A DNA stretch of 64,000 nucleotides from Marmoricola sp. (GTDB lineage: Bacteria; Actinomycetota; Actinomycetes; Propionibacteriales; Nocardioidaceae). The notes under the pieces were generated by a model. That model did not search any database. It was not told the origin of the DNA and was given only the letters and a program-made list of their open reading frames with translations. Position 1 is the first letter of the stretch. Each line of letters starts with the position of its first letter. This document shows, in pieces, positions 1 through 64,000 of this stretch. Made by a program: the position numbers and the translations under genes. The stretch lies in contig JAOPYC010000166.1 in the NCBI GenBank assembly GCA_025964795.1, forward strand, positions 1-64,000, given 5' to 3'.

Positions 1-880
1 CCCACTCCATCGTGGCCCCGGCCTCGCAGGTCGCGCGCTTGGTCACGAGGTTGTAGACGTTGTTCGACCAGTTCTGGATCGTGGTGTAGCGCACGCGGGC
101 GCCCTTCTTCACGATGATCTCGACGACGGCCGAGTGCAGCGAGTCCGAGCTGTAGATCGGCGCCGTGCAGCCCTCGACGTAGTGCACGTAGGAGTCCTCG
201 TCGGCGATGATCAGCGTGCGCTCGAACTGGCCCATGTTCTCGGTGTTGATGCGGAAGTAGGCCTGCAGCGGGATCTCGACGTGGACGCCCTTGGGCACGT
301 AGATGAACGAGCCGCCGGACCACACCGCGGAGTTCAGCGCGGAGAACTTGTTGTCACCGACGGGGATCACGGTGCCGAAGTACTCCTGGAAGAGCTCCGG
401 GTGCTCCTTCAGCGCGGTGTCGGTGTCCAGGAAGATGACGCCCTGGGCCTCGAGCTCCTCGTTGATCTTGTGGTAGACGACCTCGGACTCGTACTGCGCG
501 GCGACACCGGAGACCAGGCGGGCCTTCTCGGCCTCGGGGATGCCGAGCTTGTCGTAGGTGTTCTTGATGTCCGCCGGGAGGTCGTCCCAGGTCTGGGCCT
601 GCTTCTCGGTCGAGCGGACGAAGTACTTGATGTTGTCGAAGTCGATCGTCGACAGGTCCGAGCCCCACGTCGGCATCGGCTTGCGGCCGAAGAGCTTGAG
701 GCCCTTCATCCGCATGTCGAGCATCCACTGGGGCTCGCTCTTCAGCGAGGAGATGTTGCGGACGACGTCCTCGCTGAGGCCGCGCTTGGCGTCGGCACCC
801 ACGTCGTTCTTGTCGGACCAGCCGAACTCGTAACGACCGATGTCCTTGATCGACGGGTTCAGCTCTTCGATGGAAGTCAT
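1..880 (-). CDS. sufB: Fe-S cluster assembly protein SufB, 3' end cut by window edge
   Basis: SufB is the scaffold subunit of the SUF iron-sulfur cluster assembly machine (SufBCD) in the cytosol. The 293 visible residues begin [20 protein letters not shown] and contain the SufB core features [29 protein letters not shown] and YVEGCTAP. The family is usually about 470-480 residues, so roughly the last 40 percent lies outside the window. The ATG at 880 is preceded by an AGGAGAGG ribosome binding site and overlaps the sufR stop by 4 bp, so the two genes are translationally coupled and probably co-regulated by SufR. Confidence 0.96.
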
Positions 881-1566
881 CGTGTGACCCTCTCCTTGGT
901 GCTCGTGGTGGGAATACAGGTCGTGCAGACACCGTCGCCGTGGGCGATGGTGGCCAGTCGCTGGACGTGCCGGCCGCCGAGCATCCGGCTGATCGCGGCC
1001 GTCTCCGCCTCGCACAGCTCGGGGAACTCGTTGGCCACGTGGGAGACCGGGCAGTGCTGCTGGCACAGCTGCTCGCCCACGGGAACGTCGCGGACCGCGG
1101 CGGCGTACCCCTCGTTGGTGAAGACCTGGGCCAGCGCCTGCACGGGAGCCAGCTCGGGCTGCGAGGCGACGAGGTCGTCGAAGCGCTGCTCGATCTTGTT
1201 GGCGCGGCGGTCGGCGAACTGGCGGACGGCCTCCTTGCCACCGGTCTCGGCGAGGAAGCGGATCGCCTGCACGGCGAGGTCGTCGTAGGCCTGGTCGAGC
1301 TGGTCGCGGCCCGTCGGGGTCAGGGCGAAGACCTTGGCCGGGCGACCACGCCCGCGAACGGCGGTGGCGCGGGGCTCCCGCGCCTCCAGGGTGCCGTCCT
1401 CGAGCAGGTGGTCGAGATGACGGCGGACGGCGGCCGGGGTGAGCTGCAGGCGCTGCGCCAGCGCGGCGGCGGTGGAGGGGCCGTTGACCATCACGGACTG
1501 CACCACACGCTCGCGCGTGGGCTGGTCGTGCTGGACGCTGGGAGTCAGCGCGTCGGCGATTTCCAC
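877..1566 (-). CDS. sufR: SufR-type Fe-S-sensing transcriptional regulator
   Basis: This 229-residue DNA-binding protein is predicted to repress the suf operon when its own Fe-S cluster is intact. Residues 20-75 form a winged helix-turn-helix of the ArsR/MarR-like type ([20 protein letters not shown], followed by a GRGRPAKVF wing). The C-terminal third carries the cysteines expected to bind a cluster: [10 protein letters not shown], a Cys in FPELCEAET and the terminal CTTC. It is the first gene of the suf operon and overlaps sufB by 4 bp. The GTG start at 1566 lies inside a candidate operator, and no good Shine-Dalgarno precedes it, so the transcript may be leaderless. Confidence 0.9.
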
Positions 1567-1577
1567 AACAACAGTGT
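1563..1577 (-). promoter_or_regulatory. Candidate SufR operator overlapping the sufR start codon
   Basis: On the minus strand the sequence reads ACACT-GTTGT-TGTGG. This differs by one base from the ACACT-N5-TGTGA palindrome that I recall being reported for the mycobacterial SufR (Rv1460). The second half contains the GTG start of sufR, so a bound repressor would block transcription start or early elongation. The match is by eye only. Confidence 0.45.
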
Positions 1578-1603
1578 GCCCTTAATGGGAAGCGCCTTTC
1601 AAA

Positions 1604-1617
1604 TAAGGTCGCCCTTA
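1604..1617. promoter_or_regulatory. Inverted repeat TAAGG-N4-CCTTA upstream of sufR
   Basis: A perfect 5-bp inverted repeat with a 4-bp spacer lies 38 bp upstream of the sufR start, in an AT-richer stretch between sufR and the divergent DinB-family gene. A second TAAGGGC (minus strand) lies at about 1578-1584. It may be a second regulator site or part of the divergent promoter; the binding protein is unknown. Confidence 0.35.
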
Positions 1618-1668
1618 CCTCTAGCCGCGCCGCCCGCGTCCTCAGGGGCGCGTCGTACGGTCGGGTCC

Positions 1669-2172
1669 ATGGAGATCTCAGAACTGCTCGTCGACTCGTT
1701 CGGACGGGTCCGTGAACTGTACGTCGCCACCGCCGACGACCTGGACCTCGAGGTGGCCCACCGCCGGCCCTCGGGCACCGGGAACCCCATCGTCTGGCTG
1801 CTGTGGCACACCGCCCGGGTGCAGGACGACCACGTCTGTGGCCTCTCCGGCGGCCAGCAGGCGTGGCACTCCGGATGGTCGGAGAAGCTGGGCCTGCCCT
1901 TCGAGGAGGGTGCCATCGGCTACGGCCAGTCCTCCGAGGAGGTCGACGCCGTCCGGGTCGACCGGATCCAGGACCTCGTGGACTACCACCAGGCGGTGCA
2001 CCAGCTGACGCTGGACTACGTGGAGGGCCTCGACGCGGCCGACCTGGACCGGATCGTGGACCGTCACTGGACCCCGCCGGTCACCGCCGGCGCCCGGCTT
2101 GTCAGCGTGCTCGGCGACTGCCTGCAGCACCTCGGCCAGGCGGCCTACGTGAAGGGGCTCCCCGAGGCCTAG
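1669..2172 (+). CDS. DinB/DUF664-family mycothiol-dependent-like enzyme
   Basis: A 167-residue protein of the DinB/YfiT four-helix-bundle superfamily (DUF664-like), whose members act as thiol-dependent metal enzymes in actinobacteria. Family features are the early [14 protein letters not shown] segment around residues 42-57, with metal-ligand-type His residues, and the C-terminal [17 protein letters not shown] helix with a further His. The ATG at 1669 was chosen because the longer upstream reading frame runs antisense through sufR. The substrate is unknown. It is divergent from sufR and stands just before the ABC exporter genes. Confidence 0.8.
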
Positions 2173-2197
2173 CGGGGCCCGTCCGTAGAATCCAGGC

Positions 2198-3154
2198 GTG
2201 CCCGCCTCCCCCAGCTCCGTGACCGCTTCGGGGCCTGCCGTCGCGGTCTCCGGCCTGGTGATGAGGTACGCCGACAAGGTGGCCGTCGACCAGCTCGACC
2301 TGGTCGTCGAGCGGCGCACGATCACCGCGGTGCTGGGGCCCAACGGTGCCGGGAAGACCACCACGCTGGAGACCTGTGAGGGCTACCGCAAGGCCCAGGC
2401 CGGGACGGTGCGGGTGCTGGGCCTCGACCCGCAGAGCCAGCGGCGTGACCTGCTGCCCCGCATCGGCGTAATGCTCCAGGACGGCGGCGCCTGGTCCGGG
2501 GTGCGGGCGATGGAGATGCTGCGGCACATCGCCCGGCTGCACGCAGAGCCCCTGGACGTCGACGTGCTCGGTGAGCGCCTCGGCCTCGGGGACTGCGGGC
2601 GCACCCCCTACCGGCGGCTCTCCGGTGGTCAGCAGCAGCGGCTCAAGCTGGCTCTGGCGGTGGTCGGCCGGCCTGAGCTGGTCTTCGTCGACGAGCCGAC
2701 CGCGGGGATGGATCCCGCGGCGCGGCGTACGACCTGGGAGCTGCTGCAGGAGATGCGCGCCGACGGCGTCACGGTGGTGCTGACCACGCACCACATGGAC
2801 GAGGCCGAGCGGCTGGCCGACCAGATCCACATCATCGACCGCGGCCGGATGATCGTGTCGGGCTCGCCGCTCCAGCTCACCCGGGGCGGGACATCCACGA
2901 TCCGGCTCGTCGTCACCAAGCCGTTCCCCGAGGGGGCGCCCGATCTCCTGCAGGCCGCGCTGGGCCACCGGCTCGAGGTGCGCACGATCAGCGACGTCAG
3001 CCTGCTGATCACCGGCCCCGCCGACAGCACCACGCTGGCCACCGTCTCGGCGTGGTGCGAGCAGCACGGCGTGCTGCCCGAGTCGCTGCAGCTCGGCCAG
3101 CGCAACCTCGAGGACGTCTTCCTCGAGCTGACCGGGCGCGAGCTGGTCACATGA
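2198..3154 (+). CDS. ABC-2 type exporter, ATP-binding subunit
   Basis: A 318-residue ATPase that powers a two-component ABC exporter together with the next gene. It shows Walker A GPNGAGKTT (residues 47-55), the Q-loop at Gln94, signature LSGGQQQRLK (141-150), Walker B LVFVDEP (161-167) and the His switch region TTHHMDEAE (196-204). A C-terminal extension of about 100 residues, typical of drug/lipid exporter ATPases, follows. GTG start. The position between suf genes and ctaA is the usual actinobacterial location for this exporter. The substrate cannot be told from sequence. Confidence 0.93.
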   Translation: MPASPSSVTASGPAVAVSGLVMRYADKVAVDQLDLVVERRTITAVLGPNGAGKTTTLETCEGYRKAQAGTVRVLGLDPQSQRRDLLPRIGVMLQDGGAWSGVRAMEMLRHIARLHAEPLDVDVLGERLGLGDCGRTPYRRLSGGQQQRLKLALAVVGRPELVFVDEPTAGMDPAARRTTWELLQEMRADGVTVVLTTHHMDEAERLADQIHIIDRGRMIVSGSPLQLTRGGTSTIRLVVTKPFPEGAPDLLQAALGHRLEVRTISDVSLLITGPADSTTLATVSAWCEQHGVLPESLQLGQRNLEDVFLELTGRELVT

Positions 3155-3164
3155 GGGAGGTCAC

Positions 3165-3932
3165 GTGAGCACGGGACTGTTCACCCCACGCCCGGGGGCC
3201 GCTCCGCTCTGGCGGCAGGTGTGTGCCCAGGCATCGATGGAGTCGCGGCTGATGCTGCGCAACGGCGAGCAGCTGCTGTTGGCCGTGGTGATCCCCGTGA
3301 TGGTGCTTATCGGCGGGGTGGAGGGCGCCGCGCACCTCGACCTGTCGCTCTCGCACCGCCCGATCGACGAGTTCGCCCCCGGGGTGCTGGCGCTCGCGGT
3401 CATGTCGACGGCGTTCACGTCCCTGGCGATCGCGACCGGCTTCGAGCGCCGCTACGGGGTGATCAAGCGGCTCGGCTCCTCCCCGCTCCCCCGCTCGGGC
3501 CTGCTCCTGGGCAAGGTCGGCGCGCTGCTGCTGGTGGAGCTCCTGCAGATCCTGGTGATCTCCGTCGTCGCCCTGGTCATGGGCTGGGAGCCGCACCCCT
3601 CGCTGCTGGCGGCGCTGGTCGTGATCGTCGCCGGGACCGCGGCCTTCGCCTCCCTCGGGCTCTTCGTGGCGGGTGTCCTCCGGGCGGAGGCCACGCTGGC
3701 CGCGGCGAACCTCGTCTACCTGCTGCTGATGGCGGGCGGGGCCGTCGTGCTCCCCTCGTCGGCGTACGGCGCCTTCGGGGGCGTCACCCGCTTCCTGCCC
3801 TCGGGCGCCCTGGGTGACGGCCTGCGGCGCGCGTTCTGGTCCGGCGAGGTCCCGTGGAGCTCGCTGCTGGTGCTCGTCGTGTGGGCCGGTGCCGGCGCAG
3901 CGCTGACGGCGAGGACGTTCAAGTGGGAATGA
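3165..3932 (+). CDS. ABC-2 type exporter, permease subunit
   Basis: A 255-residue membrane protein with about six hydrophobic segments, including LLLAVVIPVMVLIGGV near residue 40, a KVGALLLVELLQILVISVV segment and a C-terminal LLVLVVWAGAGAALTA segment. This is the ABC-2 permease layout. The GTG start follows a GGGAGG ribosome binding site 10 bp after the ATPase gene, so the two form an operon. The stop codon overlaps the ctaA start, suggesting ctaA is translated from the same message. The exported compound is unknown. Confidence 0.92.
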   Translation: MSTGLFTPRPGAAPLWRQVCAQASMESRLMLRNGEQLLLAVVIPVMVLIGGVEGAAHLDLSLSHRPIDEFAPGVLALAVMSTAFTSLAIATGFERRYGVIKRLGSSPLPRSGLLLGKVGALLLVELLQILVISVVALVMGWEPHPSLLAALVVIVAGTAAFASLGLFVAGVLRAEATLAAANLVYLLLMAGGAVVLPSSAYGAFGGVTRFLPSGALGDGLRRAFWSGEVPWSSLLVLVVWAGAGAALTARTFKWE

Positions 3933-4825
3933 TGTCAGCGGTCATGGACCGGACCACGGGGATCGGTGCACGCACGTGGGTCCGCCGCTTCGCCTGGGCG
4001 ACCCTGGTGGCCAACATCGGCATCGTGGTCACCGGCGGGGCCGTCCGGCTGAGTGGCTCGGGGCTGGGCTGCCCGACCTGGCCGCGGTGCCACGACGGTT
4101 CGTTCACGCCCCACGGCGAGCTCAATCTGCACTCCGCGATCGAGTTCGGCAACCGCACGCTGACCTTCGTGCTGACCGCCATCGCCATCGCCACGTTCGT
4201 CAGTGCCCTCGGCACGGGGCGTCGCGACCTGCGCCGGCTGGCGCTGCTGCTGGCCCTGAGCGTCCCGGCCCAGGCGGTCCTCGGCGGGATCACGGTGCTG
4301 ACCGACCTGAACCCGTGGGTGGTCGCCTTCCACCTGCTCTTCTCGATGGGCATCATCAGCCTGGCGGTGCTCTACGTGCACCGGACCGAGCATCCGGCGT
4401 CCGCGGGCGAGGCCACCCGCCGGCACACGGTGGTGGCCTGGTCGACGTACGCCGCGGCCTGGGTGGTCCTCGCCCTGGGCACGGTCGTGACCGGCTCCGG
4501 ACCACACGCCGGGGACGTCAACGCGCCGCGCAACGGCCTCGACCCGCTCCAGCTGTCCCAGTTGCACGCTGATTTCGTGTTTCTGCTGGTCGGCCTCACC
4601 GTGGCGCTGGTGATCGTGCACCCGTCGCGGACGACGTGGACGCTGCTCGGGGTCGAGCTGGCCCAGGGACTGATCGGCTTCGTGCAGTACTTCACCGACC
4701 TGCCGGCCGTCCTCGTCGGCTTCCACCTGCTCGGTGCCTCGCTGGTGGCCGCAGCCGCGACCTGGGTGCTGATCGAGGTCCGCGAGGGGTCAGCCCCGCG
4801 AGCGGTCAGCGACGCTCGAGCATGA
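3929..4825 (+). CDS. ctaA: Heme A synthase, COX15/CtaA family
   Basis: CtaA oxidises the C8 methyl of heme O to make heme A for aa3-type cytochrome oxidase, in the cytoplasmic membrane. The 298-residue protein has about eight membrane helices and the four family histidines: His68 (in HSAIEFGNR), His135, His213 (QLHADF) and His266 (GFHLLG). The extracytoplasmic cysteine pair CPTWPRC (Cys48, Cys54) matches that of the Bacillus-type enzyme. The first of two adjacent ATG codons was taken; it overlaps the permease stop. Its partner ctaB lies 3 kb downstream on the other strand. Confidence 0.95.
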   Translation: MMSAVMDRTTGIGARTWVRRFAWATLVANIGIVVTGGAVRLSGSGLGCPTWPRCHDGSFTPHGELNLHSAIEFGNRTLTFVLTAIAIATFVSALGTGRRDLRRLALLLALSVPAQAVLGGITVLTDLNPWVVAFHLLFSMGIISLAVLYVHRTEHPASAGEATRRHTVVAWSTYAAAWVVLALGTVVTGSGPHAGDVNAPRNGLDPLQLSQLHADFVFLLVGLTVALVIVHPSRTTWTLLGVELAQGLIGFVQYFTDLPAVLVGFHLLGASLVAAAATWVLIEVREGSAPRAVSDARA

Positions 4826-5210
4826 CGACCGGGATCACCCGGGTCGTCTTCTCCTCGTAGTCGGCGAACCCCGGGTAGCGCGACTTCTGCAGCTCCCAGA
4901 TCGGCGCCCGCTCCTCGTCGTCGAGAACCCGGGCCGTGACCTGCACGGTCTCCGTGCCGACCTCGACGCTGGCTTCGGGATGGGCCTTCACGTTGTGGAA
5001 CCAGTCGGGGTTGGTGTCCGCCCCGGCCTTGGAGGCGAAGACGGCGAACCCGTCGCCGACCGCCTGGTACATCATCGGGTTGACCCGCTCCTGGCCACTC
5101 TTGGCGCCGGTGCTGTGCAGCAGCAGCAACGGAGCACCCTCGAAGCTGCCCCCGACCTTCCCGCCGCTGGCGCGGAACTCCTCGATGATCTTGGCGTTGT
5201 AGTCCGTCAT
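4806..5210 (-). CDS. Deazaflavin (F420)-dependent nitroreductase-family protein
   Basis: A 134-residue protein of the Ddn/nitroreductase-quinone reductase split-barrel family, which uses coenzyme F420 in actinobacteria. Family motifs are LLLLHSTGAKSGQERVNPMMY (residues about 28-48) and NPDWFHNVKAHPEASVEVG, followed by the ARVLDDEERAPIW segment. The native substrate is not predictable. It runs convergent to ctaA, and the two 3' ends overlap by 20 bp. Confidence 0.88.
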   Translation of the reverse strand: MTDYNAKIIEEFRASGGKVGGSFEGAPLLLLHSTGAKSGQERVNPMMYQAVGDGFAVFASKAGADTNPDWFHNVKAHPEASVEVGTETVQVTARVLDDEERAPIWELQKSRYPGFADYEEKTTRVIPVVMLERR

Positions 5211-5281
5211 GTGGCCAACGTACCGGCCGTCGAGCGGCTCACGCAGCAGCCGGGACGCGGGGACCCTGTGGATAGGGTCTG

Positions 5282-5914
5282 GTGGTGGTGGAGAGCGTGC
5301 TGGATGCGATCAGATCGGTTCCGCCCGCCCTCGCCTACGCCATCATCGCGCTGCTGACCTTCGGCGAGGCGGCCTTCTTCGCCGGGTTCGTGCTTCCCGG
5401 GGAGACGGCCGTGCTCCTCGGGGGGTTCCTGGCCAGCGAGGGCCACCTCCAGATCGCCGCCCTGATCGTGCTGGTGGTGATCAGCGCGGTGCTCGGCGAC
5501 ACGGTCGGCTACGAGGTCGGCAAGCACCTCGGGCCGCGCGTGCTGCGGCTCCGTGTCTTCCAGAGGCACCAGGGCCGACTCGACCAGGCGCAGGACGTGC
5601 TGCGACGCCGCGGCGGCCCCGCGATCTTCCTCGCCCGGTGGACCGCGTTCTTCCGCGCCGTGATGCCGGGCATCGCCGGCCTCAGCCACATGCGCTACCG
5701 GGTGTTCCTCGTGTGGAACGCCCTGGGTGCACTGGCCTGGGGCACGACCTTCTGCCTGGTGGGCTACTTCGCCGGCGCGTCGTACAAGAAGGTCGCCTCC
5801 ACGATCGGGGAGGGCGCAGCCGTCGTGCTGGCCGTCCTGGTGATCACCGGCCTGCTCGTCTGGCGCGTCCGGCACAAGCGCCGCGAGCGTGACGAGCTGT
5901 CAGCGGCGGCGTAG
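5282..5914 (+). CDS. DedA-family membrane protein
   Basis: A 210-residue integral membrane protein of the DedA/SNARE-associated family. Members have been linked to lipid flipping and envelope homeostasis. Family features are the early FGEAAFFAGFVLPGETAVL segment, a re-entrant-type ISAVLGDTVGYEVGKHLGPR and the ARWTAFFRAVMPGIAGLS motif near residue 118, with terminal helices and a basic tail. It starts at GTG 5282 after a GATAGGG stretch. Immediate neighbours give no functional hint. Confidence 0.9.
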   Translation: MVVESVLDAIRSVPPALAYAIIALLTFGEAAFFAGFVLPGETAVLLGGFLASEGHLQIAALIVLVVISAVLGDTVGYEVGKHLGPRVLRLRVFQRHQGRLDQAQDVLRRRGGPAIFLARWTAFFRAVMPGIAGLSHMRYRVFLVWNALGALAWGTTFCLVGYFAGASYKKVASTIGEGAAVVLAVLVITGLLVWRVRHKRRERDELSAAA

Positions 5915-6025
5915 CGCCGGGTCCACCAGCGTCGATCGCGTCGAGCACATCCTGCCGGTCACCGGACTGCGTCTCCCTCGGCGCACCGCAACACTCCCCC
6001 GTTCGCCTCCTGCGGCCTCTCGCCT

Positions 6026-6059
6026 GTGGTGGAATGTGGGCCGATGAGGCAGCCACCAC
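6026..6059 (+). other. Inverted repeat in the 5' leader of the lipoprotein gene
   Basis: GTGGTGG (6026-6032) can pair with CCACCAC (6053-6059) across a 20-nt loop, ending about 14 nt before the ATG at 6074 and just upstream of the AGGGAG ribosome binding site. It could modulate translation of the lipoprotein or be chance in GC-rich DNA. Confidence 0.25.
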
Positions 6060-6073
6060 CGTAGGGAGACTCG

Positions 6074-6628
6074 ATGCCGGCACTACGGCGTTCCGCGCAG
6101 CTGGGAACCCTGCTGGCCGTGCTCCTCCTGGCTGCCGGTTGCGGCACCACCGAGCCGGCGCCGCTCAAGGCCACCAAGCCCGAGGTGCCGGCCGACCTGT
6201 GTGCGACGGTCCCGGAGGCGGCTCGCACGGGCCTGCTCGCCAACGCGAACACCGACACCACGGGCAACCCGACCGCGGCGTGCTCGCTGCGTTCCGCCGA
6301 CGGGGCGAAGACCAAGGTCCAGGCCGTCGTCACCTGGTTGCAGGCCAACGACGACACCGACGGGGAAGCCGTCTGGGACAGCCAGTGCCAGGCGATCGAC
6401 CTGCGGGAGTTCCGCGCCCAGAGTGGCTTCCAGGCCAAGGGCGCCGACAAGTCGTGCGCAGCGACCAGCCGGACCGCGGGAGCCGACGGGGCCACGCTGG
6501 CGGCCGTCGCGGGGCGCGAGATCGTCACCGTCCGGCTGACCACGTCGCCGGCCGGCACCCCCACCTCGATCAGTCGCGGACAGCAGATGCTCGAGGGCGT
6601 CCTCGCCTCCCTGGCCGGCGACTCCTGA
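6074..6628 (+). CDS. Putative lipoprotein of unknown function (DUF3558-like)
   Basis: A 184-residue exported lipoprotein. The N-terminus has basic residues, a hydrophobic stretch (LGTLLAVLLLAAG) and a lipobox LAAGC with Cys at about residue 23. The mature part has spaced cysteines (DLCATVP, AACSLR, SQCQAI, SCAAT), consistent with two disulfides. The pattern of a Cys-rich domain measuring about 150 residues resembles DUF3558-type actinobacterial lipoproteins, but I cannot confirm that family. An AGGGAG ribosome binding site precedes the ATG. Confidence 0.75.
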   Translation: MPALRRSAQLGTLLAVLLLAAGCGTTEPAPLKATKPEVPADLCATVPEAARTGLLANANTDTTGNPTAACSLRSADGAKTKVQAVVTWLQANDDTDGEAVWDSQCQAIDLREFRAQSGFQAKGADKSCAATSRTAGADGATLAAVAGREIVTVRLTTSPAGTPTSISRGQQMLEGVLASLAGDS

Positions 6629-6635
6629 CCGACCG

Positions 6636-7826
6636 ATGACCGGCGAGGTGGCGGTCCCCTGGCACCGGCCGATGTCGGGGCGCGGACCCCGACGAGGCCC
6701 ACCGTGCCTCGACCCCGCTCGAGCTGTTCGTCGACCTCTGCTTCGTCGTCGCCGTGGCGGCCGCGGCCAGCACGCTGCACCACGACCTCACCGAAGGGCA
6801 CGTCGCCGGCCTGGCCGGCTACGCGATGGTGTTCTTCGCGATCTGGTGGGCCTGGGTGAACTACTCGTGGTTCGCCAGCGCCTACGACACCGGCGACGTC
6901 AGCTTCCGGCTGCTCACCTTCGTGGTGATGACGGGCGTCCTCGTCCTCGCGGCCGGCGCGCCAGGGGCGGCCGGGACGCAGCACGACTTCGGGCTGATCG
7001 TGGCCGGCTACCTGATCATGCGGGTCGCGATGATCCCGCTCTGGCTCCGCGTGGCCCGCGAGCATCCCGGGGCCCGGGGCACCGCCCTGCGCTACGTCGC
7101 GGCGGTCGTGGTGATCCAGGCCCTCTGGGTCCTGCGCCTGGTCCTCTTCGCCCACGGCACCATGAGCTGGGTCAGCTTCATCGCGTTGGCCGTCCTCGAG
7201 ATGCTGGCACCGTTCTGGGCCGAGCACCGCTGGTCCACCCCCTGGCACCGGCACCACATGGCCGAGCGCTACGAGCTGTTCACCATCATCGTCCTGGGCG
7301 AGGTCATCCTGGCGACGACGCAGGCCATCTCCAGCTCCATCGCCGGGCACGGGCCCGAGGTGCAGCTGGTGCTCCTGATCGTCGGCGCCCTGCTCCTGGT
7401 GTTCTCCATGTGGTGGATCTACTTCAAGCGCCCGATGGTCGACTCCCTGCGTCGCGACACCTCGTTCGTGTTCGGCTACGTCCACGGCTTCGCCTTCGTC
7501 TCGGCGGCGGCCGTCGGCGCCTGCCTGGCGGTGCTGGTCGACGTCGTCGAGCACCACGCCCACATCGAGAGCCGCAGCGCCGTGCTGCTGCTCGTGACCG
7601 CCGTGTCGGTCTACCTGCTGGTGATCGCCGGGATCCACAGCCTGGGCGACCGGTCCTGGCGACGGCCGTGCCGGCCCTGCTGGTGGTGGCGGTCATCTGG
7701 GTCGTCGCCCTGGTCGGCCTCGCACCCGGCACCAGCGTGCTGCTGGTCGGGCTGGCCGTCGCGGGGAGCCTGGCCGACCACGTCCGGCGTACGAACCGGG
7801 TCGCGGCCGCCGGGGTCAGCGCCTGA
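6636..7826 (+). pseudogene. Low-temperature requirement A (LtrA)-type membrane protein, two frameshifts
   Basis: The translated segments together give a near-complete LtrA-family multi-helix membrane protein of about 395 residues, split between two frames. The ATG at 6636 reads WHRPMSGR. One extra base near 6684 then shifts the frame, after which DPDEAHRASTPLELFVDL and the rest of the body follow in the frame of 6685. Near 7651-7653 one base seems missing; LATAVPALLVVAVIWVV to the stop at 7826 is back in the first frame. The two indels cancel, so either the gene is decaying or the assembly has two homopolymer-type errors. The 3' end overlaps ctaB by 11 bp. Confidence 0.8.
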
Positions 7827-8757
7827 TCAGCGGGTCGAGCGCGACGGCGACGAACAGCAGCGAGAGATACATGTTGGACCAGTGGAAGAGCCGCATCGGG
7901 CGCACGTCCACGAGGTCGTTGCTCAGCTTGGCACGCTGCCACATCAGGTGGGCCTCCACCAGGAAGCCGGCCCCGAGCAGCGTCGCCACGACGGGGTAGA
8001 GGACGTGCGTCCCGGCCACCGGCCAGAGCAGCAGCGAGGTCGCGACCATCACCCACGAGTAGGCCACGATCCGCTTCGCCACCCCCTCCGCGTCCTTCAC
8101 GACCGGGAGCATCGGCACGTCGACCCGCGCGTAGTCCTCGCGGTAGCGCATCGCCAGGGCCCACGTGTGCGGCGGCGTCCAGAAGAAGACCACGAGGAAC
8201 AGCACGACGGGCGCCCAGGCCAGGTCGTTGGTGACCGCGGTCCACCCGATCAGCGTGGGGAAGCAGCCGGCGAGGCCGCCCCAGACGATGTTCTGCGTCG
8301 TACGCCGCTTGAGCACCATCGTGTAGCCGAAGAGGTAGAACGCGCTGGCCGCCAGGGCCAGCCCGGAGGAGAGCCAGTTGACGAAGAAGCCGAGGACCAG
8401 CGTCGAGACCACCATCAGGGTGAGCCCGAAGACGAACGCCGAGCGCGGCGTGACGATGTGGCGCGGGAGCGCCCGGCGCCGGGTACGGCGCATCTGCTGG
8501 TCGATGTCGCGGTCGTAGACACAGTTCAGGGCGTTGGCGCTGCCCGCGGACAGGGTGCCGCCGACGACCGTGGCCACCACCAGCCACAGCGGCGGGACCC
8601 CACGCTGGGCGAAGAACATCACCGGCACGGTGGTGAGGAGGAGCAGCTCGATCACGCGGGGCTTGGTCAGCCCCACGTAGGCCCCGACCACGTCGCGCAG
8701 GGTCGCCGGCTCCGAGGATCGCCCGGCCAGGGAGACGTCGGACTCGAGCGCGGTCAA
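7816..8757 (-). CDS. ctaB: Protoheme IX farnesyltransferase (heme O synthase)
   Basis: CtaB attaches a farnesyl group to heme b to make heme O, the substrate of CtaA. The 313-residue UbiA-superfamily membrane protein has the prenyltransferase motif N78-x3-D82-x3-D86 in the YDRDID region, followed by [10 protein letters not shown], and about nine membrane helices. The only usable start in frame is TTG at 8757. Placement between ctaA and tkt, divergent from tkt, is the standard actinobacterial order. Confidence 0.95.
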
Positions 8758-8912
8758 CGAAGCCTCGCAATCAGGGAGCGGAAACGGGGTACTGCCTCGG
8801 GGAGTCTAACTCCGGGGGTGGTCGCCCCACGAACCGACCGGCGTGACCTGGACCCCGTCAGCGGACTAGGCTCGAAGACGACGCATGAGGCTCTAGAGAG
8901 GACCCCAAGGAC

Positions 8913-11015
<2,103 letters not shown>

Positions 11016-11053
11016 TCGCCGCCCGGCCCCAAACGTCAACGAAGGAGCAGCAC

Positions 11054-12157
11054 ATGTCTGACAACCTCAAAGACCTCTCCGAGGCCGGAGTCTCCATCTG
11101 GCTCGACGACCTCTCCCGCGAGCGCCTCGACTCGGGCAATCTCGCCGAGCTCGTCAAGAACGACCACGTCGTCGGGGTGACCACGAACCCCTCGATCTTC
11201 GCCTCCGCGCTGGGCGAGGGCGAGCGCTACGACGACCAGGTCAAGGAGCTCGCCCAGCAGGGAGCCGACGTCGACCAGACGGTCTTCGCGCTCACCACGA
11301 CCGACGTACGCAACGCCTGCGACGTCTTGAAGCCCGTCTTCGACGCCACCGGCGGGGAGGACGGCCGCGTCTCGATCGAGGTCGCCCCCGACCTCGCCCA
11401 CGACGCCGACGAGACGCTGGCCTCGGCTAAGGAGCTGTGGGCCGAGGTGGACCGGGAGAACCTGTTCATCAAGATCCCCGCGACCACCGAGGGCGCCCTC
11501 GCCATCTCCGACACCCTGGGCGAGGGGATCAGCGTCAACGTGACGCTGATCTTCGGCCTGGACCGCTACCAGGGCGTGATGGACGCCTACCTCGAGGGCC
11601 TGGAGAAGGCCAAGGAGCACGGCCACGACCTCTCCAAGATCTACTCGGTGGCCTCGTTCTTCGTCAGCCGTGTGGACAGCGAGATCGACAGCAGGCTCGA
11701 CGACATCGGTGGCCACGACGACCTCAAGGGCAAGGCCGGGGTGGCCAACGCCCGGCTCGCCTACGCGGCCTACGAGAAGTTCTTCGCCGGCGAGCGCTGG
11801 GAGGCCCTCGCCGCGGCCGGGGCCAACAAGCAGCGGCCGCTGTGGGCCTCAACCGGGGTGAAGAACCCCGGCTACGACGACACGATGTACGTCGTCGACC
11901 TCGCCGTGGAGAACACCGTCAACACCATGCCCGAGAAGACCATGCAGGCCGTCAAGGACCACGGTGTGGTCAAGGGCGACCAGGTCCGGCCCCACTACGA
12001 GGACGCACGCAAGGTGATGGCGGATCTCAAGGAGGCCGGCATCGACTACGACGACGTGATCGCCACCCTTGAGCAGGAGGGTGTCGAGAAGTTCGTGAAG
12101 TCGTGGAACGAGTTGCTCGAGACCGTGAGGAAGAACCTCGAGGCCGCGAACTCGTGA
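11054..12157 (+). CDS. tal: Transaldolase
   Basis: Transaldolase transfers dihydroxyacetone units between sedoheptulose-7-phosphate and glyceraldehyde-3-phosphate. The 367-residue protein is of the actinobacterial TalB-like length class. It has the N-terminal [13 protein letters not shown] signature and the Schiff-base lysine Lys140 in [16 protein letters not shown] at 11054 follows a GAAGGAG ribosome binding site, 38 bp after tkt. Its stop overlaps the GTG start of pgi by 3 bp. Confidence 0.97.
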
Positions 12158-13806
12158 GCACGGCTCCCCGTGACCCGGTGACCACCGAGGCCTGGGCGCG
12201 ACTGCAGGAGCTGGCCGACGGACTGGAGCCCGACCTGCGCGGGTGGTTCGCCGCGGACCCCGACCGGGTGGCCCGGCTCACGCACGACGCGGGCGACCTG
12301 CACGTCGACCTGTCCAAGTCGCTGGTCCACGGGGACGTCCTGGACGCGCTCCTGGACCTGGCCGGAGAGGTCGGGCTCACCGAGCGACGCGACGCGATGT
12401 TCGCCGGGGAGCACATCAACTCCTCGGAGGACCGCGCCGTGCTGCACACGGCGCTGCGCCTCCCGGCGCGAGCCCACCTCGAGGTCGACGACCACGACGT
12501 GGTGCCCGACGTGCACGAGGTGCTCGGCCGGGTCTACGCGTTCGCCGAGAAGGTCCGTGACGGCAGCTGGACCGGTGTCACCGGCGAGCGCATCAAGACG
12601 GTCGTCAACATCGGCATCGGCGGGTCCGACCTCGGTCCCGTGATGGCCTACGAGGCGCTCGCGGCCTACCGCCAGGACGGGCTCGAGTGCCGCTTCATCA
12701 GCAACATCGACCCGGCCGACGCGGCCACCACCCTGGCCGGGCTCGACCCGGCGAGCACCCTTTTCATCGTCTCCAGCAAGACCTTCGGCACCTTGGAGAC
12801 GCTCACCAACGCCCGGCTGTGCAAGGCGTGGCTGCTCGACGGCCTCGCCGACGCCGACCCGAAGGACGCGGTCGCCAAGCACTTCGTCGCGGTCTCGACG
12901 GCGCTGGACAAGGTCGCCGACTTCGGCATCGATCCCGACAACGCGTTCGGGTTCTGGGACTGGGTCGGCGGCCGCTACTCCGTCGACTCCGCCATCGGCA
13001 CCTCGCTCGTCGTGGCGATCGGCCCGGACCGGTTCGCGGAGTTCCTGCGCGGGTTCCACACGATGGACGAGCACTTCCGCACCACCGCGCTCCACCAGAA
13101 CGTCCCGGTGCTGATGGGCCTGCTCAACGTCTGGTACACCAACTTCCTCGACGCGCAGACCCACGCGGTGCTGCCCTACTCGCAGCTGCTGCATCGTTTC
13201 CCGGCGTACCTCCAGCAGCTGACGATGGAGTCCAACGGCAAGGGCGTCCGCTGGGACGGCTCCCCCGTCACCACCGACACCGGTGAGGTGTTCTGGGGCG
13301 AGCCCGGCACCAACGGCCAGCACGCTTTCTACCAGCTGATCCACCAGGGCACCCGGCTGATCCCCGCCGACTTCATCGCCTTCGCCAACCCCGCCTACCC
13401 GCTCGAGGACGGCCAGACGGACGTGCACGAGCTCTTCCTGGCCAACTTCCTGGCGCAGACCCGGGCGCTGGCGTTCGGCAAGACCGCTGACGAGGTGCGC
13501 GCGGAGGGCACGGCCGAGGAGATCGTCCCGGCGCGGGTGTTCACCGGCAACCGGCCGACGACCTCGATCATGGCGCCCGAGCTCAGCCCCTCGGTGCTGG
13601 GCCAGCTGGTCGCGCTCTACGAGCACATCACCTTCACCCAGGGCGCGGTGTGGGGCGTCGACAGCTTCGACCAGTGGGGCGTCGAGCTCGGCAAGCAGCT
13701 GGCGCAGCAGGTGGGACCGGCCATCGCCGGCGACGCGGACGCGCTGGCCGAGCAGGACCCGTCCACGCAGGCCTTGATCGGCTACTACCGGGAGCACCGT
13801 CGGTGA
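12154..13806 (+). CDS. pgi: Glucose-6-phosphate isomerase
   Basis: Pgi interconverts glucose-6-phosphate and fructose-6-phosphate. The 550-residue protein has [30 protein letters not shown] and the family signature [18 protein letters not shown] around residues 382-399, which holds the catalytic Glu and His. The GTG start was chosen because it overlaps the tal stop (GTGA arrangement). Finding pgi inside the oxidative pentose-phosphate operon places the branch point of glycolysis and the pathway under shared control. Confidence 0.96.
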
Positions 13807-15347
13807 CCACCGAGTGGGTCAACCCGCTGCGCGATCCCGAGGACCGGCGGATGCCGCGCATCGCGGGTCCCAGCGGCATGGTGCTGTTCGGCGTCACCGG
13901 CGACCTGGCCCGCAAGAAGGTGATGCCGGCGATCTACGACCTGGCCAACCGCGGCCTGCTCCCGCCGGGCTTCAGCCTCGTCGGCTACGCCCGCCGTGAC
14001 TGGGCCGACCAGGACTTCGCCCAGATCGTGCACGACTCGGTCCGGGCCCACGCCCGCACCGAGTTCCGCGAGGAGGTCTGGCGCCAGCTCTCGGAGGGCC
14101 TGCGCTTCGTCCAGGGCGACTTCTCCGACGACGCGGCGTTCGACAAGCTGCGGCGGACCATCGAGGAGCTCGACGAGGCCCGCGGCACCGGGGGCAACCA
14201 CGCCTTCTACCTCTCCATCCCCCCGAAGTTCTTCGGCGACGTCATCGGCCAGCTGAAGGAGCACGGACTGGCCGATCCCGCCGCCGGTTCCTGGCGCCGG
14301 GTGGTGGTGGAGAAGCCGTTCGGCCACGACCTGGCCTCGGCCCGTGAGCTGAACGCCGTCATCGACAACGTCTTCCCTCCCGAGTCGGTCTTCCGGATCG
14401 ACCACTACCTGGGCAAGGAGACGGTGCAGAACATCTTGGCGATGCGCTTCGCCAACAACCTGTTCGAGCCGATCTGGAACGCCAACTACGTCGATCACGT
14501 GCAGATCACCATGGCCGAGGACATCGGCATCGGCGGCCGCGCTGGCTACTACGACGGCATCGGTGCCGCCCGTGACGTGATCCAGAACCACCTGATCCAG
14601 CTGATGGCCCTGGTGGCGATGGAGGAGCCGGTCTCGTTCGACGCCGAGAGCCTGCGGATCGAGAAGCAGAAGATCCTCTCGTCCGTCGTACTCCCCCGGC
14701 GGCTGGACCTGAACACCGCGCGCGGACAGTACGCCGCAGGCTGGGCCGGCGGCGAGAAGGTCGACGGCTACCTCGACGAGGAGGACATCTCCAACACCTC
14801 CACGACGGAGACGTTCGCGGCCATCCGGATCGACGTCGAGACCCGCCGCTGGGCCGGGGTGCCGTTCTACCTGCGCACCGGCAAGCGTCTCGGCCGCCGC
14901 GTCACCGAGGTGGCGGTCGTGTTCAAGCGCGCCCCGCACCTGCCGTTCACCGAGACCTCGACCGAGGACCTCAGCAACAACGTCGTCGTGTTCCGGATCC
15001 AGCCCGACGAGGGCATCACGATGCGGTTCGGCTCCAAGGTGCCCGGCACCGCGATGGAGATCCGCGACGTCAACATGGACTTCGCCTACGGCGGCTCGTT
15101 CACCGAGGCGAGCCCGGAGGCCTACGAGCGGCTCATCTTGGACGTGCTCCTCGGGGACCCGCCGTTGTTCCCGCAGCAGAAGGAGGTCGAGCTGTCCTGG
15201 AAGATCCTGGACCCGATCCTCGAGCACTGGGCCAAGCAGGACGCCTCCGGGAAGTCCGGGGTCGAGCAGTACGAGTCCGGTCAGTGGGGCCCCGAGTCCG
15301 CCCACGCCATGCTCGCCCGCGACGGCCGCGTCTGGAGACGACCATGA
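13803..15347 (+). CDS. zwf: Glucose-6-phosphate 1-dehydrogenase
   Basis: Zwf oxidises glucose-6-phosphate to 6-phosphogluconolactone, the entry step of the oxidative pentose-phosphate pathway. The 514-residue protein has the dinucleotide fold [10 protein letters not shown] (residues 30-39), [11 protein letters not shown] and the active-site signature RIDHYLGKE (198-206). The GTG start overlaps the pgi stop by 4 bp. Its assembly factor OpcA is encoded next, 55 nt downstream. Confidence 0.97.
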
Positions 15348-15402
15348 TCTCACCGCACGAAATCGCTCCGCTGGCGCTCCACGATTCCGCAGGGACCCCG
15401 AG

Positions 15403-16314
15403 ATGATCGAGTTGACTGCCACGAACTCCGCCGGGATCGCCGCCGAGCTGGTCCGGGCCCGCAAGAAGGCCGGTTCGCCGGCCATGGGCATGGTGATGAC
15501 CCTGGTCATCGTGGTGGACGAGGACCAGGCGCACGACGCGATGGAGTCGGCCCGCGAGGCCTCGCAGGAGCACCCGGCCCGCGTGCTGGGCGTGATCCTC
15601 GGCGATGCCCGGGGCCACAGCGTCGTGAACGCCCAGGTCGGCACCGGTGCCGGCTGGAGTGGGGAGACGGCGCTGATCCGGCTCAAGGGCGAGGTGGTCC
15701 GGCACTGCGACTCCGTCGTGCTCCCGCTGCTGCTGCCCGACTCCCCCGTCGCCGTGTGGTGGCCCACCGACGCGCCCCAGGACCCCGCTGCGGACCCGCT
15801 CGGCTCCCTGGCACAGCGCCGCATCACCGACGCCGCGGCCGCGACCAGGGCGAAGACTAAGGCGATCCACCACCAGTGCGCGACCTACGCCAAGGGCAAC
15901 ACCGACCTGGCCTGGACCCGGATCACTCCGTGGCGGGCGCTGCTCGCCGCGGCGCTCGACCAGTACCCCGAGAAGGTTCTGCGGGCCTCGGTCACCGCGG
16001 AGCGGATCAGCCCCAGCGCGGAGCTGCTCGTCGCCTGGCTCAACGACCGGCTCAAGGTGCAGGTCGTGCGGAAGAACTCCGACGGGCCCGGCATCACCGA
16101 GGTCGTGCTCACCACCAGGTCCGGTGACATCAGCATCGACCGCCCGGACGGCAAGCTGGCGGCCTTCATCTCCCCCGGGCAGCCCGACCGCCCGGTGGCA
16201 CTCAAGCGGCGGACCGTGCCCGAGCTGCTCGCCGAGGAGCTGCGCCGCCTCGACGAGGACGACGTCTACGCCGCCACCGCCCGACGCCTCGTGAAGCTGG
16301 AGACCAAGAAGTGA
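15403..16314 (+). CDS. opcA: Glucose-6-phosphate dehydrogenase assembly protein OpcA
   Basis: OpcA is an actinobacterial and cyanobacterial protein required for full activity or redox control of Zwf. The 303-residue protein shows the family segments ELTATNSAGIAAELVRARKK, HPARVLGVILGDARGHSV, and SVVLPLLLPDSPVAVWWPT. Placement directly between zwf and pgl is diagnostic. ATG start; the 3' end overlaps the pgl start by 4 bp. Confidence 0.95.
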   Translation: MIELTATNSAGIAAELVRARKKAGSPAMGMVMTLVIVVDEDQAHDAMESAREASQEHPARVLGVILGDARGHSVVNAQVGTGAGWSGETALIRLKGEVVRHCDSVVLPLLLPDSPVAVWWPTDAPQDPAADPLGSLAQRRITDAAAATRAKTKAIHHQCATYAKGNTDLAWTRITPWRALLAAALDQYPEKVLRASVTAERISPSAELLVAWLNDRLKVQVVRKNSDGPGITEVVLTTRSGDISIDRPDGKLAAFISPGQPDRPVALKRRTVPELLAEELRRLDEDDVYAATARRLVKLETKK

Positions 16315-17027
16315 CCGAGCTCAAGGTCCTGCCCACCGCCGCCGCCGTCACCCGCGCCGTGGCCGAGCAGCTGGTCGCGCGCATCGCTGGCGCCCAGGCC
16401 CAGGGACGCATCCCCTCGATCGTGCTCACCGGCGGCACCATCGCCAACGAGATCTACCGGGCCGTGGCGGCGCTGCCGTCCGGCGACGTCGACTGGACCC
16501 AGGTCGACTTCTGGTGGGGCGACGAGCGCTACGTGCCGGCCGACTCGACCGATCGCAACGACCGGGCGGCCGAGCTCGACCTCCTGGACGTGGTCGGTGT
16601 CGATCCGGCCCGGGTGCACGCGATGCCGGCGGCCGACGAGGCGCACCCGGACCTCGACGACGCGGCTGCGGCGTACGGCCGGGAGCTGCGGGAGCACGGC
16701 GGCGGGCAGTTCGACCTGGTCCTGCTCGGCCTCGGCCCCGACGGGCACGTCGCCTCGCTGTTCCCGGGCTTCAAGCAGCTGGAGAGCGACGATGTCGCCG
16801 TCGCGGTCCGCGATTCGCCGAAGCCCCCACCGGACCGCATCTCCCTCACCTTCGGTGCCCTCAACCGCACCCACGAGGTCTGGTTCCTGGTCAGCGGCGA
16901 CGGCAAGGCCGACGCCGTCGCCCGCGCCCTGGCCCCCGACGGGACCGTCCACTCCACACCCGCCCGCGGCATCACGGTGGAGAACAGCACCTGGTGGCTC
17001 GACGAGGACGCCGCCAGCGCGCTCTGA
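16311..17027 (+). CDS. pgl: 6-phosphogluconolactonase
   Basis: Pgl hydrolyses 6-phosphogluconolactone to 6-phosphogluconate. The 238-residue DevB-type protein has LTGGTIANEIYRAV, the VDFWWGDERYVP motif (residues about 64-75) and LGLGPDGHVASLFPG. It is the last gene of the pentose-phosphate operon, with a GTG start overlapping opcA. Its stop codon at 17025-17027 is only 3 bp from the first unit of the 32-bp-period repeat array. Confidence 0.96.
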   Translation: MTELKVLPTAAAVTRAVAEQLVARIAGAQAQGRIPSIVLTGGTIANEIYRAVAALPSGDVDWTQVDFWWGDERYVPADSTDRNDRAAELDLLDVVGVDPARVHAMPAADEAHPDLDDAAAAYGRELREHGGGQFDLVLLGLGPDGHVASLFPGFKQLESDDVAVAVRDSPKPPPDRISLTFGALNRTHEVWFLVSGDGKADAVARALAPDGTVHSTPARGITVENSTWWLDEDAASAL

Positions 17028-17030
17028 ATC

Positions 17031-17117
17031 CGCCGAGCGGGCAGTTTCGTCACTTTGTAGTCCGCCCATCGGGCAGTTTCGTCACGCGGCTCGGCGTCGA
17101 CCGGGCAGTTTCAGCCC
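17031..17117 (+). repeat. Left array: three 23-bp elements at an exact 32-bp period
   Basis: The elements start at 17031, 17063 and 17095. Units one and two share CGGGCAGTTTCGTCAC, preceded by CGCCGAG or CGCCCAT. Unit three is CGTCGAC plus CGGGCAGTTTC and then diverges; it contains the stop codon of the minus-strand gene (17111-17113). Units one and two agree at 21 of 23 positions. The 9-bp spacers are not conserved. The period, close to three DNA helical turns, suits proteins bound on one face. The array begins 3 bp after the pgl stop. Confidence 0.8.
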
Positions 17118-18091
17118 GTACGCCGATGAGGCGTCCACAGCTTCCGGTGCCGACGGGCCTCGGCGTACCCGGCCTGCAGCTGCGGAACGGGAGTCAGGTC
17201 GCGGCCGTAGACCTCGCGCTTGGTGAACGGATCGATCGTCCAGTCGCGCTCGCGGCCGAGCCATCCGGCGCGGGCCTCGTCGTACTCCCTGTCCTCGTCC
17301 TCGGTGTGGAACTCCTCGCCGTTGTACTCCGCCGCGTAGAGCGCGTCGGGTTCGGCGAGGTCCAGACGGTAGATGGGCACGCCGTCGTCGGAGTAGATCC
17401 AGTACTGCGGCTCCGGCTCGGGCAGACCGGCGTCGTGCCAGTGCAGGCGCAGGGCGCTCTCGCCGACGGACTCCGACCGCGGGTCCCCGAGGGGTGCGAG
17501 CCGTCGCAGCTGGATCACCCCGCGATAGCCCCGGAAGCGGCCGATCTCGGCGACCAGGATGTCGTGCGGTACGCCGATCCGGAGGAAACCGTCGATCGCG
17601 GCCAGAGCGTCGTATCGCCAGAGCAGCCGGCCGAGGTCGAGCGCCGTGCGGCAGGCAGTCGTTGCCCGGACCCCGTGGATCACGGTGATGTCGCTCGGGA
17701 TGAGGCCACGACGTCGGCCGTCGACCTCGGGTCGGCGTACGCGCGTGTCGTCGACGTGCACGATGTCGATCGGGGGCGCCTGGGTCAGCGCCGTTCGCGG
17801 CAGGATGTCGACACCGTGCAACCAGGCGGCCGTGCGGTCGGTGACGACGGCCGTCGGGGGTACGACGAGGGCAAGGGACGACGCTCGCACGAGCGTGTCG
17901 TCGGGGGCTTGCGAGGCGGCATACACCCCGTGGATGACGCGTCTGATCAGGCCGGCCTGCTTCATGTGCTGCAGCGCGCGCCGGGAGACGCCGAGGGTGT
18001 AGGCCTGCGCGGGAGTGAACGGCGCGTCCAGCGGCAGGGGGCAGCGCGGGCACAGGAAGGCTCCGCGGTCATCGAGCCAGGTGGGATCCAT
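17111..18091 (-). CDS. AbiEi-like HTH plus PD-(D/E)XK nuclease-like protein
   Basis: A 326-residue protein in two parts. The N-terminal half resembles the AbiEi-type antitoxin fold: a CPRC knuckle (Cys14, Cys17), a helix-turn-helix-like region at about 26-58 (TPAQAYTLGVSRRALQHM then GLIRRVIHGVYA), and a middle domain with VTDRTAAWLHGVDILP. The C-terminal part looks like a DUF559/Vsr-type PD-(D/E)XK fold: Glu211 in VGESALRLHW, Asp244 in IYRLDLAEP and Glu255 in YAAEYNGEEFH. Asn257 stands where Asp is common. No toxin gene accompanies it. It alone interrupts conserved synteny between pgl and rbpA, and is flanked by inverted repeat arrays. A solitary nuclease or regulator of a mobile cassette is an inference. 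Confidence 0.75.
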   Translation of the reverse strand: MDPTWLDDRGAFLCPRCPLPLDAPFTPAQAYTLGVSRRALQHMKQAGLIRRVIHGVYAASQAPDDTLVRASSLALVVPPTAVVTDRTAAWLHGVDILPRTALTQAPPIDIVHVDDTRVRRPEVDGRRRGLIPSDITVIHGVRATTACRTALDLGRLLWRYDALAAIDGFLRIGVPHDILVAEIGRFRGYRGVIQLRRLAPLGDPRSESVGESALRLHWHDAGLPEPEPQYWIYSDDGVPIYRLDLAEPDALYAAEYNGEEFHTEDEDREYDEARAGWLGRERDWTIDPFTKREVYGRDLTPVPQLQAGYAEARRHRKLWTPHRRTG

Positions 18092-18114
18092 GCCGGGAAG
18101 GATGAGCGAAGATC

Positions 18115-18137
18115 CGCGATCCCGCTTTCGTCATCCA
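18115..18137 (+). repeat. Degenerate copy of the array element in opposite orientation
   Basis: The stretch ends in CCCGCTTTCGTCATCC and shares TTTCGTCA exactly with the left-array units, in the plus orientation, whereas the three neighbouring right-array units point the other way. It lies 24-46 bp upstream of the ATG of the AbiEi-like gene, where an operator would be expected. Similarity is partial. Confidence 0.35.
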
Positions 18138-18144
18138 CAGGGTC

Positions 18145-18231
18145 GATCCAGAGCTGCCCGCCCCACGTCGTACGACGTGACAGAAGTGCCCGCTCGCCAA
18201 GCCACGGCGTGACGAAGGCACCCGGTCGGCG
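18145..18231 (-). repeat. Right array: three inverted elements at an exact 32-bp period
   Basis: On the minus strand the elements occupy 18209-18231 (CGCCGACCGGGTGCCTTCG then TCAC), 18177-18199 (TGGCGAGCGGGCACTTCTG then TCAC) and 18145-18167 (CGTGGGGCGGGCAGCTC then TGGATC). They keep the 32-bp period of the left array but are inverted relative to it. The middle unit agrees with the first left unit at 18 of 23 positions; the third is the most diverged. The array ends 2 bp before the rbpA stop codon and fills the upstream region of the AbiEi-like gene. Confidence 0.75.
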
Positions 18232-18233
18232 GG

Positions 18234-18593
18234 CTAGAAGATGATGTCTCCGCTTTTGCGTCGCGCTCGCAGGGTGGCGACGGCCTCGTTGAGGATCTCC
18301 TTGGCCTCGGACTCGGAGCGGCGCTCCTTCACGTAGGCCAGGTGGGTCTTGTAGGGCTCGATCTTCGGGGGCGGGGGCGGGTTGTCGCTGTCCAGGCTGG
18401 CCGGGAGCCCGCAGCGCGGGCAGTCCCAGGTGACCGGGACGGTCGCCTCGACCGCGAACGCGATCAGGGTGCGGTGCTCGTGGGAGCAGAAATAGGTGAC
18501 GTTCTGACGGGGTGCCGACTCGCCGCGCTCCGCCTCGCCCATGGGTCCAGCTCCGACACGGCTGCCCCGGATGGCGCTTCCTCCGCCTGCCAC
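18234..18593 (-). CDS. rbpA: RNA polymerase-binding protein RbpA
   Basis: RbpA binds RNA polymerase and the primary sigma factor and stimulates transcription initiation in actinobacteria. The 119-residue protein starts MAGGGSAIRGSRVGAGPMGE, from GTG 18593 with GAAGGAG 7 nt upstream. It has a zinc-ribbon-like core (Cys36, His40, Cys58, Cys61). After it come a proline-rich linker (NPPPPPKIEP) and a C-terminal sigma-interaction-type helix (KERRSESEAKEILNEA). The linker is poorer in basic residues than in the mycobacterial protein, so it may be a divergent paralog. Confidence 0.88.
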   Translation of the reverse strand: MAGGGSAIRGSRVGAGPMGEAERGESAPRQNVTYFCSHEHRTLIAFAVEATVPVTWDCPRCGLPASLDSDNPPPPPKIEPYKTHLAYVKERRSESEAKEILNEAVATLRARRKSGDIIF

Positions 18594-18621
18594 GCTGTGT
18601 CTCCTTCGAGATCGTTGAGGA

Positions 18622-18858
18622 TCAGTTGCTGGTCTTGAGCAGGAGCCCGAGCCCGACGACACACGCGAACCACACGGCGGCCGTGCCGACCGTGATGCGG
18701 TCCAGGTTGCGCTCGGCCACGGACGATCCGCCGAGACCACTCGAGACGCCACCACCGAACATGTCGGACAGCCCGCCGCCGCGCCCCTTGTGGAGGAGCA
18801 CCAACAGGATCAGGAGCAAGCTCGAGATGACGAGCAAGACCTCGAAGACGATAACCAC
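18622..18858 (-). CDS. secG: Protein translocase subunit SecG
   Basis: SecG is the small stimulatory subunit of the SecYEG protein export channel. The 78-residue protein has two membrane helices: residues about 2-22 (VIVFEVLLVISSLLLILLVL) and the last 22 residues. Between them is the typical HKGRGGGLSDMFGGG loop. The GTG start at 18858 was chosen because it gives the family's normal N-terminus; a longer frame upstream adds a non-hydrophobic leader. It lies 28 bp upstream of rbpA and 31 bp after tpiA, as in other actinobacteria. Confidence 0.95.
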   Translation of the reverse strand: MVIVFEVLLVISSLLLILLVLLHKGRGGGLSDMFGGGVSSGLGGSSVAERNLDRITVGTAAVWFACVVGLGLLLKTSN

Positions 18859-18889
18859 GGGGTGAACCCTAACTGATGAGGCGCGCTGA

Positions 18890-19687
<798 letters not shown>

Positions 19688-19699
19688 GTTCCTGCTTCG

Positions 19700-20902
19700 C
19701 TAGTCGAGTACGTCGATGCCGGGGAGGTTCTTGCCCTCGAGGTACTCGAGGCTCGCTCCCCCGCCGGTGGAGATGTGGCCGAAGGCGTCGTCGGCGAAGC
19801 CGAGCTGGCGTACGGCCGCCGCCGAGTCGCCGCCGCCTACGACCGAGAGGCCGTCGACCTCGGTCAGGGCCTGCGCGACCGCCCGTGTCCCGGACGAGAA
19901 AGCGTCGAACTCGAAGACGCCCATCGGCCCGTTCCAGAAGACGGTGTGCGCCTGCTTGATCGCCGCGGCGAACGCCTGCGCGGACTCCGGCCCGATGTCG
20001 AGGCCGATCTGGTCGGCCGGCATCGCGTCGGCCGGGACCGTGCTGGCCGGCGCATCCGCCTTGAACTCGGGTGCCACCAGGATGTCGGTCGGCAGCAGGA
20101 TCTCGACCCCGCGCTCCTTCGCGCTGGCCAGGTAGCCCCGGCAGGCCTCGACCTGGTCCTCCTCGAGCAGGCTCTGGCCGACCTCGTGGCCCCCGGCCTT
20201 GAGGAAGGTGAACACCATCCCGCCGCCGATGAGCAGCTGGTCGGCCTTGCCGAGCAGGTTGTCGATCACGGCCAGCTTGTCGCTCACCTTGGAGCCACCG
20301 AGCACCACCACGTAGGGGCGCTGCGGGTCCTCGGTCAGCGAGCGCAGCACATCGATCTCGGTGCGGACCAGCTCGCCCATGGCGTGCGGCAGCCGCTGCG
20401 CCACGTCGTACACGCTGGCCTGCTTGCGGTGCACGACCCCGAAGCCGTCGCTGACGAACACGTCGCCGAGAGCTGCCAGCTGGTCGGCGAACGCGCCGCG
20501 CTCGTCGTCGTCCTGGCTGGTCTCGCCCGCGTTGAAGCGCACGTTCTCCAGCAGCGCGACCTCGCCCTCCTCGAGGGCGTCGACGACGGACCTGGCCGAC
20601 TCCCCCACCGTGTCGGTGGCGAAGAAGACCGGGGTCCCGAGCAGCTCGCCGAGACGGGTGGCGACCGGCCGCAGCGAGTACTGCGGGTCGGGCTCGCCCT
20701 TGGGCCGGCCGAGGTGCGCCATCACCACGACCCGGGCTCCGGCCTCGGACAGCGCCTTGATGGTGGGCACGCTCGCCCGGATCCGGCCGTCGTCGCCGAT
20801 GCCGAGGTTCGGCGGAGTGCCGACCAGAGGCACGTTCAGGTCCGAGCGGACCAGCACGCGCTTCCCGGCGACGTCCCCGAGGGCGTCCGTGAGTGCGCTC
20901 AT
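19700..20902 (-). CDS. pgk: Phosphoglycerate kinase
   Basis: Pgk makes ATP and 3-phosphoglycerate from 1,3-bisphosphoglycerate. The 400-residue protein has the N-terminal [12 protein letters not shown] signature, AHLGRPKG (residues about 58-65), the hinge-region [12 protein letters not shown] and the C-terminal [11 protein letters not shown] phosphate loop. It begins 13 bp after the gap stop. Confidence 0.97.
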
Positions 20903-20915
20903 CTGGAGCGGCCCG

Positions 20916-21938
<1,023 letters not shown>

Positions 21939-22000
21939 TCAGCGGAAAAGAATCTGAACGGCGACCCTATCGCGACCGGGTGGGGCCCAGAAAAACCGAG

Positions 22001-22987
22001 TCAGGCTTCCTCGACGAGCATGTCGGGGGTGAGCGACGACTCGGTGTCCGGTATGCCGAGCTCCTCCGCGCGCTTGTCGGCCATCGCGAGCAGGCGGCGG
22101 ATGCGACCGGCGATGGCGTCCTTGGTCAGCACCGGCTCGCTGAGCTGCCCGAGCTCCTCGAGCGAGGCCTGCTTGTGCTCGAGCCGCAGGCGGCCCGCCT
22201 GGCGCAGGTGGTCGGGGATCTCCTCGCCGAGGATCTCCAGCGCCCGGTCGACGCGGGCCCCGGCCGCCACGGCGGCTCGGGCGGAGCGGCGCAGGTTGGC
22301 GTCGTCGAAGTTGGCCAGGCGGTTCGCGGTGGCCCGGACCTCGCGGCGCATCCGGCGCTCCTCCCAGGCCAGCAGGGACTCGTGGGCCCCGAGGCGGGTG
22401 AGCAGCTGGCCGATCGCGTCACCGTCGCGGATGACGACCCGGTCGACGCCGCGGACCTCGCGGGCCTTGGCCGAGATCCCGAGGCGACGTGCCGATCCGA
22501 CCAGGGCGAGGGCCGCCTCCGGACCGGGGCAGGTGACCTCGAGGGAGCTCGAGCGCCCGGGCTCGGTCAGGGAGCCGTGGGCGAGGAAAGCACCGCGCCA
22601 GGCCGCGACCGCGTCGCAGCCGGAGCCGTTGACCACGACGGGCGGCAGGCCGCGCACGGGCCGGTTGCGCTGGTCGATCAGGCCGGTCTGCCGGGCGAGG
22701 GACTCGCCCTCGCGGGTCACCCGCACGATGTAGCGGGTGCCCCGGCGGATGCCGCTGCCCTTGAGCAGCACGACCTCGGGCTGGTGGCCGAAGACCTCGG
22801 CGATGTCCTTGCGCATGCGCCGGGCGGCGGCGCCGGTGTCCAGCTCGGCCTCGACGACGATGCCGCCGTTGACCAGGTGGAGGGCGTCGGCGAAGCGCAG
22901 CATCGCCGAAACTTCCGCCTTTCGACAACAGGTCTTGGTCACCGTCGTGCTGGCCAGTTCTGCCTTCACCTGTGCCGTCATCGCCAT
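22001..22987 (-). CDS. whiA: DNA-binding protein WhiA
   Basis: WhiA is a sporulation or cell-division transcription regulator found across Gram-positives. The 328-residue protein starts [20 protein letters not shown]. Its N-terminal two thirds match the degenerate LAGLIDADG homing-endonuclease-like fold ([31 protein letters not shown]). The C-terminus ([20 protein letters not shown]) is the helix-turn-helix. The order uvrC-rapZ-yvcK-whiA is highly conserved in actinobacteria. Confidence 0.95.
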
Positions 22988-22996
22988 GCGGTTACC

Positions 22997-23944
22997 TTAG
23001 TTGGCTGTCAACAAACGTGCATAAGCGGAGGCGAGTTTTTGCGGATCGTGGACACCCGGAAAGCTCGACGCCAGGTCGGTGAGCTCCAGGTGGGCGCCGG
23101 CCGCCGCGACCCTGTCCCGGAGCCGGTCGCCGTCGCGTACGGCGGTGGAGTCGACGAGGACCGTGTCGATGCGCAGGTCAGGCGCGTGCGCGAGCAGCAC
23201 GTCGAGGTGGTCGGCGACGTCGTAGCCCCGGGTCTCGTCGGCGTGCGGCTCGAGGTTCATCGAGACCGCGACCCGGCCCGAGGTGGAGCACAACGCGTCT
23301 CGGAGGTCGGGCACGAGCAGGTGCGGGATGACGCTGGAGTACCACGACCCCGGCCCGATGACGACCCAGTCGGCCTCCGCGATGGCCTCCAGCGCCTCGG
23401 GACAGGCGCCGGCGTCAGCCGGCACCAGGCTGACCGAGAGCACCTCGCCGGGCGTGGTCGCGACCTCCACCTGCCCACGCACCGTGGAGACCTCGTCGGG
23501 GTCGGTACCGGCGCCGCGCACCTCGGCGGTGATGTCCAGGGGGGTGAGCGCCATCGGCAGCACGCGCCCCCGCGCACCGAGCAGTCCGGCCACCCAGTCG
23601 AGCCCGTCGACGTGGTCGTCGAGCAGCTCCCAGAGCGTGACGATCAGCAGGTTGCCCAGCGAGTGGCCGTCCATCTCGCCCGCGGAGGCGAACCGGTGCT
23701 GGAGCACGCGCGCCCAGGTCTGGCCCCACCGGTCGTCGCCGCACAGCGCGGCCAGGGCCATCCGCAGGTCCCCCGGAGGCAGTACGCCGAACTCGTCGCG
23801 CAGCCGACCGGAGGAGCCGCCGTTGTCCGCGACCGTGACGACGGCGGTCAGGTCCGTGGTCACGCCACGGAGCGCCGTCAACGAGGCGGCCAGGCCGTGC
23901 CCGCCACCGAGGGCGACCACGGAGGGCTCGGTGGACCAGCGCAT
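22997..23944 (-). CDS. YvcK/CofD-like gluconeogenesis factor
   Basis: A 315-residue protein of the YvcK/CofD-like family, which supports growth on gluconeogenic carbon sources and peptidoglycan synthesis; in several species it binds UDP-sugars. Motifs are VVALGGGHGLAASLTALRG near the N-terminus, TVADNGGSSGRLRDEFG (residues about 37-53) and the C-terminal DPQKLASAYARLL. It lies 9 bp upstream of whiA and 5 bp after rapZ, so the four genes uvrC-rapZ-yvcK-whiA act as one operon. Confidence 0.93.
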   Translation of the reverse strand: MRWSTEPSVVALGGGHGLAASLTALRGVTTDLTAVVTVADNGGSSGRLRDEFGVLPPGDLRMALAALCGDDRWGQTWARVLQHRFASAGEMDGHSLGNLLIVTLWELLDDHVDGLDWVAGLLGARGRVLPMALTPLDITAEVRGAGTDPDEVSTVRGQVEVATTPGEVLSVSLVPADAGACPEALEAIAEADWVVIGPGSWYSSVIPHLLVPDLRDALCSTSGRVAVSMNLEPHADETRGYDVADHLDVLLAHAPDLRIDTVLVDSTAVRDGDRLRDRVAAAGAHLELTDLASSFPGVHDPQKLASAYARLLTAN

Positions 23945-23949
23945 CCGGC

Positions 23950-24837
23950 CTACTCCCGCCCCATGTCGCGGTGGGTGGCCTGCGCGTCCATGCCGAGCGC
24001 GCGCAGGCGCCGGACGATCTCCTCCGTCATCGCGACGCTGCGGTGCTTGCCGCCGGTGCAGCCGATGGCCACCGTCATGAACCGCTTGCCCTCGCGCAGG
24101 TAGCCGTCGCCCACGGTCTCGATGACGGGCACGTAGCGCTCGAGGAACTGCTGGGCGTCGGGCCGGTCGCGCACGTAGGCCGCCACCTCGGCGTCCAGGC
24201 CGGTGCGGGGGCGCAGCTCGGGGATCCAGTGGGGGTTCGGCAGGAACCGCATGTCGGCGAGCAGGTCGGCGTCCACCGGAACGCCGTACTTGAACCCGAA
24301 GCTGACCACGGTGATCCGCAGCCGGACGGCCTCCGGGGTCCCGAAGGCGCGGGCGACCGTTCCCTTGAGCTGGTTGACGTTGAGCGACGTCGTGTCGATG
24401 ACCAGGTCCGCATCCCCACGCAGGTCGGCCATCACCTTGCGCTCACGGTCGATGCCGAGCAGCAGCCGTCCCGACCCCTGCAGCGGGTGCGGGCGCCGGG
24501 CGGCCTCCTGGCGGCGGACGAGGATGTCGTCGCTCGCCTCGAGGTAGAGCAGCGTGGTCCGGCGGGTGGGGAACTCGGCGGCCAGCTGCTCGCGCAGCGA
24601 GTCGAAGAAGACCCCCGCCCGGACGTCGACCACGGCCGCGACCGGCTGGTCGATCCCTTGCTTGCTGTCGATCAGGCGGACGACGTCGGCCACCAGCTCC
24701 GGCGGCAGGTTGTCCACCACGAAGTAGCCGAGGTCCTCGAGCTCCTTGGCCGCGGTGCTCCGGCCCGCCCCAGTCATCCCGGTCACGATCACGAGCTCGC
24801 CCAGGTCGCCCGGACCCTCGCTCGGTGGGATCTCCAT
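23950..24837 (-). CDS. rapZ: RNase adapter RapZ-type nucleotide-binding protein
   Basis: A 295-residue protein of the RapZ/YvcJ P-loop family. In enterobacteria RapZ guides an RNase to small RNAs; the actinobacterial role is less clear. The Walker A GMTGAGRST spans residues 20-28; DNLPPEL, LYLEASDDILVRR and the C-terminal VAIGCTGGKHRSVAM are family motifs. The ATG at 24837 shares one base with the uvrC stop, which fixes the start against a longer frame that runs out of phase through uvrC. Confidence 0.93.
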   Translation of the reverse strand: MEIPPSEGPGDLGELVIVTGMTGAGRSTAAKELEDLGYFVVDNLPPELVADVVRLIDSKQGIDQPVAAVVDVRAGVFFDSLREQLAAEFPTRRTTLLYLEASDDILVRRQEAARRPHPLQGSGRLLLGIDRERKVMADLRGDADLVIDTTSLNVNQLKGTVARAFGTPEAVRLRITVVSFGFKYGVPVDADLLADMRFLPNPHWIPELRPRTGLDAEVAAYVRDRPDAQQFLERYVPVIETVGDGYLREGKRFMTVAIGCTGGKHRSVAMTEEIVRRLRALGMDAQATHRDMGRE

Positions 24838-26816
24838 CAGTGCTCCTCGATCTCGCCGGTCGCCGTGTTCACCGAGGCCCCTCGAGGTGATGCCGCGACG
24901 GCCTCCGCGATCGCCGTCGCGGTCCGCGTGCCGATGCCCGGGACCTCGGCGATCTGCTCGATGGTCGCAGCCCGGAGCTTGCGGAGTGAGCCGAAGTGCT
25001 TGATCAGGGTCTTGCGACGGACCTCGCCGAGGCCCGGGACGTCGTCGAGCATGCTCTCGACCATGGTCTTGGAGCGTCGTGACCGGTGGTGCGTGATCGC
25101 GAACCGGTGGGCCTCGTCGCGGATGCGCTGCAGCAGGTAGAGCCCCTCGCTGGAGCGCGGCAGGATGACCGGGTCCTGCTCGCTGGGCACCCAGACCTCC
25201 TCGAGCCGCTTGGCCAGCCCGCACAGCGGGATGTCGTCGATGCCGAGCTCGTCGAGCGCCCGCTGGGCCGCGGCCACCTGGGGCGGTCCCCCGTCGACGA
25301 CCACCAGGCCGGGCACGTAGGCGAACTTCTTGGGCCGGCCGGTGTCGGGGTCGATCAGCATCGGCCCCGACTCGGTGTCCGGCCCCACCTCCCCACCCGG
25401 CAGCTCCGGGGTGTCGATCCGCTCGTCGAGCAGCCGGCGGAAGCGCCGGGCGATCACCTCGTGCATCGAGGCCACGTCGTTCTGGCCGTTGACGCCCCGG
25501 ATCACGAACCGCCGGTATTCGCTCTTGCGCGGCAGGCCGTCCTCGAAGACCACCATCGAGGCGACGACCTCCGTCCCCTGCAGGTTGGAGATGTCGTAGC
25601 ACTCGATGCGCAGCGGCGCCGACGGCAGCTCGAGCGCCTCCTGGATCTCCTCGAGCGCCTGGTTGCGGACGGTCAGGTCGCTGGCCCGCCTGGTCTTGTG
25701 CAGCGCGAGGGACTGCGCGGCGTTCTTGGCCACCGTCTCCTGCAGCGCCCGCTTGTCGCCGCGCTGCGGCACCCGGATGGCGACCTTGCTCCCCCGGGTC
25801 TCGCCCAGCAGCTGCTCGAAGGTCTCCGCGTCCTCCGGCATCGCCGGGACGAGGATCTCGCGCGGGATCGAGTCACCCTCCTCGCCGGCGTAGAGCTGCA
25901 GCAGGAACTCCCCCACCAGCCCGGCCGTGTCGATGTCCTCGACCCGGTCGGCCACCCAGCCGCGCTGGCCCCGGATGCGGCCGTGGCGGACGTGGAAGAT
26001 CTGCACCGCGACCTCGAGCGGGTCCTCGGCGAGGGCGATCACGTCGGCGTCGGTGCCGTCCCCGAAGACGACCGCCTGCTTCTGCAGCGCCTTGTTCAGC
26101 GCCCCCAGGTCGTCGCGGAGCCGCGCCGCCCGCTCGTAGTCCTGGGCCTCCGAGGCGGCGTACATCTCCCGCTCGACGCGCTTGAGGAACGCATCGGTGC
26201 GACCGCCCATGAACTCCGCGAAGTCCTCGGCGATGACGCGGTGCTCAGCCTCGTCCACCCGGCCCACGCACGGCGCCGAGCACTTCTCGATGTAGCCGAG
26301 TAGGCAGGGCCGTCCGATCTGGGCCGAGCGCTTGAACACTCCGTTGCTGCACGAGCGCATCGGGAACACGCGCAGCAGCAGGTCGACGGTCTCGCGGATG
26401 GCCCAGGCGTGCCCGTAGGGGCCGTAGTACTTCACGCCCTTGCGCTTCGCGCCGCGACCGACCATCACCCGCGGGAACTCCTCGTTCATGGTGATCGCGA
26501 GCCAGGGGTAGGACTTGTCGTCGCGGTACTTCACGTTGAAGCGCGGGTCGAACTCCTTGATCCAGGAGTACTCCAGCTGGAGGGCCTCGACCTCGGTCCC
26601 GACGACCGTCCACTCCACCGAGGCCGCGGTGGTCACCATCGTGGCCGTGCGCGGGTGCAGGTTCGCGAGGTCCTGGAAGTACGACGACAACCGGGGCCGC
26701 AGGCTCTTCGCCTTGCCGACGTAGACGACCCGGCCGTCCTTGTCCCGGAAGCGGTAGACGCCGGGCTGGGTAGGGATCGACCCGGGCTTCGGACGGTACG
26801 TCGAAGGGTCGGCCAC
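24837..26816 (-). CDS. uvrC: Excinuclease ABC subunit C
   Basis: UvrC makes both incisions in nucleotide excision repair. The 659-residue protein has an N-terminal GIY-YIG domain ([20 protein letters not shown], residues about 19-38), a central UVR motif region ([15 protein letters not shown]), the RNase H-like nuclease domain starting near [20 protein letters not shown] and C-terminal tandem helix-hairpin-helix ([20 protein letters not shown]). GTG start at 26816. It heads the uvrC-rapZ-yvcK-whiA unit. Confidence 0.96.
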
Positions 26817-26933
26817 ACCCCAACCCTACGAGCGCCCGGTGACAGCCGCCGCCCGACCCGGATGTACGCCGGGGGGTTGCGGTGCCGGACCCGAGGGGAC
26901 TAGACCTGATCTGAGCATTCCGGGAGGGCAACG

Positions 26934-28028
26934 ATGACAAGTGGCCGGGCGATCAGGTCGCGGAGGGCACCTCGCGTGGCCGGCCTCGGGGTTCTGCTCT
27001 GCCTTGTCGCCCTCCTGTCCAGCTGCGGGGGCAACGGCGACAAGACAGGTGTGTCGCTGATCATCAAGACGCAGACCAACCCCTACTTCGTGTCCATGAA
27101 GCAGGCCGCCCAGGCGGAGGCCAAGAAGACGGGGGCACACCTGTCCGTGGCCGCGGGGCAGGCCGACGGTGACACGCAGTCGCAGATCAACGCCATCGAC
27201 ACGGCGATCGCCCGGGGCGACAAGGGCATCCTGATCACGTCCAACGGGCCGGCCGTCAACGCGGCGCTCCGCCAGGCGAAGGACTTCGGGCTGTTCGTGA
27301 TCGCGCTGGACACCCCGCTGGACCCGGTGAAGACCGCCGACGTCACCTACGCGACCAACAACTTCGAGGCGGGGAAGCTGATCGGCACCTACGCCGCCAA
27401 GCGCCTCGCCGGCAAGCCCGCCGTCATCGCCATGCTGGACCTCTACGACGACCAGGTCGTCTCGGTCGACATCGACCGGGACCACGGCTTCCTCACCGGG
27501 ATGGGCATCGACCCCGGCAGCAAGACGCTCAACGCCAAGGAGGCCAAGAAGGGCAAGTACACCGGGGACAAGGGCGGCAGCTACACGATCGCCTGCCACC
27601 AGGCCACCCAGGGCGCCGTCGATGGCGGCCGCAAGGCGATGGAGCAGTGCCTCTCCCGCAACCCCGACATCAACGTCGTCTACACGATCAACGAGCCGGC
27701 CGGTGAAGGTGCGTACGCCGCCCTGACGGCCGACAACCACCAGGACAAGACGTTCATCGTCTCCATCGACGGCAGCTGCCAGGGCATGGTCGACGTCGAG
27801 AAGGGGATCTTCGCGGCCGACGCGACCCAGTACCCGGGCAAGATGGCCCAGCTCGGCGTGTCCGCCGTCTCCAAGATCGGCCAGGGTGGCACGGCCCCCT
27901 CGCTCCCCGCCGGTGAGGACTACCTCGACACCGGCACCAAGCTGGTCACCGCCAAGCCGCTGGCCGGGATCAAGAGCCAGACACCCGCTGAGGGCAGGAA
28001 GTCCTGCTGGGGCACCGCAGGCGGCTGA
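26934..28028 (+). CDS. Sugar ABC transporter substrate-binding lipoprotein
   Basis: A 364-residue lipoprotein with a type-B periplasmic-binding fold, most like fructose/ribose (FrcB-type) binding proteins. The signal peptide ends in the lipobox LLSSC (Cys31). The mature part begins VSLIIKTQTNPYFVSMKQ and has the family features VITSNGPAVNAA-type and ALDTPLD segments. A GGGAGG ribosome binding site precedes the ATG. It opens a four-gene operon with permease, ATPase and a universal stress protein. The exact sugar is not predictable. Confidence 0.9.
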   Translation: MTSGRAIRSRRAPRVAGLGVLLCLVALLSSCGGNGDKTGVSLIIKTQTNPYFVSMKQAAQAEAKKTGAHLSVAAGQADGDTQSQINAIDTAIARGDKGILITSNGPAVNAALRQAKDFGLFVIALDTPLDPVKTADVTYATNNFEAGKLIGTYAAKRLAGKPAVIAMLDLYDDQVVSVDIDRDHGFLTGMGIDPGSKTLNAKEAKKGKYTGDKGGSYTIACHQATQGAVDGGRKAMEQCLSRNPDINVVYTINEPAGEGAYAALTADNHQDKTFIVSIDGSCQGMVDVEKGIFAADATQYPGKMAQLGVSAVSKIGQGGTAPSLPAGEDYLDTGTKLVTAKPLAGIKSQTPAEGRKSCWGTAGG

Positions 28029-28069
28029 GCACGGCATCCAGGGCAGCAGCAGACGTAGAGGAGAGCAGC

Positions 28070-29103
28070 GTGAGCGACAACGAACCGCAGACGGCGGAGG
28101 CACCGGCCTCCGCCGAGGACCTGCTGTCCACCCGACACACCCCGGCGCAGCGCATCCAGCACATCCTGCACGGCAACCCGGCCCTGAGCCCCCTGATCGT
28201 CCTGGTCGTGGCCGTCATCGTCTTCGGGATCTTCGCCGACAACTTCCTGCGGCCCCAAGCGCTCTCGCTGCTCGTGCAGCAGGTCGCGGTGGTCGGTGCG
28301 CTCGCAGTGGGACAGACGGTGATCATCCTGACGGCCGGCATCGACCTGTCCATCGGGATGGCGATGGTGCTCTCGTCCCTGGTGATGGTGAAGCTGAACA
28401 GCGACCACGGCGTCCCCGGCCTGATCGCGCTGCTGATCGGTGTGGTGGTCGGACTGCTCACGGGCCTCCTCAACGGCGCCCTGGTGACCCGGCTCAACCT
28501 GCCGCCGTTCATCGTCACCCTCGGCACGTTCTCGATCTTCACGGCCGTCTCGCTGCTCTACGCGAACGGCCAGACGATCGCTCTGGACCCCGACGCGCTC
28601 CTCGTCTGGACCGGCAAGACGATCAGCATCGGCAGCGTGAGCATCACCTGGGGAGTGATCCTGATGCTGCTGCTCTACCTCGTCGTCGGGTTCGCGCTTC
28701 GCAACACCGCGTGGGGCCGACATCTCTACGCCACCGGTGACGACCGGGAGGCCTCGCAGCTCGCCGGCATCAGCACCGACCGCGTCCTGCTCAGCGCCTA
28801 CGTCGTCGCGGGCGCTGCTGTCGGCGTCGCGGCGTGGATCGTGTGCGGCAGGGTCGGCGGGGCCGACCCGAACGCCGGCCTCAACTACAACCTGCAGAGC
28901 ATCACGGCCGTCGTGATCGGCGGCACCAGTCTGTTCGGTGGGCGTGGCCTGGTGATCGGCAGCCTGATCGGGGCGCTGATCGTGCAGGTGTTCAACAGCG
29001 GCCTGGCCCTGGCCGGCGTCGATCCGAACTACCAGGTGCTCGCCACCGGGATCCTGGTGATCCTTGCGGTGTCCGTCGACCAGTGGATCAGGAGGGTCAA
29101 GGC

Positions 29104-29107
<4 letters not shown>
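28070..29107 (+). CDS. Sugar ABC transporter permease (FrcC/RbsC type)
   Basis: A 345-residue BPD_transp_2-type permease with about ten membrane helices and a 40-residue cytoplasmic N-terminal tail. Diagnostic segments are TVIILTAGIDLSIGMAMVLS (residues about 83-102), LPPFIVTLGTFSIFTAVSL and AVVIGGTSLFGGRGLVIGSL. GTG start with an AGGAGAG site, 41 bp after the binding protein. The 3' end overlaps the ATPase gene by 4 bp. Confidence 0.93.
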
Positions 29108-29924
<817 letters not shown>

Positions 29925-29928
<4 letters not shown>

Positions 29929-30335
29929 GCAGCGAGATCGGCACCATCGTGGTGGGTTATCTCCCTACGCCGGAAGGCGCTGCGGCGTTCGACCACGCGA
30001 AGCGGCTGGCCGGTGCCACGGGTGCCAGGCTGGTCGTGGTCAACACCGGGCGCAACGGCGACTACTCGCACCCGAGCTTCGCGAGCGCGCAGGACGTGGA
30101 CGCGGTCGACGCCGAGCTCACCGCTGCTGACATCGAGCACGAGGTGCTGCAGCCGACGGACGGGAAGCCCGCCGCGGAGGCGATCCTGGGCGCTGCCCTG
30201 AGCAGCTCCGCCGACCTGGTCGTGATCGGCCTGCGCCGACGCTCTCCGGTCGGCAAGCTGATCACCGGCAGCACCGCTCAGCACATCCTCCTGGACGCGC
30301 CGTGCCCGGTCCTGACCGTCAAGGCCGAGCACTGA
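29925..30335 (+). CDS. Universal stress protein, UspA family
   Basis: A 136-residue single-domain Usp protein. It begins IGTIVVGYLPTPEGAAAFDH and ends with an ATP-binding loop, IGLRRRSPVGKLITGSTAQH (residues 101-120), of the G-x2-G-x9-G(S/T) type, then DAPCPVLTV. It overlaps the sugar ATPase gene by 4 bp, so it is made together with the importer, possibly as a nucleotide-responsive modulator (inference). Confidence 0.92.
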
Positions 30336-30336
30336 G

Positions 30337-30355
30337 GAGCCTGCGCCGACGGCTC
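30337..30355. terminator. Candidate bidirectional hairpin between convergent genes
   Basis: GAGCC (30337-30341) pairs with GGCTC (30351-30355) across a 9-nt loop, between the usp stop and the stop codon of the convergent Rieske gene. There is no U-tract, as is common in actinobacteria. Confidence 0.35.
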
Positions 30356-30791
30356 AGGTCACGGTGATCTCGCCGCCGGCGACGCTGACCTTCAGGGCCT
30401 CGAGGCCCCTGGTCGCCGGCCCGTGGACGACCGAGCCGTCCTTGATGGAGAACTTGCTGCCGTGGCAGGTGCAGTCGATGTCCTCACCGCTGATCTTGCT
30501 GACCGGGCAGCCCTGGTGGGTGCAGATCGCACTGAACGCCTTGAAGTCGCCCTCGGTCGGCTGGGTCACCACGACCTTCTCGGACGTGAAGATCTTGCCG
30601 CCACCGACCGGCACCTCGGAGGACTTGCCGATCGCACCCGAGCCCGTCGTGCCGCCGCTGCCGCCGCTGCTCGCCTCGGAGCCCGAGCCGCAGGCCGCGA
30701 CGAGCGGCACCCCGACCCCGAGGCCCACGAAGCCACCGATCACGGCCCGACGCGAGGCCAGGTTCTGGTTCGTCGTCTCGTTCTCACTCAT
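30354..30791 (-). CDS. Rieske 2Fe-2S lipoprotein with Tat-type signal
   Basis: A 145-residue exported iron-sulfur protein. The N-terminus has a twin-arginine motif (ASRRAVIGG), a hydrophobic stretch and a lipobox LVAAC (Cys34), then a Gly/Ser linker. The Rieske cluster ligands are Cys90, His92, Cys107 and His110 (CTHQGC and CTCHGS), with Cys95-Cys109 as the usual disulfide. Cofactor loading before export explains the Tat signal. It is too short to be the cytochrome bc1 Rieske subunit; an electron-transfer role at the membrane surface is inferred. Confidence 0.9.
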   Translation of the reverse strand: MSENETTNQNLASRRAVIGGFVGLGVGVPLVAACGSGSEASSGGSGGTTGSGAIGKSSEVPVGGGKIFTSEKVVVTQPTEGDFKAFSAICTHQGCPVSKISGEDIDCTCHGSKFSIKDGSVVHGPATRGLEALKVSVAGGEITVT

Positions 30792-30827
30792 GGAGCCTCC
30801 GCTGGATCTGGTGGTTGTCGCTTCAAC

Positions 30828-33761
<2,934 letters not shown>

Positions 33762-33793
33762 TAAAGAGACCCCTGCGGTGGATGTGAATGGTT

Positions 33794-33807
33794 CGAACAA
33801 GTGTTCG
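33794..33807. promoter_or_regulatory. LexA (SOS) box in front of uvrA and psd
   Basis: CGAAC-AAGT-GTTCG is a perfect match to the actinobacterial/Bacillus-type SOS box CGAAC-N4-GTTCG. It lies 33 bp upstream of the uvrA start and 78 bp upstream of the psd start. By established knowledge of LexA regulons this predicts DNA-damage induction of uvrA. Confidence 0.8.
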
Positions 33808-33884
33808 CCATCTTACTGGATGCGACAAGCCGCCACGCGGGCGGTCTGAGCACCGGACGTACCCAAGGCCTACTGTTTCCATCC

Positions 33885-34565
33885 GTGCCCTCCTACTCCC
33901 GAGCCATCGACCCGGCCGCAGCGCCCGCCATCGCCGTGGGCGCCGTGCCCGCGCTCGTCGCTGCCCTGACGGGGCGCCGACGGACCGCGGCGGCGCTGTC
34001 CGCGCTGCCCCTCGGCATCGCCGCCTTCTTCCGCGACCCCGACCGTACGCCGGACCACCGACAGCCCGGTCCCGACGTGGTGGTGGCCCCGGCCGACGGC
34101 AAGGTGATGTACGTCGGCCCCGGTCAGGTGGGCGTGGCCCCGGCCGGCCACTGGCAGCAGGTGAGCATCTTCTTGTCGCTGTTCGACGTGCACATCAACC
34201 GCACGCCCTACAGCGGGCGGGTGGAGGCGGTCACCTACCGGCCGGGGAAGTGGCACGCGGCCTACCGGTTCGAAAGTGCCACCGAGAACGAGCGCAGCGA
34301 GATCACGCTCACCGACACGGTCGACGGCGAGGTCCGCCGGGTGGTCTTCCGCCAGATCGTCGGACTGGTCGCGCGCCGGGTCGTCACCCGGGTCCGGGTC
34401 GGTGACGAGCTGCGGACCGGCCAGCGCATCGGCCTGATGAAGTTCGGCTCCCGCATGGACGTCTTCCTCCCGCCGGGCGTCGAGCTGCTCGCCGCCGCCG
34501 GTGACCGCACCACCGCCGGTGAGACCGTCATCGCCCGCTGGCCCGCCCCGGGGAGCGCACCCTGA
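33885..34565 (+). CDS. psd: Phosphatidylserine decarboxylase
   Basis: Psd converts phosphatidylserine to phosphatidylethanolamine at the membrane. The 226-residue protein is of the short, archaetidylserine-type class. It has one N-terminal hydrophobic segment, APADGKVMYV (residues 68-77), FLSLFDVHINRTPYSG (96-111) and the self-cleavage site KFGSRMDVF, where Gly188-Ser189 would yield the pyruvoyl cofactor. GTG 33885 was chosen because upstream residues look non-coding. The next gene, pssA, supplies its substrate. Confidence 0.93.
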   Translation: MPSYSRAIDPAAAPAIAVGAVPALVAALTGRRRTAAALSALPLGIAAFFRDPDRTPDHRQPGPDVVVAPADGKVMYVGPGQVGVAPAGHWQQVSIFLSLFDVHINRTPYSGRVEAVTYRPGKWHAAYRFESATENERSEITLTDTVDGEVRRVVFRQIVGLVARRVVTRVRVGDELRTGQRIGLMKFGSRMDVFLPPGVELLAAAGDRTTAGETVIARWPAPGSAP

Positions 34566-35446
34566 CGCCCGCCGCCGAGAAGGCCAACCGACGGCTGCTC
34601 GACCGGTGGCGGCTCAAGTCCCCGTCCGGCGCCGCGGTCGTCTCGCTGCGCCAGCTCAACCCGAAGGAGCGGCTCCGGGTCACCTCGCCGAGCATGTTCA
34701 CCACGGGCAACATGGCCTGCGGCTTCTCGGCGATCCTGCTCGCGTTCGACGACCACTTCCACTGGGCCGCGATCATGCTGGCCGGCTCGATCGTCCTCGA
34801 CATCGCCGACGGGGCGGTCGCCCGCCTGGTGGGGGCGACCTCGCCGTTCGGCGTGCAGCTGGACTCGCTGGCCGACCTGGTGTCCTTCGGCCTGGCCCCG
34901 GCCGTGCTGGTGCACACCTGGGCCCTTCCGGAGAACCCGGTCCTGGCCTGGCTGTCGGCGTTCTTCTGGCTGGCCTGCGCCGCCTTCCGGCTGGCCCGGT
35001 TCAACGTCACGGTGGACCCGCTGGCCGACAAGAAGTACTTCGTGGGCCTGCCCAGCCCCGGCGCGACGCTGGTGGTGATCGCGACGATCCTGGCCCTGCA
35101 GACCTCCGAGCACGGTCCCTGGATACTGGTCCCGGTGGGCGTGAGCGTCGTGCCCGCGCTGCTGATGATCACCACGGTGCGCTTCCGGTCCTTCCGCGGC
35201 CTGCTGTCACCGCGGACCCGGCAGGCACGGACCGTGACGACCGTCCTGGCCGTGGCCCTGGTCGTCGGCCTCGTGCTCGACGCCTCGACGACGGGACTGG
35301 TCGTCGCCTGCTCCTACCTGCTCACGGCACCCCTCGGGGTGCTGACGGCCTCGACGAGGGCCCGCGTCTTCGGCCCGCAGTCCGTGGCACCCCCGCGGCG
35401 CCGGATGCAGTCGGTGTTCCTGCCGATCGCGGACGACGAGTGCTGA
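34562..35446 (+). CDS. pssA: CDP-diacylglycerol-serine O-phosphatidyltransferase, probable CTG start
   Basis: PssA makes phosphatidylserine from CDP-diacylglycerol and serine. The CDP-alcohol phosphotransferase motif is DIADGAVAR with G-x3-D-x3-D in FGVQLDSLADLVSFG. The first in-frame ATG is at 34694, but that would remove about 44 residues, including NPKERLRVTSPS ahead of the first helix. No ATG, GTG or TTG lies upstream in frame. A CTG at 34562 overlaps the psd stop in the same way as other coupled genes here, with GGGGAG 6 nt upstream; it gives 294 residues. About seven membrane helices. Confidence 0.85.
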   Translation: MTPAAEKANRRLLDRWRLKSPSGAAVVSLRQLNPKERLRVTSPSMFTTGNMACGFSAILLAFDDHFHWAAIMLAGSIVLDIADGAVARLVGATSPFGVQLDSLADLVSFGLAPAVLVHTWALPENPVLAWLSAFFWLACAAFRLARFNVTVDPLADKKYFVGLPSPGATLVVIATILALQTSEHGPWILVPVGVSVVPALLMITTVRFRSFRGLLSPRTRQARTVTTVLAVALVVGLVLDASTTGLVVACSYLLTAPLGVLTASTRARVFGPQSVAPPRRRMQSVFLPIADDEC

Positions 35447-35450
35447 TCCC

Positions 35451-36005
35451 TCAGGCCATCGTGTGGAAGGTGACCACGCCGACCAGCGCGCCCGCCGCTC
35501 CGACCAACGGGTAGGCCAGCGCCCAGGTCAGCACCGGCGACCTCGCGCCGTCCGCCGTGCGCAGGCACGCCCGGAGCCCGATGCCGATGACGACGAGCGC
35601 CGGCAGGGCCATCAGCTCGAAGACGACACCGCACACGACGAAGCCCGCGTTGCCCGGCTCGCCGAGGCCGTACTTTAGGAAGTTCCAGCCCAGCGACCCG
35701 AACAGCACCAGCCACATCGGGATCAGCAGGTTGGGCGCGGACAGCCGGGCCGCGGCGAACGAGCCCAGGAACGCGGAGAGCAGCATCACCGGGATGGCCA
35801 GCCCGATCACCCAGCTGCCGTCGGGGCACGGCTGGGCGCTGACGTAGGGGCCGCCGTCGGCGCACGCCCCGCCGACGTCCATCACGGTGCGCATGCTCAG
35901 GAAGGTCCAGCCCAGCGTCAGGCCCAGCACGAACACCGAGCCCAGCAGCGCGGCGGTAGGGACGACGACGCCCGCTCCGGGACGAGTGGCTGCGCTGAGG
36001 CTCAC
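35451..36005 (-). CDS. Membrane protein of unknown function, five to six helices
   Basis: A 184-residue membrane protein with hydrophobic segments at about 17-40 (VVPTAALLGSVFVLGLTLGW), 66-90, 95-115, 120-145 and 155-180. A cysteine-bearing outer loop follows helix one (GGACADGGPYVSAQPCPDGS). I recognise no family. The start is placed at GTG 36005 rather than 36071, because the longer form would overlap the divergent cupin gene. It is convergent with pssA and nearly abuts it. Confidence 0.65.
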   Translation of the reverse strand: MSLSAATRPGAGVVVPTAALLGSVFVLGLTLGWTFLSMRTVMDVGGACADGGPYVSAQPCPDGSWVIGLAIPVMLLSAFLGSFAAARLSAPNLLIPMWLVLFGSLGWNFLKYGLGEPGNAGFVVCGVVFELMALPALVVIGIGLRACLRTADGARSPVLTWALAYPLVGAAGALVGVVTFHTMA

Positions 36006-36028
36006 GGGCCTGACCCTAGCCTTGTCGG

Positions 36029-36445
36029 ATGGATTCCCGACCGGACCTGGCCGCCGCACTGGACCTGTCACCCCACCCGGAGGGCGGCTGGTTCCGCCAG
36101 ACCTGGGCCTCGCCGGAGAGCGTGGAGCTCCCCGACGGCCGGCGGCGCGCCACCGCGACGCTGATCCACTTCCTGCTGCCGGCGGGCGAGAGCTCGGCCT
36201 GGCACCGGGTGCGGTCGGACGAGGTGTGGCTGGCGCACCTGGGCAGCGTGACGCTCGAGCTCGGCGGGACGGACCCTACGCCGGTCCTCGCCTCCTCGAC
36301 GGTCGTGGGCGCCGGCTCCGACCAGGTCACGCAGGCGGTGGTGCCTGCGGGCGTCTGGCAGCGGACCGTGCCCGGCCCGGCGGACGCGTTGGTCAGCTGC
36401 CTGGTCTCCCCCGGCTTCGACTTCGCCGACTTCGAGCTGGCCTGA
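36029..36445 (+). CDS. Cupin-fold protein, DUF985 family
   Basis: A 138-residue single-domain beta-barrel protein of the Cupin_5 (DUF985) family. Diagnostic segments are LSPHPEGGWFRQTWAS (residues about 13-28), IHFLLPAGESSAWHRVRSDE with His-rich cupin motif 1, and SCLVSPGFDFADFEL at the C-terminus. Members may be sugar epimerases or metal enzymes; function is unproven. Divergent from the membrane protein gene at 35451. Confidence 0.88.
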   Translation: MDSRPDLAAALDLSPHPEGGWFRQTWASPESVELPDGRRRATATLIHFLLPAGESSAWHRVRSDEVWLAHLGSVTLELGGTDPTPVLASSTVVGAGSDQVTQAVVPAGVWQRTVPGPADALVSCLVSPGFDFADFELA

Positions 36446-36486
36446 CCGGCGTTGCCACGACGGGTCCGCAGGTGTTTGGTGGAGCC

Positions 36487-37194
36487 ATGCACCCCGGTGA
36501 CCTGTCCGGCCTGGACCGTTCCTCGCAGGCCTACACGCGCACGGTGGACGCGCTGGCCGCGGACGACCTGGCGGCACCGTCGTTGCTGCCGGGCTGGACA
36601 CGCGGCCACGTCGTGGCCCACGTCGCCCTGAACGCCACCGTGCTGGCGGCGGCGATCGACGGGCTGGTGCATGACGATCCGGTCCCGATGTACGAGTCCG
36701 ACGAGCAGCGCGACGGCGACATCGAGGAGCTGTCCCGGGAGGAGCCGAGCAACCTGCGCGAGCGGCACCTCGCGTCCACCACCGACTTCGGGGACGCGGT
36801 GGGCCGGATGGGCGAGACGCACTGGGCCGGCCACATCGACCGGCTGCCCGGCGGTCCCGCCTGGGCGATGCGGACCGTCGTACCGACGCGGCGGCGGGAG
36901 GTCGAGATCCACCACGTCGACCTCGGGACGTCGTACACGCGCCACGACTGGCCCGAGGACTTCGTCGTGGAGCTGCTCGACGCCGTCAGCCCGGACCACG
37001 CCGCGGCGGGACCGTTCCGGCTGCGTGCCACCGACCTCGGCCGGGAATGGCAGGTGGGCGGGCCCGGTGGTGTGACCGTCACCGGCACCGGTGCCGACCT
37101 CGGCTGGTGGCTCACCGGGCGTGGTGCGGGCGAGGGGCTCTCCTGCGACGCGCTTCCACCTCTTGGTCCCTGGGTGCGGGCCACCCGCACCTGA
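36487..37194 (+). CDS. Maleylpyruvate isomerase-family mycothiol-dependent enzyme
   Basis: A 235-residue protein of the mycothiol-dependent maleylpyruvate isomerase (MDMPI) superfamily. The N-terminal DinB-like bundle has the metal-binding signature LLPGWTRGHVVAHVALNA (residues about 36-53, with HVVAH) and VPTRRREVEIHHVDLG (about 137-152, with further His ligands). A C-terminal sterol-carrier-like domain (GPFRLRATDLGREW, then GTGADLGWWLTGR) follows. The reaction is not known. The gene follows the cupin gene on the same strand. Confidence 0.88.
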   Translation: MHPGDLSGLDRSSQAYTRTVDALAADDLAAPSLLPGWTRGHVVAHVALNATVLAAAIDGLVHDDPVPMYESDEQRDGDIEELSREEPSNLRERHLASTTDFGDAVGRMGETHWAGHIDRLPGGPAWAMRTVVPTRRREVEIHHVDLGTSYTRHDWPEDFVVELLDAVSPDHAAAGPFRLRATDLGREWQVGGPGGVTVTGTGADLGWWLTGRGAGEGLSCDALPPLGPWVRATRT

Positions 37195-37197
37195 GAC

Positions 37198-37695
37198 TCA
37201 CCAGCCCATCGTGCCGGGCTCGCCCTTGAAGGGGCCGACGACGCGGCTGGTGATCCAGCCGCCGTAGAACCGTCCCGGCTGCGGCTGCACCACCTCGTCG
37301 TCGACCAGGATCCGGTCGACCATGGCCGGCATCACCGCGATCGTGTCTGCGATGGCCAGGAATCCCCGCGTCGGGGCGCGGTAGGTCCAGGCCGCCGCGG
37401 GCGAGACCACGTCGCCGGCGACGAGGTCGAAGTACGACGCCTGTCCCTTCCACTCGCACCAACTGGCCCCCTCGGCCGGGCGCAGCGCGCCGTCGACGAA
37501 GGCGGCCGCCGGGAGGTAGTACGTCGGCGGGTGGCTGGTCTCGAGGACCCGCCAGCTGCGCGTCGTACGCGCGATGACGCGGCCACCGAGCTCGACGACG
37601 ATCGAGTCCTGGCTCTCCTCGAGGCGTGGCGGGCGTGGGTAGCCCCAGACGGACTCCTGTCCGGGGCCGGGCTTGTCAGGTTTCGGGTGGTGCAT
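37198..37695 (-). CDS. DUF427-domain protein
   Basis: A 165-residue cytosolic protein of the DUF427 family. Family segments are DSIVVELGGRVIARTTRSWR, THPPTYYLPAAAF-like (SHPPTYYLPAAAFVDGAL), SWCEWKGQASYFDLVAGD and the final FYGGWITSRVVGPFKGEPG. No biochemical role is established for the family. Convergent with the preceding gene (3 bp between stops) and divergent from the MBL-fold gene. Confidence 0.85.
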   Translation of the reverse strand: MHHPKPDKPGPGQESVWGYPRPPRLEESQDSIVVELGGRVIARTTRSWRVLETSHPPTYYLPAAAFVDGALRPAEGASWCEWKGQASYFDLVAGDVVSPAAAWTYRAPTRGFLAIADTIAVMPAMVDRILVDDEVVQPQPGRFYGGWITSRVVGPFKGEPGTMGW

Positions 37696-37718
37696 GCCTC
37701 GACCCTAGGCTGGGCCCC

Positions 37719-38414
37719 ATGGCAGCGAGCATCGGCAACACCGGCCCCTACTCCGGCGAGGTCTCCCCCGGCGGTCCTCCTGACACCCGAGAGCTGGCGG
37801 GCCTGATCGTCACGAAGCTCGCCGTGGACCCGGACATGTCGAACAACTGCTACCTGCTGCGCTGCCGGGCGACCGACGAGCAGGTGCTCATCGACGCGGC
37901 CGCCGAGCCCGAGAAGCTCCGGGAGCTGATCGGCGCCTCGGGCATCACCAAGGTGATCACCACCCACCGGCACTGGGACCACCACCGCGCCCTGGCCGAC
38001 GTCGTGGCCGCCACCGGTGCCGTCGTGGTGGCCGGCGCCGACGACGCGGCCGCGATCACCGAGCAGACCGAAGTGCCCGTCGACGATGCGGTCCAGCACG
38101 GTGACACCGTCGAGTTCGGTGAGTGCCGGCTCGAGGTCATCCACCTCGTCGGCCACACGCCGGGCTCCATCGCGCTGTTGTACGACGACCCCGACGGCAC
38201 CCCCCACCTCTGGACCGGCGACAGCCTCTTCCCCGGCGGCGTCGGCAACACCTTCGGCGACGCGGAGGCCTTCCAGACCCTCGTCGAGGAGGTCAGCGCC
38301 AAGGTCTTCGACCGGCTCCCCGACGAGACCTGGTTCTACCCCGGCCACGGCAACGACTCCGTCCTCGGCAACGAGCGTCCCCACCTCGATGAGTGGCGCG
38401 AGCGGGGCTGGTGA
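37719..38414 (+). CDS. MBL-fold metallo-hydrolase
   Basis: A 231-residue metallo-beta-lactamase-fold hydrolase. The zinc motif HxHxDH appears as THRHWDHHRA (residues about 88-97), followed by His in LVGHTPGS, Asp in TGDSLFPGG and His in FYPGHGND, a complete two-metal ligand set. This layout is of the glyoxalase II/persulfide dioxygenase-like class; the substrate is not predictable. ATG at 37719 was chosen as the first ATG downstream of the divergent gene. Confidence 0.9.
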   Translation: MAASIGNTGPYSGEVSPGGPPDTRELAGLIVTKLAVDPDMSNNCYLLRCRATDEQVLIDAAAEPEKLRELIGASGITKVITTHRHWDHHRALADVVAATGAVVVAGADDAAAITEQTEVPVDDAVQHGDTVEFGECRLEVIHLVGHTPGSIALLYDDPDGTPHLWTGDSLFPGGVGNTFGDAEAFQTLVEEVSAKVFDRLPDETWFYPGHGNDSVLGNERPHLDEWRERGW

Positions 38415-38437
38415 CGCGCACAGGACGTGGGAGCGGC

Positions 38438-38833
38438 TCAGCCGTCCAGAGGGAACGAGTGGTGCTCGTGGGCCACGACCCAGTCGCCGTTCTCGCGGCG
38501 CAGCCCGAGGGTCAGGCGCAGGCGGCGGTCGGGGTTGGTCGTCAGGCCCTCGGGGGTGTCGCAAGGCAGCAGCGCGTGGGCGAAGGCGACGCCCTCGCCG
38601 GCTGTGACGTGGAGCGACTCGATGTCGAAGACGGCACCCCGCTGCCACTCGAAGAAGCCGGGCCAGGTCGCGCGGTAGGCGTCGATCCCGCGGACACCCT
38701 GGTCCGGCGGGGGTACGTCGAACATCACGATGTCGTCGGTGTGCTGGGCCAGCACCGCGTCGATGTCCCCGTCGTGGACGGCGACGGCCCAGCTCCGGAT
38801 CAGCTGCTCGATCCGCTGCTCCTCGTCGGACAT
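38438..38833 (-). CDS. SnoaL/NTF2-like ketosteroid isomerase-fold protein
   Basis: A 131-residue protein with the NTF2/SnoaL-like fold. It begins EEQRIEQLIRSWAVAVHDGD, typical of the family's first helix, and has HTDDIVMFDVPPP then a C-terminal DWVVAHEHHSFP strand. The fold includes ketosteroid isomerases and polyketide cyclases but also many proteins of unknown role. It stands 31 bp downstream of kshB on the same strand, so it may be the last gene of the ksh operon; a steroid role is only inferred. Confidence 0.8.
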   Translation of the reverse strand: MSDEEQRIEQLIRSWAVAVHDGDIDAVLAQHTDDIVMFDVPPPDQGVRGIDAYRATWPGFFEWQRGAVFDIESLHVTAGEGVAFAHALLPCDTPEGLTTNPDRRLRLTLGLRRENGDWVVAHEHHSFPLDG

Positions 38834-38864
38834 GTGGCCCTCCTCAGGTCAGTTGCTGAGCGCA

Positions 38865-39947
38865 TCAGCCGTTGTAGCTGATCCGGAGCTTCTCGCTGGC
38901 GGGGAGGGACTGGCAGACGAGGCGGATGCCGTCGGCGAGGTCGTCGGCGTCGAGGACCTCGTTGTTCTTCATCGTGACCTCGCCCTCGAGGACGACGCAG
39001 GCGCAGGCGCTGCAGTTGCCCTCGCGGCAGGAGAACGGCGCGTCGAGGCCCTTCTCCTCGAGGAACTCGAGCAGCGGCTTGTCGCCCTGCCAGTCGTCGA
39101 AGGAGTAGTCCTGCCCGTCGAGATCGACCTCGACGGTGACGGGCCCGGTGACGGCCCGGGCGTCGTCGTCCTCGTGGTCGTCGGCCTCGGCGAGGGTCTT
39201 GGCGGCGGCCTGCATCTCCTCGACGTCGCCGAACGGGTTGCCGCCGAGCGAGACGAACTTCTCCTGGTGGCGGCGGTCGCGCGGGAAGCCGAGCTCCTTG
39301 AGCGACTCGACGACGGCCTTCATGAACGGGGCCGGCCCGCAGACGAACGCCGTGTAGGCGGAGAAGTGGGTCGCGAACGCCTTCAGCTGCTCCTGGGTGG
39401 GCAGGCCCTGCACGGACTCCAGCCAGTGCACGACGACGAGGCGGTCGGCGTACTCCGCGGACAGCTGGGCGAGCTCCCGGGCGAAGATCACCGACGTCTC
39501 GTCGCGGTTGGCGTAGAACAGCACGACCTTGCCGTGCCCCTTCTCCAGCGCCGTGCGGGTGATCGACATGACCGGTGTGACGCCCGAGCCACCGGCGAAC
39601 AGCAGCAGGTCGGACTCGAGGTCGCGCGGGGTGAAGATGCCGCTGGGCGGCAGCACGCGCAGGGTGTCGCCCTCACGCAGGTTGTCGCAGAGCCAGTTGG
39701 ACGCGTAGCCGTCGACGGTGCGCTTCACGGTGATCTGGTGCCGGCCGGTGTGCGGCGCCGACGAGAGCGAGTAGCAGCGCGCGGCGAGGCCGGTCTGGTC
39801 ACTGGGTACGGCGACGGTGAGGAACTGCCCGGGCGTGTAGGAGAACCGCTCCGCGAGGTCGTCCGGCACCTCGAACACGATCGAGTGCGCGTCAGCGGTC
39901 TCCTCGACGACCTCGAGCACCTTCAGGACGAAGGACTCAGTAGCCAT
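38865..39947 (-). CDS. kshB: 3-ketosteroid 9-alpha-hydroxylase, reductase subunit KshB
   Basis: KshB passes electrons from NADH through FAD and a 2Fe-2S cluster to KshA, which hydroxylates C9 of the steroid nucleus and so triggers B-ring opening. The 360-residue protein has an FAD-binding domain (RCYSLSSAPHTG; VKRTVDGYASNWL), an NADH domain (FAGGSGVTPVMSI) and a C-terminal plant-type ferredoxin domain (CREGNCSACAC plus a distal VCQS cysteine). An acidic linker (ADDHEDDDARAV) joins them. It closely resembles mycobacterial Rv3571. Start ATG 39947 overlaps the upstream small gene by 11 bp. Confidence 0.94.
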   Translation of the reverse strand: MATESFVLKVLEVVEETADAHSIVFEVPDDLAERFSYTPGQFLTVAVPSDQTGLAARCYSLSSAPHTGRHQITVKRTVDGYASNWLCDNLREGDTLRVLPPSGIFTPRDLESDLLLFAGGSGVTPVMSITRTALEKGHGKVVLFYANRDETSVIFARELAQLSAEYADRLVVVHWLESVQGLPTQEQLKAFATHFSAYTAFVCGPAPFMKAVVESLKELGFPRDRRHQEKFVSLGGNPFGDVEEMQAAAKTLAEADDHEDDDARAVTGPVTVEVDLDGQDYSFDDWQGDKPLLEFLEEKGLDAPFSCREGNCSACACVVLEGEVTMKNNEVLDADDLADGIRLVCQSLPASEKLRISYNG

Positions 39948-40239
39948 CCAGGGCCCCGATCTCGAGCTCACCCTCGGCCACGGCGCGATCGATGGAGGAG
40001 CTCAGCCGCGGGCAGGACGCGTAGACGTGGCGGCCCCCGGGCTCGCCCTCCATCTTGCGGAACTCAGCGCACTGCGCAAGCGAGTCGGCGTGCCACTGGA
40101 TGGAGGTGTGGTGCTCGCTGTTCTTCTTCACCCCGACCTTGGCGAGGCAGTCGAGGCAGGCGACCTCGGTGAGGCGGGCCTGGGTGTAGAGGCGCTGGTC
40201 CTCCAGCGTCTCGTCGCTGGTCGGTGCGAAGGAGACCAT
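39937..40239 (-). CDS. Small four-cysteine protein between kshA and kshB
   Basis: A 100-residue soluble protein of unknown function. Its cysteines Cys28, Cys31, Cys57 and Cys76 (CLDC; AQCAEF; ASCPRL) could bind zinc or an Fe-S cluster. It is rich in charged residues and has a conserved-looking TSIQWHADSLAQCAEF core. ATG 40239 shares a base with the kshA stop (a GTG one codon earlier is the alternative), and its 3' end overlaps kshB by 11 bp. The tight coupling suggests an accessory or maturation role for the hydroxylase, which is inference. It may correspond to small proteins encoded near kshA in mycobacteria. Confidence 0.8.
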   Translation of the reverse strand: MVSFAPTSDETLEDQRLYTQARLTEVACLDCLAKVGVKKNSEHHTSIQWHADSLAQCAEFRKMEGEPGGRHVYASCPRLSSSIDRAVAEGELEIGALDGY

Positions 40240-41405
40240 CACACCCCGCCGGCCGCCGTGGGCACCGAGGCCTCGGCCGACGACTCCTCAGCCGCCCGCT
40301 TCGCGAGGTTCTCGGAGACCTCCGTGCGCCAGTACTCGTTGGCCTTGGTGGTGTCCACCTCGAACTCGAAGCGCTCGGTCATCTCCGGGGCGACGTCGGC
40401 CTGGTCCACGTAGAACTGCTCGTACCAGCGGCGCAGCTGGTAGACCGGCCCGTCCTCCTCGCACAGCAGCGGGTTCTGCACGGGGGCCTTGTTGAGCCAG
40501 ATGTGCACGTCCTGCAGGAACCCCTCGCCGAACATCTCGGTGTACTTCTCGCTGATGTAGTCGGTGGTCTTCTCGTCCACGCCCTGGGGCTTGAGCACCT
40601 TCAGGCCGTACTGAAGGACGAAGGAGTTGTCGCTCGTCGGGATGTGGCAGTTGACCAGCACGACGTCGGTGACGAAGCCCTTGTAGTCGTTCTTGAGCCA
40701 GTTGATCATGAACGACGGGCCGAAGTAGGTGGCCTCGGACTTGAGCACCAGGTCCTCGTCGCCGTAGCCCTTGCCCATCATGTCGGGCCGTCCGGTCGAC
40801 TCCATGAACTGCGTGGCCATGTGCCCCTCGAAGACGTTGCGGAAGCTAGTCGGGAAGGCGAAGTGGATGTAGAAGAAGTGCGCCATGTCCACCACGTTGT
40901 CGACGATCTCGCGGCAGTGCGCGGTGGGGACGTCGAGGACGCTCCAGCTCCAGTCGGAGTAGACGTCGGAGTTCATGATGTCGTCGAGCTCCGGTGGCAG
41001 CAGGCTCTCGTCGGCGGCGGTGCCCTCGACGTCGTGCCAGATCATCAGCAGGCCGTTGCGCTCGGCGGTCTCGTACTTCTGGGTCCGCGCCCGCAGCGGG
41101 ATGCGCCGGGCGTAGGGGATCGCCTTGCACTTGCCGTCGCCGCCCCACCGCCAGTCGTGGAAGGGGCAGGCGATCTCGTTGCCCTTGACCGTTCCCTGGG
41201 TCAGGTCGCCGCCCATGTGTCGGCAGTAGCCGTCCAGCACGTTCAGGGTGCCGTCCTGGGCGGCCCACACCACCAGCTTGCCGCCGAACGCTGTCACCGC
41301 GTGCGGCTCGCCGTCACGGAACGTGTCGACGGGGCCCAAGCAGTGCCAGCCGCGGGCGAACCGCTCGGGCGGCTTGCCCTGGTCGAGGTAGCGGGTGTCG
41401 CTCAT
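40239..41405 (-). CDS. kshA: 3-ketosteroid 9-alpha-hydroxylase, oxygenase subunit KshA
   Basis: KshA is the Rieske non-heme iron oxygenase that hydroxylates C9 of androstenedione-type steroids or their CoA thioesters. The 388-residue protein has Rieske ligands Cys61, His63, Cys80 and His83 (CRHMGG and CPFHDW) and a mononuclear iron site in VDNVVDMAHFFYIHF (His176 and His181), with Asn170/Asp173 relaying electrons. It resembles mycobacterial Rv3526. It leads the kshA-small gene-kshB operon, with a KstR-like operator 47 bp upstream of its ATG. Confidence 0.95.
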   Translation of the reverse strand: MSDTRYLDQGKPPERFARGWHCLGPVDTFRDGEPHAVTAFGGKLVVWAAQDGTLNVLDGYCRHMGGDLTQGTVKGNEIACPFHDWRWGGDGKCKAIPYARRIPLRARTQKYETAERNGLLMIWHDVEGTAADESLLPPELDDIMNSDVYSDWSWSVLDVPTAHCREIVDNVVDMAHFFYIHFAFPTSFRNVFEGHMATQFMESTGRPDMMGKGYGDEDLVLKSEATYFGPSFMINWLKNDYKGFVTDVVLVNCHIPTSDNSFVLQYGLKVLKPQGVDEKTTDYISEKYTEMFGEGFLQDVHIWLNKAPVQNPLLCEEDGPVYQLRRWYEQFYVDQADVAPEMTERFEFEVDTTKANEYWRTEVSENLAKRAAEESSAEASVPTAAGGV

Positions 41406-41451
41406 CGCGGGTGCCTCTCAATCCGGTGCGGTCGAGGAACGGGTGCAAAAC

Positions 41452-41465
41452 AAGAACAGGTTACA
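41452..41465. promoter_or_regulatory. KstR-like operator at kshA
   Basis: AAGAACAGGTTACA matches the KstR consensus TnnAACnnGTTnnA at every fixed base except the first. It sits 47 bp upstream of the kshA ATG, within a 23-bp sequence (41449-41471) that recurs at 41586-41608. Confidence 0.65.
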
Positions 41466-41588
41466 GTTTTGAGCGCAACCAGGCCAGTCTCCACTGGGCC
41501 ACGAAGCGTAGCGACATCCGCTCGCTGGGCGTGCGCCCCATGCCCGACCCGGCACCCGTCACGATGCGGCGGCACGGTGGACCAGAAC

Positions 41589-41602
41589 AAGAACAGGTTA
41601 TA
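41589..41602. promoter_or_regulatory. KstR-like operator at fadE26
   Basis: AAGAACAGGTTATA matches TnnAACnnGTTnnA except at the first base. It is followed by a -10-like TATAGT (41599-41604), so the operator overlaps the probable fadE26 promoter; the fadE26 ATG is 58 bp downstream. Confidence 0.65.
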
Positions 41603-41659
41603 GTTTTGTGGGTGGCCGCCATCCGGCCGAGTCGTGCCCCGAACCTGGTCAGGAGCCCC

Positions 41660-42883
41660 ATGCACATCGCGCTGACAGCCGAGCAGGAGGCGTTGCGCGC
41701 CGAGCTGCGCGAGTACTTCGCCGCCCTGGTCACCCCCGAGCGGCGCGCCGGCCTGTCCGCCGCGACGAACGACTTCGAGCCCGGGGCGGGCGAGGGAGGC
41801 GAGTTCGGGGCCACCGACGTCTACCGCGACGTCATCCGCGAGATCGGCCACGACGGCTGGCTGGGCATCGGCTGGCCCGAGGAGTGGGGCGGCCAGAACC
41901 GCTCGATGATGGATCAGCTGATCTTCACCGACGAGGCCGCCATCGCCGGGGTGCCGATCCCCTACCTGACCCTGAACACCGTCGGGCCGACGATCATGCG
42001 GTTCGGCACCGACGCGCAGAAGCACGAGATGCTGCCCAAGATCCTCAAGGGCGAGATGCACTTCTCGATCGGCTACTCCGAGCCCGACTCAGGCACCGAC
42101 TTGGCCAGCCTCAAGACCCGCGCCCGGCTGGAGGCCACCTCGAATGGGCAGAGTGAGTGGGTGATCAACGGTCAGAAGATGTGGACCTCGCTGATCCAGT
42201 ACGCCGACTACATCTGGCTGGCCTGCCGCACCGATCCGGACCTGCCCCGCCACAAGGGCCTCTCGATGATCCTGGTGCCCGCCGACAGCCCCGGCTTCAC
42301 CTTCACACCGGTGCACACCATCGCCGGCGTGGGCACCAGCGCCACCTACTACGAGGACGTCCGGGTGCCGCGCGACAACCTCGTCGGGGAGCTCAACGGC
42401 GGCTGGGCCCTGATGACCAACCAGCTCAACCACGAGCGGGTCGCCCTCACCTCGGCGGCGCCGGTCACCCACTCGATCGAGCTGGTCACCGAGTGGGCGC
42501 AGCAGACCCGCAACCCGGACGGGCACCGGGTGATCGACTCCGAGTGGGTGCAGGTGCTGCTGGGGCGCGCGCAGGCCCGCGCCGACATGCTCAAGCTGCT
42601 CAACTGGCAGCTCGCCTCGGCGGTGAAGGACCTCTCCCCCGCCGACGCCTCGGCCACCAAGGTCTACGGGTCCGAGATGGCGACCGAGGTCTACCGCTCG
42701 CTGATGGAGGTCGTCGGTCCCAAGTCGCTGGTGGCGGCCAGCTCGCCGGGGGCGGTGCTCCGCGGACGGCTCGAGCGGTTCTACCGCTCCTCGCTGGTGA
42801 TGACCTTCGGCGGCGGGACCAACGAGATCCAGCGCGACATCATCGGGTACGTCGGCCTCGGCCTCCCAGCCGCGAAGCGATAG
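41660..42883 (+). CDS. fadE26: Steroid side-chain acyl-CoA dehydrogenase FadE26 (ChsE4-like)
   Basis: One subunit of the alpha2-beta2 acyl-CoA dehydrogenase that introduces the double bond in the sterol side chain CoA ester. The 407-residue protein matches mycobacterial FadE26 (Rv3504) throughout: GWPEEWGGQNRSMMDQLIFT, FSIGYSEPDSGTDLASL, NGQKMWTSLIQYADY and the NQLNHERVAL stretch with Glu259, the likely catalytic base. The C-terminal FGGGTNEIQRDIIG is the FAD-contact motif. ATG 41660 follows AGGAG. It is first of a four-gene operon. Confidence 0.94.
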   Translation: MHIALTAEQEALRAELREYFAALVTPERRAGLSAATNDFEPGAGEGGEFGATDVYRDVIREIGHDGWLGIGWPEEWGGQNRSMMDQLIFTDEAAIAGVPIPYLTLNTVGPTIMRFGTDAQKHEMLPKILKGEMHFSIGYSEPDSGTDLASLKTRARLEATSNGQSEWVINGQKMWTSLIQYADYIWLACRTDPDLPRHKGLSMILVPADSPGFTFTPVHTIAGVGTSATYYEDVRVPRDNLVGELNGGWALMTNQLNHERVALTSAAPVTHSIELVTEWAQQTRNPDGHRVIDSEWVQVLLGRAQARADMLKLLNWQLASAVKDLSPADASATKVYGSEMATEVYRSLMEVVGPKSLVAASSPGAVLRGRLERFYRSSLVMTFGGGTNEIQRDIIGYVGLGLPAAKR

Positions 42884-42890
42884 GACAGCC

Positions 42891-44009
42891 ATGGACTTCG
42901 AACCCACCGCAGAGGCGACCGAGGCGGCCGACCTGGCCGCCACCATCCTCGCCGACCACACCACCCCCGAGCGGCTCCGTGCCGTGGACGCCGAGGGCGA
43001 GCGCTTCGACCGCGCCCTGTGGACCGCGCTCAGCGAGGCCGGCCTCGTCGCGCTCACCGTCCCGGAGGACCACGACGGCAGCGGGCTCGGCCTCGTCGAG
43101 CTGTGCCGGGTGCTGGTCGAGGTCGGGCGCACCGTGGCACCGGTGCCGCTCGGCACCCACGCGGTGACCGCGCTGGCGATCAGCCAGTTCGGCAGCCGGG
43201 CCCAGCAGGCCCGGTGGCTGCCGGAGGCCGCGTCGGGCGGCTCGGTGCTGACCACCGCCCTGTCGGAGGACCGCGCGTTCGCCCCGGCAGAACCGGTCAC
43301 CCGGGCCGAGAACGACGGCTCCTCCTGGCTGCTGACCGGGGCCAAGGTCGTGGTGCCGGCGGGGACGCTGGCCGGGCTGTTCGTCGTGCCCGCCTCCACG
43401 GCCGAGGGCGTCACCGTCTTCCTGGTGCACGCCGACGACCCGGGCGTGGTCGTCACGCCGCAGCGGGTGAGCGACGGTGACGTCGTCGGCCGTCTCGAGC
43501 TCGACCGCACCGCGGTGCCGATGGATCGGGTGCTCGGTGGCATCGGTGGTGGCGCCGAGGTCATCGAGTGGCTGACGCAGCGCCTGACGGTCGCCGTGTG
43601 CGCCCAGCAGCTGGGCACGCTCGAGGGCGCGATGACGCTGACCTCGTCGTACGCCAAGACGCGGGAGCAGTTCGGCCGGCCGATCGGCACCTTCCAGGCC
43701 GTCTCGCAGCGCCTGGCCGACGGCTACATCGACGTGCTCGGCGCGCGGCTGACCATGTGGCAGGCCGCCTGGAAGCTCAGCGAAGGGTTGCCGGCGGACG
43801 CCGACGTGGCGATCGCCAAGCTGTGGGCCGCCGACGCGGGTCACCAGGTGGCGCACACGACCGTGCACGTGCACGGGGGCGTCGGCATCGACCTCGACGG
43901 CGAGGCGCACCGCTACTTCACCGCCGCCAAGCGCCACGAGTTCACCCTGGGCGGGACGACCGACCAGGCCCGCGCGCTGGGCGCCCTGTTGGCGCACGAG
44001 CCCGCCTGA
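42891..44009 (+). CDS. fadE27: Acyl-CoA dehydrogenase FadE27 (ChsE5-like)
   Basis: The 372-residue partner subunit of FadE26. As in mycobacterial FadE27 (Rv3505), it keeps the overall fold and the FAD-side segments (YAKTREQFGRPIGTFQAVSQ; VHVHGGVGIDLDGEAHRYF). It has no NHER-type catalytic glutamate at the position used by its partner (WLTQRLTVAVCAQQLG instead). It begins 7 bp after fadE26. Knowledge of the ChsE4-ChsE5 enzyme predicts an obligate heterotetramer. Confidence 0.92.
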   Translation: MDFEPTAEATEAADLAATILADHTTPERLRAVDAEGERFDRALWTALSEAGLVALTVPEDHDGSGLGLVELCRVLVEVGRTVAPVPLGTHAVTALAISQFGSRAQQARWLPEAASGGSVLTTALSEDRAFAPAEPVTRAENDGSSWLLTGAKVVVPAGTLAGLFVVPASTAEGVTVFLVHADDPGVVVTPQRVSDGDVVGRLELDRTAVPMDRVLGGIGGGAEVIEWLTQRLTVAVCAQQLGTLEGAMTLTSSYAKTREQFGRPIGTFQAVSQRLADGYIDVLGARLTMWQAAWKLSEGLPADADVAIAKLWAADAGHQVAHTTVHVHGGVGIDLDGEAHRYFTAAKRHEFTLGGTTDQARALGALLAHEPA

Positions 44010-44011
44010 CC

Positions 44012-45571
44012 GTGTCGACGATCCGTGACGCGCTGCTGGCGCGGGCCGGCGACGACCACCCGGCGCTGTTGTCCGGTGACGAGCGCTGGTCGTGGCAGCA
44101 GTACGTCGAGCAGTCGGCCCGGCGGGCGCACGCACTTGCCGGCCTGCTCGACCCCGGCCGGCCGGCCCACGTCGGCCTGCTGATGGACAACACCCCCGAG
44201 ATGGTCTTCCAGCTCGGGGCCGCGGGGCTCGGGGCCCACGTCGCCATCGGGCTGAACACCACACGTCGCGGGGCGGCGCTGGCCGCCGACATCGTCCGGG
44301 CCGACTGCCAGGTCGTGCTCGTGGACGCCCGCCTCGAGCCGCTGCTCGACGGGGTCGACCTCGGCGAGGTGCGCGTCGTACGCAGTGACGACCCGGCGTG
44401 GACGGCCCGGGTGCAGGATGCGCCCACCACCCCGCCCGTGGCGTCTCCGGTGCCCGGGTCGCTGTTCATGCTGATCTTCACCTCCGGCACCAGCGGCGAG
44501 CCGAAGGCCGTCCGGATCACGCACGAGAAGATCACCTACCCGGGTGCCTACCTGACCGATCGCCTCGGGCTGGGTCGCAACGACGTGTTCTACGTGTCGA
44601 TGCCGCTGTTCCACTCCAACTCGGTGATGGCGGGCTGGGGGCCGGCCCTGACCTGCGGGGCCACCGTCGCCCTGGCCGAGACGTTCTCGGCGAGCCGGCT
44701 GCTGGCGGACGTCCGGCACTACGGTGCCACCTACCTCAACTACGTCGGCAAGCCGCTGACCTACGTGCTCGCCACCCCTGAGCTGCCCGACGACGCCGAC
44801 AACCCCCTGCGGCTGGCCTTCGGCAACGAGGCTGGTGACCGCGACATCAAGGCGTTCGCGGAACGGTTCGGCTGCGTCGTGGTCGACGGCTTCGGGTCCA
44901 CCGAGAACGCCGTGGTGATCTCCCGGATCCCGGGGACCCCGCCCGGCTCGCTCGGCGTGCCGCTCGAGGGCATCGCCGTGCTCGACCCCGGGACGCTCCA
45001 GGAGTGTCCGCGCGCGGTCCTCGACGACACCGGCCGGGTGACCAACCTCGACGAGGCCACGGGCGAGCTGGTGAACACCACCGGGAGCGGGCAGTTCGCG
45101 GGCTACTACAACGACGAGGCCGCCACCGCCGAGCGGATGCGCGGTGGCATGTACTGGAGCGGCGACCTCGCCTACCGCGACCAGGAGGGCTTCGTCTACT
45201 ACGCCGGACGCACCGCCGACTGGCTCCGGGTCGACGGTGAGAACCTCGCTGCCGCCCCGATCGAGCGGATCCTCGTCCGGCACCCGGCCATCGCCCAGGC
45301 CGCGGCGTACGCCGTCCCCGACCCCGCGTCCGGTGACCAGCTGGTCACCGCCCTCGTGCTGGTCGGGGAGCTCACCCCGTCCGGCTTCGAGCGGTTCCTC
45401 GACGAGCAGCCCGACCTGGGCACCAAGTCGCGCCCCCGCTACGTGCGGATCATGGACGACCTCCCTAGGACGGCCACGAACAAGGTGCTCAAGCGCGCCC
45501 TCAAGCTCCAGGGACTCCGCGGCGGCGGGACCGTCTGGGTCCGCGAGGAACGCGGGACGGCGTACTCCTAG
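44012..45571 (+). CDS. fadD17: Steroid side-chain acyl-CoA ligase FadD17
   Basis: An adenylate-forming ligase of 519 residues that activates a shortened sterol side-chain acid as its CoA ester. The AMP-binding motif is IFTSGTSGEPKAV (residues about 150-162); VVVDGFGSTENAV, YWSGDLAYRD and the C-terminal ATNKVLKRAL lysine motif follow. The order fadE26-fadE27-fadD17 is the same as in mycobacteria (Rv3504-Rv3506), where FadD17 prefers the C5 side chain. GTG 44012 was chosen because it starts 2 bp after fadE27. Confidence 0.92.
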   Translation: MSTIRDALLARAGDDHPALLSGDERWSWQQYVEQSARRAHALAGLLDPGRPAHVGLLMDNTPEMVFQLGAAGLGAHVAIGLNTTRRGAALAADIVRADCQVVLVDARLEPLLDGVDLGEVRVVRSDDPAWTARVQDAPTTPPVASPVPGSLFMLIFTSGTSGEPKAVRITHEKITYPGAYLTDRLGLGRNDVFYVSMPLFHSNSVMAGWGPALTCGATVALAETFSASRLLADVRHYGATYLNYVGKPLTYVLATPELPDDADNPLRLAFGNEAGDRDIKAFAERFGCVVVDGFGSTENAVVISRIPGTPPGSLGVPLEGIAVLDPGTLQECPRAVLDDTGRVTNLDEATGELVNTTGSGQFAGYYNDEAATAERMRGGMYWSGDLAYRDQEGFVYYAGRTADWLRVDGENLAAAPIERILVRHPAIAQAAAYAVPDPASGDQLVTALVLVGELTPSGFERFLDEQPDLGTKSRPRYVRIMDDLPRTATNKVLKRALKLQGLRGGGTVWVREERGTAYS

Positions 45572-45581
45572 GGTTCTTCCC

Positions 45582-46763
45582 ATGCCCGACACCGCCACGC
45601 CGGCGCGGCGCCGTACGGCCATGGCGCTGGTCAGCGTGGCCTTCGTGGTCGCGATGCTCGGCACCACGCTGCCCACCCCGCTCTACCCGTTTCTCGAGGC
45701 CCGGCTCGGCTTCGGCGAGCTCACCACCACGCTCGTGTTCGCGGCCTACCCCGTCGGCGTGATCGCCGCGCTGCTGCTGTCGGGCCACTGGTCCGACCAG
45801 GTGGGCCGCAAGCCGATGCTGTTCGCCGGCCTGGTGTGCTCGGCGCTCACGGCCGCGGTGTTCCTGCTCCCCTCCGCCCTGCCCTGGCTGTATGTCGCGC
45901 GGGTGGTCTCCGGTCTCTCCGCCGGCATCTTCACCGGTACGGCGACCGCCGCGATCGTCGACCTCGCCTCCGCCGAGCACAAGGCCCGCGCTGGCCTGGT
46001 CGCAGCGGCCACCAACACGGCCGGGCTCGGGCTGGGCCCACTCGTGGCCGGTGCCCTCGCGCAGTGGGCGCCGCACCCGCTGACGCTGCCGTTCCTGGTC
46101 GACCTCGCCCTGATCGCCGTGGCGGCGGGGTGCCTGCTGCTCGCGCCCGAGACCGTACGCCGCGTCGACTCCCCCCACCTGCGACCGCAGCGGGTGCACG
46201 TGCCGGGCGAGGTCCGCCCCGTCTTCGTCGGGGCGTCCATCGCCGGATTCGCGGGCTTCGCCGTCCTCGGCCTGTTCACCGCGGTGTCGCCGGCCTTCCT
46301 CGGCACGGTGCTGCACCACTCCAGTCCCCTGCTGGTCGGTGCCGTCGTCCTGCTCGTCTTCGCGGCGTCGGTCGCGGGCCAGGCGTTCTCGCTCCGGCTG
46401 AGCACCGCCGCCGGGCTGAGCGTCGGATGTGCGGCGCTGATCGCCGGCATGGCCGTGCTCTCGATCAGCCTGCTGCTGGAGTCGATGCTGTTCCTGGTCG
46501 CCGGCGGCCTGGTGGCCGGGTTCGGCCAGGGGCTGACCTTCCGGGCCGGGCTCGGCTCGGTCGGCGAGGTCAGCCCCGCGGACCAGCGAGGAGCGATCTC
46601 GTCGGCGTTCTTCGTGGTGCTCTACATCGGGATCTCGCTCCCGGTGGTCGGCGTCGGGCTCGCGGCCACCGCGTTCGGGCTGGTGCCCGCCGGGGTGATC
46701 TTCGCGGTGCTGGTCGGCGTGCTGGCGGCGGTCTCGCTCGTCCTGCTGGTGCGTCGCGGCTGA
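45582..46763 (+). CDS. Major facilitator superfamily transporter
   Basis: A 393-residue permease with about twelve membrane helices. The MFS loop 2-3 signature is GHWSDQVGRKPMLFAG (residues about 65-80). The start of helix one is preceded by a short basic tail (ARRRTAMALV). It begins 10 bp after fadD17 in the same operon, under the KstR-like operator of fadE26. By context it may move a sterol intermediate or a shed product, but the substrate is unknown. Confidence 0.9.
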   Translation: MPDTATPARRRTAMALVSVAFVVAMLGTTLPTPLYPFLEARLGFGELTTTLVFAAYPVGVIAALLLSGHWSDQVGRKPMLFAGLVCSALTAAVFLLPSALPWLYVARVVSGLSAGIFTGTATAAIVDLASAEHKARAGLVAAATNTAGLGLGPLVAGALAQWAPHPLTLPFLVDLALIAVAAGCLLLAPETVRRVDSPHLRPQRVHVPGEVRPVFVGASIAGFAGFAVLGLFTAVSPAFLGTVLHHSSPLLVGAVVLLVFAASVAGQAFSLRLSTAAGLSVGCAALIAGMAVLSISLLLESMLFLVAGGLVAGFGQGLTFRAGLGSVGEVSPADQRGAISSAFFVVLYIGISLPVVGVGLAATAFGLVPAGVIFAVLVGVLAAVSLVLLVRRG

Positions 46764-46764
46764 G

Positions 46765-47868
46765 TCAGCCCCGGATCTTCTCCAGCCGGGCGACGGCCTC
46801 CTCGTAGCCCTGCACGAGCTCGGCCATCACGTCGGCCACCGACCTGACCTCGTTCATCCGGCCGACGATCTGGCCCACGGGCATCGAGACGACGTCGGGG
46901 TCACCGTGCAGGTTCATCCGGTTGTGGGCGTCGGAGACCAGCAGGTTCTGCAGCGGCATCGGCAAAGGGGTCGGTGCGTCGTCGGCGTCCCAGGCCTCGG
47001 TCCACCTGGTCTTGAGCAGCCGGGCCGGCTTGCCGGTGTAGACGCGGGTGCGCACCGTGTCCGAGCTGGTGGCCCGCAGGAACGCCTCGGTCATGCCCTT
47101 GTTGGTGTTCAGGTTGGAGTACTCCTCGGTGGTCAGCCACATGGAGCCGGTCCACACCCCCTGCGCCCCGAGCGCGAGCGAGGCCGCGACCTGCCGACCC
47201 GAGCCGATGCCACCGGCTCCCAGGACGGGTACGTCGGGGCCGACTGCGTCCACGATGTCGGGGGTCAGCACCATGCTGGCGATCTCGCCGGTGTGGCCGC
47301 CGGCCTCGTAGCCTTGGGCCACGATGATGTCGACGCCGTTCTTCAGGTGCGACAGCGCGTGCTTGGCGGCACCGGCCAGCGCCGCGACGGCGACCCCGGC
47401 CGCATGCGCCTGCTCGATGACGTCGACGGGCGGTGAGCCGAGGGCGTTGGCGATCAGCACCGGCCGGTGCTTGAGCGCGACGTCGACGTGCGAGCGGGCC
47501 ATCGAGTGCAGCCAGCCGAGCACGCCCTCACGTCCCTCGCCCTCCGGCAGCGGGGGTACGCCGAGCTGCTGCAGCGTGCGCTCGACGAAGCTGACGTGCT
47601 CCTCGGGGATCATCGCCTTGAGGTCGACCGACTTGCCCTCGGTGGGGATCTTCATCGGCATCACGACGTCGACGCCGTACGGCTTGCCGTCGGTGTTCTC
47701 GTCGAGCCAGGTCAGGGTCTCGTCGAGCTCGGCGGAGTCGTTGAACCGGACCGCCCCGAGCACGCCGAGGCCACCGGCCCGCGACACCGCCGCGGCGACG
47801 TGCTCGGAGGGGGTGAAGGCGAAGATCGGGAACTCGATCCCGAACCGGTCACAGAGATCGGTGTGCAT
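46765..47868 (-). CDS. Nitronate monooxygenase-family flavoprotein, IpdC-like
   Basis: A 367-residue FMN-type TIM-barrel protein of the nitronate monooxygenase/2-nitropropane dioxygenase family. It begins LCDRFGIEFPIFAFTPSEHV and has IIVAQGYEAGGHTGEI and VPVLGAGGIGSGRQVAASLA, the phosphate-binding loop. It strongly resembles mycobacterial Rv3553 (IpdC), which acts on the C/D-ring acyl-CoA intermediate of steroid breakdown. Other actinobacterial paralogs exist, so the specific role is inferred. It ends 5 bp before the fadD19 stop region and is convergent with the MFS gene. Confidence 0.82.
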   Translation of the reverse strand: MHTDLCDRFGIEFPIFAFTPSEHVAAAVSRAGGLGVLGAVRFNDSAELDETLTWLDENTDGKPYGVDVVMPMKIPTEGKSVDLKAMIPEEHVSFVERTLQQLGVPPLPEGEGREGVLGWLHSMARSHVDVALKHRPVLIANALGSPPVDVIEQAHAAGVAVAALAGAAKHALSHLKNGVDIIVAQGYEAGGHTGEIASMVLTPDIVDAVGPDVPVLGAGGIGSGRQVAASLALGAQGVWTGSMWLTTEEYSNLNTNKGMTEAFLRATSSDTVRTRVYTGKPARLLKTRWTEAWDADDAPTPLPMPLQNLLVSDAHNRMNLHGDPDVVSMPVGQIVGRMNEVRSVADVMAELVQGYEEAVARLEKIRG

Positions 47869-47873
47869 GGGGG

Positions 47874-49532
47874 TCAGGCTCCTGTCGGTGAGGTGGCGAC
47901 CTTGGCGGCGAACGAGGCCAGGGCCAGCTCCTTGGCGCGGGGGTACTGCGCCTTCCCGGTGGCGTTGCGCGGGATCTCGTCCACGATGGTGATGGCGCGG
48001 GGAAGCTTGTAGCCGGACAGAGAGGACCGCAGGAAGTCACGGAGCTCGCCGAGCTCGAGGCCGGCGTCGTCGCGCGGCTGGATCACGGCGGTGACCGACT
48101 GGCCGTACTTCTCGTCGGGCACGCCGACGACGAGCACGTCGTAGACGTCGGGGTGGGCCTTCAGCGCCATCTCGACCTCCTCGGGGTAGACCTTCTCCCC
48201 GCCGGTGTTGATGCAGTTCGAGCCGCGGCCGAGCAGCGTGACCTTGTGGCCCTCCTCGATCCGGGCGAAGTCGCCGGGCACCGAGTAGCGCTCGCCGTCG
48301 ATCTCCAGGAAGGTCTTGGCGGACTTCTCCGGGTCCTTGAAGTAGCCCAGCGGCACCGAGCCGCCGCGACCGAGCCGGCCGACGGCGCCGATGTTGGTGG
48401 CCAGGTCCAGCACGTGGTTGTCGTCGTCGATGACCACGCTGTTGGGGCCGAGCCCCACCACGGGACCGTCGGTGCTGATGTGGTCCTTGTCCTGCAGGCC
48501 CATCCCCTGGAAGCCGGTCTCGGAGGCGCCCACGGAGTCGGTGAACACGGTGTTCGGGAAGGCGGCCATCCAGCGCTCCTTGACCGAGGCGCTGAACACG
48601 GCGGCACTGCTGGAGACGGCGAACAGGCTGGACCCGTCGTACGGCGTGCCGGTGGCCGCCTTGCGCTCGTACTCCTCGATGAGGGGCCGGGCCATCGCGT
48701 CACCGGTCATGAAGATCAGCTGGACGCCCTCGCGCTCGATGATCTCCCAGGTGCGCTGGGCGTCGAACTTCGCCTCGACGATCGTCAGGTGGCCGGCGAA
48801 GAGGTGCATCAGCAGGCCGGCCTGCGCACCACCGTGCATCAGCGGGCTCAGCGGGAAGGTCACCATCCGCGGGTCGGTGGCCTGCTTGGACTGGTCGTAC
48901 TCCTCCAGCGGGGTGCCGGTGTAGAAGTCGATGCCGCCGCCGAGCACGCGCCAGAAGTCCTCGTGGCGCCACATCACGCCCTTGGGGAAGCCGGTGGTGC
49001 CGCCGGTGTAGATGATGTGCAGGTCGTCGGCACTCCGCTCCCCGAAGTCGCGCTCGGCGCTCTGCCCCTCGAGGGCGTCCGCGAGCAGGACGCCGCCGTA
49101 GGAGGAGACGTCGTTGTCGTTGTCCGGGTCCGTGACGTCGGGGATGGCGACGAACGTCTTCAGCCTGGCGTGCTTCGGGGCGCAGGCGGCCACGAGGGGC
49201 GCGTAGGTCCGCTCGTGGACCAGGGCCACCACCTCGGCGTTGTCGAACAGGTAGTTCAGCTCGTTCTCGACGTAGCGGTAGTTGACGTTGATGTTGACCG
49301 CGCGGATCTTCACGATCGCCAGCACGGCGACGACGTGCTCGATGCTGTTCTTGGCGTAGATGCCGACGTGGTCACCCTCGCCGACGCCCTGCGAGGCCAG
49401 GTAGTGGGCGAGCTGGTTCGACTCCGACTCGAGCTCCGCGTAGGTCACGACGCGGTCGCCGATCTTGACCGCGGGGTTGTCCGGGGCCGCGTCGACGGCA
49501 TGCTCGAAGAGGTCAGCGATGTTCAGGGCCAT
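47874..49532 (-). CDS. fadD19: Sterol C26-oate CoA ligase FadD19
   Basis: FadD19 activates the full-length C8 side-chain acid (3-oxocholestenoate) to its CoA ester, the first step of sterol side-chain beta-oxidation. Rhodococcus work shows it is essential for C24-branched sterols. The 552-residue protein has the adenylation motifs IIYTGGTTGFPKGVMWRHED, DSVGASETGFQG and GGEKVYPEEVE, and a PRNATGKAQYPRAK lysine motif. It matches Rv3515c. It is divergent from echA19, with a KstR-like operator between them and a TAGTCT -10 element 7 nt from the ATG. Confidence 0.94.
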   Translation of the reverse strand: MALNIADLFEHAVDAAPDNPAVKIGDRVVTYAELESESNQLAHYLASQGVGEGDHVGIYAKNSIEHVVAVLAIVKIRAVNINVNYRYVENELNYLFDNAEVVALVHERTYAPLVAACAPKHARLKTFVAIPDVTDPDNDNDVSSYGGVLLADALEGQSAERDFGERSADDLHIIYTGGTTGFPKGVMWRHEDFWRVLGGGIDFYTGTPLEEYDQSKQATDPRMVTFPLSPLMHGGAQAGLLMHLFAGHLTIVEAKFDAQRTWEIIEREGVQLIFMTGDAMARPLIEEYERKAATGTPYDGSSLFAVSSSAAVFSASVKERWMAAFPNTVFTDSVGASETGFQGMGLQDKDHISTDGPVVGLGPNSVVIDDDNHVLDLATNIGAVGRLGRGGSVPLGYFKDPEKSAKTFLEIDGERYSVPGDFARIEEGHKVTLLGRGSNCINTGGEKVYPEEVEMALKAHPDVYDVLVVGVPDEKYGQSVTAVIQPRDDAGLELGELRDFLRSSLSGYKLPRAITIVDEIPRNATGKAQYPRAKELALASFAAKVATSPTGA

Positions 49533-49543
49533 GGGCGCCAGAC

Positions 49544-49557
49544 TAGAACACGTTCTT
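49544..49557. promoter_or_regulatory. KstR-like operator between fadD19 and echA19
   Basis: TAGAACACGTTCTT fits TnnAACnnGTTnnA at all but the last base. It sits 12 bp from the fadD19 ATG and 23 bp from the echA19 ATG, overlapping the TAGTCT -10 element of fadD19, so one bound repressor could silence both genes. Confidence 0.7.
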
Positions 49558-49579
49558 GTTTCTGACTAGCATGCCCCTC

Positions 49580-50413
49580 ATGACCGAAACGCCTTCCCAG
49601 ACCACTGCCCAGACGTCGAGCGAGACCGACGAGCCGCACGCGCTCGTGGAGCTCCAAGGGCACACGCTGGTGGTGACGATGAACCGCCCGAAGGCCCGGA
49701 ACGCGCTCTCCGTCGAGATGCTCGCGATCATGGAACAGGCCTGGGAGCGGGCCAACGAGGACCCCGAGGTGCGGGTGGTCATCCTCACCGGCGCGGGTGG
49801 TTACTTCTGCGCCGGGGCCGATCTCAAGGCCATGTCGTCGAGCTCCCCCTCGGACCGCTTCGAGTCCGGCGAGTTCGACCCGTCGGTGATCCGGTCGCTG
49901 CTCAAGGGCTACCGCGTGGACAAGCCGCTGATCGCCGCGGTCGAGGGTCCGGCGATCGCCGGCGGCACCGAGATCCTCCAGGCGACCGACATCCGGATCG
50001 CCGGTGAGTCGGCCCGCTTCGGGGTGTCCGAGCCCAGGTGGGGGCTCTACCCGCTGGGCGGCTCGGCCGTGCGGCTGGTGCGCCAGCTCCCCTACACGGT
50101 GGCGGCCGAGCTGCTGCTGACCGGTCGGCACATCAAGGCTCCGGAGGCGAAGGAGATCGGGCTGATCGGCCACGTCGTACCCGACGGGGAGGCGCTGGCC
50201 AAGGCCCACGAGATCGCCGACCTGATCTCGGCCAACGGCCCGCTCGCAGTCCAAGCCGTGCTCAAGACCATCCGGAGCTCCGAGGGCAAGCACGAGGACG
50301 AGTGCTGGCAGGACGACGCCAGGATCGGGGCGGCCGTGTTCGCGTCCAACGACGCCAAGGAAGGTCCTCGCGCCTTCGCCGAGAAGCGCGCGCCGGAGTT
50401 CACCGGGACCTGA
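49580..50413 (+). CDS. echA19: Steroid side-chain enoyl-CoA hydratase EchA19
   Basis: A 277-residue crotonase that hydrates the enoyl-CoA formed from the sterol side chain. It closely follows mycobacterial EchA19 (Rv3516): [30 protein letters not shown] with oxyanion-hole residues, [19 protein letters not shown] and [20 protein letters not shown], ending [17 protein letters not shown] 49580 was chosen because a -10-like TAGCAT lies 7 nt before it, suggesting a leaderless start; ATG 49571 is the alternative. Divergent from fadD19, as in mycobacteria. Confidence 0.93.
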
Positions 50414-50433
50414 TCGTGCTCTAGCGTCGCGGC

Positions 50434-50982
50434 GTGAGCAGCCTCCACCTCGTCCCGCTGACCCACGAGCACGTCCCGGCGCTGCTGGAGACGATGGCCG
50501 ATCCCGAGGTGCTGCGGTTCACGCGCACGCCCGACCCGATGCCCGACGGCTGGGTCGAGCAGTGGCTGGCCCGCTTCGACGGGCACGCCCGGGTGGCGTG
50601 GGCGATCGTGGACGCCGGCGACCGGTTCCTGGGGTACGCCGTCAGCGGTCCTGTCGACCGCGCCGAGCGGGAGGTCGAGCTCGGCTACGCCGTCGCTCCC
50701 GAGGCCCGGGGTCGCGGAGTCGCCACCGAGACCCTGCGCCTGCTCACGGACTGGGCCTTCGCCGAGGGGCTCCACCGGGTCACCGCGCTGATCTCGGTCG
50801 ACAACCCCGCCTCCTCCCGGGTCGCGGAGAAGGTCGGCTACACCCTCGAGGGCGTGCTCCGCGGCAAGCACCACGTCAACGGGCGGCACGTCGACCTGCA
50901 GAGCTGGTCGATCCTCCCGGGTGAGCTGGAGACGAAGCAGCGAAAGGACTCCCCCGGCGACGGTGAGGTTAACCAGCCGTGA
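50434..50982 (+). CDS. GNAT-family N-acetyltransferase
   Basis: A 182-residue acetyltransferase of the RimJ/RimL-like branch. The acetyl-CoA loop is VAPEARGRGVATETLRLL (residues about 87-104), followed by HRVTALISVDNPASSRVAEKVGY. The substrate may be a protein N-terminus or a small amine and cannot be told. GTG start at 50434, 20 bp after echA19. No link to sterol metabolism is evident. Confidence 0.88.
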   Translation: MSSLHLVPLTHEHVPALLETMADPEVLRFTRTPDPMPDGWVEQWLARFDGHARVAWAIVDAGDRFLGYAVSGPVDRAEREVELGYAVAPEARGRGVATETLRLLTDWAFAEGLHRVTALISVDNPASSRVAEKVGYTLEGVLRGKHHVNGRHVDLQSWSILPGELETKQRKDSPGDGEVNQP

Positions 50983-51053
50983 ACTCCTGCCCCAGACGCC
51001 GTCGCCACGCGAGATGGCAGTGACTCACCAGTAACTTCGTCGTTGGATGAGGC

Positions 51054-52622
51054 ATGCCCAACGCCTACTTCGCCCACGGGGTCGCCTCCGGGGACCCGCG
51101 CCCGACCTCAGTGGTCCTCTGGACGCGCGTCACCCCGACCGCGGCCAGCAAGCCCGGCTCCGGCCAGGGCCCGAACGTCTCGGTCACCTGGCAGGTCTCC
51201 ACGACCAGCGCGTTCACCACGATCGCGGCCACCGGGAAGGTCACCACCGGGCCGGCCCGCGACCACACCGTGAAGGTGGACGTGACCGGGCTGAAGCCGG
51301 CGGCGCCCTACTACTACCGGTTCGTCTACGCCGCGACGCACAGCGCCGTCGGTCGCACCCGGACCGCGCCGGCCGCGACGACCTCGCCTGCGAACCTCCG
51401 GTTCGGCGTGGTCTCCTGCGCCAACCTGCAGGCCGGTTGGTTCAGCTCCTACCGGCACCTGGCCAAGCGCAACGACCTGCACGCGGTGCTGCACCTCGGT
51501 GACTACATCTACGAGTACGGCCCGGGCGAGTACGGCTACGGCAACGCCGACGTGGACATCCGCAAGCACGAGCCGGCCCACGAGATCCTGAAGCTCGCCG
51601 ACTACCGGCAGCGGCACGCGCAGTACAAGCGCGACGTCGACCTCCAGGCCCTGCACGCGAAGTACGCCTTCATCCACACCTGGGACGACCACGAGGTCGC
51701 CGACGACGCCTGGAAGGGCGGCGCCGTGAACCACACCGAGGGCGTCGAGGGCAGCTTCACGGCGCGGCGGGCCGCGGCCCACCAGGCCTTCGACGAGTGG
51801 ATGCCGGTCCGGATGAGTGGCTCGGCGGCCCCCGGCGACGGCGACCAGATCTACCGCCGGCTGCAGTTCGGCGACCTGGCCGAGATCACCATGCTCGACC
51901 TGCGGACCTACCGCGACAAGCAGCTCGCGGCCCAGGTCGACCCGGCCGAGGCCGACCCGGACCGCACCATCACCGGCCGCGCGCAGATGGACTTCCTCAA
52001 GGACTCGCTCACCCGGCGGGTCGCGCAGTGGAAGCTGGTCGGCAACCCGGTGATGATCGCGCCGTTCACCTTCGCGGGGCTGCCGCAGAACCTGGTGGAC
52101 CCCGTCAACGACACCGCGGGACTGCTCCCCCGGGACGGGGTGCCCTACAACGTCGACCAGTGGGACGGCTACACCGACGACCGGCGTGAGGTCTTCGAGA
52201 CGCTGCGCGACAACGGCGTCACCGACTCGCTCTTCATCACCGGCGACATCCACTCGGGCTGGGCGTGCGACCTCCCGGCCGACAAGGCGACCTACCTCGC
52301 CTCCCGCAACTCCGTGGGGGTCGAGTTCGTCGCCACCTCGGTGACCTCGAACAACCTGAAGGACATCACCGGCACTCCACGGCGTACGACGAGCGTCGCG
52401 GTCGAGGAGACCCTGAAGGCCAACAACCCCCACATCAAGTACCTCAACTTCGACGACCACGGCTACTCGGTCCTCGACATCACCGCGAAGCGAGCCCAGA
52501 TGGACTGGTACATCCTCGGCGACCGAGCCGACAAGAACACGTCGTCCACGTGGACCACGTCGTGGGCCACCACCGCCGGCAGCCAGACGGTCCGCCAGGT
52601 CGACGCGCCGGTGGGTGCGTGA
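51054..52622 (+). CDS. PhoD-type alkaline phosphatase/phosphodiesterase lacking a signal peptide
   Basis: A 522-residue metallo-phosphoesterase of the PhoD family. It opens with the N-terminal fibronectin-like FAHGVASGDPRPTSVVLWTR. Metal-binding motifs follow: VVSCAN, LHLGDYIYEYG, the WDDHEVADDAW motif and TGDIHSGW. Family members usually begin with a Tat signal of 30-40 residues. Here the ATG starts just before FAHGVASG and an in-frame stop lies directly upstream, so no signal is encoded. The next gene overlaps its stop. Confidence 0.9.
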   Translation: MPNAYFAHGVASGDPRPTSVVLWTRVTPTAASKPGSGQGPNVSVTWQVSTTSAFTTIAATGKVTTGPARDHTVKVDVTGLKPAAPYYYRFVYAATHSAVGRTRTAPAATTSPANLRFGVVSCANLQAGWFSSYRHLAKRNDLHAVLHLGDYIYEYGPGEYGYGNADVDIRKHEPAHEILKLADYRQRHAQYKRDVDLQALHAKYAFIHTWDDHEVADDAWKGGAVNHTEGVEGSFTARRAAAHQAFDEWMPVRMSGSAAPGDGDQIYRRLQFGDLAEITMLDLRTYRDKQLAAQVDPAEADPDRTITGRAQMDFLKDSLTRRVAQWKLVGNPVMIAPFTFAGLPQNLVDPVNDTAGLLPRDGVPYNVDQWDGYTDDRREVFETLRDNGVTDSLFITGDIHSGWACDLPADKATYLASRNSVGVEFVATSVTSNNLKDITGTPRRTTSVAVEETLKANNPHIKYLNFDDHGYSVLDITAKRAQMDWYILGDRADKNTSSTWTTSWATTAGSQTVRQVDAPVGA

Positions 52623-53872
52623 TGAGCGGGGTGCAGGCCAGTCGCCGGACCGTGCTCAAGGTCGCCGGCGCCTCAGGGGCGGCGTACGCGTTCTCGACCG
52701 CGGCCGGGATCAGCCCGGCCGGCGCGGCGACCAAGAAGCGCGCCTACGTGCTGGTGATCGACGGATGCCGGCCGGGTGAGGTCGACGCGATGCCCAACGT
52801 GGCGGCCCTGCGCGACGCCGGGACCTGGTACCCCGCCGCGCGCTCCCTGCCGGTGATGGAGACCATCCCGAACCACGTGATGATGATGACCGGCTGCCGG
52901 CCCGCCCGGAACGGCGTGCCCGCCAACCAGATCTACGACCGCACCGAGGCGGTGCTGCGCAACTCCGACCGACCGACGGACATCAAGGTGGCGACGATCA
53001 TCGAGCAGCTCAACGCCTCGGGGCGTACGACGGGCACGGTGCTGTCGAAGGAGTACCTCTACACGGTCTTCGGCGAACGAGCCACGCACCGCTGGGAGCC
53101 GTTCCCGCTCCTGCCGGTCACCGAGCACTCCCCCGACGTCGCGACCACCAGCGCGGCAATCGCCATGGTGGAGCAGTTCGACCCGGACCTGGTGTTCATC
53201 AACCTGGGTGACGTGGACCGGGTCGGCCACTCCGACCTCACCGGCACGACCCTCAAGGCGGCCCGGCAGGCGGCCCTGGCCTCGACCAACATCCAGGTGG
53301 GTCGCATGGTCGACAAGCTCAAGTCGTCGGGGAAGTGGGCGTCGTCCATGGTGATCGTCCTGGCGGACCACTCGATGGACTGGTCCGTCCCGGAGAACAC
53401 GATCAGCCTGACCTCGGCCTTCAACCAGGACCCCACCCTCACCGGCAAGTTCCAGATCGCGCAGAACGGCGGCGCGGACCTCGTCTACTGGACCGGCTCC
53501 AGCAGCGCCCGCAGTGCTGCCGTCGCGAGGATGCGGACGCTGGCCCTCGCAACCACCGGGGTCTTCCAGGCCCACGTGATCAGCGAGACCCCCAGCCTGC
53601 GCCTGGGCGCCAACGCCGGCGACCTTCTCGTCTACTGCAAGGCCGGCTGGCGGTTCAGCGACCCGGGTCCGCAGAGCAACCCGATCCCCGGCAACCACGG
53701 GCACCCCGCCACGGAGCCGATCCCGTTCTTCGTCAGCGGCGGTTCGCCCGCCGTGAAGAAGGGCGTCGCCCGGTCCGCGACCGCCCACACCATGGACGTC
53801 ACACCGACGCTCGGCGCCTACTTCGGCGTGAAGGCGCCCAGCAGCGGATGGGAGGGCACCTCGCGCCTCTAG
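52622..53872 (+). CDS. Tat-exported alkaline phosphatase/phosphodiesterase-superfamily protein
   Basis: A 416-residue protein of the type I phosphodiesterase/nucleotide pyrophosphatase group. The N-terminus is a Tat signal (SRRTVLKVAGASG...PAGAA, residues about 7-36). Metal-binding positions include VIDGCRPGEVD, the nucleophile region METIPNHVMMMTG (Thr is usual; here Ile-Pro-Asn-His around it), LGDVDRVGHSD and VLADHSMDW. The ATG shares one base with the phoD-like stop. Its start overlaps the upstream gene, and a hairpin follows at 53880. Substrate unknown. Confidence 0.85.
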   Translation: MSGVQASRRTVLKVAGASGAAYAFSTAAGISPAGAATKKRAYVLVIDGCRPGEVDAMPNVAALRDAGTWYPAARSLPVMETIPNHVMMMTGCRPARNGVPANQIYDRTEAVLRNSDRPTDIKVATIIEQLNASGRTTGTVLSKEYLYTVFGERATHRWEPFPLLPVTEHSPDVATTSAAIAMVEQFDPDLVFINLGDVDRVGHSDLTGTTLKAARQAALASTNIQVGRMVDKLKSSGKWASSMVIVLADHSMDWSVPENTISLTSAFNQDPTLTGKFQIAQNGGADLVYWTGSSSARSAAVARMRTLALATTGVFQAHVISETPSLRLGANAGDLLVYCKAGWRFSDPGPQSNPIPGNHGHPATEPIPFFVSGGSPAVKKGVARSATAHTMDVTPTLGAYFGVKAPSSGWEGTSRL

Positions 53873-53879
53873 ACAGGCA

Positions 53880-53901
53880 GGGCCGAACCATGGCGCGGCC
53901 C
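53880..53901. terminator. Candidate hairpin after the phosphatase pair
   Basis: GGGCCG (53880-53885) pairs with CGGCCC (53896-53901) across a 10-nt loop, 8 bp after the stop codon of the exported phosphodiesterase. There is no U-tract. Confidence 0.4.
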
Positions 53902-53939
53902 TCGTCGCGGGTCTAGCGTGCCGGGTGGAGGTGCGAAGC

Positions 53940-54731
53940 ATGGACGTTCGAGAGCTCGTCCGCGGCCACTACGGCCACGGGAACCTGGGCGACGCGATCC
54001 TGTCGGTGCTCGCGGAGGCCGGCACCGACCTCGATGCCCTCGGTCCGGCCGACCTGGTGGCGGTGGACCAGCTCCACGCCGGCGGTGCGGCGGCGACCAA
54101 GCACGTGCTCGAGCGGCTGGAGCTCGAGCCCGGCCAGCGGCTGCTCGACGTCGGTTGCGGGATCGGCGGCACGTCCCGGATGGCCGCGATGGCCGGTGCC
54201 GACGTGACCGGGATCGACCTCACCCCGGAGTTCGTGGAGGCCGCCACCCAGCTCACCGCGCGGGTCGGTCTCGGCGACCGGGCCCGGTTCGTGACCACGC
54301 CCGGTGAGTCGTTGCCGTTCGACGACGGCTCCTATGACGTGGCGGTGATGGTCCACGTCGGGATGAACATCCCTGACAAGGCCGCGGTCTTCGCCGAGGT
54401 TCATCGAGTGCTGGCGCCGGCGGGAACGTTCGCGATCTACGAGCAGATGCGCACCGGCCCGGGCGACCTTCCCTACCCGCTGCCCTGGGCCGAGGACGAG
54501 CGGTCGTCGTTCGTCGAGTCGGCGCAGGACTACATCGCACAGCTCGAGGGGGCCGGCTTCACGGTCGAGGTCGTCGACGACTACACCGCGGCGACCCTCG
54601 GGCCGCCTCCCGCGGGACCGTTGTCCCCCGTGGCCGTGTTCGGTCCCGTCTTCGCGCAGCGGGTCGGCAACAACGTGGCGGCCACGCGGGCCGGTCTGCT
54701 GGGGGCCATCGTCCTGGTCGCCCGCGCCTGA
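53940..54731 (+). CDS. Class I SAM-dependent methyltransferase
   Basis: A 263-residue methyltransferase with motif I LLDVGCGIGGTSRMAAMAG (residues about 70-88), motif II GIDLTPEFVEAA and the DGSYDVAVMVHVGMNI post-II region, resembling small-molecule (sarcosine/dimethylglycine- or ubiquinone-type) methyltransferases. ATG 53940 was chosen because GGAGGTG ends 7 nt before it; a GTG inside that site would otherwise start the frame. The substrate is unknown. Convergent with the FadD8-like ligase gene. Confidence 0.88.
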   Translation: MDVRELVRGHYGHGNLGDAILSVLAEAGTDLDALGPADLVAVDQLHAGGAAATKHVLERLELEPGQRLLDVGCGIGGTSRMAAMAGADVTGIDLTPEFVEAATQLTARVGLGDRARFVTTPGESLPFDDGSYDVAVMVHVGMNIPDKAAVFAEVHRVLAPAGTFAIYEQMRTGPGDLPYPLPWAEDERSSFVESAQDYIAQLEGAGFTVEVVDDYTAATLGPPPAGPLSPVAVFGPVFAQRVGNNVAATRAGLLGAIVLVARA

Positions 54732-54735
54732 CGGA

Positions 54736-56328
54736 TCAGCCGACGCTGCGCTGCTCGCCGCTCCAGTACTGCGCCCGCAGGGCCTTCTTGTCGGGCTTGC
54801 CGAGGCCGGTGAGCGGCAGGGCGTCGGTCGCGATCACCTGCTTGGGCGACTGCACGCCGCCCTTGCGCTGCTTGACCGCGTCCTTGATCTCCTGGACGAC
54901 CTCATCGGTGAGCTCGGCTCCCTCACGGAGCACGACGATCGCGGTGACCGCCTCGCCCCAGCGCTCGTCGGGTACGCCGATCACACCGACCTGGGCCACC
55001 ACCGGGTGCTCGGCCACGACGTCCTCGACCTCTCGCGGGAAGACGTTGAAGCCGCCGGTGACGATCATGTCCTTGGTGCGGTCGACGATGAACCAGAAAC
55101 CGTCCTCGTCCTCGCGCGCCACGTCGCCGGTGTGCATCCAGCCGTCCCGGAAGGTCTCGGCGGTCTCGTCCGGCAGCTTCCAGTAGCCGCCGGCCAGCAA
55201 CGGGCCCGCCACGCAGATCTCGCCGGGCTCGCCCACCGGCACCGGCTTGCCGTCCTCGTCGAGCAGGGCCGTGCGCAGCAGGGCGGACGGCCGACCGCAG
55301 GAGGACAGCCGGGCCTTGTCGTGGTCGCCCTTGGCGAGATAGCTGATCGCCATCGGCGCCTCGGACTGCCCGTAGTACTGCGCGAAGATCGGGCCGAACC
55401 GCTCGATCGCCTCGGCCAACCGCACGGGGTTGATCGCGGACGCGCCGTAGTAGACGGTCTCCAGCGACGACAGGTCCCGCGTCTTCGAGTCCGGGTGGTC
55501 CATCAGCGCGTAGAGCATCGACGGCACCAGCATGGTCGCGGTGATCCTCTGCTCCTCGATCGTGCGCAGCACCTCGGCCGGGTCGAAGCGCGGCAGCACA
55601 ATCAGGCAGCCACCCTTGATCACGGTGGGCACGAAGAACGCCGCACCGGCGTGCGAGAGCGGCGTACACATCAAGAAGCGCGGGGACTCCGGCCACTCCC
55701 ACTCGGCGAGCTGGACCTGGGTCATGGTCGCCATCGCCTGGCTGGTGCCGATCACACCCTTGGGCTTGCCGGTGGTGCCGCCGGTGTAGGTGATCGAGAC
55801 GATGTGGTCCGGCGGCAGCAGGACGGCCTCGAGGGCCTCGGGCGCGAACGTCTCGGCGGCGGCCGCGAGGTCCTTGCCGACGTGGGCGAGCTCCTCGGGC
55901 ACCGGGCCGATGGTGAGCACCTGGGTCAGGTTCGGCACCTTCTCGAGCAGACCGAGGGCGCGCTCGACGAACATCGGCACCGGGTCGATGACCAGCGTCG
56001 TGACCTCGGCGTCGTTGAGCACGTAGGCGTGGTCGTCGAGCGAGCCGAGCGGGTGCAGCGACGTACGCCGGTAGCCCTGCGTCTGACCGGCACCGATGAT
56101 GTAGAGCACCTCAGGACGGTTCAGGGCCAGCAGGGCGGCCGGCGTCCCCTGGCCCGCGCCGAGCGCCTCGAAGGCCTGGACGTACTGGCTGATCCTCATC
56201 GCGACCTCGCCCCCGGTCAGCGTGGTGTCACCGAGGAACATCACCGGCTTGTCCCGGTGCCGCTTCAGGGCCGCCACCATCAGATGGCCGTTGTGGGTGC
56301 CGGTGCGCAGGGGATCGGGATCCGTCAT
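54736..56328 (-). CDS. Acyl-CoA ligase, FadD8-like
   Basis: A 530-residue AMP-forming acyl-CoA ligase. Motifs: TYTGGTTGKPKGVIGTSQAM (residues about 178-197), YYGQSEAPMAISYL, WMHTGDVAREDEDGFW and the C-terminal LTGLGKPDKKALR with the catalytic Lys. It resembles mycobacterial FadD8 (Rv0551c) over its whole length. The substrate is unproven. A perfect KstR motif lies 11 bp from the start codon, and a TAGTCT -10 is 6 nt from the ATG, placing it in the sterol regulon and suggesting a leaderless message. Confidence 0.9.
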   Translation of the reverse strand: MTDPDPLRTGTHNGHLMVAALKRHRDKPVMFLGDTTLTGGEVAMRISQYVQAFEALGAGQGTPAALLALNRPEVLYIIGAGQTQGYRRTSLHPLGSLDDHAYVLNDAEVTTLVIDPVPMFVERALGLLEKVPNLTQVLTIGPVPEELAHVGKDLAAAAETFAPEALEAVLLPPDHIVSITYTGGTTGKPKGVIGTSQAMATMTQVQLAEWEWPESPRFLMCTPLSHAGAAFFVPTVIKGGCLIVLPRFDPAEVLRTIEEQRITATMLVPSMLYALMDHPDSKTRDLSSLETVYYGASAINPVRLAEAIERFGPIFAQYYGQSEAPMAISYLAKGDHDKARLSSCGRPSALLRTALLDEDGKPVPVGEPGEICVAGPLLAGGYWKLPDETAETFRDGWMHTGDVAREDEDGFWFIVDRTKDMIVTGGFNVFPREVEDVVAEHPVVAQVGVIGVPDERWGEAVTAIVVLREGAELTDEVVQEIKDAVKQRKGGVQSPKQVIATDALPLTGLGKPDKKALRAQYWSGEQRSVG

Positions 56329-56338
56329 GCCGCGAGAC

Positions 56339-56352
56339 TAGAACGTGTTTCA
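56339..56352. promoter_or_regulatory. KstR operator at the FadD8-like gene
   Basis: TAGAACGTGTTTCA is a full match to TnnAACnnGTTnnA and is identical to the 14-mer at 59583-59596. It overlaps the -10-like TAGTCT (minus strand, 56335-56340). Confidence 0.75.
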
Positions 56353-56359
56353 GAAATGA

Positions 56360-56836
56360 TCAATCAGCCAGGCGGTTCCGCAGGCGCCGGCGTGCGGTCA
56401 TGTCCTCCGCCAGCGGCACCAGCTCGGTGGCCTTCCCCAGCCCGAATGGCGGCATGTTGCCGTAGATCGCCTCGTACTCCCCCGCCCGCACCAGGAACGT
56501 CTCGTGCCAGACGCCGGTGCGCCCCGTCGTGCCGACGCGCTTCCAGTACTTCCGCCACGGGCCGAGGTGCGGATCATCCGGGTCCTTCGCGAACCGCTCC
56601 AGGTCCTCGAAGGAGCGCCAGTACTGGATGATCGTCAACCCGGACGTCCGGTAGCCCAGCAACCCCTTCTCCGGGTGCTCGACCAGGTACTTCAGCATGT
56701 GCTGCATCCCGAGTCGGCCGCCGAGGTCCCGGAAGCTCCGCAACGGGTGCCTGAGCTCGACCCGCGGCCCGATCAGGAAGACCACGAAGTCCCTGTCGAT
56801 CCGTGCCGTCCAGCGGCCCTGCCTGATCTCTGCCAT
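56360..56836 (-). CDS. DUF4188-family protein
   Basis: A 158-residue protein of the DUF4188 family, a dimeric alpha-beta barrel group related to small heme-independent monooxygenases. Family segments are DFVVFLIGPRVELRHPLRSF, LLGYRTSGLTIIQYWRSFED (residues about 59-78) and VWHETFLVRAGEYEAIYGNM with conserved His and Tyr. The role is unknown. It stands directly upstream of the FadD8-like gene, whose operator lies between the two. Confidence 0.8.
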   Translation of the reverse strand: MAEIRQGRWTARIDRDFVVFLIGPRVELRHPLRSFRDLGGRLGMQHMLKYLVEHPEKGLLGYRTSGLTIIQYWRSFEDLERFAKDPDDPHLGPWRKYWKRVGTTGRTGVWHETFLVRAGEYEAIYGNMPPFGLGKATELVPLAEDMTARRRLRNRLAD

Positions 56837-57153
56837 GGGGTCATCTTCGTCTCGAAGTAGCAGGTGTGGAACAGGCGGTCCGATATCCGCCAGAAAGGAC
56901 TCAAAGGACTCGGGTGACCCGATGACTCTCGCCCAACAGCTTGACCAGTGGGCGGGGAGGCTGCTGGCTGAACTTGGTGCGCCGCTCGAGAGTTCAGCGA
57001 CTCCTCGCCGCGCTGGAAAGCGCTGAAGAGCGGAGTCGCCGCCGCGCAGGTGCGGGTGACGGCCACGCTCGCGGCGTCAAGCACCAGGAACGAGGCGACC
57101 AGGGGCCGGATCGCCGTTGCAACAGCTTCGGCAGCTCATCGGCGCCTGATGCT
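56837..57153. other. Gap with a possible decayed HD-domain gene fragment
   Basis: This 317-bp gap holds no intact gene that I can support. From ATG 56922 the plus strand reads MTLAQQLDQWAGRLLAELG, like the start of HD-domain phosphohydrolases. The frame then ends at 57026. A second frame from 56993 continues SPRWKALKSGVAAAQ, also reminiscent of that family, and fades after about 40 residues. A truncated, frameshifted remnant is possible; the match is from memory of the family's N-terminus. Confidence 0.3.
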
Positions 57154-57567
57154 TCAGCTGGTGGCGCCGAGCGATTCCCAGTACTCGTTGAGGGCGTTGT
57201 TGGTTTTCACGAACCACACGATCAGGCCGATGAAGAAGAACCAGCCGAGCAGGATGGCCCACAGCCCGGTGATGGCGCTGACCGGGCGCGCCTGGCCGCG
57301 GCGCTCGTAGAGGTCGCCGACCTCGTTCGAGGTCAGGAACGGCATCACGAAACCGAGGAAGATCGCCAGGATCAGGGCCACGGCGCCGCCGACGCCGTTG
57401 CCGCTGTGCTGCTTCATCTCGTCGTGGGTCTTGTAGTACCAGTACCAGGTGTAGAAGCCGAGCGTCACGATCGTGAGCAGGATGCAGGTGCCGGTGCCAC
57501 GCACCTGCCCGACCGGCCCCGTCATCGGCAGGGCCGCGCTGGGTGCGGGAAGCTGGGTGTCGGACAT
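57154..57567 (-). CDS. DUF4234-family membrane protein
   Basis: A 137-residue protein with three membrane segments: CILLTIVTLGFYTWYWYY (residues about 29-46), VALILAIFLGFVMPFL and LWAILLGWFFFIGLIVWFV. The YTWYWYYKTHDEMKQHSG region is typical of the DUF4234 family. Function is unknown. It is divergent from the alpha/beta hydrolase gene. Confidence 0.85.
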   Translation of the reverse strand: MSDTQLPAPSAALPMTGPVGQVRGTGTCILLTIVTLGFYTWYWYYKTHDEMKQHSGNGVGGAVALILAIFLGFVMPFLTSNEVGDLYERRGQARPVSAITGLWAILLGWFFFIGLIVWFVKTNNALNEYWESLGATS

Positions 57568-57684
57568 GATTCCTCCTCAGTGGCCGGCCGAAAGGACCGG
57601 TCCGCAAGGCGAAGCGTAGGGGTATCGGGCGCCCGCCATGGGGAGTCGCGGTACTTTCCAGTGCCACCCACCCGAGAGGAACCC

Positions 57685-58500
57685 ATGCCCACCATCGAGG
57701 TCAACGGGACCCAGCTGTACGTCGAGGACACCGGAGCGCCGACCGGGCACCCCGACGCACCGGCGATCGTGTTCGGCCACGGGCTGCTGTTCAGCGGGCG
57801 GATGTTCGCCGCACAGGTGGAGCGACTGCGCGACCGCTACCGGTGCGTGACCATCGACTGGCGTGGGCAGGGCAAGTCGGCCGCCGCCACCGACGGCTAC
57901 GACATGGACACGCTCAGCGAGGACGCGGTCGCGGTCATCGAGCAGCTGGGGCTGGGCGCCGTGCACTACGTGGGCCTGTCGATGGGCGGCTTCGTCGGCA
58001 TGCGGATCGCCGCGCGGCGACCGGAGCTGGTCCGCTCCCTGGTCCTGCTGGACACCAGCGCCGGTCCCGAGGACCCGGACAAGGTGAGTCGCTACCGGCT
58101 GCTCGCCAAGGTCTACGGGGTACTGGGCATCGGCCCGGTGCGCTTCCGGGTCGAGCCGATCATGTTCGGCCCCACCTTCCTGGCCGATCCCGCGGGACGA
58201 CAGCACAAGGACGCCTGGATGACGGAGCTCCGTGCGGTGAGGCGGTCGGGGATGAAGCAGGCGATCTACGGGGTCACCGACCGGAAGCCGGTCCTCGACG
58301 AGCTCGGCCGGATCTCCGCGCCGACGCTGGTGGTGGTGGGCGCCGACGACGTCGCGACGCCCGTCGCCAAGGCGGAGACGATCACCGCAGGCATCACGGG
58401 CGCCCGGCTCGAGATCGTCCCCGACGCCGGTCACTCCAGCACCATCGAGCAGCCGAAAGCCTTGAGCGACCTGATCGAGGAGTTCGTCGACCAGCACTGA
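57685..58500 (+). CDS. Alpha/beta-fold hydrolase
   Basis: A 271-residue hydrolase. The catalytic triad is visible: nucleophile Ser in GLSMGGFVG (residues about 100-108), Asp in GADDVATP and His in DAGHSSTIEQP. The oxyanion segment FGHGLLFSG and DWRGQGKS precede it. The layout is like 3-oxoadipate enol-lactonases and meta-cleavage hydrolases, so ester or C-C bond hydrolysis is likely, with unknown substrate. ATG follows GAGAGGA. Confidence 0.9.
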   Translation: MPTIEVNGTQLYVEDTGAPTGHPDAPAIVFGHGLLFSGRMFAAQVERLRDRYRCVTIDWRGQGKSAAATDGYDMDTLSEDAVAVIEQLGLGAVHYVGLSMGGFVGMRIAARRPELVRSLVLLDTSAGPEDPDKVSRYRLLAKVYGVLGIGPVRFRVEPIMFGPTFLADPAGRQHKDAWMTELRAVRRSGMKQAIYGVTDRKPVLDELGRISAPTLVVVGADDVATPVAKAETITAGITGARLEIVPDAGHSSTIEQPKALSDLIEEFVDQH

Positions 58501-58503
58501 AAC

Positions 58504-59547
58504 TCAGTCGACGACCTCGGCCACCTGCCGGACCTCCTCGGCCGAGCGCAGGCTGAGCAGCAGCGTGGTCACGCCGGTCTCCTCCCACGCGGCCACGCGT
58601 TCCTTGACGTAGCCCGCGTCGCCGACGATGTGCATGTCCTCGACGAGGTCGTCGGGGATGAGCGCCGTGGCCTGCTCGCGCTTGCCGGCGAGGAACAGGT
58701 CCTGGACCTCGTCGGTGATCGCGGCGTACCCCATCCGCTCGAAGACGTTCTTGTGGAAGTTCTGCTCCTTGGCACCCATGCCGCCCATGTAGAGCGCGAT
58801 CGTGGGCTTGAGCGCGTCGATCACGCCCTGCCGCTCCTCCTCGCTCGAGGTGATCTGCAGGTGGGCGGTGGCGGCGATCTCGAAGTCCTCGCGCGTACGA
58901 CGGGCACCCTCGCGGGCGAACCCCTCGTCCAGCCACGGCTGGTACATCCCCGCGGTCTTCGGCGTGTAGAAGATCGGGATCCAGCCGTCGGCGATCTCGG
59001 CGGTCTGGGCCACGTTCTTGGGCCCCTCCGCACCCAGCCAGATGGGGATGTCCGCGCGCAGCGGGTGCACGATCGGCTTCAGCGGCTTGCCGAGGCCGAC
59101 CGACCCGGGACCGGCGTACGGCAGCGGGTAGTGCGGGCCGTCGTTGGTGACCGGCGCCTCGCGGGCCAGCACCTGGCGGACGATGTCCACGACCTCACGG
59201 GTGCGGGCGAGCGGCTTGCTGAACGGCTGGCCGTACCAGCCCTCCACGACCTGCGGGCCGCTGACGCCCATGCCCAGCACCACCCGGCCACCGGTCAGGT
59301 GGTCGAGGGTGAGCGCGTGCATGGCGATCGAGGCGGGCGAGCGACCGGACATCTGCACGATCGAGGTGCCGAGCCGCACCCGGCTGGTGTCGCGCCCCCA
59401 CCAGGCCAGCGGGGTGAACGCGTCGGACCCCCACGCCTCGGCCGTGAAGACCGCGTCGAAGCCTGCGTCCTCCGCGGCGGCGACCAGCTCACCGACACCC
59501 TCCGGCGGCTGTGCGCCCCAGTAGCCGAGCTGCAGTCCGAGCTTCAT
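58504..59547 (-). CDS. F420-dependent LLM-class oxidoreductase (Rv3520c-like)
   Basis: A 347-residue luciferase-like TIM-barrel enzyme expected to use coenzyme F420. Features: MKLGLQLGYWGAQPPEGVGE, SIVQMSGRSPASIAMHALTL and RVVLGMGVSGPQVVEGWYG. It lies divergent from the DUF35-ltp4-ltp3 operon exactly as Rv3520c does in mycobacteria. The precise step in sterol side-chain metabolism is not established. A GGAGA site precedes the ATG, and the operator at 59583 lies 36 bp upstream. Confidence 0.88.
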   Translation of the reverse strand: MKLGLQLGYWGAQPPEGVGELVAAAEDAGFDAVFTAEAWGSDAFTPLAWWGRDTSRVRLGTSIVQMSGRSPASIAMHALTLDHLTGGRVVLGMGVSGPQVVEGWYGQPFSKPLARTREVVDIVRQVLAREAPVTNDGPHYPLPYAGPGSVGLGKPLKPIVHPLRADIPIWLGAEGPKNVAQTAEIADGWIPIFYTPKTAGMYQPWLDEGFAREGARRTREDFEIAATAHLQITSSEEERQGVIDALKPTIALYMGGMGAKEQNFHKNVFERMGYAAITDEVQDLFLAGKREQATALIPDDLVEDMHIVGDAGYVKERVAAWEETGVTTLLLSLRSAEEVRQVAEVVD

Positions 59548-59582
59548 ATGTCTCCATTCGCGGCGGTTCTTGCCCGCCAGAC

Positions 59583-59596
59583 TAGAACGTGTTTCA
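59583..59596. promoter_or_regulatory. KstR operator between the F420 oxidoreductase and DUF35-ltp4-ltp3
   Basis: TAGAACGTGTTTCA fully matches TnnAACnnGTTnnA and repeats the 14-mer at 56339-56352. It is 36 bp from the minus-strand start and 11 bp from the plus-strand start, so it can control both directions. Confidence 0.75.
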
Positions 59597-59606
59597 CTTT
59601 CGAGCC

Positions 59607-60590
59607 ATGACCAGTGTCCAGGAATCGCGCACCCTGCACGCCCCGATGAAGGTCGAGTTCGACTACACCAGATCGCTCGGGCCGGTGCTCTCCCAGTTCA
59701 TGACCGGCCTGCGCCGACGTCAGGTCACCGGAGGCGTCCTGTCCGACGGCACGGTCGTCGTACCTCCTCCGGAGTATGACCCCACCACCCACCGCGCCAT
59801 CAGCGAGATCGTGGCCGTCGGCGACGAGGGCGTCGTCCGCACGTGGTCGTGGGTGGCCGAGCCGGTGATGGACCAGCCCCTCGACAAGCCCTTCGCGTTC
59901 GCGCTGATCCAGCTCGACGGGGCCGACGCGCCGCTGCTGCACGCGGTCGACGTCGACTCTCCCGCCGACATGGAGACCGGCATGCGGGTGAGGGTGCGCT
60001 GGGCCGAGGAGACGGTCGGGGCGATCACCGACATCGCGTGCTTCGAGCCGCTCCCCAGCTCCACAGATGCTGGATCGGAGCTTCCGAACGAGCCCGGGAG
60101 CGACGCCGAGGCCGTCACCGGCATCGTCAGTCCCGTCCGGCTCGCCTACGACTACGCCGCGTCCCCCGAGGAGTCGAAGTTCTTCCGGGGTCTCGCCGAG
60201 GGACGCATCCTGGGCCAGCGCTGCCCGAGCTGCCACAAGGTCTACGTCCCGCCGCGCGGCGCCTGTCCCGTCGACGGCGTCCCGACCACCGACGAGGTGG
60301 AGCTGCCCGACAAGGGCACGGTGACGACGTACTGCATCGTCAACGTGCCGTTCCTGGGGCAGAAGATCACCCCGCCGTACGTGTCGGCGTACGTGCTGCT
60401 CGACGGCGCCGACATCGCCTTCCTGCACCTGATCCTGGACACCGAGGCCGACGAGGTGCGGATGGGCATGCGGGTCGAGGCCGTGTGGAAGCCGCGCGAC
60501 GAGTGGGGCACGACGATCGAGAACATCAGCCACTTCCGTCCGACCGGCGAGCCGGACGCGGACTACGAGACCTACAAGCAACACCTCTGA
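59607..60590 (+). CDS. DUF35 OB-fold protein with zinc ribbon, thiolase partner
   Basis: A 327-residue protein with two DUF35-like halves. The second has the zinc ribbon (QRCPSCHKVYVPPRGACPVDG, four-Cys type around residues 205-225) followed by an OB fold (TTYCIVNVPFLGQ...VSAYVLLDGADIAFLHLI). The first half lacks the cysteines. DUF35 proteins assemble with thiolase-like lipid-transfer proteins, as ChsH2 does with Ltp2. It is the counterpart of Rv3521 and probably partners Ltp4 and/or Ltp3 in acyl-CoA aldol cleavage. ATG 59607 lies 10 bp after the KstR site. Confidence 0.87.
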   Translation: MTSVQESRTLHAPMKVEFDYTRSLGPVLSQFMTGLRRRQVTGGVLSDGTVVVPPPEYDPTTHRAISEIVAVGDEGVVRTWSWVAEPVMDQPLDKPFAFALIQLDGADAPLLHAVDVDSPADMETGMRVRVRWAEETVGAITDIACFEPLPSSTDAGSELPNEPGSDAEAVTGIVSPVRLAYDYAASPEESKFFRGLAEGRILGQRCPSCHKVYVPPRGACPVDGVPTTDEVELPDKGTVTTYCIVNVPFLGQKITPPYVSAYVLLDGADIAFLHLILDTEADEVRMGMRVEAVWKPRDEWGTTIENISHFRPTGEPDADYETYKQHL

Positions 60591-60614
60591 GAGAGAGGCT
60601 GCCAGAAATGAGGC

Positions 60615-61679
60615 ATGGCTGTGCGTGACGTTGCGGTCGTTGGCTTTGCCCAGCGACAGATGAAGGAGATGGACGGATCCCCCACGTGCGTGGAGATCCT
60701 CGTCCCCATCTTCGCCGAGCTGTTCGAGCAGACCGGCTGGACCAAGTCCGACATCGACTTCTGGTGCTCGGGCTCGAGCGACTACCTGGCGGGGCGGTCG
60801 TTCTCGTTCGTGTCGGCCGTCGACGCGATCGGCGCGCTGCCGCCGGTCAACGAGTCGCACGTCGAGATGGACGCCGCCTGGGCGCTCTACGAGGCCTGGG
60901 TGAAGATCCAGATCGGCGAGATCGACACCGCGCTGGTCTACGGATTCGGCAAGTCCTCGGCCGGCGTGCTGCGTCGTACGCTCGCGATGCAGCTCGACCC
61001 CTACACGATGACCCCGTTGTGGCCCGACACCGTCTCGATCGCCGGCCTGCAGGCGCGGCAGGGCCTGGAGCAGGGCCTGTGGGACGAGCGCGCGCTCGCC
61101 GAGGTCTCCTCGCGGTCGCGTACGTCGGCCAGCGACAACGAGTACGCCATCCGCAAGGGCGCGACCACCGTCGAGGACGTCCTCGCCGAGGAGGTGTACG
61201 CCGACCCGCTGCGCCGCTCCGACTGCGCGCCGGTCTCCGACGGAGCGGCCGCCATCGTGCTGTCGACCGCCGAGGCGCCCGGTTTCGACAAGCTCAGCGG
61301 ACGGGCGGCGTGGATCACCGGGTTCGAGCACCGCACCGACTCGATCACCCTGGGCACGCGAGACCTGACCCGCTCGCCCAGCGCCGCCCTGGCCGGCTCC
61401 GCCGCGGGCTCGCAGGACGTCGACACCGCCGAGCTGCACGCGCCCTTCTCCCACCAGGAGCTCATCTTGCGACGCGAGCTCGGACTGGGCGACGACGTGA
61501 CGGTGAACCCCTCGGGCGGAGCCCTGAGCGGCAACCCGATGTTCGCCTCCGGGCTGATCCGCATCGGCGAGGCCGCTCGGCGGATCTGGTCCGGGGAGAG
61601 CAGCCGGGCCCTCGGGCACGCGACCTCCGGGCCGGCGCTGCAGCAGAACCTCGTGTGCGTGATGGAAGGACGTTCCTGA
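60615..61679 (+). CDS. ltp4: Thiolase-fold lipid-transfer protein / steroid aldolase Ltp4
   Basis: A 354-residue thiolase-superfamily protein, the same length as mycobacterial Ltp4 (Rv3522). It begins VRDVAVVGFAQRQMKEMDGS and has the thiolase C-terminal VNPSGGALSGNPMFASGLIR and the late RALGHATSGPALQQN. The N-terminal nucleophilic cysteine region reads WCSGSSDYLAG. Ltp3/Ltp4 are needed for degradation of C24-branched sterol side chains in Rhodococcus. It starts 24 bp after DUF35 and overlaps ltp3 by one base. Confidence 0.9.
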   Translation: MAVRDVAVVGFAQRQMKEMDGSPTCVEILVPIFAELFEQTGWTKSDIDFWCSGSSDYLAGRSFSFVSAVDAIGALPPVNESHVEMDAAWALYEAWVKIQIGEIDTALVYGFGKSSAGVLRRTLAMQLDPYTMTPLWPDTVSIAGLQARQGLEQGLWDERALAEVSSRSRTSASDNEYAIRKGATTVEDVLAEEVYADPLRRSDCAPVSDGAAAIVLSTAEAPGFDKLSGRAAWITGFEHRTDSITLGTRDLTRSPSAALAGSAAGSQDVDTAELHAPFSHQELILRRELGLGDDVTVNPSGGALSGNPMFASGLIRIGEAARRIWSGESSRALGHATSGPALQQNLVCVMEGRS

Positions 61680-62845
61680 TGCCGAAGACGCTTGCCGCCG
61701 TCATGGGCGTCGGCCAGACCCACCACCGGGCCAAGCGGGAGGACGTGAGCATCGCCGGCCTGATGCGCGAGGCCATCGACCGTGCCCTCGAGGACGCGCA
61801 GCTCACCTTCGACGACATCGACGCCGTCGTGGTCGGCAAGGCGCCCGACCTCTTCGAGGGCGTGATGATGCCGGAGCTCTACCTGGCTGAGTCCCTCGGT
61901 GCGGTCGGCAAGCCGCTGCTGCGCGTGCACACGGCCGGCTCGGTCGGCGGCTCCACCGCGATCGTCGCGGCCTCCCTGGTCGAGGCCGGGCTGCACGAGC
62001 GCGTGCTCACGGTGGCCTTCGAGAAGCAGTCGGAGTCCAACGCGATGTGGGCGCTGTCGATCCCGGTGCCGTTCATCATGCCCGTGCACGCCGGGGCCGG
62101 TGGCTACTTCGCCCCGCACGTGCGCTCCTACATCCGCCGCTCCGGCGCGCCGACCCACATCGGCGCGATGGTCGCCGCGAAGGACCGGCAGAACGCACTG
62201 AAGAACCCCTACGCCCACCTGCGCAACGACAAGACGACGGTCGACACGGTGCTGGCCTCGCAGATGCTGTGGGATCCGATCCGCTTCGATGAGACCTGCC
62301 CGTCCTCCGACGGCGCCTGCGCCCTGGTGATCGGCTCCGAGGCCGCCGTCGAGGCCTCGGCGATCACCAACCCCGCTTGGATCCACGGCACCGTGATGCG
62401 CTCGGAGCCGACCACGGCGGCCGAGCGCGACCAGGTGAACCCGCAGGCCGGTCGCGAGGCGGCCGCCAAGCTGTGGAAGCAGACCGGCATCACCAACCCC
62501 TACGACGAGATCGACTGTGCGGAGATCTACGTGCCGTTCTCCTGGTTCGAGCCGATGTGGCTGGAGAACCTGGGCTTCGTGCCGGAGGGCGAGGGCTGGC
62601 AGGCGACCGAGCGTGGCGCCACGGCACTGGACGGGGACCTGCCGGTCAACATGAGCGGCGGTGTCCTCTCGTCCAACCCGATCGGCGCGAGTGGCATGCT
62701 GCGCTTCGCCGAGGCGGCCCTCCAGGTGATGGGCGAGGCCGGCGAGCACCAGGTCGCGGGCGCGAAGAAGGCCCTCGGGCACGCCTACGGAGGCGGCAGC
62801 CAGTTCTTCTCGATGTGGGTCGTGGGCTCCGAGAAGCCCTCGTGA
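61679..62845 (+). CDS. ltp3: Thiolase-fold lipid-transfer protein / steroid aldolase Ltp3
   Basis: A 388-residue thiolase-superfamily protein, the counterpart of mycobacterial Ltp3 (Rv3523). Features are AAVMGVGQTHHRAKREDVSI, HTAGSVGGSTAIVAASLVEA (residues about 81-100), CPSSDGACALVIGSE, and the C-terminal VNMSGGVLSSNPIGASGMLR and LGHAYGGGSQFF. With Ltp4 and the DUF35 protein it forms a module predicted to release a short acyl-CoA from the branched side chain by retro-aldol cleavage. Confidence 0.9.
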   Translation: MPKTLAAVMGVGQTHHRAKREDVSIAGLMREAIDRALEDAQLTFDDIDAVVVGKAPDLFEGVMMPELYLAESLGAVGKPLLRVHTAGSVGGSTAIVAASLVEAGLHERVLTVAFEKQSESNAMWALSIPVPFIMPVHAGAGGYFAPHVRSYIRRSGAPTHIGAMVAAKDRQNALKNPYAHLRNDKTTVDTVLASQMLWDPIRFDETCPSSDGACALVIGSEAAVEASAITNPAWIHGTVMRSEPTTAAERDQVNPQAGREAAAKLWKQTGITNPYDEIDCAEIYVPFSWFEPMWLENLGFVPEGEGWQATERGATALDGDLPVNMSGGVLSSNPIGASGMLRFAEAALQVMGEAGEHQVAGAKKALGHAYGGGSQFFSMWVVGSEKPS

Positions 62846-62848
62846 CCC

Positions 62849-63304
62849 TCAGACGAGCAGGTCGTAGGTCAGCCAGTCGGTCCGGTCCGCCACGTCGTCG
62901 TACAACCGCTGGGCGACGGTGTTGTCCGGGGCGGTGACCCACCGCACCTTGGCCGCCCCCGCCTCCCGGGCGAGCTCGGCCAACCGCGCGATCAGGGCAC
63001 GGCCGACGCCCTGGCCGCGCAGCGACGGCAGGGTGAACAGGTCGTCGAGGAACAGCCCGGTCTCCCCCTCCGAGGGGCGCGCGTAGAGCCGGTGGTGCGC
63101 GAAGCCGACGACCTCGTTGTCGACCACCGCCACCAGCGCGTGGGTCTCGTGGACCGGGTCCTGGGTCCAGCCCCAGACCCGCTCGACCACCGCCGGGCTC
63201 TCCTCGAGCTCGTAGAACTCGCGGTAGGCGGCGAACAGCGAGGTCCAGGCCGCGTGGTCGGCAGGCTCGATGGGTCGTACGCCGACGTCAGGCATGCCGC
63301 TCAT
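62849..63304 (-). CDS. GNAT-family N-acetyltransferase
   Basis: A 151-residue acetyltransferase. It begins DVGVRPIEPADHAAWTSLFA and has the acetyl-CoA loop LPSLRGQGVGRALIARLAEL (residues about 93-112) and a late WVTAPDNTVAQRLYDDV. The substrate is unknown. ATG 63304 was taken; ATG 63295 is possible. It is convergent with ltp3, 3 bp between stops. Confidence 0.87.
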   Translation of the reverse strand: MSGMPDVGVRPIEPADHAAWTSLFAAYREFYELEESPAVVERVWGWTQDPVHETHALVAVVDNEVVGFAHHRLYARPSEGETGLFLDDLFTLPSLRGQGVGRALIARLAELAREAGAAKVRWVTAPDNTVAQRLYDDVADRTDWLTYDLLV

Positions 63305-63367
63305 GATGTCTGTCCGTCCACCGCGAACGCCACCCCACGAACAGCGACCCGCGCCTAGTCTCGGTCC

Positions 63368-63676
63368 ATGGGAGAACTCATCGGCTTTCCGCAGCGCGAC
63401 CGCCACCCGGAGCCCGAGCCGTTGTGGCGCGAGGCCGTCGGCCGCGAGCTGCGCACCGAGCGCACCCGCCAGGAGCGCACGCTCGCCGACGTCGCCGAGC
63501 ACGCCGGCGTCTCCACGCAGTACCTCTCCGAGGTCGAGCGCGGGCTCAAGGAGCCGAGCTCGGAGATCCTGGGTGCGGTCTCCGGTGCGCTCGGGCTGCG
63601 GCTCGTCGACCTCACCGCGCGGCTGACCCGCTCGCTCACCAGCCGGCCGACCGGTCCGCTCGCGCTCGCTGCCTGA
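63368..63676 (+). CDS. Small XRE-family transcriptional regulator, ClgR-like
   Basis: A 102-residue DNA-binding protein with one helix-turn-helix at residues about 25-75 (RTLADVAEHAGVSTQYLSEV, then ERGLKEPSSEILGAVSGALG). The YLSEVERGLKEPSSE string is typical of ClgR/PopR-type regulators of actinobacterial proteolysis genes. It lacks the longer C-terminus of ClgR and is annotated by similarity only. Divergent from the acetyltransferase gene. Confidence 0.82.
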   Translation: MGELIGFPQRDRHPEPEPLWREAVGRELRTERTRQERTLADVAEHAGVSTQYLSEVERGLKEPSSEILGAVSGALGLRLVDLTARLTRSLTSRPTGPLALAA

Positions 63677-63679
63677 ACG

Positions 63680-63715
63680 TCAGTAGCCGGGAAACACTCA
63701 GTAACCGGGAAAGAC
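63680..63715 (-). repeat. 18-bp tandem duplication spanning the stop codon of the next gene
   Basis: On the minus strand, GTCTTTCCCGGTTACTGA (63715-63698) is followed directly by GTGTTTCCCGGCTACTGA (63697-63680), with 16 of 18 identical bases. The first copy encodes the terminal VFPGY and stop; the second lies just beyond the stop and keeps the same codon pattern. Confidence 0.7.
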
Positions 63716-64000
63716 ACGGCGCAGGTCGTCGAGGGTGACGTTCCCGGTGACCTCGACGCCGGCCGGGGTGTACTCCGGCTTGAGCCGGCCCGACAGCAGC
63801 CGGATCGCCGACTCGAGCGGACCGGAGAAGGTCGCGGTCTCACCCTCGGCCTGGCCGGGAACGACCCGGACCGACTCGTCGATCGCCAGCTCGTAGCCGT
63901 CCAGGGCGACGACGGCCTGCTGCGAGAGCTGGTCAGGCTTGGTGGAGAAACCCAGCAGGAACGCGAGCCCGCCGGCGAAGTGCTCGGCCAGCAGCTCGGC
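63698..64000 (-). CDS. Partial gene, C-terminal MDMPI/SCP2-like domain
   Basis: Only the last 100 residues are in the window; the 5' part lies beyond 64000. The visible sequence starts AELLAEHFAGGLAFLLGF and runs through GYELAIDESVRVVPGQAEGE, FSGPLESAIRLLSGRLKPE and VTGNVTLDDLRRVFPGY. A strand-rich layout with a late VTLDDLRRVFPGY resembles the C-terminal sterol-carrier-like domain of mycothiol-dependent maleylpyruvate isomerase proteins. The assignment is tentative. Confidence 0.6.
   Translation of the reverse strand, partial: AELLAEHFAGGLAFLLGFSTKPDQLSQQAVVALDGYELAIDESVRVVPGQAEGETATFSGPLESAIRLLSGRLKPEYTPAGVEVTGNVTLDDLRRVFPGY

What the first reader, a model, noticed from the sequence alone, without database searches (positions are those of the whole stretch)
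38865..41405. kshA and kshB in one overlapping operon with a four-Cys protein between
In mycobacteria the two hydroxylase subunits are encoded apart. Here kshA, a 100-residue four-cysteine protein and kshB overlap by 1-4 bp and 11 bp, so all three are probably made in fixed ratio. The small protein is a candidate accessory or Fe-S maturation factor of the hydroxylase with no known role.
Basis: partly seen in the sequence, partly recalled or inferred. Interest (0 to 1): 0.5.

Follow-up and report, generated by a model that had tools for sequence, protein, structure and literature searches.

The report
Unnamed four-cysteine partner gene of KshA
A small uncharacterised protein with four fixed cysteines is encoded directly after the steroid-cutting oxygenase KshA across actinobacteria, which makes it a likely but untested helper of that enzyme.

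Summary
kshA, a 100-residue protein X and kshB lie head to tail on the minus strand, overlapping by 1 bp (4 bp with the GTG start) and 11 bp. All 80 named X-bearing contigs fetched (nearly all Nocardioides-type) keep the order kshA–X–kshB; a KstR-type palindrome core lies upstream in 78 of 78 tested.

X belongs to kshA, not to kshB. In 21 mycobacteria-like loci it directly follows kshA with no kshB in the flank held. In a class sample of 296 genomes, strong KshA and the X family occur in exactly the same 37. The family has four invariant cysteines, its tree mirrors KshA's (r = 0.90), and Pfam, NCBIfam and the PDB hold no relative. By position it corresponds to M. tuberculosis Rv3527, listed as a hypothetical cholesterol gene.

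Function is unproven. M. neoaurum KshA plus KshB alone are active in Bacillus subtilis (PMC4967059), so X is not needed for catalysis; one KshA clade of 8 lacks a nearby X. Best reading: a metal-binding, trans-acting assembly or stability factor for KshA. Coupling is well conserved for kshA–X but not for X–kshB (11-bp overlap in 20 of 80).

The parts
40239..41405 (-). kshA, Rieske oxygenase subunit of 3-ketosteroid 9-alpha-hydroxylase
   Evidence: PF19298 2.8e-80 and Rieske 1.5e-21; PDB 2zyl E 9.8e-155; Rieske C-x-H-x16-C-x2-H and D-x2-H-x4-H iron motif read
39937..40239 (-). Small gene X (100 aa from ATG 40239; 101 aa from GTG 40242), four invariant cysteines C28, C31, C57, C76
   Evidence: no match in Pfam, NCBIfam or PDB
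38865..39947 (-). kshB, FAD/NAD/[2Fe-2S] reductase subunit
   Evidence: FAD_binding_6, NAD_binding_1, Fer2; homologous gene after X in 80 of 80 named loci
41449..41463 (.). KstR-type operator upstream of kshA (AACAAGAACAGGTTA; core AACnnGTT on the opposite strand)
   Evidence: 2 copies in the window, 0.01 expected with up to 2 mismatches; core within 250 bp upstream of kshA in 78 of 78 loci versus 142 of 2329 control windows; motif TnnAACnnGTTnnA from PMC1995591
41586..41600 (.). Second identical KstR-type box, on the side of the divergent acyl-CoA dehydrogenase operon
41660..45571 (+). Divergent genes: two acyl-CoA dehydrogenases (about 41660-42883, 42891-44009) and an acyl-CoA synthetase (44015-45571)
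   Evidence: Pfam; sterol side-chain role inferred from context only

Best explanation
[quoted passage not shown] The small protein X is a dedicated, trans-acting partner of the oxygenase KshA, coupled to it in translation and co-inherited with it. Its four invariant cysteines most likely hold one metal site: zinc, in a knuckle-plus-helix arrangement, or less likely an Fe-S cluster. I think it most likely helps KshA reach or keep its loaded, folded trimeric state in vivo (Rieske cluster or mononuclear iron loading, or protection against oxygen damage) without taking part in catalysis. Shown: gene order, overlapping junctions, co-occurrence, invariant cysteines, mirrored trees. Inferred: translational coupling, KstR control, physical contact with KshA, metal binding, the assembly or stability role.
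For: Class sample (296 genomes, the window's included): strong KshA (PF19298 at 244 bits or more; the next match is at 171) in 37 genomes, X family in the same 37, neither in the other 259. 54 of 67 strong kshA have X within 1.5 kb downstream on the same strand, and the 3 unpaired X lie 4-11 kb from an unpaired kshA. In 21 mycobacteria-like loci (L115-L135) X has a possible start codon -8 to +10 bp from the kshA stop. On plasmids, 5 of 7 actinobacterial records with KshA carry X, 3 of them directly next to kshA. Trees of KshA and X mirror each other (78 pairs, r 0.90; best of 2000 permutations 0.12) and 75 of 78 pairs fall in matching clusters of three. Cysteines are fixed: 138-139 of 139 rows, the one exception being a fragment. 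In the weak model the CxxC lies between two strands and C76 just before a helix.
Against: M. neoaurum KshA and KshB alone, expressed in B. subtilis, give 0.57 U per mg extract and 2.41 U per mg co-purified (PMC4967059, passages; whether that kshA has an X beside it at home was not checked). 13 of 67 strong kshA have no X within 1.5 kb, 8 of them in one supported clade. Two actinobacterial plasmids with KshA (Rhodococcus qingshengii, Prescottella) and the three proteobacterial ones tested (Sphingobium, Burkholderia, Cupriavidus; of 20 such records) have no X on the same replicon (chromosomes not searched). Linkage alone also makes trees mirror each other. The model is weak (pLDDT 65, pTM 0.51) and no fold match supports a metal-delivery protein. 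Metal binding is untested.
Confidence: 0.42

Rival explanations
1. X is an electron carrier or electron-transfer modulator between KshB and KshA, its four cysteines holding an Fe-S cluster.
For: Four invariant cysteines; in Nocardioidaceae-type loci X lies between oxygenase and reductase.
Against: KshB already carries a plant-type [2Fe-2S] domain, and KshA plus KshB alone is active. No ferredoxin-family hit for X. X follows kshA where kshB is not in the roughly 1.5-kb flank (L115-L135).
Confidence: 0.12
2. X is a separate activity in ring degradation (for example binding or handling the 9-hydroxylated or ring-opened product), co-regulated with kshA but not touching it.
For: In five places X is 4-11 kb from kshA on the same strand (L166, L167, L174; Rhodococcus jostii RHA1 pRHL1 and R. 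erythropolis R138 pLRE138), so it can be uncoupled and still be kept in the cluster.
Against: Junctions of a few bases in the 80 named loci (two artefact rows apart) and possible starts within 10 bp in 21 mycobacteria-like loci; exact co-occurrence with strong KshA; mostly matched paralogs.
Confidence: 0.2
3. X is a small zinc-ribbon regulator or RNA/DNA-binding protein that tunes expression of the ksh genes.
For: CxxC knuckle; a few members touch zinc-ribbon families at chance-level E-values (Zn_ribbon_RPAB4, 3 of 50 members, best 0.0031).
Against: Regulation is already accounted for by a KstR-type core in 78 of 78 loci. No DNA-binding domain found. The regulator reading does not explain paralogs matched to each kshA.
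Confidence: 0.1
4. X is a hitchhiking conserved gene with no tie to hydroxylase function.
For: No direct functional data; KSH is active without it in a foreign host.
Against: Kept across families of the class with fixed cysteines and in exact co-occurrence. The positional counterpart Rv3527 is listed as proven essential in macrophages and mice, and is missing in two leprosy strains together with Rv3526, Rv3571 and many other cholesterol genes (PMC6429209, passages).
Confidence: 0.08

Closest known systems
Rv3527 of M. tuberculosis (hypothetical protein next to kshA = Rv3526; gene numbers of kshA and kshB recalled)
   Same: By position the same gene: two mycobacteria-like genomes whose KshA matches structure 2zyl at E 2.8e-221 and 3.6e-230 carry the X family directly after kshA.
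   Different: kshB lies elsewhere there (Rv3571, recalled), and the mycobacteria-like proteins can start further upstream (107-163 aa to the aligned end from the start nearest the kshA stop). The Rv3527 sequence was not in hand, so identity is inferred from position.
KR76_14170 / KR76_14160 and KR76_27070 / KR76_27080 of Nocardioides simplex VKM Ac-2033D
   Same: kshA and kshB with locus tags ten apart and tags in steps of five, so one gene fits between them (PMC7807495, passages).
   Different: The paper's main text does not name the middle gene; its sequence was not compared.
[quoted passage not shown]
   Same: KshA and KshB features met.
   Different: A third, overlapping, conserved gene that the two-component description leaves out.
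PaaD-like Cys-rich accessory proteins of the PaaABCDE system (recalled, not tested)
   Same: Small cysteine-bearing gene encoded with an oxygenase and a PaaE-type reductase; KshB's best NCBIfam match is PaaE, 219.5 bits, below its cut-off of 420.8.
   Different: No sequence relation of X to any named family was found.

Membership tests
KshA (3-ketosteroid 9-alpha-hydroxylase oxygenase) | KshA_C domain and Rieske domain over curated cut-off | tested here: met
   269.7 and 76.5 bits against cut-offs 23.3 and 20.3
KshA (3-ketosteroid 9-alpha-hydroxylase oxygenase) | Rieske C-x-H-x16-C-x2-H and D-x2-H-x4-H iron ligands | tested here: met
   read directly in the translation (motifs recalled)
KshA (3-ketosteroid 9-alpha-hydroxylase oxygenase) | 9-alpha-hydroxylation of 3-ketosteroids | not testable with these tools
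   needs an assay
KshB reductase | FAD- and NAD-binding domains plus C-terminal plant-type ferredoxin C-x4-C-x2-C-x29-C | tested here: met
   domains; cysteine spacing counted (motif recalled)
kshA-linked four-cysteine family (Rv3527 type) | Four invariant cysteines with a Q-W pair between the second and third | tested here: met
   A3 of 50 rows: C28, C31, V35, Q48, W49, C57, C76, I83 invariant
kshA-linked four-cysteine family (Rv3527 type) | Sequence homology to Rv3527 itself | not tested
   Rv3527 sequence not available; inferred from position next to kshA
Zinc ribbon / treble clef | Fold and four-cysteine metal geometry | tested here: inconclusive
   model pLDDT 65, coordinates not available for a distance check; no significant fold match; zinc-ribbon hits at chance level
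Fe-S maturation factors (SufE, SufU, CsdE type) | Sequence or fold similarity | tested here: inconclusive
   SufU, SufE and CsdE appear only at E 3 to 6.2 among unrelated rows; no family hit
KstR regulon | TnnAACnnGTTnnA operator upstream | tested here: met
   core AACnnGTT in 78 of 78 loci; the window's boxes miss the last base of the full motif; KstR protein and binding not tested

The most novel reading that the evidence does not exclude
3-ketosteroid 9-alpha-hydroxylase of actinobacteria is in vivo a three-gene system: X is an overlooked third component, a dedicated metal-binding chaperone or guard of KshA. It would explain the instability of KSH in foreign hosts and the infection phenotype listed for Rv3527.
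Probability: 0.33. Interest if true: 0.7.

Novelty: new variant of a known kind. Interest (0 to 1): 0.47.

Why it matters
KSH opens the steroid nucleus, is used to make 9-hydroxy-androstenedione and belongs to the cholesterol pathway of mycobacteria. It is described and engineered as a two-component enzyme. A third gene that is present in all 37 sampled genomes of the class with a strong KshA, and in none of the 259 others, is a direct, testable lead for its poor stability in a foreign host (PMC4967059 calls the enzyme very unstable) and gives a concrete hypothesis for a hypothetical gene listed as needed in infection.

Tried and rejected
Family searches: no Pfam or NCBIfam match for X at E 1 or below; scanning all 50 A3 members gave only chance-level zinc-ribbon-like and other rows; no PDB relative by sequence (best E 0.27, keratin). 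Structure: AlphaFold2 on 79 rows gave pLDDT 65.2, pTM 0.51; Foldseek best E 0.57; the VIA second look gave one row, Z 2.3, rmsd 3.5, 71 aligned, EscU fragment, taken as noise. SufU, SufE and CsdE among the Foldseek rows (E 3 to 6.2) were not taken as support for Fe-S maturation.

Viral contigs: no relative of X; the search with A3 could not run because the alignment is too diverse.

The idea that X belongs to kshB, or that the trio is Nocardioides-only, was rejected: X follows kshA with no kshB match in the roughly 1.5-kb flank in L115-L135, while the trio also occurs in G124, G181, G277 and a Tsukamurella plasmid.

The idea that every kshA needs its own X was rejected: 13 of 67 strong kshA lack it within 1.5 kb, 8 in one clade; the other 5 include 3 with X 4-11 kb away. 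The Sphingobium protein after kshA does not match the X profile.

The 'strong KshA' line (244 bits against the next match at 171) was chosen after seeing the list. Weaker KshA_C matches (34 further genomes of 296, 20 of 386) have no X. The one X match outside strong-KshA genomes, E 2.7e-4 in G617 (G617 is not in the KshA_C list), was taken as chance. The 67 include two identical-scoring copies near the two ends of one contig of G120. All 14 strong-KshA genomes of the phylum sample are also in the class sample, so they are not new positives. In one search three of 78 pairs (L188, L194, L198) fall in different clusters in the two trees. In one search two of 80 rows (-303, -217) are artefacts, probably of broken kshA frames in those assemblies, and are not in the 48. 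In one search two of 80 loci were dropped for short upstream sequence. Starts are candidates; later in-frame starts exist in most of the 21 loci. Alignment A2 holds 78 of the 80 named loci (L055 and L079 left out) plus the window. The named scan confirmed 91 places and kept 80; it needs conserved X peptides, so it says nothing of kshA without X. Genus and near relatives: X in 17 of 39, KshA_C in 16 of 39; the odd one, G013, is a 33-residue fragment beside kshB with no kshA.

Papers: searches. Rv3527 occurs in 3 held papers, in table rows and one methods sentence. Locus tags for the middle genes (N. simplex deduced, R. jostii and M. smegmatis guessed from recall) gave 0 papers. '3-ketosteroid 9alpha-hydroxylase' with 'accessory protein' and 'Rieske' gave 0. 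That is a limited library.

Full report
What is there. KshA and KshB carry the features of their families. X has 100 residues and four cysteines and matches nothing in Pfam, NCBIfam or the PDB. Divergent to kshA lie two acyl-CoA dehydrogenase genes and an acyl-CoA synthetase gene. The gap between them holds two identical copies of a 15-base box containing the AACnnGTT core. That core is the centre of the KstR operator TnnAACnnGTTnnA (PMC1995591, abstract and passages); the window's boxes miss the last base of the full motif. The core lies within 250 bp upstream of kshA in 78 of 78 named loci tested (2 of 80 dropped for short flanks), against 142 of 2329 control windows in the same loci.

Is the order conserved? 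A scan of named genomes with X returned 80 loci, nearly all titled Nocardioides, Marmoricola or Pimelobacter (91 confirmed, best 80 kept). All 80 hold kshA, X and kshB in that order. The kshA/X junction is a 1-bp overlap in 48 of 80; apart from two artefact rows the other 30 are gaps of 1-16 bp. X/kshB overlaps by 11 bp in 20 of 80 and is otherwise 2-161 bp apart. So the tight junction of X with kshA is conserved, but the fixed three-way coupling is not.

X goes with kshA. Using a profile of X and Pfam's KshA_C on the same 296 genomes of the class, strong KshA (244 bits and above; next match 171; line chosen after seeing the list) occurs in 37 and X in exactly the same 37. Of 67 strong kshA genes, 54 have X within 1.5 kb downstream on the same strand; the three X genes without a neighbour lie 4-11 kb from a kshA that also lacks one. 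In 21 mycobacteria-like loci X has a possible start codon -8 to +10 bp from the kshA stop (L115-L135; later starts are also possible), while no kshB match lies in the flank of about 1.5 kb. The phylum sample of 386 adds no new positives, since its 14 strong-KshA genomes are all in the class sample and all have X; it adds that 20 genomes with only weaker KshA_C relatives (3 of them also in the class sample) have no X, and the one further X match, E 2.7e-4 in G617, looks like chance. Among the window's genome and 38 relatives KshA_C occurs in 16 and X in those 16 plus one fragment.

Plasmids. Of 27 plasmid records with KshA-like genes, 7 are actinobacterial. X lies directly next to kshA in 3 of these (Nocardia farcinica, Tsukamurella, Streptomyces), about 8-9 kb downstream in 2 (R. 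jostii RHA1 pRHL1, R. erythropolis R138 pLRE138) and is not on the plasmid in 2 (Rhodococcus qingshengii, Prescottella). The Tsukamurella plasmid has the full trio, with X annotated as a hypothetical protein. Three of the 20 proteobacterial records were searched whole (Sphingobium, Burkholderia, Cupriavidus): no X. Chromosomes of these strains were not searched.

How X evolves. In 139 family members two cysteines are fixed in all and two in 138, the exception being a fragment. The 50-row alignment A3 also fixes V35, Q48, W49 and I83. Trees of KshA and X mirror each other over 78 pairs (r 0.90; best of 2000 permutations 0.12; without the Nocardioidaceae-type loci, 45 pairs, r 0.90, best permutation 0.25). 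Cut into three clusters, the two trees agree for 75 of 78 pairs; L188, L194 and L198 differ. Genomes with two such pairs, for example G226 (L124 and L179), carry one pair in each cluster. Linked genes are expected to mirror each other, so this shows co-inheritance as a unit rather than contact.

Results against a strict need. Of the 13 lone kshA genes, eight from the mycobacteria-like family form one clade (support 1.0) with no X nearby; five fall elsewhere among actinobacterial KshA, three of them with X 4-11 kb away. All sit in genomes that have X. M. neoaurum KshA and KshB expressed alone in B. subtilis are active, 0.57 U per mg extract and 2.41 U per mg co-purified, though the authors call the enzyme very unstable (PMC4967059, abstract and passages). 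X is therefore not a catalytic subunit that KSH cannot do without.

Link to the literature. Two mycobacteria-like genomes whose KshA matches structure 2zyl at E 2.8e-221 and 3.6e-230 carry X next to it, so X corresponds by position to Rv3527, the gene after kshA (Rv3526; numbering recalled). This is an inference: the Rv3527 sequence was not in hand. PMC6429209 (passages and tables) lists Rv3527 as a hypothetical protein among genes marked as proven essential in macrophages and mice, and as missing in the two leprosy strains, with Rv3526, Rv3571 and many other cholesterol genes. PMC2905415 (passage) lists it among hypoxia-repressed, reaeration-induced genes; PMC3207917 (passage) has it in a transcript table. 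In N. simplex the two kshA/kshB pairs have locus tags that leave room for one gene between (PMC7807495, passages); that gene is not named in the main text. In the listings of searches and the passages that I read, nothing treats it as a KSH partner.

Mechanism. The model is low-confidence: CxxC between two strands, C57 between two short helices, C76 just before the last helix. That would suit a single metal site, but nothing found confirms it. I favour a dedicated KshA helper acting in trans on assembly or stability. The partnership itself I hold at about 0.85; the assembly or stability mechanism is much less sure. Rivals are an electron carrier, a separate pathway activity, and a regulator.

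Verdict. The gene is an uncharacterised, already listed hypothetical in mycobacteria. What appears new, within the searches above, is that it is the constant companion of KshA across the sampled class, with kshB joining the unit only in some lineages.

Noticed in passing
window 41449-41463 and 41586-41600: Two identical 15-base KstR-type boxes in the divergent region between kshA and the acyl-CoA dehydrogenase genes, one near each side.
   Followed up: partly
window 38438-38833: SnoaL/NTF2-like gene right after kshB on the same strand. An NTF2-like gene also stands near kshB on the Tsukamurella plasmid, on the other strand (L202), and the protein after kshA on the Sphingobium plasmid (L207) looks SnoaL-like by eye, so a second recurring neighbour is possible.
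   Followed up: no
window 30399-30632 (L005): A second Rieske domain (E 5.7e-14) on the same strand, in a 157-aa open frame.
   Followed up: no
L169-L171, L173, L175-L178: A mycobacteria-like KshA clade (8 genes, support 1.0) that lacks a nearby X gene.
   Followed up: partly
L025 (G013): A fragment of X (last 33 residues) beside kshB with no kshA; truncated assembly or decaying locus.
   Followed up: no
L206 16763-17041 (Rhodococcus jostii RHA1 pRHL1), L239 (R. erythropolis pLRE138), L166, L167, L174: X genes sitting 4-11 kb from kshA on the same strand, so X can be uncoupled from kshA translation and still be kept.
   Followed up: partly
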